The notes below the pieces were generated by a model. It had not been told where the DNA came from. It was given only the letters and a program-made list of their open reading frames with translations, and ran no database searches. A program made the translations under genes and the position numbers. From Owenia fusiformis (lineage: Eukaryota > Annelida > Polychaeta > Sabellida > Oweniidae), in contig CAIIXF020000009.1 in NCBI GenBank assembly GCA_903813345.2, positions 17,261,759-17,325,758 of the forward strand: a stretch of DNA of 64,000 nucleotides, in the 5' to 3' direction. Positions 1 to 64,000 of the stretch are shown piece by piece. The first letter of the stretch is position 1, and each line of letters starts with the position of its first letter.

Positions 1-480
1 ACTTTTCGAATTATTATAAAATACATTAAAATGGCGGCCATTTTTCAATCTTTTTTTTCAAAATGGCCACCTTCTACTAAAAGTGTCATAGGATAGTGTG
101 TCATGCTTTTAGTATTCACATACCAAATATGAACAAAATCGCTCCACTACTTTTCGAGTAATAGTAAAATACGTTAAAATGGTGGCCATTTTGAAAAATG
201 GCTGCCTTCTACCAAAAGTGTCATTAGACAGTATGCCATCCTTATAGTATTCACATACCAAATATGAACAAAATCGCTTCACCACTTTTCGAGTTATAGT
301 AAAATAGGTTAAAATGGTGGCCATTTTTTAAAATGGCCACCTTCTACCAAAAGTGTCTTTAGACAGTGTGCAATGTTTATAGTATTCACATACCAAATAT
401 GAACAAAATCGCTCCACTACTTTTCCAGTTACAGCAAAAATCGTAAAATAACGAGTAAAGGCCGCCATTTTTCAAGATGG
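1..480. repeat. R2 repeat, copy 1: tandem units of about 135 bp
   Basis: The phrase ACCAAATATGAACAAAATCG recurs near 122, 257 and 392, a spacing of 135 bp. Each unit also holds an ATGG(C/T)GGCCATTTT inverted pair. The same units occur at 24926-25680, so this is an interspersed family with internal tandem structure. Short ORFs here repeat the same peptide and are not genes. Confidence 0.85.
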
Positions 481-519
481 CTGCCATGTGCTTCTTTAAT
501 ATCTACATTTCTAGCTTTA

Positions 520-844
520 TTAACCCTTTCCCGACGTGAATATAAGAGGAAAATGTTGTCCCCAGTGACGGATAAGTAAGAGTGTTTTTTAGGGGAAAAC
601 TGCAAAATACCTATGCCCTTGGACCTATACCTTGAATTTCATCACTGATATACAATTTTTAGTAAGGATTATCACATAAAAACAACTTGTTAAAATTTGG
701 TGTAAAAATACTGAATAGAACTGGAGATATTGTCATTTCATTGATGTATATAAATAAAAATAATGGTGCCGAAAGGAGCCTATCGTCCTGAAAGGTATTA
801 CATAATTGGGCTCCATATGGAGCCTATCGTCGTGAAAGGGTTAA
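520..844. mobile_element. piggyBac-like MITE (TTAA target) inserted in R2
   Basis: The ends are inverted: TTAACCCTTTCCCGACG on the left and the complement of TTAACCCTTTCACGACG on the right (16 of 17 bases). Each end starts with TTAA, the piggyBac-superfamily target. The second R2 copy (near 25700) reads straight across this point with a single TTAA, so it is an empty site. There is no transposase ORF; the element is non-autonomous. Confidence 0.8.
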
Positions 845-1140
845 TGTCCTATATAATTTTTTTACATCTAAAACATATTGCTATTACAGTTTTACATATT
901 GCACCTAAATTACTGTAAATTCGGCACTAAAATGGCCGCCATTTTGAAATTAGCGGCCATTTTGAAAATCGGCTTTCGAGCAGAACTTCTACCCCATAGG
1001 GTATATGTGTACAAAATATGAACAAAATCGGGCTAACGGTATTTGAGTTATTGCCCGGATGGACGGACGTACAGACGGACAGACGGACGGACGGAGGCGT
1101 TCCCTGTATCCCTCCGAACTTCGTTCGATGGGATAAATAT
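845..1140. repeat. R2 repeat, copy 1, distal part with GGAC microsatellite
   Basis: It continues R2 after the MITE, matching 25700-25980. It holds a run of GGACGGAC-type repeats (about 1056-1097) and ends in CTTCGTTCGATGGGAT. The same end occurs inverted at about 60375. An ORF crossing it is not coding. Confidence 0.7.
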
Positions 1141-3177
1141 AACATTGCAACAAAACTGTAATTTAATTCAGAGCACTTCAAATGTTTATGTTTAAAATTG
1201 TTGTACTTAAGATTCAAAAATACATTATATGTTTGAAGATGTATGAATATGGTGCATAATTGCAATCATGTTACCCAATTAACAATGAAAGATATGAGTA
1301 TTTAAAGTGATGAATTACATTTAATACTAGTATATTGAATTGATTCTTAATGAGAGCCATTGATGACTACAGGTGTTATATCAAGTAGCAGAATCATTTA
1401 CCCAGTTAATTACTTTGACCTTAATGTCCAAAATGTGTAGGCAAGTAGTCTAAAAACAGACAAAAATGCCCAGTCTGGATATGTTCAAAAATGCCCTTGT
1501 TACAGTTTCGAATTCTCAAGGCTCTTTTCCATTTTTCTTGGTTATTTCCCTGTGATTTCATATAGACATTTAGCATGATTGCCCCACTTCTTTCTAACTA
1601 CATCGCAAAAATGACTCATCCTCACTCAAATAAAAGTAGACCTAAGTTGCAACCCTAATACTTCATATGTTCATTGATCAATTTAATTATTTTGGCAATA
1701 TACAATAAAACAATTTATTGTATACAATAAAATTATTTCTTGCACATGTACTGTTTGAATTGGCATGGAATTTCTCATGAAAGCCTATGATACTGGTTTG
1801 TCTATCACTAGCCATCATTTATTTTCAGCTTTACATTTATCATCCACTGAAACACTGGTTCCATTCTATTCCATGTTTATTAATATCAGTAGTATAGGTC
1901 AAGCACATCTAGGATTAATTTCAGAATCCAAAAATCAGACTTAATCACACTGAAAAACAGTACATTCACACCTTGTAATTGGACAAAATGATAGAGGGAA
2001 AGGAGGCGATCTCTGAAGATAATTTTTTTTCTGAAGAAAGTTTACAATTGAATTGCTAAATTAATAGGCGCAAGACATGGGGAAATATGTAAGGTCTTCT
2101 TGGATCCGATACGCCATGAGATCTATTAAATGATGCACAACATCACCAATGTGCAAAAGTCAATATTATCACAAAAAGAATTTAATTGCTGGCTTTTTAT
2201 AATAAGTTACCATACGTTATATAAAAAAAATAATCTAAAATAATTTCTGGCAGAAATCATCTTCTCCCCTCCGTTCATTTTGTTCGATTTAAATTCTAAA
2301 TTCAACCAAAAGCATTCCCTATAACACCCACCTCTTCCCTATTTGTTCTAATATATTCCAATGTCTTTTTAATTTCATATTTCACATTCTTACCTTCTGT
2401 AGTACAGCAATCAAAAAATCCAGCAAGTGCATGCTCTCATCTTCTTTGTGACCCTCCAAGATATCTCACTTATCATGGTTCCAGGTTGATCTGAAATTTA
2501 AATGAGAAATCTATAAATACTTCCATAGAGATTTTTTTTGATATCCTAATTCCCAATTAAATCAAGTGGTCACTAGTTTTTTTTTTAACCGCCTGATTAA
2601 TTTATTCATTCTTTTTGATAAACTCATCAAAAATCACTTGTTTCCGTTTTCCTAAATTCTTTGATTCTCTTAATTGTTTATAAAAATCAGTAAAAGCTTG
2701 GCAGGTAAGAATTGCCCAGATTTAATAATAAGTAGGAGAAATTCTCAAGAAGGTCAAGTGTCTGACCTAACTAAAATCTTATATCAATTATTTACTGTAC
2801 ATGTAAAAGTAAAAAATCTTCTCATTGCAAATTTGAGAATAAGGCCCACATACTAATTGATTTCTAGTGAGTGTATTTTTAATTATCTATATAAGTATGT
2901 ACAGCTAAGTCTTCTAGTTTAGTTTTTATTTCCGAGATGTAAACATAGTTTATAGGGAATAAACCCAGAACTCAAAGTCTGGGAGGATTCTGCGAAAGCA
3001 ATCAATGTTACGTAAACAGATTACAATAGACAAGTAATGGAACATCTTTCAGGCACTAGCATACAGCATACAGGATGTGTGGCTTACTGTTCAGTTATCT
3101 CTGGAAATATGGGGTCTGTGGTACTCTATAATAAAAGTATTGTTTTACTTCTACAAACCATGATTATGCCACTTTTG
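1141..3177. other. AT-rich stretch, nothing recognised
   Basis: No ORF longer than about 60 codons looks like protein, and no inverted ends or tandem arrays were seen. Confidence 0.5.
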
Positions 3178-3323
3178 CAGGCCCGGAGCCAGGATTTACC
3201 AAGGGGGGGGGGGGTCATTTTTCAAATATTTCCAAATATGGCTAAAATCACTTGAGAAGTGCTAAAAATGGTGAAAACTGCATGATTTTGAAAGAATTTA
3301 TGGCCAGGGGGGGGGGGGTTCGC
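3178..3323. mobile_element. one-ended fragment of the CAGGCCCG MITE family
   Basis: It starts CAGGCCCGGAGCCAGGATTT and follows the complete copy at 26665-26871 closely, with the shared phrase ATGGCTAAAATCACTTGAGA. It stops after the internal G-run, so the right inverted end is missing. Confidence 0.75.
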
Positions 3324-5979
3324 ATTGTTTTGTATGCTTTTTCTATGTTTTGTATAAAATATTTGAGATTTCATATATTTCATAATTTTTATAAATACTT
3401 TAAAGTATATATATGTTTTTAATTTGTTTAACATGTGCAAATTATTTCCTGACAGCTGCAACTCATCTGTGATCACCCATCAAATCCTAGAAGAATCTAA
3501 TATAATTATATTTCAAGTTATCAAAAAACACATGTTCAAGTTATTAATAGAAATTTATAAAAAGCTTTCCAAGTTGAGTTTTCAAGTAAAATATAGCCGA
3601 CTGTGCACAGTTCTCTGCAAAGTATAATAACTTACATACATAACTTTTGATTATGACCAACAGTGCAAAGTAAAGAAAATACATGTATGTTAATATCCCT
3701 CCAGAAAAAGAAATATATATGAACTGAGTGAAACATGCTTTCAAGCTAAATGTATCAGTTACCACAACAAAAAAATATTTGTGTTTTCATGTTCAGTATC
3801 TTATTTTAATGAGTCATGGACTCTAATAAACTAGAATGGGGTTAAATCACAAATGATTATCTTTCTTAAAATGACCAAATCTTGATGTTCCCCCTAGCCC
3901 CCTACTGTACTCATTATTCCCTGAATAAATTTCAAGAGAACATGGTTTGAGGCATGTGTATCAGTGTGTTAATATTCAATTACCTCTACCTTAGCTTTTT
4001 AACTTAACTATATATTAAATCTTGATTGATTTATTTTCAAAATACTAAAATAACCTTTATAATAGTCCTCCTTTACATGAATGAATCTCCTCCTTTACAT
4101 TATTTACATTTACAGCAATTTAGTAATGAACATGAGATCAATATACCTAGAGTCAGCATTCCACCTCTATATCTGTGATTGTTATGAACCTTAATGTCCA
4201 ATAATGTTCTTCACTTTGATCTTAATTGTTGTTTTTAATAGTTTATAAATTGCATGAATTAAATCAAATGGGAGTTGTCCCAAAATAAAATTAATTACAA
4301 TTCAGATAGACCCCCTCCCCAAAACTGAATGTAAATTGAAACATTTATTAATATACTAATATTATCAAATCAAGTCTCTTTTTTAAATTGATAAAACCTA
4401 GCATAATGTAATAAACTTTTACGAGGGGGTCCTTTCTCAAATGTAATTGTGATTAAGTTTGTGGATATATAAAAGATATACTGACCTTGTCGCTTTACTT
4501 TATAAAATATTGAAAATAATCAGATTCCAATGTTAGATTTGTATTTTTGTGAGCTTCAAAAAATAATTACTGGCAGCATTCAAACATAAGTAGTTCATGT
4601 ATACATGTATATACATTCTGAGGAAATCCTGGATAGTTTATCAAATGATAAAACCTACTAGACTAAAAGAGCAAATTCCACCAGATTGAACGAAGAAAAC
4701 AACATTACTAAAAGGTTAAGACAGGAAAGCTGAAAAAATAAATTTCACATTTAACCTTTTAAGAAATCACAAAGTCCTGGAAATGTATTCAACTGGGAAG
4801 GTTCTGTACATTCAAATCATTGTTTTTAGAAAAATTTATCATTAAACTTGGAAAAACAGTTTTATTGCCTGGAATGAGAAATTCTTTATCCTTTCTCCAT
4901 TATTTCTTGCAATGCCATGTTATTTCAGTATGCTATCTCAAAATTGGTGGCCAAATAGCAGATACTTATTCAACAGCTGCAAATCAGTTGCTGGCCCAGC
5001 TTTTGCCTGTTAATGCCAATCATTGAGGCTAATGAAGAAAAAGCTTGCCTCTGTTTTCTGTTTCTTTTTCATTAGTAAAATATGGCATAGTCATGTTTAA
5101 TAATGAAAATTATGGAAGGAAAGGGTGGAATCAGCAAGGATTTAATTAAACAGGCATGCAGTAAATATTCCAAATTATATAAAAGTGTCAGAAACCTCAT
5201 TGAGAATTTGGAAAAAGAAGTGGAAACAACATGAGCAATGATAAGTGGCATTTTCATCATGCTGCCAGAAGGTTCAGATGTTATACATCCTGCCAGGCAT
5301 AAAGGTACAGGATCTACAACAATAGGAGCTAATTCTTGTATAAAATTCCTTTCTATGGTAGTCATGCATCCTTCAAGACACAACTCTTGAGAACTATAAA
5401 AATAAGTAAATAAACAATATGATGAATGCAGGATATTATGAATCACAGCTATTACCAATTCACTCCATGTCCACGTATACCATGGTTTGGTCATCTTGAT
5501 CTAAAGATTCAAGGTGAAAAGATATTTCAAAGTTTAAAAGTCATTTTCAGTCCAACCTTACATACCTTGAAAGGTGAAAATGTAGCCCAGTCCCAGCTTT
5601 GTCAATGTCCATGCTTTTAGTTTTTCTATTGTTATAATATTGTGGACTTTACTGGTTGTTTGTTCAGATTAATAGTAACAGGCCAATGTAAATGTTTTAA
5701 TCAACCCCTCATGACTGCTTACCAGTTTGATTTTCAATCATAATATGGAGACCGTCAACTCCTTATTTTCAAATGCAAAATTCAAGTTCTCACTCTTGAT
5801 CCTTAGTCATCTTATTTGATGTCTTCATATCATCAGTTTTTCTATATATTCCTATATTCTCATCCTTATTCAATATTCATACATATTCATAATATCTTGT
5901 TTTATAAGACCATACACCATGGGTTTCCTATATGTAATGATTATATTAAAACGGCTACAAGGGAGAATAAGTATACATA
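3324..5979. other. AT-rich stretch, nothing recognised
   Basis: The ORFs present are short, on both strands, and without recognisable domains. No repeat ends were identified. Confidence 0.5.
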
Positions 5980-5984
5980 CATAG

Positions 5985-7863
5985 CAGGCCCGTAAGACAC
6001 TTTTCTCCAAGGGGGGTGCGGTTTTTAGCTTAGAGAGTATTAAATTCAAGGAGGATTGGCTCCCAGGATCGAAACTCGATATTTTCCAACAATGAAAACG
6101 TCGAAATGTCGTTATTTTCTGAAATTAAAACCGACTATAAATTCAAAATAAACGGTTCAAAAGATTCGAACCAATATCTCGATCATTTCTTGTGAGTTTT
6201 GGAATTTTTCGTTTGGAAATAAGACCAAAATTCACGATTTAAATGTTGAAGTGAACAAAATGGCGGCTGTTTGAATTCGAATTTTGTATTACGACATACC
6301 CATATATGGGACAGAATATCGGTGGTGCACTCTGGGAGCCAATCCTCCTTGATTAAATTGTCATTTTTTGCCGCGTAAATCAAATCGCGTAAGACAGAGG
6401 GGGGGGGGGGGGGGTCAGTTACTCCCTATATTGGTTTGAAATTAACAAATGCATGCAACTTCCAAACGTTCCAATTGTTTTGTGGGGGGTGTGAGGAGTG
6501 GTCCACTCCCCTAGAAAATTTTACAGTTTTGAGATGCTATTTGGTACTTTCTGGGCACTTTCAAAGTGTAAGTTTCTAAGTAGTACGCCACCACCATGGG
6601 AATAAGAGTTGAGTGAATAAAAAACCGAGCATTCAGGGGGGTCTGGGGGTTCTCCCCCATGAAAATTTTGAAATTTGGTTGTATTTGGAGCGAATTTGCA
6701 ACCATCTGGTACGCCTGTGTGTTATGAGTCAATAAGAAAAATGTGATTTTTTTTCAAATTCTTTTGGGGGTGTCAAAGAGGATGAGAGGGTGAAGTGGGG
6801 TGGGGTGCCAGTAGGGGAGCAAGGGGTTGTCCCCCAGAAACATTGACCATATCAAGGTGCTATTTGATGATGTCTGGGCACTTAAAAAATGTCTGAGACA
6901 ATACATGAAATTCAGAATATTTTCTTTTCTTTTGTGGGGTATGTGAGGGGTGGCAATAACTCTCATAGAAAATTTTACAATTTAAAGATGATATTTGGTG
7001 CTTCTGGGCACTTTTAAAGTGTATTAGTCAATAAAAACATTGAAAAACAATCACAATTTTTTTCAAATTTTGGGGGTGTCAAAGGGGGGAGGGGTGCCAG
7101 AGGGGAGGTGGGGCTGGGGTGCCAGAGGGGGAGCAAGTGTTTGTCCCCCATATCAAAATTTACAATATCAAGGTGCTATTTGATGAAGTTTGGGCACTTT
7201 AAAAGTGTCTGTGCCTAAAAGTGCCTATTTCCCAAGAAAATTTTACAATTTTAAGATGCTATTTGGTGCTTTCTGGGGACTTTCAAAGGGTATGAGTCAA
7301 TAAAAAAATTTGAAAAATCTCAATTTTTTTTTTTTTTTGGGGGGGGGGGCGGTGTTAAGGGAGGGGGGCTGCAATTTACAATTTTACGACGCTATTTGGT
7401 GCTTTCTGGGCACATTCAAAGTGTTTGAGTCAATTAAAGAATTTGAGAAAATCACAATTTTTTTTGGGGGGGGGGGGGTCAAGGGGGGGGGGGGTGCCAG
7501 AGGGGGGGGGGTTATGCAAGTGAAAGATGCAAGAGGGGGAGTAAGTCCCCCAGAAACACTAACTATATCAAGGAGCTATTTGATGATATCTGGGCACTTT
7601 AAAAGTGTCTGAGACAAAACTCTAAAATAAATTTAGAACTTTTCCAATGTTTTGTGGGGGGTGTGAGGGGTGGCCAATACCCCTAGAAAATTTTACAATT
7701 TTAAGATGCTATTTGGTGCTTTCTGGGTACTTTCAAAGTGTATGAGTCAATGAAAAAAAAATTACAAAAAAAATATTTTTCAATTTTTTTTCAAATTTAT
7801 TTTTGGGGGGTGACAAAGGGGGGTGCGGTCGCACCCATCGCACCCCCCCATCTGACGGCCCTG
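5985..7863. mobile_element. 1.9-kb G-rich non-autonomous element, CAGGCCCGT ends
   Basis: The left end CAGGCCCGTAAGAC pairs with the complement of the right end (CAGGGCCGTCAGAT), and CATAG is duplicated at 5980-5984 and 7864-7868. The inside is a degenerate tandem array of blocks containing TTTTACAATTTTAAGATGC and GTGCTATTTG, separated by long G-runs. ORFs across the G-runs are artefacts. End type and 5-bp duplication match the elements at 12621 and 26665. No transposase was seen. Confidence 0.75.
6046..6352. mobile_element. MITE nested in the 5985-7863 element
   Basis: The ends are a 21-bp perfect inverted repeat whose outer part reads TCAAGGAGGATTGGCTCCCA. TTAAAT flanks both sides (6040-6045, 6353-6358), consistent with a target duplication. 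It is 307 bp with no coding content. Confidence 0.75.
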
Positions 7864-7868
7864 CATAG

Positions 7869-8329
7869 GGTATCTGTCTCCACCTACCTCTATAGCTATT
7901 TCAATTCAGTAGAATTGGAAGTTCACTTTCATTGTTTATATGAAAATGTACATTAGACCCACAAATGAGGTCAAGTGATATACTAACCTAAAGGATAGAT
8001 AAATATAATATAAAATAAACAGTGGATGATAAAATGCAGGAACTAATAGATGGGGAAAGGCCCATTAAAGATAACTTGTTAAACCTTATAAACAAATTAT
8101 ATAAGGGTTTAAAAGGAAAATGCAAGAGAATATGTGTTTAAGAAACTTTTTTTTTCAAATAGTGTAATAAAAGATTAACAGTCAAATTAGCTTTAAACAA
8201 CATGTGTGTTTCTTACGTTAAATCTTCACCTTTGCAATTTAATGTCAGATGTTCTATATTTGGCCATGAAACATAATTGTATAAACATACTGGGAATCTG
8301 TTCTACAATATTCAAACCAGGTTGGATAA
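7869..8329. other. nothing recognised
   Basis: AT-rich sequence without a supported gene or repeat. Confidence 0.4.
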
Positions 8330-8625
8330 GCCATTTTGATAGAATATATAGAGGTTATCTAATGGGAGGGATGGAATATGGATTTTATTCCGAGGGAAAA
8401 TATGATATTGGCCAAGGAAAAGATCATATTGACCTATTTATTTCATAATATTTTTTTTTCAATTTTTCTGATACGGGATCTGATACGGGATTTTTGCTGA
8501 TACGGGATCCAATACGGGATCTGATACGGGATTTTGGCTGATACGGGATCTGATACGGGATTTTTCAAATAACACTTTTATTCCCTGTTATTTTCCCAGG
8601 GAAAACATGTTATTATGGAATAATT
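8330..8625. repeat. repeat with GATACGGGAT tandem motif
   Basis: The motif GATACGGGAT recurs several times between 8470 and 8565. The flanks (ATGGAATATGGATTTTATTC and TTTTCCCAGGGAAAA) are related to those of the repeat at 53550-54000, where the motif is CAATACGATTTT. It is a diverged member of the same family. Confidence 0.65.
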
Positions 8626-9385
8626 TTCTTTATTTGAGATGTTATTAAGATATTATGTATCATTTTCATACGTTTATAGTTTTAAGGACCATATTTATGT
8701 TGAGGCAGCCTCAGTCAAAATCTGTCGAAAATACTTTTTCAAGATATCTTACTTTTTCTCACGTCTATATCAGTAATGTGGCAATAATATGTTATTCAAT
8801 GTACCTCTCAAAAGCAATGAAACATATGTTTTACAGTTGCCATTTAAGATTATTTTGTGTTTCATATCCAACTGACATGTGATGAAATTAATTCACTTCA
8901 AAATTCCCTACTCTGATCAGTGTATGACATTTATATGACCCAAAAAAGGAATTTTTACCTAGTAGAAACCTCTAATTCCTGGCAAAATTATAATCATTGT
9001 TAACATTAATAAACTCTACAAGCTCATTGTCAAAAATCACTGAATATATTGTATATAATACCCATGCTATTAAAATGAGTATTTTTGTAACCATCTTTGT
9101 CATGTCAAACCCAAAAAATGAACTTGTCAGCAAGGCAACTGCTTTAGAGGGCAAATAGCTGGACACAGTGTCAATAAATCATGTCTAACAAGCTTAATTA
9201 ACCTTGACATTGCCATTCAATTCCCTGAAGATGGTAGAACTGAGGATATGGACATTATGCATGTAGTATTAGACATATACATGAGTTTTCCCTGTGTTTG
9301 TTTTGTTTTGTCTGTGAAAACATTATATTACATGTTACTTGCTTGATTATGTTGTATTGTTAATGGGGACTGAATGTTTGCTGCT
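8626..9385. other. nothing recognised
   Basis: AT-rich; no supported gene, RNA or repeat. Confidence 0.4.
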
Positions 9386-9390
9386 TGATG

Positions 9391-10684
9391 CACGGTGTAT
9401 AACCCAAACGCTCCTACATGCACGACGGAGCGTTTCATTACTGAAATTTAACAAAGAAACGCTCCGGAGTAGGAAAACTGTCTGGCGGGAATGATGAGCC
9501 GTCTGACAATTTCCCCAATAATGGGAATAAGAGGTATGAGTTACATATTTCGAGTATACCATTCGATGGGTGTGATATTCATGTTGTACGTGGCTGGCTG
9601 TTGACGTTTGAAGCAATTAGGAAGAGCTGTACGAAGCAGTATAGTTATCAAAATTCAAAAACGTATTTGTCATTCTACCGGTCAAAACCCCTTTTGTCGG
9701 TACATGTGATTAGTTGAGCCAAGATTAGAGCACCAACGTATATTTTAGTCAAATTCCAATGCTTCAACGCACCATACATTATCGTAATAGTGATTTGATG
9801 ACCGAAAATCCAGTCTTAAAAATGATGACATTCTCATATTCAAGAAACGCTCCGATCTGGTTAACACAGTGAATTGGAAACGCTCCGGTAGTCTAGATCA
9901 GTTAAGGAAATATATAGCTTGCCTTTCCTTTTCAGGAAGAGAAAGAAAAGATCTATCATACCCCTTGGCATCAATAGAAGAAAGATTAATTCACATATAA
10001 ATTTTCGTTTTTTTCTATAGTTTTATGATTTAGCACATATGTAGGCATGACATCATCTAATGTATAGGCTTTAATCAGCTAGTTGCACGTTTAGCACCAC
10101 CAGGTTCAGATGTTTCAATTTGCCTAACAAGTACAACACGTTTTTGAGAGATAGATTCGATTCGGAGCTCTTCTCTAATAATCTGAAAATGATATCAAAA
10201 CAAAATGGTAAGAGCGTTTCTAAAATTGTGGTCTAAATCGACGGAGCGTTTCGAGGAAAACAAGCGATTTCTCGAGAACAAGTAATGGATTTGGACTGGG
10301 ATTTTAGGAAATGAGAATATACGAGTTTGTGATCTACTACTTTAACAGAAAGATTAACGTTTTCATAGAAATACTAGTTTAATTCGTAATTTGTGGTCAA
10401 ATCGTCATCTTCAGATTCGTTCGATCTACACTACGGAGCTTTGATCAAGCAAATAACAGTTTACCACCAGAAGTTGAATAAATAAGATCTTTGCTCACGG
10501 TATTGTTCATCGAATGGTACATAATATTTCACCATGACATATGATATGTAAGAGAAACGAGAGAAACAATACTTACGGTCAGAGTAGAATCTTCATAAGC
10601 CGCCATTTTATTTCGCTCTGGAGCGTTTCCGCGTAAATGTAACGCTCCGTCGTGCATGTAGGAGCGTTTGGGTTATACACCGTG
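9391..10684. mobile_element. 1.3-kb non-autonomous element, CACGGTG ends, 5-bp TSD
   Basis: The first and last 44 bases are a perfect inverted repeat starting CACGGTGTATAACCCAAACG. TGATG is duplicated at 9386-9390 and 10685-10689. A CAC-start heptamer with a 5-bp duplication is what Transib/RAG-type transposons show, but no transposase ORF is present, so the superfamily is inferred. GAAACGCTCC or its complement recurs through the element (9427, 9456, 9844, 9877, 10243, 10620, plus a one-mismatch copy at 10211). Confidence 0.85.
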
Positions 10685-10689
10685 TGATG

Positions 10690-11065
10690 AGGCTGTGTTA
10701 TTCATGGGTGGTTTATTGTTATTTGTTTAGTGAGGTATTGTTGTTTGTAGGTGAGTTATTGTTGTTTGTTTAGTGAGGTATTGTTGTTTGTGGGTGATTT
10801 ATTGTTGTTTGTTTAGTGAGGTATTGTTGTTTGTGGGTGAGTTATTGTTGTTTGGTTAGTGATGAGATATGTTGTTTGTAGGTAAGTTAATGTTGTTTGT
10901 TTAGCGAGGTATTGTTGTTTGTGGGTGTTCTATTGTTGTTTGTTTGTTTGGTGAGGTATTGTTATTTGTGGGTGATTTATTATTGCTTGTTTAGTGAGGT
11001 ATTGTTGTTTGTGGGTGATTTAATGTTGTTTCATCTACTGAGATAGTATTGTTTCTTTTTGTTTG
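10690..11065. repeat. 43-bp minisatellite (TTGTTGTTTG-rich)
   Basis: TGAGGTATTGTTGTTTG starts at 10731, 10774 and 10817, a 43-bp period, with more diverged units to about 11065 (roughly eight). It abuts the CACGGTG element. Confidence 0.85.
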
Positions 11066-12615
11066 GTGAGGTTAATTATATGATATTTCATTAGTAGTAA
11101 AATTAGTACAATTTAAGCCATACATCCTACATGTTTGCTTGTGAGTTGCTTGATGAAACTGTTAATGAAATATATATGAAATATACATTGCTTGTTTATT
11201 TCCTGGATTTTAACTATATGAAGCAATATACAACTCTAGAAATGTCCACTTGCCCAAAAATACTTTGTAATTAGATTGTGGCTGTTGGCTGATTTGAATG
11301 TGGCATATTGCCACAGCTTGAAAGCCTGACTAAAACTATAGGTAACTTCCAGCACATTGAGTATTTAATAATGCATATCGAATCCATCATTTTTCTTATC
11401 ATATGATGTAATTATAGAATGATTTTCTCTTGATGAAGTTAAAATTGCTATGTTATACATAGTATTTTGAATATTTCTTGATTCTAAGTTCATACACGTG
11501 AAATCATGTGAGTATTTGCTATTTGCATTAAAGATAAAGATCTATAGGTAATAAAAACATACAACTGCATCCTTACCTTGTTTATATGGAAATCACATGT
11601 TGATATCACATTACTTATTGGCGAAACTTAAAAAAATAATTATGATCTTTTCCTAATTGCTGTACTACAGTTTAGCAAACTTCTTGTTCTATAAAAAATG
11701 CAAGCTTCTCTTTTTACTTCACACACATCACTCAAACTATTCTGGACACTTCCAAAATAGTTTTCGATCATAACAATTAGGTCTTAGTAATAACAAATGA
11801 AAAATGTTATCCAACATATAGATTTCCATGTTTTTGTAATTTGGATGCATGCAACATGTAATTTTGTTATCTTATCATTTTTATCTCACTGATTTGATGT
11901 TAAGAAATTGTGAGGAATAAAATTCTGCAAGAGATTTCAATCTTCACATCTAAAGCTTTAACATAGGTAACCTTTCATACAAAACCATGCTGAAAGATAC
12001 AATGGGGTCATGTTTTAAGATGTGAAATAAAGAGGAAGAGAGTGGAATTAGCAATACATGTTGTACGGAAAGATGTAGTAAAAACTCTAAATTGTCTGAA
12101 ATGCCAAAAATACTTATACTTCTTTCAACTTTTCAAGAGAAAAGGATCTGAATAAGCACCAGCAGATGGGAATTTTCATCATGGGCAAGCATATATCAAG
12201 TATGGTTTCATAGAGAAGGTCTGAACCATGGCCAGCTTACACAGACCTAAATGGGAACAGACTCCCTGTTAACAGGTAAACCAACCCTTTAATCAAATTC
12301 TTCCTCATATCCTATAAACCAAGGTGCTATATCCAATGGAATCCAACATGATAAAAGCAAAATTTTGAAATTGCAAACAAAGAGATTGAATTAACTAAGA
12401 ATTATAAAAAATGTTAAAATATCAGTAATTACTTTATCAGCTATATGGAAAATTATAGGATGAAAAAGTTTGGAATGTGAAAGACCTCTGTGTAGCAGAG
12501 TAATTGATCAACAAGTCATCTAGTTGTTCGATCTAGTCAAGATGCTCTAGCCAGAATTATGGCACCACCAACCATAGAATGAGCGACCCTTCAATAAAAT
12601 ACCATGCTGTTTTCA
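11066..12615. other. AT-rich stretch, nothing recognised
   Basis: No coding ORF, inverted ends or array was seen. Confidence 0.5.
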
Positions 12616-12620
12616 TAATG

Positions 12621-12930
12621 CTATGGCGGATCCAGGGGGGGGGCCCATGGGGCCCGGGCCCCCCCCTAAGGTTGGCCCAGAAAAAAAAAAGTTGGGCCCA
12701 AAAAAATTTAAGGCCCCAAAAAGTGGGCCTTTTGGTCATTATTGGGTCTTCTAAGGCCTTATTTTTTTAATTTTAGGCCAAATTTTGAAGAAAATGGGCC
12801 TCAAATTTTCAAAATTTGGGTCCACTTTTCGGTTTTAGGGGCCCAAAATTTTTTTCCGCGCTAGTGCGGACGTTTTTTCTCTGACTTCAGATTTGGCCCC
12901 CCCCCCTGTTGGTTCCTGGATCCGCCCCTG
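12621..12930. mobile_element. 310-bp MITE, GGCGGATCCAGG ends, 5-bp TSD
   Basis: The inverted ends share GGCGGATCCAGG (right end complement CAGGGGCGGATCCAGG), and TAATG is duplicated at 12616-12620 and 12931-12935. The interior is rich in GGGCCCAAAA-like words, also seen near 29000 and 41600. ORFs on both strands are palindrome artefacts. Confidence 0.8.
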
Positions 12931-12935
12931 TAATG

Positions 12936-13613
12936 CAGAATGCAACATATATTTTTATAAAGGTCTCTGCCCAACCCATACCTCCTCTATACATTTAAAC
13001 CAAAGGAGGGCGGCTCCATGCCTGGCTATTATGATGAGAACGTAAAATAGACAAGGTACTTTTTCAATTAAAAAAACAGCAACTCCTCAAAGTGGCAATG
13101 ACCACCCAACAAAAGCTATTTGATCAAATCGGACAATACAAGGCAGGTAGTACCACCTGTTGGCAAAAGCTATGCTGTGACCTTATCACTCCATTTTTAA
13201 TAAACAACAGATTTTACCTTAAAGTAAGAATGGAAAAAGTGGCAAATATGAATTTGAAGGGCATTCTGGAAATTCGCTTTTAACGTGAGATTGTAACCCA
13301 AAGTAGTTCCATTTTTAATATGACCCAGATTCATAATGAGGCATTCAAGTTGAAGTCTAAAAATTACTTTTTAAAGAAAAACATCCTGATTAAACTGAAA
13401 CATGTGATAATTATAATTATGTGCCGATTGGATAACGTATACATAAGTTATCAATTATATCATTTTTGACCAATCATATTTGCTTTTCCTTAAAACGATT
13501 ACTCATTGAATATAAGGTCAACAAAATGGAAGTGGCACACAGATTTAATGCATTTGTAATTTAGACTGATAATTTATTGTAATTGCTAAAATAATGAGAT
13601 CCAAGCAAGCATA
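12936..13613. other. nothing recognised
   Basis: A 63-codon ORF at 13092-13283 has no recognisable motif; otherwise noncoding AT-rich sequence. Confidence 0.4.
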
Positions 13614-13615
13614 TA

Positions 13616-13793
13616 CAGTGAAACCTGCAAAGTGGAATACCTCTATAAGTCGAACACCTCTGTTAGTGGAACACTAACAAGAGTCCCAAGACCAATTGAC
13701 TAAATGTTAAATGAACCTCTAAAAGTGGAACACCTCCCAAGTGGAACACTTTGCAGAGGTACCAAAGGTGTTCCACTTAGACAGGTTTTAATG
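13616..13793. mobile_element. mariner/Tigger-like MITE, TA target
   Basis: The left end CAGTGAAACCTGCAAAG and the right-end complement CATTAAAACCTGTCTAAG are inverted, and TA flanks both sides (13614-13615, 13794-13795). CAGTGAAACCT is the familiar start of pogo/Tigger-type elements. It is 178 bp, built of GTGGAACACCT-like words in both orientations. Confidence 0.75.
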
Positions 13794-13904
13794 TATAGTA
13801 CCTTATGAATAAAAACTTATATTTTAACCATGGATACACTTAAAGGTAGTCTACGCCTATTAGGTTTCTCCCCGGGACAAGTGATATCCCATTATAATTG
13901 CTTA

Positions 13905-14300
13905 TACAAGGCATTAACATGACAAAATGTCACCACCTAGTTGCTCACAATATTATTAGTTCAAACTAAGTCAAATTTGAATTTCTGAGAACTCTGTAGA
14001 TGATTTTGAAAAAAGGTCAATTTGAAACAATTTTTTTGACCCTGAGAAGGTCATTGAAGGTGAAATCTCAAATCTAAAGTCAGATTTGAACTTCTGAGAA
14101 CTTGAAGATGATTTTGAAAAAAAATATTGGTCAATTTGAAGCAAGTTGAAAAAAGACCTTTTTGACCTTGAGAAGGTCATTAAAGGTCAAATCTTTTGAA
14201 AATATCATTTAAGGTCAAATCTATATTCAGATATGATTTTGAAAAAAAATTGGTCAAAAATTACCTTTATAAGGCTTTGTATAAAAATACCTTTTTAAGG
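13905..14300. repeat. R3 array, copy 1: AGGTCA-rich units of about 130 bp
   Basis: It begins GGCATTAACATGACAAAATG as does the copy at 37375. Units contain GATGATTTTGAAAAAA, GTCAATTTGAAGCAA and GAGAAGGTCATTGAAGGT. The minus-strand ORF with its repeated phosphoserine-like peptide is a by-product of the tandem structure. Confidence 0.8.
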
Positions 14301-14306
14301 CTTTGT

Positions 14307-14795
14307 ATAAAAAAACCTCCTACCTCATACCCACCTACCCACGTACGTGGGACATGATACAGGGTTTGAAGGGTTCAATTTTAAAGATTTCAGTTTATTT
14401 AATCTTAGTTTATGATGAATTACAGATGCATTTGTAACGACCCTTGATAGCAAGTTGCTACTACATCCCAGCTGGGTTTGATTCCCACTCGGGGCATCGA
14501 ATTTAGCACACTTTCTTTCAATTTCTTTATCTGGCTTGTTGGACCTATACTCGCAGTCGTTAGTTATTTATTCCCTTGGGGCGCCCTCGGGTCATTACAC
14601 ATTAAAATGCATCCATATGCCTTTATTTATGGATCTGTCATCTGTCTAGTCATAAAATAAAGCCGGAATTGTAGAAATGTTAATAATTTGAGCTATTTTG
14701 AGATTTAATAATCTTTAAAATTGAGCCCTTCAATGACTGTATCATGTTCCACATAGGTGGGTAGGTGGGTATGAGGTAGGAGGTTTTTTACACAA
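14307..14795. mobile_element. foldback element, arms of about 90 bp
   Basis: The left arm reads CCTCCTACCTCATACCCACC and continues to GATACAGGG..TGAAGGGTTCAATTTTAAAG. The right arm (about 14700-14792) is its complement with a few mismatches. The loop of about 300 bp holds a GGTTTGATTCC word resembling a tRNA B box but no tRNA. A direct partial copy of the left arm lies at 14995-15145. Confidence 0.7.
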
Positions 14796-14809
14796 ACCAC
14801 TTTTTAACT

Positions 14810-15145
14810 TTTTTTACCTTGAAAAGGTCATCAAAGGACAAATTCTAGAGTCAGCTTTGAACTTCTGAAAACTTGTAGATGATTTTGAAAAAAAATTGGT
14901 CAATTTGAAGCAAGTTGAAAAAATACCTTTTTTAACCTTTTTTTGACCTTGAAAAGGTCAACGAAGGTCAAATTCTAGATAAATACCTTTTTAAGGCTTT
15001 GTATAAAAAACCTCCTACCTCATACCCACCTACCCACGTACGTGGGACATGATACAGGCTTTGAAGGGTTCAATTTTAAAGATTTCAGTTTATTAAATCT
15101 TAGCTTATGATGAATTATAGATGCATTTGTAACGACCCTTCACTT
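14810..15145. repeat. R3 units plus direct copy of the foldback arm
   Basis: 14810-14990 resumes the AGGTCA array (AAAAGGTCATCAAAGGACAA, AAAGGTCAACGAAGGTCAAA). 14995-15145 duplicates 14290-14446 almost exactly, including CCACGTACGTGGGACATGAT. The array was probably extended by a duplication spanning both repeat types. Confidence 0.7.
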
Positions 15146-17561
15146 TTTTAACCATATTCCCATAAAATTCAAGTTAAGGTACTCGTATACTGGCAATAGA
15201 TGGATCCATGCTACCAAAAGCAAGAATTTGACGAATTTGAGCTTTAGGTAAAAAATTTCATGATATCACACTTTTGAAAAATCAATTTCTTACTTTTTCA
15301 AGGAGCAATAGTAAATGAAAGGACCCACGGTCCTGTGCTCACACAGTTTGGAACCTTCAGAGGAATGTATATCCTGACTTTAAAACCAAAATATTGATTT
15401 GGATTTGTAGTCTCGAACTTTGATAACCTTAGATAGAACAGTTGTGTGACCCTAGTTTGATGACCTTATACCTTGAAAATTGTACTTAGTCAGAGCTCAG
15501 TAAGGTCTTTTGTGATTAAGCTGACCAAAATTTACATCCAAAAATCAATTTGAAAAATCAACCTTTCAAAGGTCACTGAAGGTCAAGTGAAGGTCAAATC
15601 CTAAAACTAATGTCAGATTTGAACTCCTGGCAACTTGTAGATGATTTTCAAAAAATTGGGTTAAATTGAAGCAAGTTGAAAAATAACTTATTCTTACTGT
15701 TTTTTGACGTCAAATATCTCAAAAACTGTAAAAATTTGATGCTGACATATATTGAGCAATATGTAGGCAGGGCTTGCATTAACGGCGTCCCATACATATT
15801 AAGGACTCAAAAATAATTTGGAGGACGCAAAAATTGAAAATATTTCCGTTTTTTGGACACAAATATTTTTTTAGGTCAATACTACGATGTGTTTATAACA
15901 ATACCTTACAAAAACAAATAATTATGATCTCTCACCTTTATTTGAATCGTAAATAAGCCTCAACATTTTGAATATTTACAAATAATCATGATTCTCTCGA
16001 ATTTTTTCGACTTTGTTTATTTTTAGATTTTTTTTTTATTTTTTTTTATTTATTTTTTTATTATTTTCAAAATCAAAACATATTTACATATACATTTAAT
16101 CAAGAATACAAAGGTTAAGTAAGGTGTGATAATATAAAATCTAAGGCTACAGTAAGTACATAAACCTGCAGTAATCTCACATCTAATCTATAAGATGTAA
16201 AAAAGAATAAAATAAACCTATAAAGACATGAAAAAGAAACACAGCAAGTACATGTCTATAAAGATGTGAAAAAAGTATATCTACATATACTATGATCTAC
16301 ATCTACTATGTTAATATAACAAGTCAAAATTATTAATGCAGTCCTCTAAAAGGTGCAGCACTTCATTATTTTTCTTCTTCATATGTCTCATATTTTCAAC
16401 ATACTTGGATAAATATAGTAAGGCTTGATTGTTAAAAATTACATCCTTAAGTCCTTCATAATCCTCTGAGTGTTTACTCCAATTTACATAAATGCTATAG
16501 CTGACCACCGTTGTGACAATATTTCTAAATTCTTGAATATTTCCTTCATTCATATAAAACCCTAATATTATATTTTTCCATTGAATATTACATTTTAGAA
16601 TCTTCCCAACATTGACCCAAAGATTTCCTAGTAATCGACACTCAAATATCATATGCTTGATGTCATGAGTTTCATTGCAATATAAACACAGTTTCGAAAT
16701 GTTATTATTCCACTTACTCACAAGTTTACCACATGCCAATATGTTATGAATCAATTTATAGTTAAATTCAGCATATTTTTTGTCAACAATGTTTATAAAT
16801 TTTGACATATAAATAGATCTATAAAACTGTGTTGTATTTGGTGTCTTAAACAATGAACTCCAATAAATTTCCATTACTGTGCTTTCAGCTTTTTCTTTTA
16901 AAAGTATATTATACAATGACTTTGTGCTGATATCATTTATTTTTGTCCATGAGCCATTTTTTAGAAGAATTTGGTTATGGTATCTAATGTTTGTGTACTT
17001 TGCTAACTCCCCATCATGTTCTTTTAATAATTTTACAATAAAACATTTTATTCGGATATATTCAGTCATCCAATTCCTTTTATCAATTAATTTATTTAAA
17101 ACTGTTTTTTCATCTATAACGTTACCATTGATATCAATAAAATCTTTTAAATAAACAAAACCGCTTTTGATCCAGTGTTTGCAATAGAGGACACTTTTCT
17201 TGTTCTGAAACCTTTCATTTAACCATAATAATTCAGAAAATATCCTATTTTTATCTCTGTCTATTGTTACAGTAGTGAGCTACATGTATATTATATTCTA
17301 CTATATTCACCTATAGTTTAATTTGTAATGTATGCTTGCTGTATATGTTGAGCTATTCTTTATTAGAGATCTTAGGTCAAGGTCACAATGACATTATACA
17401 CTGTATCTTGTAAACAAAACTAAACTGAATGACTCATTAACCCTTGACCATCCAGATAGTTCTAGAAATTATAACCATTCATTAAAATTTAATCATGTCA
17501 CTAAAGATGTCCAATCAAGATGTAGTTCCAGAAGATTCGTTTCTGGATCATTCTTTCACAT

Positions 17562-17568
17562 TATAAAA
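17562..17568 (+). promoter_or_regulatory. probable LTR TATA box
   Basis: TATAAAA stands in the middle of the LTR, followed about 70 bp later by AATAAA, the usual U3-R order. The 3' LTR has the same at 22077-22083. Confidence 0.6.
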
Positions 17569-17635
17569 AGAACAGCACAGTGACTCTCATTAGCAGATAA
17601 TTAAGTAATCATAACTGGACATCTCAAAGGAACTA

Positions 17636-17641
17636 AATAAA
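17636..17641 (+). promoter_or_regulatory. probable LTR polyadenylation signal
   Basis: AATAAA downstream of the TATA box; the functional copy would be the one in the 3' LTR at 22151-22156. Confidence 0.5.
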
Positions 17642-18124
17642 GCAGAATTTCAAAGTTGATCAAAGGACATCTTCTTAGCGGAATATTACAGACACATACT
17701 GTGGGAACATTTATAACACTACAAACACACAACCTGAGGACTTTATATGGACATATATTACAACACACACAATATACGGATTATCATATACATTCGTGGA
17801 TTATCATAAACATTTGTGGATTATCATCAAACATTATTGGATACGAACATTATAGGATTACAACAAACATTATTGGATTATTACAAACATTGGAGAACTA
17901 TTAACGATTATTGAAACTTTCGTGATCTGGAACATTCTCAAGGATCGTCAAGGATATTTATCGACATCAAGAATAGGCGTATCATTTCTCTACATCTACG
18001 TATCATAAGTATTGACTTTTATATATTATTGTCATCGCATTTAGTTTTCAAAAATATATTACTGTACATTGTTATATTTTAATTGCTGTTTTTACTTTCT
18101 GTTAGTTTCGAACGTAACAGAAAT

Positions 18125-18142
18125 TGGGGGCTCGTCCGGGAT
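18125..18142 (+). promoter_or_regulatory. primer-binding site, tRNA-Pro type
   Basis: TGGGGGCTCGTCCGGGAT begins 5 bases after the 5' LTR. It is the 18-base complement of the tRNA-Pro 3' end, the same site used by gammaretroviruses such as murine leukaemia virus. Confidence 0.9.
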
Positions 18143-18231
18143 ACAACTACAACAAGCTAAAATTCAAATATTTCAAAATTCGAAATCCAAAACTTGTACA
18201 TTTAAATTGTGAAGACAGCAATTAATTGAAA

Positions 18232-21168
18232 ATGAGTTTTGAGGTTGAGACATTTTTAGGATCGCCCTCTTTGGAGGAATTTGACAGTTTAAAGAAAACT
18301 GAACTTCTGGCACTAGCAAAACATGTTGGTTTGGCAGTAAAAACTTCATACCGAAAAGGTGCAATAAAAAATATTCTGGTGCCATATTTGGTAGCGGAAG
18401 AAATATTACCAGAAGAAGCTTTAAAGCTTACTGTAGAGCCAACCCAGCATGTTGATCCTACTGAATTTCAACAGCAATTACAAATGAGAGAGCTTGAACT
18501 CAAATTACAAAATGAAATGAGAGAAAAAGAATTAGAATTGCAAAATGAAAAGGAAATAAGATTAAGAGAACAAGAAACAAGATTAAGAGAACAAGAAATT
18601 CAAAAAGAAAAAGAAGTTGAATTAAAACGTCTTGAGATAGAAGCTCAATCCAAAACTGAGGAACATGCTACTATGCATCAACATTTTGAAAATAGGTTTG
18701 ACGCTTCAAAATTTCTCAAATTTGTTCCTAAATTTCAAGAGAAAAATGTTGATAAATACTTTACACATTTTGAAAAGGTTGCTCAGAGCCTAGACTGGCC
18801 TAAATCTGCATGGCCAGTTATGCTCCAGAGTGTATTCATTGGAAAAGCAAGTGAAATATTTGCCTCTCTCTCAGGAGAAGTATGCTCTGATTATGACCTA
18901 GTTAAAAATGCAATTCTTAAAGCTTATGAACTAGTACCAGAAGCTTACAGACAAAAATTTAGAAATGCCCACAAACAGAGTGACCAAACCCATGTTGAGT
19001 TTGCTAGAGAGCAAGAGCAGCTTTTTGACAGGTGGCTTGTCTCTAAAGATGTATCTGAAGAGTTTAAAAAGCTCAGAGAGCTTATGCTAATAGAACAATT
19101 TAAAAACTGTGTTCAGTATCACATTAGAACTTACTTAGATGAACACAGGGTAGAAACTTTAAGTCAAGCTGCCACCCTGTCTGATGATTATGCTCTTACT
19201 CATAAGGGTAGTTTTATCAAAGGTAATCCTAACTCAAACTTTAGAGGTTATCAGGGTAACAAACCTTCATATGATTCAAAATCAAATCAGTCCGCATCAT
19301 CAAATACATCAAACAAAGCAAAAGACCAGTCTTTTTCATCACAGAGTTCTAGCTCAAAATCAGATCAATCAAATTCTTCAGGTCCAAAATCAAATGTCAC
19401 CTGTAATTATTGTAAAAAGCCTGGTCATCTTATTTCTGAATGCTATAGGATTAAGAATAGAAGAGAGATGTCTGGTTCTGCTCATTCAAATGGTTGTGCT
19501 ACAGTTCCCATTTCAAGAAAGCCCATTGTTTGGGATTCATATACTCATACTGAGAAATCTACTCATAGTGATATTATGGAGGATTATAAGCCTTTCATGT
19601 CGGAAGGATCTGTGTCACTGTCAAGTGATGGTACCAATTCAAAGCCAATTAAGATTCTTAGAGACACGGGTGCATCTCAGACCTTGTTGTTAGAAGGTGT
19701 CCTTCCTTTATCTGAGGAGTCATTCACAGGTACCCATATTTTGATGCAAGGCATTGAATTAGGATTTACTAAAGTTCCCCTCCATCGTATTCATATCACA
19801 TCAGAGTTAGTCAAAGGGCCAGTTATTGTTGGTGTTAGGCCACAACTTCCTGTTGAAGGAGTCGCATTGCTTTTAGGCAATGATTTAGCTGGGGGTAAGG
19901 TATCATTAGACCCCATTGTTTCTGATCAGCCTTGTTCTATTGAGGATTCTGTCCAAGAGGACTCTGATATATATCCTGCTTGTGCTGTTACTAGGGCTAT
20001 GGCTAAAAAGTTAGCTAATAGCGGGGATTCGTCTGTGGGAGATGACTTTGATAGTGGGTTTTTAAGCTCCTTGTTTGATGATGAATGTCACTCACCACTT
20101 GTTAAAGATGGTCCTTATCCTATTTTAAAGGCAAATTCTTCATTGAAACAGCCTTCTGTTCGAGCCAAGCAGTCAACTATTGAGGCAAATTCTTCATTGA
20201 AAAAGCCTATTGCCAGAGGTGATTCACCTTCTGAGCAGGATCACTATTTTAATGCGGTTTCGCCCGCTCTTGCTAGTCCTGATGAAGTTTCATCTTCTTC
20301 TGCTAGTGTTCATGAGGTTTCATCCCCTCATTGTTCTGAGGTTTCATCCTCTTCTAGTTCTGAGGTTTCATCCTCTATTTCTGATAGTGATTCTTTGAAA
20401 AATGATCCTCATTCTAAACACATGTTAATTTATGAACAAGAGCATGATCCATCACTCATTGATCTTCATAAAAGATGTCTTACTATTGATGAAGCTGACA
20501 AGGTCCCTGTTTGTTTCTACAAAAAGGATGGCATATTAATGCGAAAGTGGAGACCTCCTGAAGCTTCCCCTGAAGATGATTGGGCAATTGTACATCAAAT
20601 TGTTGTCCCCAAATCGTATCATAAGGAAATCTTGAGTCTAGCTCATGATTCTCCCATGGCAGGTCATTTAGGAGTAACTAAAACATACCATAAAATACTC
20701 AATTATTTCTATTGGCCCAAATTAAAACAAGATGTCCAAGAGTATTGTAGGTCTTGCCACACATGTCAAATGGTAGGGAAACCTAACCAGAAAATTCCAA
20801 TTGCTCCTTTACAACTTATACCTGCATTTGATGAACCATTCAGTAAGGTTCTTATTGACTGTGTTGGTCCATTACCAAAAACAAAATCTGATAATCAATA
20901 TCTGCTCACTATTCTATCTATGGCCACACAGTTTCTAGAAATAAAATCACATCTTATGCTTAGGAATAGCAAAACCAAGTATATTGTGAAATCACAAATC
21001 AACAATTTCACATTAGTTGGGCTACCAAAGGAGCTCATATCTGACTTACAATCTGACTCAGTGCTGAATGATTTCATTTGCATTGATAGAACTACTCCTG
21101 TGAGGTGTAGAGAGCTACACATGATGAAAAGGTATGTTGAGCGTGATAAATTTCTTTACTCAACATGA
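18232..21168 (+). CDS. gag-pol: Gag-protease-(partial integrase) polyprotein, RT/RNase H absent
   Basis: The ATG at 18232 follows the primer site; 979 codons counting the stop. In order: an acidic N-terminus; a charged Q/E/R-rich coiled coil (about residues 77-150); a capsid-like helical domain (about 155-320); a serine-rich linker; a CCHC zinc knuckle at 391-404 (CNYCKKPGHLISEC); a retropepsin domain with DTGAS at 478-482; a serine-rich stretch (about 650-725); the integrase H2C2 zinc domain (His 805 and 812, Cys 842 and 845); and the start of the integrase core with Asp 876 and Asp 938. The third catalytic acidic residue is lost and the tail is unrelated. The reverse transcriptase and RNase H that should separate protease from integrase are missing, yet the frame is intact. 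Particle formation and processing are plausible; reverse transcription and integration would need enzymes supplied in trans. Confidence 0.93.
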   Translation: MSFEVETFLGSPSLEEFDSLKKTELLALAKHVGLAVKTSYRKGAIKNILVPYLVAEEILPEEALKLTVEPTQHVDPTEFQQQLQMRELELKLQNEMREKELELQNEKEIRLREQETRLREQEIQKEKEVELKRLEIEAQSKTEEHATMHQHFENRFDASKFLKFVPKFQEKNVDKYFTHFEKVAQSLDWPKSAWPVMLQSVFIGKASEIFASLSGEVCSDYDLVKNAILKAYELVPEAYRQKFRNAHKQSDQTHVEFAREQEQLFDRWLVSKDVSEEFKKLRELMLIEQFKNCVQYHIRTYLDEHRVETLSQAATLSDDYALTHKGSFIKGNPNSNFRGYQGNKPSYDSKSNQSASSNTSNKAKDQSFSSQSSSSKSDQSNSSGPKSNVTCNYCKKPGHLISECYRIKNRREMSGSAHSNGCATVPISRKPIVWDSYTHTEKSTHSDIMEDYKPFMSEGSVSLSSDGTNSKPIKILRDTGASQTLLLEGVLPLSEESFTGTHILMQGIELGFTKVPLHRIHITSELVKGPVIVGVRPQLPVEGVALLLGNDLAGGKVSLDPIVSDQPCSIEDSVQEDSDIYPACAVTRAMAKKLANSGDSSVGDDFDSGFLSSLFDDECHSPLVKDGPYPILKANSSLKQPSVRAKQSTIEANSSLKKPIARGDSPSEQDHYFNAVSPALASPDEVSSSSASVHEVSSPHCSEVSSSSSSEVSSSISDSDSLKNDPHSKHMLIYEQEHDPSLIDLHKRCLTIDEADKVPVCFYKKDGILMRKWRPPEASPEDDWAIVHQIVVPKSYHKEILSLAHDSPMAGHLGVTKTYHKILNYFYWPKLKQDVQEYCRSCHTCQMVGKPNQKIPIAPLQLIPAFDEPFSKVLIDCVGPLPKTKSDNQYLLTILSMATQFLEIKSHLMLRNSKTKYIVKSQINNFTLVGLPKELISDLQSDSVLNDFICIDRTTPVRCRELHMMKRYVERDKFLYST

Positions 21169-21768
21169 GCTTGTACTCTTAGCTCATAGGCCAAACTTGT
21201 ATGTCAATGACAACTATACATGTATGTTATTCAAGAGTCAGATATTGTAAATTATAATGATTAACTCATGAAGATTATATTATATGGTAGGCAAATTAGA
21301 GATTTGTGATAACTGTCACTTTATTTTAACAATATATAAAAACATTTGCCTAAATAGTGAAATTGATATTATATGAACTACAAGAATGTTTCTAGATTAT
21401 GTGAGCATTATAGGTAATCTTTAAATAGTGTCACAAGATTACTTGATAACATCAGAGTGTACTATTAGAAATACTTACATAGGATCATGTAATAATTATA
21501 TGATCTATTGCATGTATTGCATTTATGACTTAATGCATAACTTATGTAGATATTATTGTAGTATGGGATTATAAGAACATTATATGTTATTAGATTGTAC
21601 TCACACTGTAACGATAGAAAGTATTATATACTTGTAAACATACTGCACATAAAAAGACTATTGTAAACAAATATTATGTAAGTCTCAACCTCACTTTTAG
21701 AAATTGTAACGCTCGCTACTCAAGATATTATTGTAAAAGTTTTTCATTGCATTCAAAACTTTTCTTTT
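21169..21768 (+). other. noncoding 3' internal region of the LTR element
   Basis: About 600 bp between the stop codon and the polypurine tract, without an ORF. It occupies the place where the rest of integrase would be expected. Confidence 0.7.
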
Positions 21769-21779
21769 AAGGAGGGAGG
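21769..21779 (+). promoter_or_regulatory. polypurine tract
   Basis: AAGGAGGGAGG directly precedes the 3' LTR, the expected position of the plus-strand primer. Confidence 0.85.
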
Positions 21780-22634
21780 TGTTACAGTAGTGAGCTACAT
21801 GTATATTATATTCTACTATATTCACCTATAGTTTAATTTGTAATGTATGCTTGCTGTATATGTTGAGCTATTCTTTATTAGAGATCTTAGGTCAAGGTCA
21901 CAATGACATTATACACTGTATCTTGTAAACAAAACTAAACTGAATGACTCATTAACCCTTGACCATCCAGATAGTTCTAGAAATTATAACCATTCATTAA
22001 AATTTAATCATGTCACTAAAGATGTCCAATCAAGATGTAGTTCCAGAAGATTCGTTTCTGGATCATTCTTTCACATTATAAAAAGAACAGCACAGTGACT
22101 CTCATTAGCAGATAATTAAGTAATCATAACTGGACATCTCAAAGGAACTAAATAAAGCAGAATTTCAAAGTTGATCAAAGGACATCTTCTTAGCGGAATA
22201 TTACAGACACATACTGTGGGAACATTTATAACACTACAAACACACAACCTGAGGACTTTATATGGACATATATTACAACACACACAATATACGGATTATC
22301 ATATACATTCGTGGATTATCATAAACATTTGTGGATTATCATCAAACATTATTGGATACGAACATTATAGGATTACAACAAACATTATTGGATTATTACA
22401 AACATTGGAGAACTATTAACGATTATTGAAACTTTCGTGATCTGGAACATTCTCAAGGATCGTCAAGGATATTTATCGACATCAAGAATAGGCGTATCAT
22501 TTCTCTACATCTACGTATCATAAGTATTGACTTTTATATATTATTGTCATCGCATTTAGTTTTCAAAAATATATTACTGTACATTGTTATATTTTAATTG
22601 CTGTTTTTACTTTCTGTTAGTTTCGAACGTAACA
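21780..22634 (+). repeat. 3' LTR (855 bp)
   Basis: Same length and, as far as read, same sequence as 17265-18119. It is followed by the CTAT target duplication and then by the continuation of the LINE fragment. Confidence 0.95.
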
Positions 22635-23031
22635 CTATCAATTTACATCTGTTGAATGAAATAAAGATATTTTGGTAAAAAGTTGGCATTTGTATTTTAA
22701 CAATATTTAGAAATCTTGTTTTCAGGAAAGTGCTAAGGCTAAAACCACATTTTTTAATGTAAAATATTGGGATAAGTCGCCAAGCACTATTTTCTCCAAT
22801 TAAACGCTTTACCCACATACCTTTAATTGCTGAAATTTTGGTTTGCAGATCAGTTAAGCCTTATTTTTAGATTTGAAACCATGACACGCCACAGTTTTTC
22901 CTATTCAGAAACAAATATTAGGTTATTCATGAAATAAAATGTATTCATTGTCGAATGAACGAACATGCATTTATTCAGTCCGTACTTAAGTTTACTTCCG
23001 TTTTCCGTGGCAAGAAGTTATGCCTCAAAAC

Positions 23032-23609
23032 TAGGGCTGGCACAGAACAGAATTATTATCCGAACCGTCCGATTTTGCCTTCGGAAACGGACTTTCGGAC
23101 CTACCTTCTCATATTCCGATCATTTTCGGAATTTTTATTTTCCTAAAAGAACATTCACTTAGCGTTATAGCGATACGCTAACTCGCTATAGCGAACTCGT
23201 ACTATGAAACGAAATCTATAAATATATATAATTATTAAACATTTTCACTTGGTAAAGTTGTTTTATATGTAATGAATGATAGAAATAAATAAAGTATGAT
23301 TGTTTTATATATATTCAGTATTGAATTATTGTAAGAAAGCCAATATACAATTCAGTTGTAAGCCAAGGTGCCAAGGTGCCAAGAAGGCAAGGACATTAAC
23401 ATTTTGCCATTAGTTTTGAACATTTATGTCACTTGTTCTGGCAGCTAGATAGTGTTAGTGTTTGTATTTAATAAACTTAAATATATATAGTTGTACACTG
23501 CTGTTCCTATGGTAACAAAAATGAGAACTTCAGGGGAGAAGTAGGAACTATTTTAAATAAGGTCCGAAATTCCGAAGCCAAGTTCCATTCCGATTCCGTG
23601 CCAGCCCTA
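23032..23609. mobile_element. hAT-like MITE, TAGGGCTGGCAC ends, 8-bp TSD
   Basis: The left end TAGGGCTGGCAC and the right end GTGCCAGCCCTA are a perfect 12-bp inverted repeat. CTCAAAAC is duplicated at 23024-23031 and 23610-23617; 8 bp is the hAT signature. The 578-bp interior is noncoding, and the two overlapping ORFs near 22955-23162 are chance. Confidence 0.9.
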
Positions 23610-24225
23610 CTCAAAACAGGCTAGAAATAGGGGACACACTTTTTTTTTCAAAGGACACACTTTTTTTTAAAAATTGCGTCCTTGGAACTCACAAATTTTC
23701 TAACCTAATGCAAGCGCTGATGTAGGGAATGCTTAAATCTAGTAATAATGTAATTCATTGCAAGAAATGATCAAGTATAAGGCAAACTTTGAGAAACTTG
23801 TCAATCACAAAACCTGCCATTGACTTTATACATGAGAAAGTTTCCTGAAAATGACTAAGTCCTACTTTTTGTCAAATTTTATAGAGTAAACACCCAAAAT
23901 TTTAATTCCATAATATAATATAGCAACTATTACAAGTTATTTGAAAGTTCTTCTTCAACAGAGTCTCTAGTATTTACAGAAAATTTGACTTTTTGACGTC
24001 AAAATCAGTAATTTCTCGGAAACCGGGCAAACTTGGGAAATGGCGATGATAGGTCAAATAAGCATTATGGATATGCATAAAATGAATGTGGTTATGACTC
24101 AATCCGAATAGCAGCTTTAATTTGTGCGGCCAATGTTGCGGACGGACAGACCAACGGACGGACGGACAGACCAACAGACGGACGGACGCCTGGTTGATCC
24201 CATAGGCTCACTGTGTGAGCCAAAA

Positions 24226-24925
24226 ACAAAGTGAGTAACTTATAATTTTCAGTTTCTTGTAATCAACTTTACTAAACTTTCAAGTATACAAATTTTTTTT
24301 AGATAATACAGCCTCTTAATCCCCTACTCTCCTATCAAAAGCGGCTCAAAACGTTTTCTAGTTTTAAGTTTGTTTGATTACGAAGCATAATTATATCTTG
24401 GTTATTTTAACATAAAAAAACATATAATTTAGGCCTCCAGGTATACAATTACCTTAACAACAATAGGCAACTATGTAAATCAGTGGCACAAACCTCTCTA
24501 ACTTTACCCATTGTCTCCATTAAACGTTATGTATTTCATCTTAGGTAAAATGATTTCTTATGTGTATAAGCTAAAGGCTACAGTATGAGTATAACTTACC
24601 TTGTCCACCTTGTACGCCTTTCATCCAGAAATAATCCGAAAATGTGTTCAAAGTTAGACTAAATGTTGGTAAACTATTATTCCACTTGTTATAAAGAGGT
24701 AGCAGGCTGGAGCTGATGCTTTAGTTGAACAGAGATGAATGCAATTACATTGGAATATGATCCTGCTTTGGCATAACATCAGGATAACATTGGCCTTAGC
24801 AGAAATACTGGCATGCATTAGCCTTGATAAGAACATGGAAATAAAAGAAATGTTAAAATAATCCTTTGGTAACTAGACAACAGCAACACCAAAGCGTAGC
24901 AGATCCCATCGAACAGCCATGGCAA
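24226..24925. other. nothing recognised
   Basis: AT-rich sequence between repeats R1 and R2; no supported feature. Confidence 0.4.
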
Positions 24926-25980
24926 AGTATTTAGCAAATATGGCAGCCATTTTTCAAAATGGCCACCTTCTACCAAAAGTGTCATTAGACAGTGTGCCAT
25001 GCTTATAGTATTCACATACCAAATATGAACAAAATCTCTCCACTACTTTTCGAGTTATAGTAAAATTCGTTAAAATGGTGACCATTTTTCAAAATGGCCG
25101 CCTTCTACAAAAAGTGGAGTCGGGGCAATCTGCGCGAGATTCGGTTTTTACTTGGTTCGGTTTTTCATTAAAGGAAGTACTTCATTCCCATGATTAAAAG
25201 TGCTTTTCTGCCATCAGTTCGGTTTAAGTTTGTACAACATGCGTCTACAAATCCGGGGCAGGTTGATATTATGTCATTACATTTGTTTTGGGTGCATACG
25301 TTTTTGTTTTGACAATAAAGAAAAATATTCAAGCACTATATGGTGCATCATGGGTAGGGACTGCTGTGAAAATATGAACATAAGTGACATCTATCTCAAA
25401 TTAAATGTTCTTATAAGCTATTATTTACGCATGCGTCATAATAATTTGAACCAATTAAATTGCTGGATTTATTGCGCAAAGTGCGCTAAAAACCGAACCA
25501 AAAAATGGAATCTCGCGCAGATTGCCTCTAGTGAAAAAGTGCCATTAGACAGTGTGCCATGCTTATAGTATTCACATACCAAATATGAACAAAATCGCTC
25601 CACTACTTTTCGAGTTACAGCAAAAATCGTAAAATAACAAGTAAAGCTCGCCATTTTTCAAAACGGCTGCCATGTGCTTCTTTAATATCTACATTTCTAT
25701 TTAATGTCTTATATAAATTCTTTACATTTAAAACATATTGCTATTACAGTTTTACATATTGCACCTAAATTACTGTAAAATCTACACTAAAATGGCCGCC
25801 ATTTTTTAATGAGCAGAACTTCTACCCCCATCGGGTATATGTGTACAAAATATGAACAAAATCGGGCCAACGGTATTTGAGTTATTGCCCGGACAGACGT
25901 ACGTACGTACGTACGGACGGATGGACGCACGGACGGACGGAGGGGTTCCTTATATATCCCTCCGAACTTCGAACTTCGTG
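24926..25980. repeat. R2 repeat, copy 2
   Basis: It matches 1-1140 in order: ATGG..GGCCATTTTT units, ACCAAATATGAACAAAATC, the ATTGCTATTACAGTTTTACA block, ACGGTATTTGAGTTATTGCC, the GGACGGAC microsatellite (about 25890-25943) and CCTCCGAACTTCG. It lacks the piggyBac-like MITE of copy 1 and instead carries a hAT-like MITE. Confidence 0.85.
25117..25533. mobile_element. 417-bp hAT-like MITE in R2 copy 2, 8-bp TSD
   Basis: AAAAAGTG is duplicated at 25109-25116 and 25534-25541. The inverted ends share a perfect 19-bp block GGCAATCTGCGCGAGATTC, preceded by 7 less well matched terminal bases. R2 sequence is continuous across the insertion in copy 1. The 122-codon ORF crossing it runs out into R2 and is not a transposase. 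Confidence 0.9.
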
Positions 25981-26660
25981 CTTTCTTCATCAAGATCATT
26001 CCAAAGGATTCTATTCTATCAATAGTTGTTAAGAGCCGCAAATTACGATAGGAATTAATGAAAACTAGATCGTGTTTAGCAATAATTTTTCATGGTATTT
26101 AGTTGTTTTTTTTTGGGGGGGGGAAGGTGGGGGGGGGTCAGAGTCAAAACTAGATTTATTTAGTTTCCAATCTGACATTGAACTTTTGATGTCTCCCCTT
26201 ACTTGGTAACCAATTTTACAAACTTTCATTTTTTCCAAAAATTGTAGTTCATTTAATTTCAAAGTCACAGGCTGACATGGTTTTACTTTGAGTTGGAGCA
26301 CTGTAAGAGAAGAGGTCATACTGACATTTATCATATATCAATCAACTAAAATGTGAAATACATCCAGTATTTTCTTCACCTTATCTCCTTGGTGTTTTCA
26401 TGGGCCCCTTTAAATACCCTTAGTGCAAAAAGTCAACAAGGTTATCATTCAAAGTATCATATTTCTTGTTTTATCAATGTTTTCCTTTATTCTTACGTAA
26501 TGGTTACAAGGTGTAGTATGTCAGTATGTCAAGGGGAAGTACCCTTTAAAAGAACCTCACTTATTCTGCTCTTTAAACAAAACTAACTAATATTTAGTCT
26601 TAACATACAGGGTGTTTCATAATGACGATCTACCCATCCACAACCAATCCTAGATGACAG
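25981..26660. other. nothing recognised
   Basis: Contains a G-run near 26115-26139 and otherwise featureless AT-rich DNA. Confidence 0.4.
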
Positions 26661-26664
26661 GGCC

Positions 26665-26871
26665 CAGGCCCGTAGCCAGGATTTGCCAAGGGGGGGTTCA
26701 GTTTTCAAAAATTTCCAGGGGGGTTCATATTTGACGATTTTGCCCCAAATATGGCTAAAATCACTTGAGAAGTGCTCAAAATGGTGAAAAACTGCTTGAT
26801 TTTGAAAGAATTTTTGGCCAGGGGGGGGGGGTTCGGCCGAACCCTGCGAACCCCCCCTGGCTACGGGCCTG
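26665..26871. mobile_element. 207-bp MITE, CAGGCCCGTAGCCAGG ends
   Basis: The ends CAGGCCCGTAGCCAGG and CCTGGCTACGGGCCTG are a perfect 16-bp inverted pair; GGGCC flanks both sides (26660-26664, 26872-26876). It is the complete form of the fragment at 3178-3323. The 98-codon ORF through it is an artefact. Confidence 0.85.
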
Positions 26872-26876
26872 GGGCC

Positions 26877-27333
26877 CAATCATTTACTACAGATAGCTGT
26901 TAACAGGGTGCATAGAAACACATGTGTAAAGTCATTTGTAGAAGTAAGTGGGTAGTGTGGCTAGCCATAGGATATATCTACATATAATCTCTAGGCTGTC
27001 AAACATGAAACACCTTTCTACATTGATAGTAAAAAACAGAGCAGAGTGGGAAAGAAGATGAAATATCATGGCAAAGGTTAAATTGGCATAAAGATGATGC
27101 TCCAAGTTTTGTAATAAGAACAGTAATTAGTTCATGATTAAAAATCTTTGAATGTGAATATTGTAAACTTATTAAGTAGAACTTCAAGAATGTCAAAAGT
27201 TGTTCAAAATACTGCTCAATGGTTACACAATAATGCTCAAATGAATCTATGATAAAATCAGTTGCATCTAAGTGTATCAAATTGGTTGCTCAAAATCTCT
27301 CTATACCATTAGATGCTTGAAGTATGTTTGATG
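26877..27333. other. nothing recognised
   Basis: A 93-codon minus-strand ORF (26999-27280) has no recognisable motif; unsupported as a gene. Confidence 0.4.
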
Positions 27334-27622
27334 TACTGCAAAGTTGTTAAATGTCCAAAGTTGTTTTATGCCCATAGTTGTTCAGTTTACATCCACATTG
27401 TCCCTAGTTGTTCAATATATGTTTGTGGTAGATCGGTATATGCCCATAGTTGATCGGTGTATACCTACATGTATAGTTGTTCAATATATGTCCGTAGTTA
27501 AGCAGTGCATGCCCATAGTTGTTCAATATATGCCTATAGTTGACCAGTAGCCTATAGTTGACCAGTACATGCCTATAGTTGTTCAATATATGTCCGTAGT
27601 TGACCAGTATATGCCTATAGTT

Positions 27623-28092
27623 CATAGATACTAGTATTCCGTAATTCCGCGGCATGGACGGAATTTGACAAAACTTCAATTTTTTGCAGAATCCCTGATT
27701 TTCATGAAAATCCCGCGGAATTACCAGAATTTCCAGAAATTACATATTTTACGATCTCCTACCTTTGTGGGGTATTTGAAGAGTGTCTGTTTATGTCCAA
27801 CAATCAATCATTATTGAGTACAAGTACGATTTCACCGTGAAATTCAACATTCTATCACGTTTAAATTCGCTAAAGCGAGTTTGCTAATGACGCGCAGTTC
27901 TTACCTAGAAAGTAGCTGACTTCCATTTCCGTTTTCTACGTCAATTTTCATCGTTTTAAAAGATTGCAGAATTTGGACTTTTTTTGAAAATTTGTGCAGA
28001 ATTTCGATTTTCTCCTTGCAGAATTTGCTTTTTTTCTTGCAGAATTTTTTGCAGAATTTTGATTTATTTCATGCAGAAAACTAGTATCTGTG
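27623..28092. mobile_element. inverted-end element inside the minisatellite
   Basis: The left end CATAGATACTAGT and the right end CTAGTATCTGTG are inverted with one mismatch, and minisatellite lies on both sides. The block 27684-27967 recurs almost unchanged at 61683-61975 in a glucosidase intron, showing dispersal. Confidence 0.7.
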
Positions 28093-28408
28093 ATTTCTTC
28101 AATATATGTCCGTAGTTGATCAGTGCATGCCCAAAGTTGTTCAATATAAGTCCATAGTTGATAGGTGTATGCCCATAGTTGTTCAATATAAGTCAATAGT
28201 TGATCAGTCAATGCCTATAGTTGTTCAATATATGTCCGCAGTTGATCAGTATATGCCCATAGTTGTTCAGTGTATGCCCATAGTCATTCATATACATATG
28301 TCCACAGTTGATCAGTATATGCCCATAGTTGTTCAACATATGTCCATAGTATTGTTCAATATATGCCTATAGTAAGTTGATCAGTATATGCCTATAGTTA
28401 TTCAAAAA

Positions 28409-28889
28409 ACCGTATTTGCCGTAATTGGCGCCCATGTTCCTATTAGCGCCCCCCCCAGACTTTTGGAGGCCCGAGGGTGAGTCCCTGGTTGAAGAATCAA
28501 CGATCATTGTGGTCAAACGTAAGAAATCAAGTGGGCGATAATAGGGTCCCGACATGTAATTCCAAAACGAGGCTGAGAAAAAAATTCGAATTCGATTCAG
28601 CAGGTATAAGTCCGTTTTCCTACAGATTTATCGAGTAAAATACCGATGTAAGTACATATTTTATATTCCATTAGTGTAGCAAAAAAAGTGGGATAGGTAT
28701 GGACCCCACGGTCCATCCAAACGTGGCGAATTTCACGAACCAAAATTTTCTTCCAATTTTTTTCTAAACTGAAAGTGAAACTCCAGCATCTTTTCTCAGG
28801 CGGGACTCATATGGGCGCTAATAAGGACAACTTTTTGAACTGTTTTGACTTACTTTAAGTGCCCGGGCGCCTACTACGGCTAATACGGT
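28409..28889. mobile_element. 481-bp element, ACCGTATT ends, inside the minisatellite
   Basis: The left ACCGTATTTGCCGTAATTGG and the right-end complement ACCGTATTAGCCGTAGTAGG, both followed by CGCCC, form an inverted repeat of about 25 bp with three mismatches. Minisatellite units resume directly after it. No coding content. Confidence 0.75.
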
Positions 28890-28989
28890 AAGTCCATAGT
28901 TGATCAGTGTATGCCTATGGTTGTTCAATATATGTCCCTAGTTGATCAGTGTATGCCCATAGCTATTAGGTATTCAATATACTTATGTC

Positions 28990-29185
28990 CATACTGATCA
29001 GAAAAAAATTTTGGGCCCCTAAATCCAAAATTTTTAAAATGAAAAGGCCCATTTTATTGATAATAAATTTATGCCCAGAAGGCATAATTGGGTCCCTTGT
29101 AAATTTTTGGGCCCAGTCTTTTTTTCTGGGCCTACCCAAGGGGGGGGGACTCTGGCCCCCCAGATCGGCTAGTGCCAGGTATGTA
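28990..29185. mobile_element. fragment of a GGGCC-rich MITE
   Basis: It runs from TTTTGGGCCCC to GGCCCCCCAGATCGG and a CTAGTGCCAG end. The GGGCCCA words and C-run resemble the 12621 element, but only one terminal end is visible. The ORFs on both strands are not genes. Confidence 0.5.
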
Positions 29186-29345
29186 TCAATGGATGCAGAA
29201 AATAAGTGTATGGTCAAAGAGTATCAATGATTACTTGAACTGTATCTTAATCATGCCAATGGTTTCCCAAAATGTATCAATAATTGATCAATAGACTTTA
29301 TGAAATAAATGACACCATTCAGCATATAACTACATGTATATTTAG

Positions 29346-29462
29346 CAGTTATGTCCCTATCATTGAATATATGCCTGAGGTCTGTCACCAATATAGCCCG
29401 AGCTTGCGAGGGTTATATTACGACAGACCAAAGGCATATATTCAATGATACGGACATAACTG
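29346..29462. mobile_element. 117-bp near-perfect palindrome
   Basis: CAGTTATGTCC..TATCATTGAATATATGCCT is answered by its complement up to GGACATAACTG. The arms are about 42 bp, around a centre with AGCCCGAGCTTGCGAGGGTT. It would form a long hairpin. A centre with a GAGnnnGCGAG-like word also occurs in the palindrome at 53552-53735. Confidence 0.8.
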
Positions 29463-30420
29463 TTGTATTACATACTTTTATATCATGGCTAAGTTATATC
29501 AATGACGCCACATGTCTGTGTGCGAGTGAAATTAGGATGAAATGAAACATGACGTCCCGATGACGTCATAAGATTGTCATGGTAAAAGGTTTGGCGGCTA
29601 TACAGGAATATATAGCCGACCTTCAGCTCCATTGACTTCAATACAAATGCTTCGCTGGGTATGTAATACAAGCCTATATATTGTAAAAATGTGATATATA
29701 TTGATGACAGAAAAGCTGATTTCTTCAAAAAGATGGGGCAAAGGTAGGAGATGGAATCAATGGTGTAAATTACCATTACGGACCCCTATGGAATGAACAT
29801 TTAATGGTTCAGACAATAGGCAATTTTCATTTGCTCAAACATTATTGATGAACATGTTGTAATATATAAATAGACTACCTCATCAGATGGACATATGAGC
29901 CAATAAGTACATATGAGGTCTCTACTAGCTAGAGTCTGACATGATGATCTAATAACTTTTAGTGTTTCATAAAGGATTGCTCATCACTGTAAATGTTATA
30001 TTACTGTGTAAAAACTACAGCATCAAGACACCCTCCCTCACATTTAATCTTCTCCTTTTCACATCATCCTCCTAACAATTCTCTACAAAAGCAACCATAC
30101 TGACAATAATTGACCTAAATTCCACACCCAAAATGATGTTCAGATTCTGAGAAAAAGGAATGGCTTCCGGATATTTCAGAATTAAGTCATAACGTTTGAC
30201 CACCATGTTTAGATGGAAGGACACACTCATCATTTATCAAGTATCTCTAGTTGGCTTATCTTCAAATTTCTCTTCAAACTTAAAAGTGCCACTTAGAAAT
30301 GTCAAACTTTATCACTAGAGGGTCTAATCTATGATGTGTAACCATAGTTATCTCCTACTAACTCACAAAAATATTACATGACATACAATGCTTGCATTTA
30401 TAAATATATTATAGCATCCT
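29463..30420. other. nothing recognised; contains one ATGACGTCAT word
   Basis: No gene-like ORF. GATGACGTCATAAG near 29559 matches a palindromic CRE consensus, but nothing nearby gives it a role. Confidence 0.4.
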
Positions 30421-31663
30421 CAATAGAATACAATGTATGAAGTCTCACTAGAATACAATGTATGAAGTCTCATTAGAATATAATATATGAAGTCTCACTA
30501 GAATACAATGTATGAAGTCTCACTAGAATACAATGTATGAAGTCTCACTAGAATACAATGTACATGTATGAAGTCTCACTAGAATACAATGTATGAAGTC
30601 TCACTAGAATACAATGTATGAAGTCTCACTAGAATACAATGTATGAAGTCTCACTAGAATACAATGTATGAAGTCTCACTAGAATACAATGTATGAAGTC
30701 TCACTAGAATACAATGTATGAAGTCTCACTAGAATACAATGTATGAAGTCTCACTAGAATACAATGTATGAAGTCTCACTAGAATACAATGTATGAAGTC
30801 TCACTAGAATACAATGTATGAAGTCTCACTAGAATACAATGTATGAAGTCTCACTAGAATACAATGTATGAAGTCTCACTAGAATACAATGTATGAAGTC
30901 TCACTAGAATACAATGTATGAAGTCTCACTAGAATACAATGTATGAAGTCTCACTAGAATACAATGTATGAAGTCTCACTAGAATACAATGTATATGAAG
31001 TCTCACTAGAATACAATGCATGAAGTCTCACTAGAATACAATGTATATGAAGTCTCACTAGAATACAATGTATGAAGTCTCACTAGAATACAATGTATAT
31101 GAAGTCTCACTAGAATACAATGTATGAAGTCTCACTAGAATACAATGTATGAAGTCTCACTAGAATACAATGTATGAAGTCTCACTAGAATACAATGTAT
31201 GAAGTCTCACTAGAATACAATGTATGAAGTCTCACTAGAATACAATGTATATGAAGTCTCACTAGAATACAATGTATATGAAGTCTCACTAGAATACAAT
31301 GTATGAAGTCTCACTAGAATACAATGTATGAAGTCTCACTAGAATACAATGTATGAAGTCTCACTAGAATACAATGTATGAAGTCTCACTAGAATACAAT
31401 GTATGAAGTCTCACTAGAATACAATGTATGAAGTCTCACTAGAATACAATGTATGAAGTCTCACTAGAATACAATGTATGAAGTCTCACTAGAATACAAT
31501 GTATGAAGTCTCACTAGAATACAATGTATGAAGTCTCACTAGAATACAATGTATGAAGTCTCACTAGAATACAATGTATGAAGTCTCACTAGAATACAAT
31601 GTATGAAGTCTCATTAGAATACAATGTATATGAAGTCTCACTAGAATACAATGTATGAAGTCT
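30421..31663. repeat. 25-bp satellite array, about 49 copies
   Basis: The unit contains GAAGTCTCACTAGAATAC followed by AATGTAT; one period is 25 bp. Most units are identical. Variants with an extra AT (27 bp) cluster at 30990-31270 and recur near 31630; the first units (30421-30500) are the most diverged. There is no spacer diversity, so it is not a CRISPR. Confidence 0.97.
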
Positions 31664-34167
31664 TTTGGTAGCGCCATGGGCTTTCAATATCCATTGAATG
31701 CCCATGGTAGGGCAAAATATAGCCTCATCCATGAAGAAAACAAAACTCATCAAATTCCATTGTTGAAAACAATGAGAGATGAAATGAAGTAAAAACCTTT
31801 AAATGCATATGTGTATCATATTATTAGATCTTTGGGTGACCTAACATGTTTAGCAGAAATACCATTTTTGGAAAACAATAAACACAGTATAATATAATAA
31901 AATATATATAATATAATTTTATTATGTTTTACATTCTATCAAAATTGTAATTTATTTGCTCAATTATCTATTTGTCTAACCAATAAGTTTAAGTAAGATT
32001 ACTAATTTATTTTTCATGAAAAAGTTAATTCCCAAACAGCTGATCAAACCATAAAACTTAAAGAACAGAACAAAAAAGATGATTTTCCACTATATTCTCT
32101 TCATTTGGAATCACAAACTGCACTACATTTCAACTAAGATGGAGATAAAGGTTATTGTTATAATGTCTGGATGTATGATTATTTGAGAGTGTTATGAATC
32201 TGGCTTACCTCACAATGATCATTCATGTGCCAGGCTACATAAAGATGTAATCCAGCTAGACCATTTTATTACAGTGTCATGAAATAATGCAACCGATAAT
32301 CTTTGCGTCTCTGAATCGATTAAATATTCTTTGCTGACATCTTTATCTTTTGGTTTCTAAAAGGTATCTTTTTTATATCAATATCACATTTCATTTCTTC
32401 AGGCCATCTTCATCAGGTAATTCTAGTGCTCCCCAAGGATTATCTCTGGTGGAAATCCATAAAATTGCCAAAAATATTCTAAAACTGGTAAACAAGTAAA
32501 ATTGTTCTTCTAAGAATCAAAAACTGAAAAATGATAGTGTGAAGACTTCTGACAAATACCATGATTGTGATAAAGAGTCAATGGGATGAGTGCTTCTAAC
32601 CCCTTTGAATCCAACAATTCATTATTCCATAACTTATTTCATTAAACAAATGATTTACAACTTTTGGCAACTTTTGGCAACCTACTTGTATATGGAACGT
32701 GTATATCTCATTTTCTTATCATATGCTCAGTTATAAGGGATGATTATGGTTCGTTGAAATGAACAACTTTTGAGCTTGTGGATAAAATCTCAACCCTGCT
32801 GTATTGCAGTCTTACAAATGCTGATGACTGTCCACTATCTCATGACAATACTATACAAGTAGGATTATTTGGCATGAAAATCTTTCTGACAAAAAAGGTC
32901 TTTTTAATCAAATGTATGAAATTCCCAAGCTTGTTTGGCTTCATCTACACTTTAACTTTTTTGTAATTCTTTAATCTAGTGCTTTTCTGATCTAATTTCA
33001 ATATACATTTACTTATATACATTAAGTACATGTAACAAACATAAACTTAATATTTAAAGCTTTAAAACTTGAAAGCTAGATGCAAATATGGTATAACTTT
33101 GCAGTAAACTCATTGTGAAACTATTAAGTCAGAGGGTAATATAGCCAACCAATGGACATTTAGATTGAAGCAGAAAGATGGGAAGGAACTACCCTGACAT
33201 CTATAAAAAATAAAGGAAAAGTTTCCAACATGATTTAATAATTAACAATATAACAGCTGTATTTATGACGCATTTTGCAATGCAGAGTATTTCAAAGATG
33301 CAATTTGATGTTTTCGAGATGTTACTCCTCCTATCTCCTTTAGCTTTCAACACATTTCTAGACACACTAAAACAAGTGGAAACTCAAAGTGGAGCATAGG
33401 ACATGACAAATGGTAGCTGTGGGAGGGGAGTGTTCTAAGACATACAATAAGACCCATTTCTAGACAGACTGCAGTAATCATAACGTAATATCACCTTCAA
33501 TCCAAAGAATATCAAATATCCATACCTTCAATTTCATCTCTCAGAAATGATGATTTTTGCTATCTTAATTGGATACTGCCTTCTATCTTTGAATTCTTAG
33601 TTTACAGAGCAGGTCGTTACGCCTTCTTCTGCCACTTTCCTGTCTAGCAAGGCACATTTTTCAATCCACAAATAAACACCAGGTGTAACTATAAATAAAA
33701 AATACCATCAAAGTTATTATATGATACAGGAATGAAGTTGAGAGTTAAATCTGAAGGTATGTAGACTACATGTATATAAATGTAGGTTGAATATTACCCT
33801 GGATCCCATCAGCTAATCACAACATCCTCTGAGTGCATTAAATATATTTTTGATGCAGATTAGATCTTATGACCTCAAATAAAGCTTTATGGAAGTTTTG
33901 ATTAAAGGCTGACAATGCATATTTTCAGAATTTATAGCCAAATTAAAAGAATATTAAATGGATTGTCTAATACTCAAGTTTCATTTGACACCAAAAATAC
34001 CTCGAATGAGCCACATCGCAGCTTACATTTACAATTAAAAAAAATACTATCTGATCTGTCAAATTTTGCTGATAATTTTTATCATTTCCAACACCAGATG
34101 GCGATTGGGCATTTTCCAAGCAAATCCCTCCTCCATGGGTCAGCAAAATATGCCATCTATTCTTACA
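31664..34167. other. AT-rich stretch, nothing recognised
   Basis: Two overlapping ORFs of about 100-127 codons on opposite strands near 33915-34350 run into repeat R1 and show no domain. Confidence 0.5.
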
Positions 34168-35021
34168 ATGAAGGACCCACGGTCCTGTGCTCACACAGTT
34201 TGGAACCTTCAGAGGAATGTTTATTCTGACTTGAAAACAAAAATATTGATTTGGATTTGAGTCTCGAACTTTGAGAAACTTAGATAGCACAGTTGTGTGA
34301 CCTAGTTTGATGACCTTTGACCTTGAAAATTTTACTAATTCAGAGCTCAATAAGGTCTTTTGTGATTAAGCTGACCAAAATTTACATCCAAAAATCAATT
34401 TGAAAAATCAACTTTTTGACCTTTCGAAGGTCACTGAAGGTCAAATCCTAAAACTAATGTCAGATTTGAACTCCTGGCAACTTTGGTCAAATTGAAGCAA
34501 GTTGAAAAATAACTTATTTTTACTGTTTTTTTTACATCAAATATCTCAAAAACTGTAAAAATTTGATGCTGACATATATTGAGCAATATGTATAGGGAAT
34601 GCTTAAATCTAGTAATGACGTAATTCATTGCAAGAAATGATCAAGTATAAGGGAAACTTTGAGAAACTTGTCAATCACAAAACATACAATTGACTTTATA
34701 CATGAGAAAGTTTCCTGAAAATGACGAAGTCCTAGTTTTTGTCAAATTTTAGAGAGTAAACTCAAAAACTGTAAATCGAAGAGCTTTGAAATCTTTAGAG
34801 GACATAAGTTGCATATACAGCAACTACTAAAAGTTATTTGAAAGTTCTACTTCAACAAAGTGTCTAGTATTTACAGAAAATTTGACTTTTTGACGTCAAA
34901 ATCCGCAATTTCTCGGAAACCGGACGAACTTGGGAAATGTGCAGTCAATGTTGACAGACGGACCAATGGACGGACGGACCAACGGACGGACGCCTGGTCG
35001 ATCCCATAGGCTCACTGTGTG
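34168..35021. mobile_element. R1 repeat, copy 2 (uninterrupted)
   Basis: It matches 15314-15767 joined to 23720-24221, beginning near GGACCCACGGTCC and ending at the GGACGGAC run and GGCTCACTGTGTG. At 34590 it reads ATATGTATAGGGAATG across the site filled by the hAT-like element in copy 1. Confidence 0.85.
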
Positions 35022-35082
35022 GCCAATATAATATATTTTCCCTCGGGACCTGCAGCCCTCAGGCAAATATATTATATTAGCC
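35022..35082. mobile_element. 61-bp palindrome at the end of R1
   Basis: GGCCAATATAATATATTT and its complement AAATATATTATATTAGCC enclose CCCTCGGGACCTGCAGCCCTC. It lies where R1 copy 1 continues with GAGCC, so it probably inserted in or beside the R1 end. Confidence 0.6.
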
Positions 35083-37370
35083 TCGGGATAATCCCAATAT
35101 CCTGAACCTCATATAGGATAATCTCTATATGTCCAACACCTAAATGAATGAACAATTTTTATGGGTACCTTTTTCTAAAACACACAAGGCACATCCACAA
35201 CCCTACAAAACCCAATGCTAGAAATAGAATCTCAAGAATTTGAGCTTGTTGAAGGGTGTATCATTTAATCTTCCTTACCATCCAAAAGAGCTTCATTTTC
35301 TCTATATTCTATGAATTAGATCAAAATTGTTACACAACATTTTATAAGTAACTACAGATTACAATTTTGAATAAAGGTAATGAAAGCTGAAAAATTATAT
35401 AGAGAAGTAAGAGGGTAGTCGAGTAGCTAGCCAGTCCCATCAGACATTATATATGTTGGTCTTCCACATGCTCTTTAAATGTGCCAGCAAGTTTTTCAGA
35501 TAAACACATATGATGCATCACTATAAATTGAACTGGAAAACTTCGGCAAGTAGATGGCATCATAGAAAATTAAGTGGATGTCTTTCACATGCGTCATCAG
35601 CAGGCATTTCAAATCTTTGCATTTCGCCCCTTAACCTGAATGCATAATCTGAGTGGGGCAGTGATGATTTGAACTTAGGCATCACTCGCTCAAGGACACC
35701 ACTTGTCACTCCTCTTGAGCCAGAGCCACCATGAGCTGGACTATACTAGACACAATATCATTACAAAACACGACACATGGTGAGCAGTATTGCACCCTTG
35801 TGCTCCCTTGAATAGAATAGACAGTCTTTGGGATGGAAATTACAAAATGGCTGCCTTAACATTTACCCAGAATGCCCAAAAACTAATTAGATTTTCATAC
35901 AAAAACTAATCAGTTCAAATTTTTTATATATAGAACCACCCCTGAAAATCTGAAATCAATATGTCAGACAGTTCACCTAAAAAGGCGTAGAAGAGACTTA
36001 ACAGACAGGATTTTAGGAGGCAAAAACTAAAATTGCTACCCTAACATTTACTCAGTTTGAGATTTCATATAAAGAAACACCCTGAAAATCAACCCATCAA
36101 ACAGTTCACCTGAAAAATGCTTAGACAAAATTAAGTTGGATGCCACCCATCCAAATTATATAAATGACTTTCAAAAAAGTTATTTTGTTACTTCTGTTAC
36201 TACGATACCATCACTTCTTTGATATAAATGATATCACTCAAAATCATGATATCTTATACTGTACTTACAACTATCAAATCTACAAATTACTCAATTCCTG
36301 AAGGAACTGAAATGGATACAGTCCCAGCAGGCCAGGGCTATAATAATTTACAAGAGAAGGTAAAACTTCCATGATTGGTGCATTCAAGTAATAATAACTA
36401 ATACAACTTACCTAATTTAGCAAGTAATTAGCACTCGTGTATAACTCTAGGTATCTCTTTAGTGTCAGTTGTTTGCGATTCAAAATTCAACACACATCCT
36501 GCATTACTAGTAACACTGGTAGCTAGATTAGCAGTTCATCACAATATATGTTGATCTTTAGTTGCCATGGTTATTCTCTAAAAAGAACATAAGAAAAATA
36601 ATGGCACTAAAGGTGTAGTATATAATCTTACAAAGTTCAACTTTCCCTCTTAAATGTTGTACTCCAAGTTTTCTAGTGTTTTAAGGTATGGCTTTAACGA
36701 GTAGAAAAAATGAACCTGCCTTTGGCATGACTGTCTAGACCTTAGAAAATATATCACATCAACCATTTAAACCAAATTCAAGCTCTCAATATTTCATTTT
36801 ATAGTTTAAGGTATTTCAAATATGATTCAAATACATTTCCCAAAAAGTTCTGTTTTTCAAAGAAATCTAGATATCAGCTCATGTAAGAGATAACTTAAAT
36901 CATCATAGAAGGTTTATGTAAGAATATGCAACCTTTGCAAAGGGCATGATTTGAACATACCTATGTGTATCTCTTCATACAGAAATAGAGTATCATATGG
37001 AAGTCAAGTGTTCACTTATCTCAACTCATCACAAGTTTAGACTTAGGAACAAGGTCAATATATTTATATACATCCATAACATAATTAGTAAGGATTGGAC
37101 TAAGATTAACAGGGAGAGAGAAAAACAATTAGTTCTGTAAGGATATTGATGGGGAATCCCCATATTTTTGCTACCACATTGTTCAAAGTATTGATTATCA
37201 TATTTTCATATTTACTATGGTAACAAAACACTCTCAGTCTCAGTTGAAGGTCAGGGTAAAGATTGAATCAATTTTTTCACCTTATAATACCATAATTCTT
37301 GTAAAGAATTTACTAGTAACAAAATGCCAGAAGTATAAGTCTAGCTTTAGGTTGACAAAGTGATGAAAGA
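35083..37370. other. AT-rich stretch, nothing firm
   Basis: An open minus-strand stretch at about 35570-35750 lacks splice sites or motifs that would support an exon. The rest is featureless. Confidence 0.45.
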
Positions 37371-37374
37371 CAAG

Positions 37375-38095
37375 GCATTAACATGACAAAATGTCACCAC
37401 CTTGTTGCTCACAATATTATGAGTTTAATCTTCAGTCAGAATTGTAGATGATTTTGAAAAAATAAATTGGTCAATTTGAAGCAAGTAGAAAAAGACCTTT
37501 TTTGACCCTGAGAAGGTCATTGAAGGTCAAATCTCATATCTAAAGTCAAATTTGAACTTCTGATAATTTGTAGATGGATTTTTTTTTAAAAATTGGTCAA
37601 TTTGAAGCAATTTGAAAAAGACCTTTTTGACCTTGAGAAGGTCATTGAAGGTCAAATCTAAAATCTAAAGTCAAATTTGAACTTCTGAAAAAAATTGGTC
37701 AATTTGAAGTAATTTGAAAAAAGACCTTTTTGATCTTGAGAAGGTCATTGAAGGTCAAATCTCAAATCTAAAGTCAAATTTGAACTTCTGATAACTTGTA
37801 GAATGATTTTGAAAAGAAATGTGTCAATTTGAAGGAAGTTGAAAAAATACCTTTTTGACCTTGAGAAGGTCATTGAAGGTCAAATCTCAAATCTAAAGTC
37901 AGATTTGAGCTTCTGATAACTTGTAGATGATTTTGAAAAAGAAATTGGTCAATTTGAAGCAAGTTGAAAAAATACCTTTTTGACCTTTTTTGACCTTGAA
38001 AATGTCATTAAAGGTCAAATCTTAAATATGTAGTCAGATTTGAACTTCTAGAAACATGTAGATGGTTTTGAAATAAATTGAAGTCAGTCTAAACA
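37375..38095. repeat. R3 array, copy 2: AGGTCA-rich tandem units
   Basis: Five units, each with AAGGTCATTGAAGGTCAAAT or a close variant, start near 37512, 37638, 37740, 37866 and 38000 (spacing about 100-136 bp). It begins with the same GGCATTAACATGACAAAATG as copy 1. Confidence 0.85.
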
Positions 38096-38149
38096 GTATT
38101 TGTTAAGTTATTGGAAGTTGTAAGGATTTGTTACAGACGCCAATAGCCA

Positions 38150-38890
38150 ACCACCAACTGCCGTAAAAAACAAACGGAGAAAAAAACAGAAAACTTTCTC
38201 ATGGTTTGGAACTACAATATAAGTGAATGAAAGAAGTACAGAAAGTATCGCAATGGATTTCAGACAGTCATATGTTATATTTTGTCTGATTTCTGAGGGT
38301 TTAAACAGGTGCATATGCAGTGCATTACCTGCAGAAAAAGTTCTTGTAGAGATGAAAAAATAATTTGGACTTTTGAGACAGGGAAGGTGCAATTTTTGTT
38401 GCACCAATATGTTGTATTTTGAGACACACTTAACCCCTTAAAAGGAATTATGCATTCCTTTTAGATAAAGTAGGAAAGAATATTTTCAATGTTATTTTCC
38501 CATAGGGAAAACTCATGCAATCCATTGCTTTCAGCTTAATTTGATCACCCATAATTGATATCTTTAAAACCCCTGAAGGAATGCATTATTCCTTTAAAGG
38601 GGTTAACTATGTGTCAAAATGTAACAAATTGATGCAACAAAAATTGAAAAGCAGGGGTGGAAGGGGTTGCAAATCAGGACAACATTTCAGAAAAAACATG
38701 TGGGTGGGTTGATTGCACCTTCCCTGCCTCAAAGTCGAAATTATTTTATCATCTCTATGAGTACTTTTCCTGGAGGAAATGGATTGGCCTAACATATGCA
38801 CCAGTTCAAATCCTCAGAAATAGTCAAAATCCAACATATAACTGTCCGAAATCTGTTGCGATACTTTCCGTCCTCCTTTTGTATTCCTCT
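38150..38890. mobile_element. large foldback with arms of about 250 bp
   Basis: The left arm (about 38150-38410) and the complement of the right arm (about 38620-38890) share many blocks, for example GATACTTTC, CATATGCACC, CCTCAGAAAT, TCATCTCTA, GCACCTTCCCTG and GCAACAAAAATTG. The middle is a second, tighter palindrome (38430-38606). ORFs on both strands are mirror images. Confidence 0.8.
38430..38606. mobile_element. TTAA-ended palindromic MITE
   Basis: TTAACCCCTTAAAAGGAAT on the left pairs with ATTCCTTTAAAGGGGTTAA on the right, continuing into an ATGCATT inverted pair. The TTAA ends suggest a piggyBac-type target. Confidence 0.65.
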
Positions 38891-39286
38891 TTAAAGAGGG
38901 ATGTTGCAATATGGAGCACAATCAAGACCCCCCTGGACTTTTCCAGGACATGTTCACCTAAGTACTTACCAATGAAGAAGCCCCAAGCTTTATGTAATAA
39001 TTTTGCAATTGTGCTGATTGGTCAAATTAATTATTATCAAAATTAATTGGAAATCCATATGTTATTTGATTGGTCGTTAAAGTTTATCAATATGGTTATG
39101 TGACCAATAGAACTCTTTAAATAGCAATCTGATTGGCTGCCTGGCTCTAGGCACGTGCCCAGTTCACCGACGATTGTGTGCTTGTATCACTTGGCAGGGT
39201 TTTCCCTCAATTGCTGCAATCAACTCAATTGTGTTCAATTCTGATAGTTGGTTTTTCTGTTCATTTTCTCAATATATCGGATATAC
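38891..39286. other. nothing recognised
   Basis: AT-rich; no supported feature. Confidence 0.4.
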
Positions 39287-39482
39287 CAGTGATCTCCACA
39301 GGATTTTTTCTCATCTTGGTTCAAAATTCTTATTTTCATAATTCCAACCAAAATTATGCCCATTTTCATGATTTTTCTCATTTTCATATGGGTGAAAATG
39401 GATTTTCAGGTGGGTGCAAGCCTATTTTCAAAATCTCAGGTGGGTGCTACACCCACTTGCTTTAATGCTGGGGAGATCACTG
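39287..39482. mobile_element. 196-bp MITE, CAGTGATCTCC ends
   Basis: CAGTGATCTCC and GGAGATCACTG are perfect inverted 11-bp ends. The interior contains CAGGTGGGTGC twice. No clear target duplication was seen, so the borders are less sure. Confidence 0.6.
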
Positions 39483-40234
39483 AATACTATACCCATAAGT
39501 TGGTCTCAAGATATATCTAAGGTATGTAAGATATGATATAAGCAATTGGTCACGGGTCAAAGTATCTCAAGGCTATTTCATAACTTGCCTTTTCAAAATT
39601 TATCCCTTTAAACCATACTTCAAGTTGCTTCAAATTGAACAAATCTTATTTGGGAAATCATCAGGCAATTGTTATGTGAATGTGACACTAAAATGATGTC
39701 TAGTTATATGGTTTGGATTTTATGATGCACAGAGTTCCAAAAGTATTTGCTGCAAACCAGCACAATAAATGTAATTTACTGAAACCTTATTTAATTGTAA
39801 TCTAAACTTACTACACAACCAAACTTATTTTAAGATTCAGAAAAACATTGATCTTTCACAATGACTGCTTCTTTATCATGATTGCGAGTGAATAACACAT
39901 ATGAAATATTCATTCGAGCAAAGATGTACTCTTATGAAACTCATCAATGTACATCCAAACCTGTGAAGCCTGGAATACATTCATTAGCAAAATTTGGTCA
40001 TTCTAACATTTTCATATTGTCTCTGTTTATCATCCTTCAAGATCGGTCCTTCACTGCTTTCATAGCATTACATAGTAAATGTAATGCAATGAATTACTCT
40101 TGGGCCAAGGATGCTGTTTATTGCTAAATGTATAGCCATCTCCAAGTTGTTTTGACCTCCTCGGGGTTTGAATTAAAAAAATTCTAATAAAACATATCTC
40201 ACATCATGTGTACACTTTTTGTAGGGAATGTTGC
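39483..40234. other. nothing recognised
   Basis: An 81-codon ORF at 39882 has no motif; unsupported. Confidence 0.4.
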
Positions 40235-41051
40235 CAGGCCTGTCAACTTGGGAACACCTAACATGAGTGACTTGGAAATGTTGAACACCTCCCCTACAGA
40301 TGTGGACACCTTGGTCCAAATCTGAACACCTTGATCCAAATTTTGAACACCTTGGTTTAAATTTTATTACATCTTGCCAAATTTTTCGCAATCGTTTCAA
40401 AGTTTATAGTTGAAATCTTATCAGCTCCAGTTATCCAATTGATGCTCCGGCATCCACTAAACTCTGATTGATATCTATCTGATAAAATATTTGTATTTTC
40501 ATGATGATTTCGTGCAAGATTTGTTCGTGAAAAGTCCCAATGGAAGTGTACTTGTTTTTGACCGTGCATAATAATGAGCTAACGCTACAGGGCCGTCGTT
40601 GATTGGTCAGATTTTATCAACATCAACAAACTGTTGGTAAAGCACGTGGCTTTCTCTTTGGTACAAGGCGGTCATAATAGAAATCAAGATAAGTAAAAGA
40701 CCGACTTGGGCAAGGCTAGTCGTCCAACTCTCCCGCAATTTGCATATTTGTCACGCATTTTCTGAAGAAATTGAATCCACACCTCTTAAGCAAATACGTA
40801 TTTTTTCAAATCATTGTCAAGCAAAAACGTTTCAGTTCACGCCGAAAAACGAATGCCAAAAAAATGAACTCCGGAATAATCGAATTAAGTTCATTCAGAA
40901 GTTTCACATGAATTGTGAATATATCACACATTTACTTTGTTTTATCTGGTCCCTACTTCTAATTTGGAAGGTGATCACAATTTGAAGGAAGGTGTTCAAC
41001 ATGTTGATTTGTAAGTCACTCATTTTAGGTGTTCCCTGGTTGACAGGCCTG
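40235..41051. mobile_element. 817-bp element, CAGGCCTGTCAAC ends
   Basis: The ends CAGGCCTGTCAAC..GGGAACACCTAA are inverted over about 55 bp with some mismatches, both arms including GAGTGACTT and TTGAACACC. The interior (40370-40740) is related to 54260-54610 in a glucosidase intron. No transposase. Confidence 0.75.
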
Positions 41052-42150
41052 GTACAGTCATGTACATAATGTTGAAATATATAATTATGAATGCCAATGA
41101 GCAAATCAAGAAACACATTGAAGACAGAGATGAATATATACAGACAATGAATGGTATTGCTGCATATCAGTTAGTGTTGTCGCTGTGCCATAATTGTACA
41201 TCAGTAATTTTCAGTAGTTGATACACATCGCGTTGAATATATATCGAGAAAAAGTCAGAGAAGAGTGCACTGAAATACCGAACACTAATGTGCTAAAATA
41301 CCGAAGGGAACAAATAAATAATAGTACGCTGGTACATCCGGGTACTTCCGATAACAGTGAAGTGAAAGTAAAGAAAAGAACATAAGGAAATTAATAAGCC
41401 TTTTTATTCTCACTTTTCAACACTACGCATTGTGGTGTTTTGGTGTAGATTGTTCCTACGCCACTGCCCAGGAACAGGACCATAATATTAATGTTTTTAT
41501 CCTGCTGAAATGTCATGGTACACTGTACAATGTTCCACATGTGTAGGCTAATAGGATGAGCCCAGAAATTATTAAAAGTTTTGGGCTCAAAAATGTGTAG
41601 GGCCTCAATTAGCGAGCTTTTTGGGCATTACTTGGCCATTTAGGGCCTTATTTAATAATTATAAGACAAGTTATCAAAATATGGGCCTTAATTTTTCAAA
41701 TTTTGGGCCAAATATTAGGCTTAAAGGGTTCAAAAAAAATTTTCTGACTTAAAATGTGGGCCCCCTTGGTTAGCTTTTGCTTCCATCAGTGGTACATGTA
41801 GCTGTTTGTTTGACTGGCATCCTATGCCTTGCTTTCGACTTTTTGTCTCTTTGAAATGAAAATTTACCTTATCGATCTGAAAAATTGCCTCATGCACCCC
41901 CCTTGAGAAATCCTAGCCTTTTGAAAATTGTAAACAAAACCTTTAGAAATCTAATATATAAATGAGCTATAAAATAACAGTAAAATCATTGTTATCAAGG
42001 TCTATAGGATTTACAATGTATTATCATACATGTACATGTACATCTTTATCTCAGGGACTATAAAATTTTAATTCAATACTGGACTATAACATGTACAGTC
42101 ATCCAAAAGTATTTCAACTGACCAAAGGGCAAATAATTACTTTCGTCCTA
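41052..42150. other. no gene; GGGCC-rich repeat at about 41560-41770
   Basis: The GGGCCTTA and GGGCTCAAAA words resemble the interiors of the 12621 and 28990 elements. The rest is featureless. Confidence 0.4.
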
Positions 42151-42157
42151 TTAGTAT

Positions 42158-42903
42158 CACGGGCTGGTATCGAAATATTTGTCCGCTGTGACGGAGCATG
42201 CTATTTTTCATAAGAACACTAAGAATACTTCACGATTTATTTTTTAACTCATATGTTTCGTTATACCATAGAAAATTACTTACTCCATGCAACTTTCTAT
42301 TGGCACGATATAGTGACACGATAATATTTACACATGGTTTCAGCATAACTAAGAAGGTATAGATGAGATGTTGATGTATTTGGTCTTTTCAATTCTTTTA
42401 TAAAAAATAATTTTTAATTTTTCTGTCCGCTGTGACGGAGCAGTTGCAAATGTGAACTGTGAAAATGCTCCGTCACAGCGGACAAAGAATATTAACATTA
42501 TTTTTTATAAAAAAAATTAAAAAGGCCCAATGCATTAATATCTCATTAATACATTCAGAGTTATGCTGAAAACATATGTTAATATTATCGTGTCACAATA
42601 TCATGCCATTAAAAAGTTAAAAAGAAATGGTACATTTTAGAGTTTGATACTCTGGCGCCGTTTTCAATAGCTTTTACTCCTAGCGTTATTGGACTTCAAA
42701 CAGAAGTGATGGTTACCCGCAAATGATATATCCATTGCATGGAGTAAGTAATTTTATTTGATATAACGAAACATATGAGTTAAAAAATAAATCGTGAAGC
42801 ATTCCATGGGCTTTCTCTAGTTGAAAGCCCATGAGCATTCTCAGTGTTTTTATGAAAAATAGCATGCTCCGTCACAGCGGACAAATCTTTCGATACCAGC
42901 CTG
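42158..42903. mobile_element. 746-bp foldback with four GTCCGCTGTGACGGAGCA copies
   Basis: The ends (CACGGGCTGGTATCGAAA left; CAGGCTGGTATCGAAA right, complement) continue as long inverted arms of about 130 bp including GTTTCGTTATA. GTCCGCTGTGACGGAGCA occurs at 42181 and 42424, and inverted near 42467 and 42864. TTAGTAT and TAAGTAT flank the ends, an imperfect duplication. The right arm carries an extra 29-bp hairpin (CATGGGCTTTC..GAAAGCCCATG). Confidence 0.85.
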
Positions 42904-42939
42904 TAAGTATTAGTCACATATACAAGACAAAATTACAAT

Positions 42940-43190
42940 ATATGGGGGTGGGTACTCCCATACATTGGCTATATGGGGACATGCCGCTAAAGTGGGTCAC
43001 TTTTTCGCTGAAAAATCCCTAGATGTTGGTCTCATTTTGAAGAAAAAACCCTAGATATGGGTCCCATTGTATGAAAAAATCCTTAGAACTGGATCTACTT
43101 TTTGAAAAATCCTAAAAGTGGGTACTGTTTTTTAAAAAATCGCCTTATTTTTTAAAATTTACCTTGTATTGGATCTATTTTTGAAAGAGG
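42940..43190. repeat. tandem-like repeat with GTGGGT/ATGGGT and AAAAATCC words
   Basis: A degenerate period of about 40 bp (AAAAATCCCTAGAT, GAAAAAACCCTAGATATGGG, GAAAAATCCTAAAAGTGGG). Noncoding; probably part of a transposon remnant. Confidence 0.5.
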
Positions 43191-45608
43191 GCTCAGGATG
43201 TGTATTGAATGAAACGACAGTCATTCTTACAGCCAAAAATTTCTGCCAACTACCACATTTCAAAACATACTGATCTGTGGAGGATATTTTCAGAACATTT
43301 ATGGGGGGGTAGGGATACATGTATTTGAGTCTGGTAACTAATATCGTAAAATAATCTGAGTTTATATACTAGGAGAACTTCCAACTATCGTAGATTGTAT
43401 CAATTCTTGTATCCTCAACCTAAATGTTACAAGCTGAATGCGTAGCTAGTACTCAGCTTCAAGAATTGCATAGGGCTATCAGTGCCAGAACCAATCAAAA
43501 ATGTTTTGATAAAAATCACCCCTACATTTTTTGCATTTTTCTTATTTTTAACATATAGTGATAGACCTAGCAAAGCCTTATCAAAGTCAAAAATTAAAAA
43601 AACAAACCGAACCCACATTATGGGAGTAACTGAACAGGTCACTGAACAGAATCTTTCGACTTTTTCAGAAAATATGCCTGATGTATAGCTTGTTCGTACG
43701 TACCATTCGTAAGATCGTTTTGACGTTACTTTAATATTACCTTAATATACCTCTTTGTTATTCCTTTCGTCCGTAGCCTATGTCGGTACTTTCAGTATGT
43801 ACGTTCTTCCTTCGTTCGACATTTTGTACGTTGTTAAATTCGAACATTCTTTGGTTCGTACATTTATCCTTTCAATTGAATGTTTATTAATACTAGCTAT
43901 GTAAAGTCGTTGGTACGTTGTTACGGGGTGTCACTACAGGGAGTTTTCAGAGGAGGTCTCTGATGAGCATTGATAGTCTGGATATGTGTTGATTTAAATA
44001 TGATATCACTTTCATGACATTTTTAAATGGTGAAAACCAAGATGATACTTTCATCTCGTCTATTGAAATGTAATATCCCATGAATTCCCATAACCATAAT
44101 ATTTATCCATACTCATGACTCACATTTTCTATTTTCTTTGTCACTTTCAATTAACACACTAATTATTAAGGGTCATTGTATGATCATTATTTTATTCCAT
44201 AAAAACTATATTTGCATGAATATAAACAACGTTCACTCGACTCCCGTCGGTTAGATGATGTAAACAAGTAAAGACTGAAATTTCCCAGATGACAAACCAA
44301 GATACACCCATCCTTACCCCATCCAAAGATATTGCCATCTTTCATTCTAAAAAGTCACAAATGCAAGTGGAGATTTACTTGTGACATCGCTGAACCAAGG
44401 GAAAGATCAATACCCGGTGATTTCAGCGGGAAGTGGCGTTTCGTTCAGTGGATGAGCTGCGCGCGCACGCATAAATGTGATTATCCAATATAATTAGGGG
44501 AGGGCTATTTGAAACAGTTTTTGGTCTCAGGCGCGACCCAGGGCTGTTGTCTTAAGGATATTTCGTTGAAAATGAGCCATTCGGCTAATAATTGGTAAGA
44601 GTTTGCGATCTTATAATGTATAACTGTTACTCAGACACATATTTTGACACGATTCTGTTGGAAATAAGCTTTGAACCGAGAGATATTCACGATTGATATG
44701 CACATTTTTGATTGTGCCATTGCTTTTCCATTGCTCAATCCATGTATTGATAGAAGTAACATTAATAATGCAGATTGGTTTACCTTCAATACATGGCAGA
44801 CACTACATATCGGTCTATTAAATACCAGTTTGTGCCTTAAATAGTTTTATATTTCCATCCACGGCCTGGAGCCTGGATGTGTTTGTCTCTTATGTGTATG
44901 CTTGTGCATGGACTTCTAATCACTAGCAGAATTTAACATGATGCAAACTCGACATTATAACTCATGCTGTAACATTTTGACTTCGATGGAAAACAATAGG
45001 AATTATTTTTCTTGCCAATCAATCATGAATCACAATCAAAATTTCACTATGATCAATCAGGCAATGGTCCAAATCAAGTTATAACATTATATGATATTCA
45101 GCAAGAAGTCTGGTAGAAATACAGAATATTTAAACATCAAAGCTGAAAGTTAAAAGCTAATCTGTCAATTTTCTGTCTGCAAAAAAGCGTTTACATTTGA
45201 CACAATAACAGACTGAGTCTTTGAAATCTAGGATTCCCCAGGAAAATATGACGTCATACTAATTAGCATAAGGATTTCCCTATTGGTATGGGTCGAGCCT
45301 TGTTCGAAAACACAATCCATAAATACATGCTAATTTCTAAGGAGATAGGAAGTGTATAACGTGTTTATCGATTTTGTTCAAAGATTTAATCAATTATCAA
45401 ATTGTTTAAGTGGATAAAGTGGTAACACTTGCTTCAATTCATAGCGTAATCGACGGATAGAAACTGACCGAATTCCCGATATCCTACCCCGTATTACTGT
45501 AGGCTATAAGCACAGTGACCTACAGAGGGCGCTATCACAAACAAGTACTGCACGAACCGATAAATTCCCGGGTATTGTAACGCCCTTGGCTGAACATCAA
45601 CAAAATAC
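43191..45608. other. nothing recognised
   Basis: Two overlapping ORFs near 43427-43688 lie on opposite strands without motifs. Otherwise featureless DNA. Confidence 0.45.
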
Positions 45609-45621
45609 ATGTAGCAACAGA

Positions 45622-46192
45622 GCCATCTTTTAAACACAAGAATTGTGAGAACAAAAATTGTTTTAGAGAGAAAGTGTGACATAAAATTTAATGGTGAGAT
45701 TCTAAACTATAAAGTCTGGTCTCAATTTTTTGAATGTACAACTGATACTACCCTTTTGGTAATTCAATGGAAAATTTTACATGGTATTTACCCTCAAAAT
45801 ATTTATTTGAAGAAATGTAACATTGAAAACTCTGACATCTGTAACTTTTGTAACGCACATGTAAAAGATGACATTGACCACTTCTTTATCAATTGTGACT
45901 GTTATTAAATCAATTTGGAATGATGTAAATGTTACAAATGATCAAAGAATTGGAAATGCAATTGTTAAAAAAGAAGATTTACTTAAAACATTGGTAATTA
46001 AAAAAGCTATACATGATTTTAAAAATAGGTTCAATACAGCTAGTAATGTAAAAGCTATTTTTGATAATGAAATAATGATCAGAAAGATGTAATGTAACTT
46101 GAAATTTCTATAATTGTATTTTATCTTATTGTATGCATGTAATGTAAAATATGTTTATTAATAAAGTTTGATTTTATAATAAAAAAAAAAAA
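45622..46192 (+). pseudogene. 5'-truncated LINE tail (ORF2 C-terminus), 13-bp TSD
   Basis: ATGTAGCAACAGA is duplicated at 45609-45621 and 46193-46205. Between them an open frame encodes the C-terminal zinc motif CNFCNAHVKDDIDHFFINC of a non-LTR retrotransposon. It is broken by a frameshift near 45900, and the neighbouring frame continues to a stop at 46090. A 3' UTR, AATAAA at about 46160 and a poly(A) tail follow. Related to, but diverged from, the LINE at 16031-22860. Confidence 0.9.
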
Positions 46193-46205
46193 ATGTAGCA
46201 ACAGA

Positions 46206-46599
46206 TACATTTTGCGGCGAGCATCCATGCACATTGTAAAGAGGGGGAAAGTCCAAAGTCCCAGTCACCCGCTCACTTAAGTGCAAGTTATTTACCTATA
46301 ACATTGACAGTTCGGTGTCAACGCACATCGAATATTATTTTTCGGTACAATGTGCGTCGGTATAATGCGCGTTGGTATAATGGGTTTCGGTATAATGCGC
46401 TTCAGTATAATGAGGTGATCCCGTTTGGAACAAAATAAATGTCTGGTGGATTTTCTATCACCACTCCAAACCATGTTGTTTTGAAAGCCCTATAGTCTCA
46501 AATATTGTCTAGATACATATCCCTAAGAATTTGTATATTTTACATTTTGTATACTCTCATCCACTGATGTATGACCTCTTGAAAATTCTTTTATTTTTA
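46206..46599. other. nothing recognised
   Basis: Contains short GGTATAATG(C/G)G iterations at about 46340-46410; no gene. Confidence 0.4.
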
Positions 46600-46601
46600 T
46601 A

Positions 46602-47425
46602 CTACTTTTTTCAAGGCCTGACTGCGTCGCTAACATGCTAAATATAAGAGTTAGCTGACGTTTCGGAGTCTGACTTACCTTCTAAAGGTTAGAACCCGAA
46701 TTTTAATGAAACCATATCACCTTTGTTCCGTCAACCATGGAGCATTTGCCACAACATCCAAGAGGTAAATCATGGATCGAGAAAATGAATGATTTCCTTG
46801 TAAGTTCCGGAAGTTTCAATACGAAAAATTACCGAACATATGTGAAAACCGAATATTTGTTCGTTGTTTTCACGATTTACAGGTTCGTTTGTTCAATGTT
46901 TTGGTCTAAATTATAAAGCATCACCAACAGGTCTTACTCTATTTATCGACTAATACAGCAGACGGCTCATATTTCTACGTAGCATTTCATTCAGACCAAT
47001 AGTGGGAGTGTAGATCACGCAGTTTCGTTCGTTGCGTACTTCACTTGAAATTGGTAATTTTAAATATTGACTACTTCACTTAGCTTGGCGGATGTAGAAC
47101 ATTGCTGAATATTCTTTTAATTTTCACACCAGACATGCTTGGTTGACACGTCAACAAAGTAAAGTTCAAGGGTCAATGCGTTATTTTGTGATAACTACAA
47201 CGCCTTCCCGGAAGTCAACATTGATGAAAAATGAAAAAGTCGGAAAAGCATTTACGCTAATTTCTATCAAATGCTATGTCTATGCATCATCATCGACGCA
47301 ACAAAGGTGATATGGTTTCATTAAGATTCGGGTTCTAACCTTTAGAAGGTAAGTCAGACTCCCAAACGTCAGCTAACTCTTATATTTAGCATGTTAGCGA
47401 CGCAGTCAGGCCTTGAAAAAAGTAG
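46602..47425. mobile_element. 824-bp element with 131-bp inverted ends, TA target
   Basis: CTACTTTTTTCAAGGCCTGA and the following 110 bp are mirrored at the right end (47295-47425) with about three mismatches. TA flanks both ends (46600-46601, 47426-47427), as in the Tc1/mariner superfamily. The interior of about 560 bp has no transposase ORF. Confidence 0.88.
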
Positions 47426-47427
47426 TA

Positions 47428-48407
47428 GTACTTCAGCAAATCCATGTGTCATTATTTTTGTTCCAAACTTTAGATCTAGATCTACTTATAAAATGGCAAA
47501 TTATATCTTTTCAAAAAGCACTAATAAAATCCCTACCTAATCGACCTCAGCACAATGCTCAGTTGCCGTTTATCACGCTGTTTGCTGAAAAGTTGCTTGA
47601 TTGAAACTTTGAGAAACTTCTTAGTTCAGGTGTTTCAATAGGCGGATGCACAAATTTTACGAACGTCAATTATCCTGGTTTTTATGATACTCTCAGGCGC
47701 AAGCTTACTGTCCTTTCGGAAGAATTTTTGTTCATTCAAACATTAATTTGTCATTCATTCTAGCGAAACTATTGTCATTAAGTCTTAAAACACCTTCGTT
47801 TTTTAATAGATCTTATTGGAAATTGCAGCATCCTTAGATTCATCAATTGTTCGCAACGCAACAGCAGCACGTTTGGGGACATGAAGACACGATGTTTACA
47901 GAAGAGCAGTTCTGCATTATAGCAAGAGTTTTTACACCAAGCCGGAATATAGATCAGTTTCTTGAATCTTTTATTGCTTTTAGAACCTGTATCAGATCAA
48001 TGCGTAATGGCCTACGGGGATTTTAATGTTGTAGACCAAATGACCACTTTTTCCGCCATCTATCCGAATTTTAAACAATAACAAGTTTCGAACTCAAGTC
48101 GGGAGTCACAAGGAGTCTAGAATTTGTAACTTGTCAAAAGGCGAGCCGGGCACAGATTGGCCAAACCCACTGAAACGGTGCAGAATCTGAAATATCACTT
48201 GTAGATACTGGAAACGATGTGTTGCTTATTGCTGTCACATGACGGTCATGTGGCCAAAAAAGTTCATGTGACCAAACAGAACTCTGAATGACAGACTTTG
48301 GCTTGAGGAAGTTGGTCACCTCACTGATATACTGTATAGACATACTGTAGATTGACTGGGATACAACCTTGAACGATCATTCAGATTAGACAAGATCTAG
48401 TAAAGAA
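47428..48407. other. region upstream of the alpha-glucosidase gene
   Basis: It should hold the promoter and 5' UTR. No convincing TATA box or upstream coding exon was seen. An in-frame TAG at 48387 bounds the coding start, whose context has a purine at -3 and G at +4. Confidence 0.4.
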
Positions 48408-48869
48408 ATGGAGGAAAAGTTCAATTTGATTTTCCTTTCCTTGGTTTTGCTGAATGTAGCTGTAGATCTAGAATGCAAAGTTATGCATTTGTCAAAAGAC
48501 TCAAATGAGAACAATGTCATAAAAATGGATATTCCAGATCCTTTAAAAAGTAATGATGGGGATACATCATCAGGCGATAAATCATGCGACATTAGTGACA
48601 ATGATAGGTTTGACTGTTTCTCTGACAGAGGGGCAACTCAGGCGAAATGTGAAGCAAGGGGCTGCTGTTGGAAACCTGCGTCTAGCAATGGGATCCCTTA
48701 TTGCTTCTACCCAACTGATAATGAAGGATACAAAGTGGACTCCGAAACTTTAACAGAATGGGGCATGACAGCAAAATTGTCTCGTAGCTCAAAATCACAT
48801 TGGCCAGAGGATGTAATGCAACTCCAGCTTGATGTAAAGTATGAGACAGCCTCCAGATTACATTTTAAG
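48408..48869 (+). CDS. GH31 exon 1: signal peptide and trefoil domain
   Basis: 154 codons ending in phase 0 at AAG|GTGACC. The N-terminus ([19 protein letters not shown]) is a plausible secretion signal. The trefoil has the expected [12 protein letters not shown] and PYCFYP features, followed by the start of the beta-sandwich. Confidence 0.9.
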
Positions 48870-51800
48870 GTGACCTGTATTTTCATCATCATAGTAGTTT
48901 GTCTTCTAGAATACTTAAAAAATCCAATAGGAAAGCATATAGTATATGTATTACATGCATGTTGTATCGTAACATAAAACTAGTTGGTGTTCATAAAGTC
49001 ATATTTGTTTTTGAAATACGTATAGATTTGTGTAGATCAATATGATACTGAGCTACATGTACAACAATATACAAAATTTTCTTAAGAGTGTCAAATGTTA
49101 CTTTTTAGATATTTGACCCGAACCATGCTAGATATGAGGTGCCAATAGAGACACCACAAGTGAATAACAAGGCCCACACGACAGACTATGCAGTGACTAT
49201 CAGCAAACAACCATTTGCCATCACTGTCACCAGAAAATCTACCAACCAACCTGTGTAAGAATCCCAGCATTAACATCTTCCCTTTGGCAAGGGGAGGGTA
49301 CTGTATGATTGCAGGATAGAAATTAAATTGTCATCATCAGAAATTTTGTATAGTATAATGATAAAGGACGATTCTGGGTTTGGAGAACAAAGTTCATCAA
49401 TCTAAATGAGCATTATCCCTGCTTCGGACAAATTTGATTTTTTTTACATAACATAGATTTGAATGTCTTCTTTTGAATAGTCATAATTTAATTTGGGTAA
49501 TATTTCTAGATTTTTCGCAAAAAAATATTCGCGCAGTACACTGATGAACTTCTTTCCCCAAATCGAGATTTGTAATTTATTGAATCGGTCAAATTGAGCG
49601 TTATCCGTGCTTCAGACCAATTTGTTATTTTTACATCTTGTAGATCTAAATGTCCTCTTTTGAATATTCATAGTTTAATTTGGGTAATATTTCTATATTT
49701 TTCATGAAAAAAATTATTAGCCCAGGAGACTGTTCTCCAAACCGAGAATCGTCCTTTAGAATTTAAAACATTTAAAGATGAAATGATCATACATGTACAT
49801 GTATGTGACTTCAAAGTATGCATACTGTATATATTTCAGATATATACTCGTATTATGCACATGTATATTTTATACATGTAATTGTGTTCATTTCATTTTC
49901 CAGATTTGACACAAAGTTGAATACACCATTTATATTTGCAAACCAGTATATTGAAATTTCCACATCTTTAGCTAATAAGTTTGTGTATGGACTTGGTGAA
50001 CACAGGAGTTCCTTTCAACTGAATACAACATGGCAGACATTGGCATTCTGGGCAAGAGACCAACCACCAACAGTAAGAAATTACACCATTGGTTTTCAAG
50101 AGATCTCTAAATTAGACAAATGTTGGGATGCAAGTAACATTGCACTTAGCTTGTATTCATAAATGCAACTACTGGCTACCTGATTTACCTATTGATTTTA
50201 ATAGATTAACCTGTCATTTCGAAATCTAAATAACGAAGAACCCATTAGTCTACGAAAAGTTGTTCGGTTGAATTAGTGAACAGATCGTAGGTCATCACTT
50301 GTTGTTGAATAGGCAGATTTACCTGTTATTTAGCTCAGTGATTGGATTTAATGCAATAGCTTGCAGCTACTGGGATGCACAACAGCATATTAAATGAGTT
50401 AGCATTCATGAATACAAGCTTAGTTATATTTAAAACAAAAAGAAATTTTATCAAACTAATGAAAATCATTTCAAATAGCAACATTGTGTATCAACTAATA
50501 AGTCTTCATTTTGCCAAACAAGAGAGTCTTCTTTGACACTACCATATTTCAAATCTGCCAAGTGTGTCTCAGCCAATCGGCTCAGAGTATTTTAGTGCAT
50601 TAATTCATATATGGTCAACTGAGCAGAAACATTTTTTTACAGTGCATTAATGGTTTCATATTGAAGTTCATATTTGAGTAAAATTCTATAAACATTATCT
50701 AATAGGGAATAACAAACTACATGCTTATGCAGGTCAAATGGTAAGTGTTGAACGGTTGTCAAGATGACCATCCATGATTCTGACCATCACAATTAGAAGT
50801 GACAACTTGACCCTTGCAAAAGGTTTCCTTAAAAATATATTCTTTTAAGTATTTTCATATCTTTTAACTGATAGGGCCTATTGTTGAAAATATTTTGGAA
50901 TGTGTGAAAAGAATTTAAATCCAAGACTTGGTGCATTGTGGGTGATTTATTCCACTGAGGCATTGTTTCCTAAACTTAACCCTTGGTGCTACACATCTCA
51001 TGCAAAGCTTGAAACAACACCTCAGAGGAATGATCAGTCCACAATGCAGTCCAGGGCTTAAATCCTTGAATCAAATAATGTTACTCACAGGGCCATCATT
51101 GCATTGGCCTAGGGTTTGTCAGTGTTGTATATGATGTTTAAAACAGAAATCGTGAAAACTAAACAAAATAAAAAATATATTATACTGAAAAGTCTGATAG
51201 AAATTAGATGTACCATAAGTTCATGCAAAAACATTCTAATTTTTTTATTTTTCAATGTTTTTCCTTGAAACTTTCACACAACATAGAAAAAATGTATACT
51301 CATTAAATATTAAAAAATAATTTTTTTTATATTGATTGGTCAAAAGTTATGGTTGCTATGGTAACCTGTGTTTTGGTCACGCGGGGCAATATTTTTCTGT
51401 TTGCGAATCCCAAGTCTTAAGTTTGGAAAAAGTTATTATGCAAGAACATTATTCTTTCATTTTGAATAAAACAGCTATTGTTGCATTGGTAGCAACTAGC
51501 ATCCGGGTTGCAATTACATTTGTATTGTAATATCATCATAGTTTATTTCTTAAATGCAACCTTTAGAGAGTTCCGCCCGGAGCGAGCTTTACAAAAGAAA
51601 CGGCCTAAAATTACCCCCGTCTTCAAATAATTTCACAAAGACAATGTCCCATGCCATCGAGCAAATATGGTTCGGGATACTATCCGGAATACCCTACAGA
51701 TGGCAGTTTTAGACCAGGTTGCATACTCCCCAATGAGGCTGTATTGGACTTTGGGAGTTCAATAGGATGAAAGATGAACTGAGAGGTGTTCGGTATGCTG

Positions 51801-54800
51801 GCATGACAGAGTTCACTGCAGCTGCCCAGAGTGCCTTGCACACTAAATTCCCTTGTTATTTTATGGTTCAATATGAAGAATGGGTGAAGCACCAGGTACC
51901 TCATATATGCATCCAATATAAAAGGGAATATTTTGGTCATTAAATGAAGTGACATGTTTGGTAGGAACCTCCAATTTGAAAAGACAATGTTTTATAGATA
52001 CATGTGCAACTTATAATTCACAAGAGTTTAATTAAAATTGAACTCAGGTTACCATAGCAACCATAACTTTTGATCAAGCAGAACAAAGTAATTTATTTTT
52101 TGTTTTTTTAATGTGTAGATATTTTTTCTATGTTTTGTGAAAGTTTCCAGGAAAAACATAGAAAAACAAAAAAATGAGAATGATTTTGCATGAACTTATT
52201 GAACGACCTGGTACATGTACTCCAATTATTGAAGGTTATAAAACTCAATGTTGTTAAACCCTATTTATTTCCAGCCTAATGTTAACTTGTATGGAGATCA
52301 TCCTTTCTTCATGAGCTTTGATGACATAGGAAATGCATATGGAGTCTTCCTGCTGAACAGCAATGCAATGGGTAGGCTATATACTATGAGGAGTGTCTTT
52401 AGAATTACAGTACACCAATCCTTTTAGATTTTTATGTCGCCACCACAGTGGTAACCTAGATTGTTATAGTCCCAAATTTTGTTGACCTGTTCCCTGGGTG
52501 GTGTTCAGCATCTGTAACAAATGGCAGGTGATGACATTTTGCATGTAATGCCTATTTAATTGTTTTACAGTATATTGCATTTGCAAATCTAAAATTATAC
52601 TTGCTTTAGAACACCAAAGGCAGACTGTCATATACTATATAATGCAATTGAATGAATTTGAAATGATACACAGAGTTTACTTGAGTTTTTCTAAACTGCA
52701 TTATTGATTTTAGATATAAGCCTCCAACCAAAACCAGCTGCTACATATAGAACCATTGGAGGCATTCTTGATTTTTACATTTTTCTTGGCCCAACTCCTG
52801 ATGATGTAATCAAGCAATATCAGGGAACCATTGGCTACCCATTCATGCCTCCCTATTGGTCACTTGGTTTCCATCTCTGTCGATATGGATACAAGAGTAG
52901 CGATGACATTCGTACAGTAATTAATCGCATGCAAGCTGGAAAATTTCCATATGTAAGTGTGTCCAATGTGCCATCCATATTTGCTCCCCTACATGTTCCT
53001 GCTATTATTATCAAAATAACATTCTACATTTTGTGTGCTTGTAGAGGTCTTATTGCAGCCAACGCCTGCACTTACTTACAAAACCATAGGTGGCATACTA
53101 GATTTCTATATTTTCCTTGGTCCATCACCTGATGATGTCATTGCACAATACACATCTGTGATTGGTCAATCATTTCTTCCACCTTATTGGTCGCTTGGTT
53201 TCCATTTGTGTCGCTGGGGCTATGAGACCACTGATAATTTGAAGCAAGTTATAAAGCGAATGAAGGATGCCAAATTTCCATATGTAAGCATATTATTGTA
53301 AGGAATGTACACTGGGTTTGCTTAGAACTGGTTGACAGCACATGTTTGAAATGATTACAATGGTGATAATAAGACTATGGGGAATAACTCCAGAGTCCTG
53401 AGATTACATCCATCTATAATGTAAATCTGTATTGAGATGATATCATCGCTGATTGGTCAAATGGACAGACAAATGACATCATTACATTTAATGGGGTTTT
53501 CAAAATTTTCAAAACAAACTTTGAAAGAAAGATTTCCTCCTCTTGATGATATATAGGTTATTAACTTGGAGGGATTGAATATGGGTTTTATTCTGAGGGA
53601 CAATATGATATTGACCGAAGGGTGATATGATATTGACCGAGGGAGCGCAGCGACCGAATGTCAATATCATATTTCCCAATATCATATTTTCCGAGGAATG
53701 AAACCCATATTCAATCCCGACCAGAAATAACCTATTTATTCCATAATACATTCCTCTAAAATGTTACATTTTGAAAATACTTTTATCAATTAGCTAAGGT
53801 TAGAAATAACAGGAAAACCAAAAATAGGTTAATATTTTCCAATATGATTTTTTTCCCGGGGACAATACGATTTTTTCATGTAATACGCTCCAATACGATT
53901 TTCTTCCCAGGGACAATACGATTTTTTCATGTAATACGATTCAATACGATTTTTATTCCTTCATTTTTCCCTGGGAAAATAGTAGTATTATGGAATAATA
54001 TTTTATATGTTATATGTCATGGGTGCAGAATCAAGACACTAGCCTTGTCCGAGACAGTATTTCCTTTTACTTATCTTGATCTTCAGTTATTACTGCCTTG
54101 TTCCATGCACTTTATCTCCGTTGATATTACGATAAATTATGAGTCAAATATTGTGCATCCGCCAGCATTAGCCAATAGTGGAAGTTGCAAACAATACTAG
54201 TAACATGTGCTGGCATGCTCGCCATGTGATCCAAGTGGGCCAGCCAGCAGTCAAAAATACATTTTCATTTCAGCGACCTTTTTTTCAAGAATTTCTGTTG
54301 AAATCCTCGCAGCTCCGTGTATCAAATTGATATTCCTGCATCCACTATATCCTTGATTGATATCTATTTGATAAAATATTTGTATTTTCACGATTAAGTG
54401 TGGAAGATTTGTTCGGTTTTTGAAAAGTGTTTTTCCACTGAGCATAATGAGCCAATGCTGTAATACAATCACTGATTGCCTAATAGCGAAGCATTTTTAT
54501 GGCTCCGATCTATTAGTCAAATATTTGAGCAACAATAACAAACTGTCAGTGTTGTTGGAACAAGGCGGTGATGTAAAAGAAAGTAAAAAAGACACAGACT
54601 TGGGCAAGGCTATCAAGAAAATACAACTCCTATTTCTACAATGAAATATTCAACACTAGGAATGATTTGAGAAAACATGTTTTGATCAGAAGGATTTGAT
54701 CTGTTCAATGATTATTATTACCTCACATAGTAAGCTATAGCAGAAATTATTACTCACATTTCGTGGCATGTTTTAAAACCAAGGTCGGTAAAATACCCAT

Positions 54801-57800
54801 TTTAAGTTTTTTGGTTCATCATCAATATAGAAATCCTCATGGAGTCCCAGTTCAAAAGCTCACATATTTTCAAAGTAACCACCTATTTTGGACCATTTAA
54901 TAGCTGCTTTATAAATAATTTCAGGTGTCCTGAATTGTTAACACCCATGTCACTGTAAGCAGTACATGTAATTTTATGAGATAATAAAAATAATGTAAAG
55001 CTAATCAGCAAAAATTTATATCTGCTATTTTATTGTAGTCCTATTTTGAGATTTTCCATCCTAAAATGTCTCGAAAAGTAGTCTTGTTTACACTATTTGA
55101 TCATGCCAAAACATTTGATTGACTTTTATCTGAAACTTTTAGAGATGTTTCTTGGTATGAAAGTTTAAAACTGGTTAGTTTTTTGCATTCTTGGTAAATG
55201 TTAAGGTGGCCATTTGGATTTTCCATCCTAAAATCTTGTCTGTAAAGTCTAGTCTCTATTTAAGCTACACCATGTGAGCCCAGCTCCCATGGTACTATTT
55301 ATTCTAGTTAACTATTATGTGGTTACAGGATGCCCAGTGGTGTGACATTGATTACATGAAAGACCACCTGGACTGGACCTATGATGCTGACAAATTCAAA
55401 GACCTTCCCACGATTGTGAAAGATCTGCATGATAATGGCATGCATTATGTCAACATCATTGTAAGTAATACTTGCCTAGTACTTGCCAAGGCTGTAATAT
55501 GCCACTTTAGGTACACTGTAGCATAGGAGCAATGATTTGATGAGTATTCCACTACAGACCATCTTTATTTTGTGATGTCACACCTTTGAAAATACATGTA
55601 CGTTTTTTAATTTACATAGATTATTAGATACATTATTTGGATAAATTGAATAAATTATACATGTATCATGTAGTGGATTTTTTAATGAATATTTGTTTAT
55701 GAAAATAAAATCATGAGAAAGAGGAAGAAAAGAGCTTTAAAATACTTTTTATTTCAAGCTTCTAGCTCAATTTTGAAGGAAGTTGCATCAATTTTTGTAA
55801 AATTCAAAATACATTATGTAAATCTTATTTTTTGGCTTGTTTATGCCACAATCACATCATCATAAACAGACATCATATAAACAGACAGCATCACCTCTAT
55901 TTAAATCTTGCATGTATTAACCTAACTTTGAAATTGTACATTCCAGGACCCTGGTATCAGCAGCACTCAGCCCAAAGGCAGCTACAAACCCTATGATGAT
56001 GGTCTCAGACAAGGGGTCTTTGTAATGAAGGCAGATGGCTCAGGTCCTATCATTGGAAAGGTACTTTATAATTCAAAATGCTCAGCCAAAATTATAGGCA
56101 TGTTTTCATGCCAATTAGATGTATAACGCACCCATATAAAGATTCACCTTCAAACCATTTGAACTATCATCATTCAACACTTGTACAAACAAGACAACTG
56201 GTAGGTATATAAGTGCAATGGCAAAATACGAAACATGGTTGCAAAAGAAAACATCTAAGAGTACACCAGTCATAAGAAAAATAACCCCCAAATATCCTGA
56301 ATCATAAACCGTGTGGAAAGAAACAGTTGCATGAAATTAACATTTTGAAGACAATGAGACAATTAAAGAAATTAAAAGATGGATTCATTATTTGAAAGAT
56401 CACATTTGCGTTTAAATCACAATCTGCTGCATGTTTAGATCAACTAGATCATCTAATGGCATGTCAATGGAGTCTACATTATGCCGAGTGGAAAAATTTA
56501 TAAATAAAAGTAACAAGAAGCATTTTGTATTCATGTCATTCTATATTCTAGGTGTGGCCAGGAAATACTGCATACCCTGACTTTACCAACCCTACCACCA
56601 TAGACTACTGGTACCAATCTGCAAGTGACTTCCATAACCAGGTCCCCTTTGATGGCCTCTGGACTGTAAGTAAAATCAATATGGTCATCATTCATCATAT
56701 TTTTGGGATTTGTGCTTCAAGCACAATCATTTATATATGAAATTGAGTACAAATAAATTAATTACAATTCTATTAATTACAATACAAACTTATTACTCAA
56801 CATTAAGCTTATATCTCTTATTTTGAAAAATGGATGAGTCCAAATACAAAATGATCAGTCCCTCAAGCCATAACATTTAGCACAGAATTTGCAGTTCTGC
56901 ATGTACATTTTGAATCACCCATTATTTTTATGTTTTACTCATTGGATCATACCATGGACTATTTTTTTCCAAATTAGGGGTATAAGCATTATGTCTTTAT
57001 GAATTGCTTGTATTGTGTCTAATGTTTAAAGATTCGATGATGACACATTGCCTGATTATATTTTATTAATGGTGTGGTATTAATTGATATAGAATTTTAC
57101 ATAGACTCATGAATTTTGTGCAAAATATAAATATGTTCTTGTATGACTTTTTGAGATTTGCTTCTAGGATATGAATGAACCATCTAACTTTGATGTTGGT
57201 TCAACTGAAGGCTGTAGCACCAATCCATTAGATGACCCTCCATTCACACCAGGTAACTGCAGAAACACACACTTTCACTATTTGCATATGCACTAAGATA
57301 ATTTGGAATGTTTTAGGATGTAAATGAACCAACTAATGGCCTCTATGGCTCTATAGAGGGCTGCTCTAGCACAGACACATTAGATAATCCACCATGGGTC
57401 CCAGGTAACAAGGATGGAAGTATAAAATATGATAGTATGAAATATATAGTTATCACGACCCAGTTAGAATAATTTTGCATCACACCTTTGTCCAGCTTAC
57501 AAGGAGTTCCTAACACACCATATAAGTAAAAAAGACTGCATATGCTCCAAAATTCCCAAATCCAAAACATATGTCTAATTTCCACATAAGGATTCTGTAA
57601 GATTAACGAATGAATCAATTTGCATATTCACTGATGTCATAACTCATCATAACATTGTACATGTAACAGAACAATATTGATTTACAAGCTGTGTATGCAT
57701 GTACAGTATGTAGCTTTTCAGTGCTGCAAGTACTTATATCTCAGTACTTAAGTCTAAAGTATGTGTAAAATATGTTTCAATGCATGTCACCACATTTCCA

Positions 57801-60800
57801 TGGTATGTCTGAATGAGTTATGACATCATAATAAATATAGATTTTTTTTTACAGAATCTTATCTGGGGCTTCAGTCAGCTTTATTTTGCTAACAAACATG
57901 ACACAATCAGACAATAAATTGTTACATCTTCTAAATTAAATAGTAGAACAAGAAAACAGTTACCATGGAAATGTTAATCAACTTACGTCTTAATTTCATA
58001 ATTAATAACAGGTAGATGTATATATGAAAGCCTGACATAGTCAGCTTTCCAGTGCCACCAAGTTTGCTGATATCCGAAGTGTGTATGTTAAAAAGTATTT
58101 TCCAATCACCTTTGAGCTATACCTTTTCTGCATATATGTTATATACATATTATTTACACATCTTTTACCTGAGCTGCATGAAGGATAACCCTTACACTGA
58201 ACATTTTCTCATGCCTTTGCCAAATGACTTTTCCCAAAGCCTGATTATAAGCTATTTCTTCTTTCTTACAATGAAGCATTGTTGTCTGTCTGGCATTCTG
58301 CCGGATGTCTGAACATCCCCTCCTAGACCATTTGATCTTGGGCCCTCATACTTGGTCAACATACTAAGTTGGTCTGCATTCTACGAAGGTCAGAGGTCAT
58401 TCCAAGGTTAAAGGTCAATATCTAGGTGTTTGGCTTTTTAAGACCCTTGGTCTGTGCTGTGACCCTTGGTGATCAATGATTAGGTGACCTGAGCTCAAGG
58501 TCAATGTTTATAGGTCATAGTCATCTCAAGGTCGAAGGCCAATATGTAAGTATTTGCTGTTTTAATTACCTTGGGAGCTGTACCTGAGTTGAAGGTCATT
58601 CCAAGGTCAAACGTCAATATCTAGGTATTTGGTGTTTAAGACCCTGGGGGCTGCTGTGACCCTTTGGACCCATGATTAGGTGACCTTAAGTCAAAGTCAA
58701 TGTTTATGGGTCAAGGTCATCTCAATGTCAAACGTCAATATCTAAGTATTTAGGATTTTAAGGCACTTGAAGGATACTGTGATCCTTGGCGACTTATGAT
58801 TAGGTAACCTGAGGTCAAAGTCAATGAGAGTCAAAGGTCAAAGGTGAATATGTAGGTATTTGGTGTTTCAAGGCCTTTAGATGAGTTCATCTCAATTCAA
58901 AAATTAATCAAGGTCAATGATCAATAATCAGGTATTTAACATTTTATGAGGGCTGCTGCCATGTGGGGGCTGATGTGACCCTTGGTGACCCACTCAAATG
59001 GGTAGATTTCCAGTTGTTAATAATTATGTAAGTACTATGTACATAAATGGAAGGACAACCAATAAAAAGAGCTCGTAGAGCTTTCTGAGTTTTTCACATA
59101 TTTACTTTTTCTTATTTTTACTTTTTTATTATTCTATCAAAGCAGTTTTCTCCTTCTTCAAGCATAAGTAAAGTTTAACTATAACTATATGCACTTATTA
59201 CGAACCTTGTATTGCTGAATGTTTCAAATTGAACCAATCTTTGCTATTAATGTAATACATGTACGAGTATATAGGGTGTCTCAAAAAATGTACCCAAAAG
59301 TATATCAACACCATAGACAAACCAATCAATTTTTTCAGACATTTTTTGCATGGTCTTGTAGATAAAAGATGAAAGTATCTTTTCCCTGTACACAGTTTTT
59401 AATTCAGTTCTGCCTTTTTGATACTTTGACCCGTTATCTTTTGCACCACATATTCAATGTAACCTCATATTTCGATGACAGTCTGCATCCTTACTACTAC
59501 ATTGTTCATCACATTTGATATTTCTGGTGGAATGTTTTGATTTCTGTTCGGATGCTGGTCTTAAGTTGTTCTAGGTCTCTTAGCTTGGGTTTAGCATAAA
59601 AATGCTCCTTCAAATAGCCTCAGAGAAAAAAGTATGGGCCGTCAAATATGGTGAATAGAGAGGCCCTCACAATGTCTTATAGCCCCCTTATACAGAGAGG
59701 TCAGAGGTTCAAGAAACTGCATTGGGTGGGATTCTAGTGTTGCTTTTGTTGTGTGTATCAATTTGAGAGCACTGTGTTTTCATTTGGTATCCAGGCTAGC
59801 CTGCCTAACTCTGGAAGGTAGCTCCTGAATCATTTGCCGATAATTGACCTGATTATCTGTGTTTTTTCTGCCATCGTCATCCTCAAACATCTTTCTCTGT
59901 GGCTATTTAAAGGAGTGTTTTAATGCTCATTCCAAGCAAAAAGACCGAGAACAACTTAAGGGCAACATCCAAAGAGAAATCCAAAACATTTCACCGGAAT
60001 TATTATCAAATGTGATGAACAATGTAGCAGTAAGGATACAGGCTGTCATCGAAATATGAGGTTACAACAATTTTGTGGTGTAAAAGGTAAAGGGTTAAAG
60101 CATCAAGAAGACAAGACTGAAATAAAAATGGTGTATTGGGGAGAAAACTTTCATGTTTTGGCTACATGACCATGCAAAAAATGTCTGAAAATATTGATTG
60201 GTTTATCTGTGCTCTTGATACACTTTTGGGTACATTTTTTTGAGACACCCTGTATGTCAATTATGTGTTATCTTGTGTATATTCTATATGATAAACTGTA
60301 CATGTATTGTGTAATGATAGTGTAAAGTAGTATAGTGCATTGTAGTGTAGTGTTGGCTATCGGATATCCAAGTATTATTATCCCACTGAACGAAGTTCGA
60401 GGGGGATAAAGGAAAGCCGTCCGTTCGTCCGTCCGTATGACCTCTGCTCGAGAAAGAATTTTCGATATGGCCGCTTAATTAAAAATGGAATCGAATACTT
60501 GTGGATGGATTTGATTCAAATTTTATATGGTCGCCATTTATCGAAACATGTTTTGTTTGGTGGGATTTGCTACTCCATGGAGTCGCTGTTTTTCTAGTTT
60601 TAAGATTGGCACATTTAGGGGGAGGTATCTTAATTAAGTACATACAATGTCCTGGACATCCTCCTATATCTTAAATGATCAAACTTTGGTTGACCCTACC
60701 TACATGTAGGTACCGAATATTGACTTTTGCACACTCTATATTGTTTCTCATACACTCTTAAATTAATGGTATTGTTCCCCCAAAATTGAATAAGTCATAT

Positions 60801-63800
60801 GCAGTTGGTAATATTGTATTTTGTAATTTTAATAGTATGTTGCTATAATTAAATTATTGAAAAAATGAATTTTCTGAAAAATGAGAATTTGGCGAAAAAA
60901 TGAAAATTTGAAGAAAAATATTGTGAAAAAAAGTCAGGATAGTAATATCAGATGATCTTATCTACAATTAGTTGTACACTATAACCTTTTGTTGTCTACT
61001 TTTAGGTATAGCAGGTGGTAGACTTGCTGACAAGACACTGTGTGCCTCATCGAAACATCACACTACAACTCACTACAATGTACACAGTCTCTATGGGCAT
61101 GGGGAGGCAATTGCCTCTAACCTGTAAGTATAATAGCTGGTCTCGGGATGCATGCACTGAATATTCGTTATCTTTGGCTTGTTGAGTGCTATACAAGCAT
61201 ATTGATAAGCATCACGAAAAAATGCTTTAAAATAGATCTTAATTATCCCAACGTAGGGATATAGAAAAGCTGTTCGTCCATCTGTTACACAGGGAGATAT
61301 GCTGAGTACTAAAATAGAACTCATGGCATTTTAGCGCTAATTGAGTACTAATTTCATCAAATATTAGTACTAAATGAGCACTAATGACATGAGTGCTGAT
61401 TTTTAGTACTTAATGAGTACTCATATGATGAGCGATAAAATAGCACTGATTTCATTGATTTTTTGATTACTCAATGAGCACTCATACTATGAGCACTGAT
61501 TAAGTGCATGTTTTAGTACTAAATGAGTACTCATATCATGTAAGTCTTATTAGTACTAAATTAGCACTCGTGGCATGAGTGCTCATGAGCCCACTTTTGC
61601 CAGAGTACTAATTTTGTACTATTTTGGTACTCAGCATATCTCCCTGTGTACTATAGATCATCAGTCTGCAAAAAACAAAATTTTTTGCAGAATCCCTGAT
61701 TTTCATGAAAATCCCGCGGAATTACCAGAATTTCCAGAAATTAAATATTTTACGATCTCCTACCTTTGCGGGGTTTTTGAAGAGTGTCTGTTTATGTCCA
61801 ACAATCAATCATTATTGAGTACAAGTACGATTTCACCGTGAAATTCAACATTCTATCACGTTTAAATTCGCTAAAGCGAGTTCGCTAATGACGCGCAGTT
61901 CTTACCTAGAAAGTAGCTGACTTCTGTTTCCGTTTAAATCCCTTGCTATGTCAATTTTCATCGTTTTAAAAGATTGGCTAAGGACCTCTGCTAAAGGAGG
62001 CAATTTCAATATGGCCACTCATTTCAGAATGGCCAACATTTGTCATAGAAAAATGTAATCTTTGATACCTCAAATGCCAGTCGATGGATTTGTTCAAAAT
62101 TTTATATCCTTATGCTTAACTCAATGCTGGCCAAAGCTATTTCGGAGGTTTTCTGCTGGTGACTGGCCATTTTGTTGAAAAATTGAGCAAAAAGGCATGT
62201 TTTCATATTAGCATAACAGGAACTGTATCAACACCCTCATTGCTATGTTTTATGCATGATAATATATTTCAATTGCACCCAACCATGCTCCCCTACTGAC
62301 TTCAATATTTGGAAAGATTATTGGTACAAATTGTGTGACAATTATTGGACAGTACTCTGATGTAATGTTACAATATAAATGTCAAAATGTCATTTTAGAG
62401 CACTGAAAAAGATTCGAAACAAACGTCCCCTTGTGATCACAAGATCCTCATTCCCAAGCACTGGTAGACATGCAGGTCACTGGCTGGGAGACAATAATTC
62501 TGGCTGGAATGATCTCTATTACTCTATACCAGGTATGTAGATTGCACTATACCAATTGTAAATGTAGTGTAGGTTACTCTATACCAAATGTAAATGTAGT
62601 GTAGGTAACCCTTTACCAAGTCCATGTAAATGAAGTCTAGGTTGCCCTATACCAAGTACCCTATGTAAAGAAATAAAGGTGCATGGTCCTTTATCAGTCA
62701 TATTTTTTTTATTTTTCAGTATTATCATACTAAACATTCAGATGTACAATGTATATTTGGCCCAAATGTAGAAAATTTCAAGAAATTTTGTAAATATGGT
62801 AAAAAGTGTGACTTTTTAAATCCTCTTAAAAAATCAGTCAATAGAACGACAGTCTGATTAATAACAACCAAATAAGGGGTAGGGGTAAGATAATTATAAC
62901 CCCTAGCCTTTCACAATCACCCATAGATATGGTAAACATCTTAAACTTAGCATATGCATACCAACATTTATGTCAGATGTGAATATAAATGTGTTTATTG
63001 AGCAGATTGGTTACATCCAATTACAATGGTACATATATATGTAAATGTAGTGTAGGTTGCTCTACGTATACCAATTAAGTTCATGTAAATGTAGCGTAGG
63101 TTACTCTCTACCAAGTATATGTAATTTTAGTGTAGGTTACTCCATACCAAGTTCATGTAAATGTAGTACAGGTTACTCCATACCAAGTTCATGTAAATGT
63201 AGTACAGGTTACTCCTTACCAAGTTCATGTAAATGTAGTACAGGTTACTCCATACCAAGTTCATGTAAATGTAGTACAGGTTACACTTTACCAAGTTCAT
63301 GTAAATGTAGTACAGGTTACTCTATATCAAGTTCATGTTAATGTTGTACAGGTTACTCCATACCAAGTTCATGTAAATGTAGTACAGGTTACTCCATACC
63401 AAGTTCATGCAAATGTAGTGCAGGTTACTCTCTACCAAGTTCATGTAAATTTAGTGTAGGTTACTCTATACCAAGTTCATGCAAATGTAGTGCAGGTTAC
63501 TCTATACCAAGTTCATGTAAATTTAGTGTAGGTTACTCAATACCAAGTTCATGTAAATGTAGTACAGGTTACTCCATACCAAGTTCATGTAAATGTAGTG
63601 CAGGTTACTCTATACCAAGTTCATGTAAATGTAGCGTAGGTTACTCTCTACCAAGTCCATGTAAATTTAGTGTAGTTTACTCTATACCAAGTCCATGTAC
63701 ATATTCCTTATCTAGTGGTCCTAGAAATTCTGACTCCTAGTAAATACATTACCAATACTATAACTACCACCAGAAGTGGTGACATATTGTTATAGTCTCC

Positions 63801-64000
63801 ATCTTTTTGTAAACCATATTCAGCATCTATAACATGGCGTCTGTAACAAATGGCAAATAGTGACATTTTGCATGTTATTACCTATAACATAGTGAATTGA
63901 TTTCCTTAACATAGCATTATGTTTCAGGTATTTTGAACTTCAATATGTTTGGAATTCCTCTGGTAGGACCTGATACATGTGGATTTGGTGGCACCACAAC
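48408..64000 (+). CDS. GH31 alpha-glucosidase (GAA/MGAM/SI type), 3' end outside window
   Basis: It hydrolyses terminal alpha-1,4-linked glucose from glycogen, starch or maltose, in lysosomes or outside the cell. About 627 codons in 12 exon positions are present: signal peptide (about residues 1-20), P-type trefoil domain (Cys 60, 70, 81, 86, 87, 99), N-terminal beta-sandwich, and GH31 barrel with transition-state-region Asp (CDID, residue 377), nucleophile Asp 492 in D(M/V)NEP, Arg 574 and acid/base Asp 590 in GHWLGD. Spacings match human GAA as I recall it (Trp376-Asp404 = 28, Arg600-Asp616 = 16). The window ends just after [12 protein letters not shown], so roughly 300 C-terminal residues are missing. 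Exon positions 5 and 9 are each present twice as alternatives. A single trefoil and single catalytic unit fit GAA better than the doubled intestinal enzymes, but orthology is not proved. No transmembrane anchor is evident. Confidence 0.93.
49109..49254 (+). CDS. GH31 exon 2: N-terminal beta-sandwich
   Basis: Acceptor TTTTTAG|ATA, donor GT|GTAAGA; 146 nt, phase 0 to 2. Encodes [15 protein letters not shown], the counterpart of DPANRRYEVPLET in vertebrate GAA. Confidence 0.9.
49364..49756. mobile_element. intronic MITE, AAGGACGATTCT ends, TA target (intron 2)
   Basis: The ends AAGGACGATTCT..TTTGGAGAACA and their complement are inverted over about 25 bp; TA flanks both sides (49362-49363, 49757-49758). 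The inside is a duplicated block of about 200 bp (TTTAATTTGGGTAATATTTC occurs twice). Confidence 0.8.
49904..50072 (+). CDS. GH31 exon 3: beta-sandwich with GLGEH motif
   Basis: Acceptor TTTTCCAG|ATTTG, donor ACA|GTAAGA; 169 nt, phase 2 to 0. Encodes [12 protein letters not shown] and [12 protein letters not shown], hallmarks of the GH31 N-domain. Confidence 0.92.
50145..50424. mobile_element. intronic inverted-end element (intron 3)
   Basis: AGCTTGTATTCATAAATGC on the left and the complement of GCATTCATGAATACAAGCT on the right form inverted ends of about 22 bp. No clear target duplication. Confidence 0.6.
51218..52196. mobile_element. intronic 1-kb element with arms of about 155 bp, TA target (intron 3)
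   Basis: AGTTCATGCAAAA and following sequence up to AAAGTTATGGTTGCTATGG is mirrored at 52045-52196 with scattered mismatches. TA flanks both ends (51216-51217, 52197-52198). No transposase ORF. Confidence 0.75.
52275..52371 (+). CDS. GH31 exon 4
   Basis: Acceptor TTTCCAG|CCT, donor ATGG|GTAGGC; 97 nt, phase 0 to 1. Encodes [16 protein letters not shown] and [10 protein letters not shown]. The single trailing G is shared with either exon 5A (Asp) or 5B (Glu). Confidence 0.92.
52714..52952 (+). CDS. GH31 exon 5A (alternative; Tyr form)
   Basis: 239 nt, phase 1 to 0, acceptor GATTTTAG|AT, donor TAT|GTAAGT. Encodes barrel-entry sequence with [15 protein letters not shown]. Tyr at protein residue 349 occupies the position of Trp376 in human GAA and Tyr299 in the N-terminal unit of MGAM. 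It has the same length and phases as 5B, and the two proteins are 54/80 identical. Confidence 0.9.
53045..53283 (+). CDS. GH31 exon 5B (alternative; Trp form)
   Basis: 239 nt, phase 1 to 0, acceptor TGCTTGTAG|AG, donor TAT|GTAAGC; it starts only 92 nt after exon 5A. Encodes [15 protein letters not shown], with Trp at residue 349. Over the 14 shared codons [14 protein letters not shown], 8 differ from 5A, all silently, so both copies look old and selectively maintained. Confidence 0.9.
53552..54000. mobile_element. intronic palindrome plus CAATACGATTTT repeats (intron after 5B)
   Basis: 53552-53735 folds on itself: GGATTGAATATGGGTTTTATTC and CAATATGATATTGACCGA are answered by their complements, with GAGGGAGCGCAGCGACCG at the centre. 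53820-53960 then repeats CAATACGATTTT several times. It is a better preserved relative of 8330-8625. Confidence 0.75.
54260..54610. repeat. intronic copy of the 40370-40740 repeat
   Basis: It shares TTGATTGATATCTAT(C/T)TGATAAAATATTTGTATTTTC and flanking sequence in the same order with the interior of the 40235-41051 element. Its inverted ends were not found here. Confidence 0.65.
55329..55460 (+). CDS. GH31 exon 6: QWCDIDYM segment
   Basis: 132 nt, phase 0 to 0, acceptor GGTTACAG|GAT, donor ATT|GTAAGT. Carries the conserved WxDxDYM sequence with the active-site Asp corresponding to human GAA Asp404. Confidence 0.93.
55947..56060 (+). CDS. GH31 exon 7: DPGIS segment
   Basis: 114 nt, phase 0 to 0, acceptor ATTCCAG|GAC, donor AAG|GTACTT. 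Encodes [20 protein letters not shown], aligned with [20 protein letters not shown] of GAA. Confidence 0.93.
56552..56665 (+). CDS. GH31 exon 8: VWPG segment
   Basis: 114 nt, phase 0 to 0, acceptor TATTCTAG|GTG, donor ACT|GTAAGT. Encodes [14 protein letters not shown] and ends QVPFDGLWT, two residues before the nucleophile Asp contributed by exon 9A or 9B. Confidence 0.93.
57168..57252 (+). CDS. GH31 exon 9A (alternative; DMNEPSNF form)
   Basis: 85 nt, phase 0 to 1, acceptor TGCTTCTAG|GAT, donor CAG|GTAACT. Encodes [16 protein letters not shown], with the catalytic nucleophile Asp 492 followed by Met as in most animal GH31 enzymes. Confidence 0.92.
57317..57404 (+). CDS. GH31 exon 9B (alternative; DVNEPTNG form)
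   Basis: 88 nt, phase 0 to 1, acceptor ATGTTTTAG|GAT, donor CAG|GTAACA, only 64 nt after exon 9A. Encodes [16 protein letters not shown] and NPPWVPG. The nucleophile Asp is kept, the next residue is Val instead of Met, and the following loop is one residue longer. Good splice sites and an open frame argue against a dead copy. Confidence 0.87.
58380..58995. repeat. AGGTCA-rich tandem array in intron 9
   Basis: Degenerate units of about 120-130 bp contain CAAGGTCAA..GTCAATATCTAGGTATTTGG, GCTGTGACCCTTGG and ATTAGGTGACCT. It is distinct from R3 but equally rich in AGGTCA and TGACC half-sites. Confidence 0.7.
59475..59690 (-). pseudogene. transposase C-terminus remnant, left arm
   Basis: Read on the minus strand, SPYLT, then a shifted FFSEAI/LKE region, then [16 protein letters not shown] followed by a stop-broken tail. 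It corresponds to the SPDLTPCDFFLWGYLK..LKQRIREEI region of mariner transposases, with frameshifts. Confidence 0.65.
59859..60059 (+). pseudogene. transposase C-terminus remnant, right arm
   Basis: An open stretch encodes [31 protein letters not shown] and [16 protein letters not shown], the typical C-terminal helices of mariner-family transposases. The catalytic DDE core is absent. Confidence 0.8.
60375..60570 (-). repeat. R2-related end fragment in intron 9
   Basis: ATCCCACTGAACGAAGTTCG and the CCGTCCGTTCGTCCGTCCG run are the inverted form of the R2 distal end (1056-1135). The following ATTTTATATGG segment resembles 62085-62105. Confidence 0.6.
61006..61123 (+). CDS. GH31 exon 10
   Basis: 118 nt, phase 1 to 2, acceptor ACTTTTAG|GTA, donor CCT|GTAAGT. 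Encodes [20 protein letters not shown] and GEAIASN, matching [20 protein letters not shown] of GAA. Confidence 0.93.
61288..61648. mobile_element. 361-bp AGTACT-rich MITE, CACAGGGAGATATG ends (intron 10)
   Basis: CACAGGGAGATATGCTGAGT and its complement form inverted ends of about 30 bp; TA flanks both sides (61286-61287, 61649-61650). The interior repeats GAGTACT, TTAGTACTAAAT and GAGCACT words many times. Confidence 0.85.
61683..61975. repeat. copy of the 27684-27967 repeat (intron 10)
   Basis: Nearly identical to the interior of the 27623 element, including CCCGCGGAATTACCAGAATT and ACGCGCAGTTCTTACCTAGA, with a short insertion near 61935. The 88-codon ORF crossing it occurs in part in both copies but looks like chance. 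Confidence 0.8.
62399..62532 (+). CDS. GH31 exon 11: acid/base region
   Basis: 134 nt, phase 2 to 1, acceptor CATTTTAG|A, donor CCAG|GTATGT. Encodes [20 protein letters not shown] followed by LGD, where Asp 590 is the acid/base. The 3' edge TTACTCTATACCAG is the word later amplified in the intron minisatellite. Confidence 0.93.
62535..63700. repeat. 36-bp minisatellite in intron 11
   Basis: The unit holds GTTACTCYATACCAAGTTC and ATGTAAATGTAG. Dense copies run from about 63035 to 63700 (roughly 18) and scattered ones lie at 62541-62660. The period is a multiple of 3, which creates a spurious 94-codon ORF with a 12-residue repeat. Confidence 0.92.
63928..64000 (+). CDS. GH31 exon 12 (cut by window end)
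   Basis: Acceptor ATGTTTCAG|GT, phase 1. Encodes [20 protein letters not shown], aligned with [20 protein letters not shown] of GAA. The donor lies beyond the window. Confidence 0.9.

Follow-up and report, generated by a model that had tools for sequence, protein, structure and literature searches.

Two candidate pairs of mutually exclusive exons in a lysosomal alpha-glucosidase-like gene of the annelid Owenia fusiformis

Mutually exclusive exons are an established gene architecture, and enzymes in which exon choice switches a substrate region are already known (PMC3228551, PMC7434440, PMC1543647). The coq-2 gene of C. elegans, helminths, annelids and molluscs has tandem exclusive exons, 6a and 6e, of 134 nt each, a length that is not divisible by three, as is also true of the exons considered here (PMC7434440). 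Their choice is described as remodelling the enzyme core and switching the substrate, which is what we propose for the Owenia gene (PMC7434440). In mammalian ACSL1 and ACSL6, exclusive exons exchange a single aromatic residue (Phe/Tyr) in the fatty-acid gate, much as exons 5A and 5B of this study swap Tyr and Trp at the position of W376 in human lysosomal alpha-glucosidase, GAA (PMC1543647). The human clusters of mutually exclusive exons have the same architecture as the Owenia pairs. Among the titles found in the open-licence literature, none dealt with mutually exclusive exons in a GH31 enzyme or an alpha-glucosidase. The locus described here lies in a window of 64,000 nt, by which we mean the whole stretch of Owenia fusiformis DNA that was analysed. 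It quite likely contains two mutually exclusive exon pairs, 9A/9B and 5A/5B, that re-tune a single GAA-like GH31 active site.

The best protein match to the gene is a public O. fusiformis protein of 910 residues (P0001). Its residues 1-627 agree fully with the predicted product that contains exons 5A and 9A, which confirms the gene model across the 12 exons in the window (Table 1). Pfam finds a Trefoil domain (residues 60-102), the GH31 N-terminal domain and the GH31 barrel, and thus the complete GAA-like domain set. By its sequence, the gene is that of an annelid lysosomal alpha-glucosidase-like (GAA-like) GH31 enzyme; a lysosomal location and glycogen hydrolysis would be predicted for its product. 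Human GAA can be aligned to the gene product over residues 72-653, and counting along this alignment places the nucleophile D518 in exon 9 and the general acid/base D616 in exon 11. Both catalytic Asp residues are encoded whichever version of exon 9 is used, and all four combinations of 5A or 5B with 9A or 9B are open over the 12 window exons. Within the window, neither a tandem gene nor a second GH31 locus was found at E values up to 1. Human GAA has exons of 85, 118, 134 nt and so on, which suggests that the asymmetry of the exons is ancestral.

Table 1. Exons of the GAA-like gene, and the introns within the two exon pairs, by position in the window
Feature	Position	Strand	Characteristics	Basis
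Exon 1	48408..48869	+	N-terminus with hydrophobic leader (by eye); entire trefoil (P-type) domain	open frame; identical to P0001; Pfam
Exon 2	49109..49254	+		gene model, match to P0001
Exon 3	49904..50072	+		gene model, match to P0001
Exon 4	52275..52371	+	phase 1 at end	gene model, match to P0001
Exon 5A	52714..52952	+	239 nt; phase 1 to 0; Tyr at GAA W376 position; annotated version	
5A-5B intron	52953..53044	+	92 nt	
Exon 5B	53045..53283	+	239 nt; phase 1 to 0; Trp at GAA W376 position	
Exon 6	55329..55460	+	single copy; GAA D404 equivalent	
Exon 7	55947..56060	+		gene model
Exon 8	56552..56665	+	ends in phase 0 directly before the nucleophile codon; W481 and W516 equivalents	
Exon 9A	57168..57252	+	85 nt; phase 0 to 1; DMNEPSNF...; nucleophile Asp (GAA D518), Met519, Phe525; annotated version	
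9A-9B intron	57253..57316	+	64 nt; branch-point-like CTAA starting 24 nt from the 3' end	
Exon 9B	57317..57404	+	88 nt; phase 0 to 1; DVNEPTNG...; with the nucleophile Asp; M519 replaced by Val and F525 by Gly	
Exon 10	61006..61123	+	phase 1 to 2	gene model, match to P0001
Exon 11	62399..62532	+	HWLGDN; general acid/base Asp (GAA D616)	
Exon 12	63928..64000	+	runs off the window; gene continues beyond	P0001 has 910 aa

A sequence-only reading of this DNA had described 9A and 9B as neighbouring exons of 85 and 88 nt, 64 nt apart, both entered in phase 0 and left in phase 1, and this anatomy was confirmed to the base. Both exons do carry the nucleophile Asp, as had been claimed, in the context GAT-ATG/GTA-AAT-GAA-CCA, and all four of their boundaries have GT-AG. 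The early stops that it had predicted for the two misspliced products are also present: if 9A and 9B are joined, translation ends at the TGA at 57325-57327, with 77 nt of 9B still to follow, and if both are skipped, it ends at the TAG at 61009-61011, with 112 nt of exon 10 to follow. The same reading had concluded that the frame demands exactly one exon 9. This holds in so far as both or neither lead to an early stop, but the frame alone does not demonstrate regulated splicing, because the lengths of the paired exons (239 nt for exon 5; 85 and 88 nt for exon 9) are not multiples of three. Tandem copies of such lengths exclude each other automatically, and we have rejected frame exclusivity as evidence of regulation.

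The claim of a second, independent pair in the same gene turned out to be correct: 5A and 5B are 239 nt each, lie 92 nt apart and have equal phases, and inclusion of both or neither again leads to an early stop. Searched against the window by tblastn, the 5A peptide matched 5B at an E value of 1.9e-38, and the 9A peptide matched 9B at 9.8e-8. Altogether, 12 peptides were searched in this way (exons 2-4, 5A, 5B, 6-8, 9A, 9B, 10 and 11), and apart from the pair partners nothing in the window matched with an E value below 0.03, hence no sign of third copies or of duplicates of exons 2-4, 6-8, 10 or 11. At the DNA level, the similarity between pair partners reaches no more than a few bases beyond the exons; since it is confined nearly to the exons, the duplications are not recent. 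The introns between the copies have 64 and 92 nt, compared with 239-3601 nt for the eleven other introns of the gene. For 9A/9B, and likewise for 5A/5B, the sequence features by which mutually exclusive exons have been recognized in published work are all present, namely lengths within 20 aa of each other, compatible splice sites, a common frame, absence of in-frame stops and homology (PMC3228551). Together with signs of purifying selection and the short intron between the copies, they support the mutually exclusive reading of 9A/9B at the level of sequence.

Repetitive DNA occurs in two of the gene's introns and upstream of the gene. Intron 11 contains a 36-nt minisatellite of about 17 copies (window 63077-63699). 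The 3.6-kb intron after 9B contains long inverted repeats (83%; window 59269-59636 and 59884-60255), perhaps the remnant of a DNA transposon. Elsewhere in the window, two direct repeats of 855 nt each, 100% identical (17265-18119 and 21780-22634), flank an open reading frame with SCAN and integrase zinc-binding matches and no reverse transcriptase match, an arrangement suggestive of an LTR element that is young and incomplete. A tandem array at 30419-31663 has self-matches that are about 94-98% alike, at offsets stepping by roughly 50-100 nt.

The divergence between the copies speaks for a long coding history of all four exons. Between 9A and 9B, 14.5 of 18.8 synonymous sites and 18.5 of 65.2 nonsynonymous sites differ (NG86; pS 0.770, pN 0.284), and between 5A and 5B, 42.1 of 53.0 synonymous and 39.9 of 184.0 nonsynonymous sites (pS 0.794, pN 0.217). 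We report only these proportions, as dS is undefined in the codon model at such near-saturated synonymous divergence. With rounded counts, Fisher p values were 1.7e-4 for the exon 9 pair and 3.1e-14 for the exon 5 pair, and a pS-pN difference of zero or less was found in none of 2000 bootstrap replicates for either pair. Identical aligned residues number 17 of 28 for 9A/9B and 54 of 79 for 5A/5B. When the neutral decay of one copy was simulated, exon 9 retained an open frame with at least the observed amino acid identity in 12.3% of 1500 runs if 0.3 substitutions per site were applied, in 0.13% for 0.5, and in none for 1.0 or 1.5; for exon 5, both were retained in 0 of 600 runs at each of four distances. 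Saturated synonymous sites, few amino acid changes and the simulations together argue that both copies of each pair were coding, and apparently under purifying selection, for most of their history, a pairwise result that is compatible with a recent loss of constraint on one copy.

The residues that differ between the copies lie at the active site. We compared them with 119 homologs (the best other matches among 2479, many of them vertebrate). In exon 9, 9A outscores 9B against 107 of these homologs, with lower scores in 10 and ties in 2; in exon 5, it is 5B that scores higher than 5A in 103, with 10 lower and 6 tied. As 5B and 9A are nearer to the homologs, exon 5 of the annotated isoform is of the derived kind and its exon 9 of the canonical kind. 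Tyr in 5A and Trp in 5B occupy the GAA W376 position, where 109 homologs have Trp, 8 have Tyr and 2 have Phe. The position of GAA M519 is occupied by Met in all 119 homologs and by Val in 9B; Val was found there in no protein of a wider set of 239, in which 67 have no letter at this position. At the F525 position, the homologs have Phe (113), Met (3), Asn (2) or Thr (1), and 9B has Gly. Fourteen exon 9 columns show at least 94% agreement among the homologs; 9A keeps all of them and 9B keeps 11, the lost ones being M519, S523 and F525. The nucleophile Asp and the NEP, GC and PP motifs are retained in 9B. Since 9B alters two highly conserved positions of the active-site wall, it is not an equivalent copy of 9A.

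Published work gives these positions a meaning. In human GAA, W376 and M519 are ligand-contacting residues of subsite -1 (PMC5653652), and docking and simulation place Phe525, Met519 and Trp481 in a hydrophobic pocket for an inhibitor alkyl chain (PMC7357040). A docking study has the equivalent residues of sucrase-isomaltase (SI), Trp327, Met473 and Phe479, surround acarbose (PMC8323934). According to a review, both domains of MGAM have Tyr at the W376 equivalent, N-terminal SI has Trp there, and replacing Tyr by Trp in MGAM reportedly increases the hydrolysis of isomaltose (PMC9612090). The equivalence of the Owenia residue to W376 is based on the GAA alignment, the motif and a spacing of 28 residues to the next active-site Asp, which is also the distance from Y299 to D327 in the list of MGAM residues (PMC9612090). 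Because the exon 5 switch concerns the very residue whose Tyr-to-Trp change reportedly raises isomaltose hydrolysis by MGAM, it offers a specific and cheap enzyme test (PMC9612090).

The two pairs may not be kept exclusive in the same way. For human exon clusters, a distance of less than 50 nt between donor and branch point has served as a steric criterion, and the 64-nt intron between 9A and 9B falls within this human limit (PMC5740500). Placed 15 nt or further from the acceptor, a branch point would be at most 49 nt from the donor, and only one within 14 nt of the acceptor would escape the limit, the branch point itself being a guess from the motif. The direct joining of 9A to 9B is probably blocked sterically by this intron, the limit being a human one that may not be Owenia's. 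Some animals do splice introns of about 50-60 nt. Between 5A and 5B, the intron of 92 nt is too long for the steric criterion (a branch point 18-40 nt away from the acceptor would lie 52-74 nt from the donor), and the exclusion of 5A and 5B may therefore depend on a regulator or on the decay of messages with both exons. By the usual rule, a message is decayed when its stop precedes a junction by more than 50 nt, and the misspliced exon 9 messages, with stops 77 and 112 nt upstream, would then be subject to decay. Compared by eye with the consensus for U12 donors, the donors of exons 4, 5A, 5B, 8, 9A and 9B (GTAGG, GTAAG or GTAAC) give no indication of a U12-type intron. The acceptor of 9B has the lowest pyrimidine count of the 13 acceptors, if barely (8 of 17, with 9 in three others and 12 in 9A), on a crude scale, as splice sites were scored by simple consensus counts rather than trained models. 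This low count fits a model in which 9A is the default and 9B is regulated. Docking and selector sequences of a competing RNA structure were sought around 9A and 9B (56560-57900) in this one genome, and of the 19 inverted pairs seen there, none was compelling on inspection.

The annotated Owenia protein contains the 5A and 9A versions only. Five short strings specific for 5B or 9B were absent from all 240 proteins that were fetched, and among the matches listed (the best 120 of 2479) there was no Owenia protein with 5B or 9B, in a protein set whose clustering at 90% could hide such an isoform in the two-member cluster of P0001. A 270-residue query for partial transcripts returned none named Owenia among 120 of 125 matches, many of which are nameless. 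A query with 9B in its context (residues 484-529) gave 8 candidates and no hit; we take it to be uninformative, because P0001 itself, which is the same at both ends, was not returned. If 5B and 9B are indeed used, the gene shows how annotating a single isoform for each gene can conceal variants of the active site.

We suggest the following model. Each mRNA would take exactly one exon from either pair, and products with both or neither, which bear early stops, would be removed by nonsense-mediated decay. The choice at exon 5 would set Tyr or Trp at the GAA W376 position, in subsite -1, which is tied to the preference for alpha-1,4 or alpha-1,6 linkages. The choice at exon 9 would set Met and Phe or Val and Gly at the positions of M519 and F525, with the catalytic nucleophile retained. 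As wall residues of the active site are swapped and the nucleophile is kept, the isoforms, up to four, would be alpha-glucosidases that differ in linkage or aglycone preference, an expectation that follows from the positions of the residues. Exons 5B and 9B would then be used in RNA, with the choice probably made by tissue or stage. A stricter version, in which the gene holds a 2 x 2 splicing code, with exon 5 toggling the maltase/isomaltase residue and exon 9 the nucleophile segment with its pocket wall, to give four linkage specificities from one locus, is one that we entertain tentatively, as possible rather than probable.

Exon 9B might instead be a fossil, a duplicate that has no function or lost it recently and that seldom if ever enters the mRNA, with 9A as the constitutive exon. 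The changes in three of the 14 strongly conserved columns, one of them invariant in the 119 homologs, would fit such a loss of function, as would the acceptor tract, which is slightly the weakest, and the presence of only 9A (and 5A) in the annotated protein; the lost columns and the weak acceptor are also the points that weigh against our own model. However, 9B is open and in phase, its GT-AG boundaries are intact, it has kept 17 of 28 residues at near-saturated synonymous divergence and 11 of the 14 conserved columns, and neutral decay fails to reproduce this pattern at 0.5 substitutions per site or more. We regard a fossil 9B as distinctly unlikely. Even more improbable, to the point of being hardly credible, is an assembly artefact that put a collapsed paralog or allele into the introns as 9B and 5B. 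The extra exons are 64-92 nt away from their partners and have dissimilar flanks, the pairs interleave with single-copy exons (2-4, 6-8, 10 and 11 are without a second copy in the window), and the DNA difference of 35-39% is too large for alleles.

The pair could also be exclusive, as we propose, with a 9B isoform that is catalytically dead and acts as a decoy, or it could serve as an expression switch through unproductive splicing; the splicing part of these ideas overlaps with our model. Loss of activity would agree with the replacement of Met519 and Phe525, and the early stops in both-exon and no-exon products would suit a switch. The retained nucleophile Asp and NEP, GC and PP motifs argue against a dead enzyme, and a pure off-switch would not maintain a coding 9B under purifying selection. 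We consider this outcome improbable, if less so than a fossil exon, and continue to favor two exclusive pairs that re-tune an active enzyme.

If this is true, splicing selects the residues around the nucleophile of a glycosidase. The coq-2 gene has one pair, encodes a prenyltransferase and is proven by RNA, whereas the Owenia gene, known at the DNA level, has two pairs in a glycosidase, with the catalytic nucleophile encoded by the exons of one pair (PMC7434440). ACSL1 and ACSL6 likewise have one pair, at a gate rather than in a nucleophile segment, with isolated transcripts (PMC1543647). A further case comes from amphioxus. Two isoform models of a GAA-like gene of Branchiostoma lanceolatum, P0019 (named X2) and P0086 (named X3), differ over their aligned length in one block only, residues 651-687 of P0019, which corresponds to Owenia residues 522-558, inside exon 10. 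This looks like a mutually exclusive exon pair, with an alternative homologous exon that apparently adjoins the exon 9 equivalent, as judged from protein models. As the block lies in the neighboring exon, the event was probably independent of the Owenia pair, and it suggests that exclusive exons may have diversified this enzyme family more than once. Human GAA shares with the Owenia product the trefoil and GH31 domains, and the nucleophile and acid/base in the same motifs. In GAA, MGAM and SI, the Trp/Tyr difference lies between proteins, whereas in Owenia both residues occur within one gene (PMC9612090). If the stricter, 2 x 2 version of our model is correct, one locus would do a job that in mammals is spread over separate proteins and domains.
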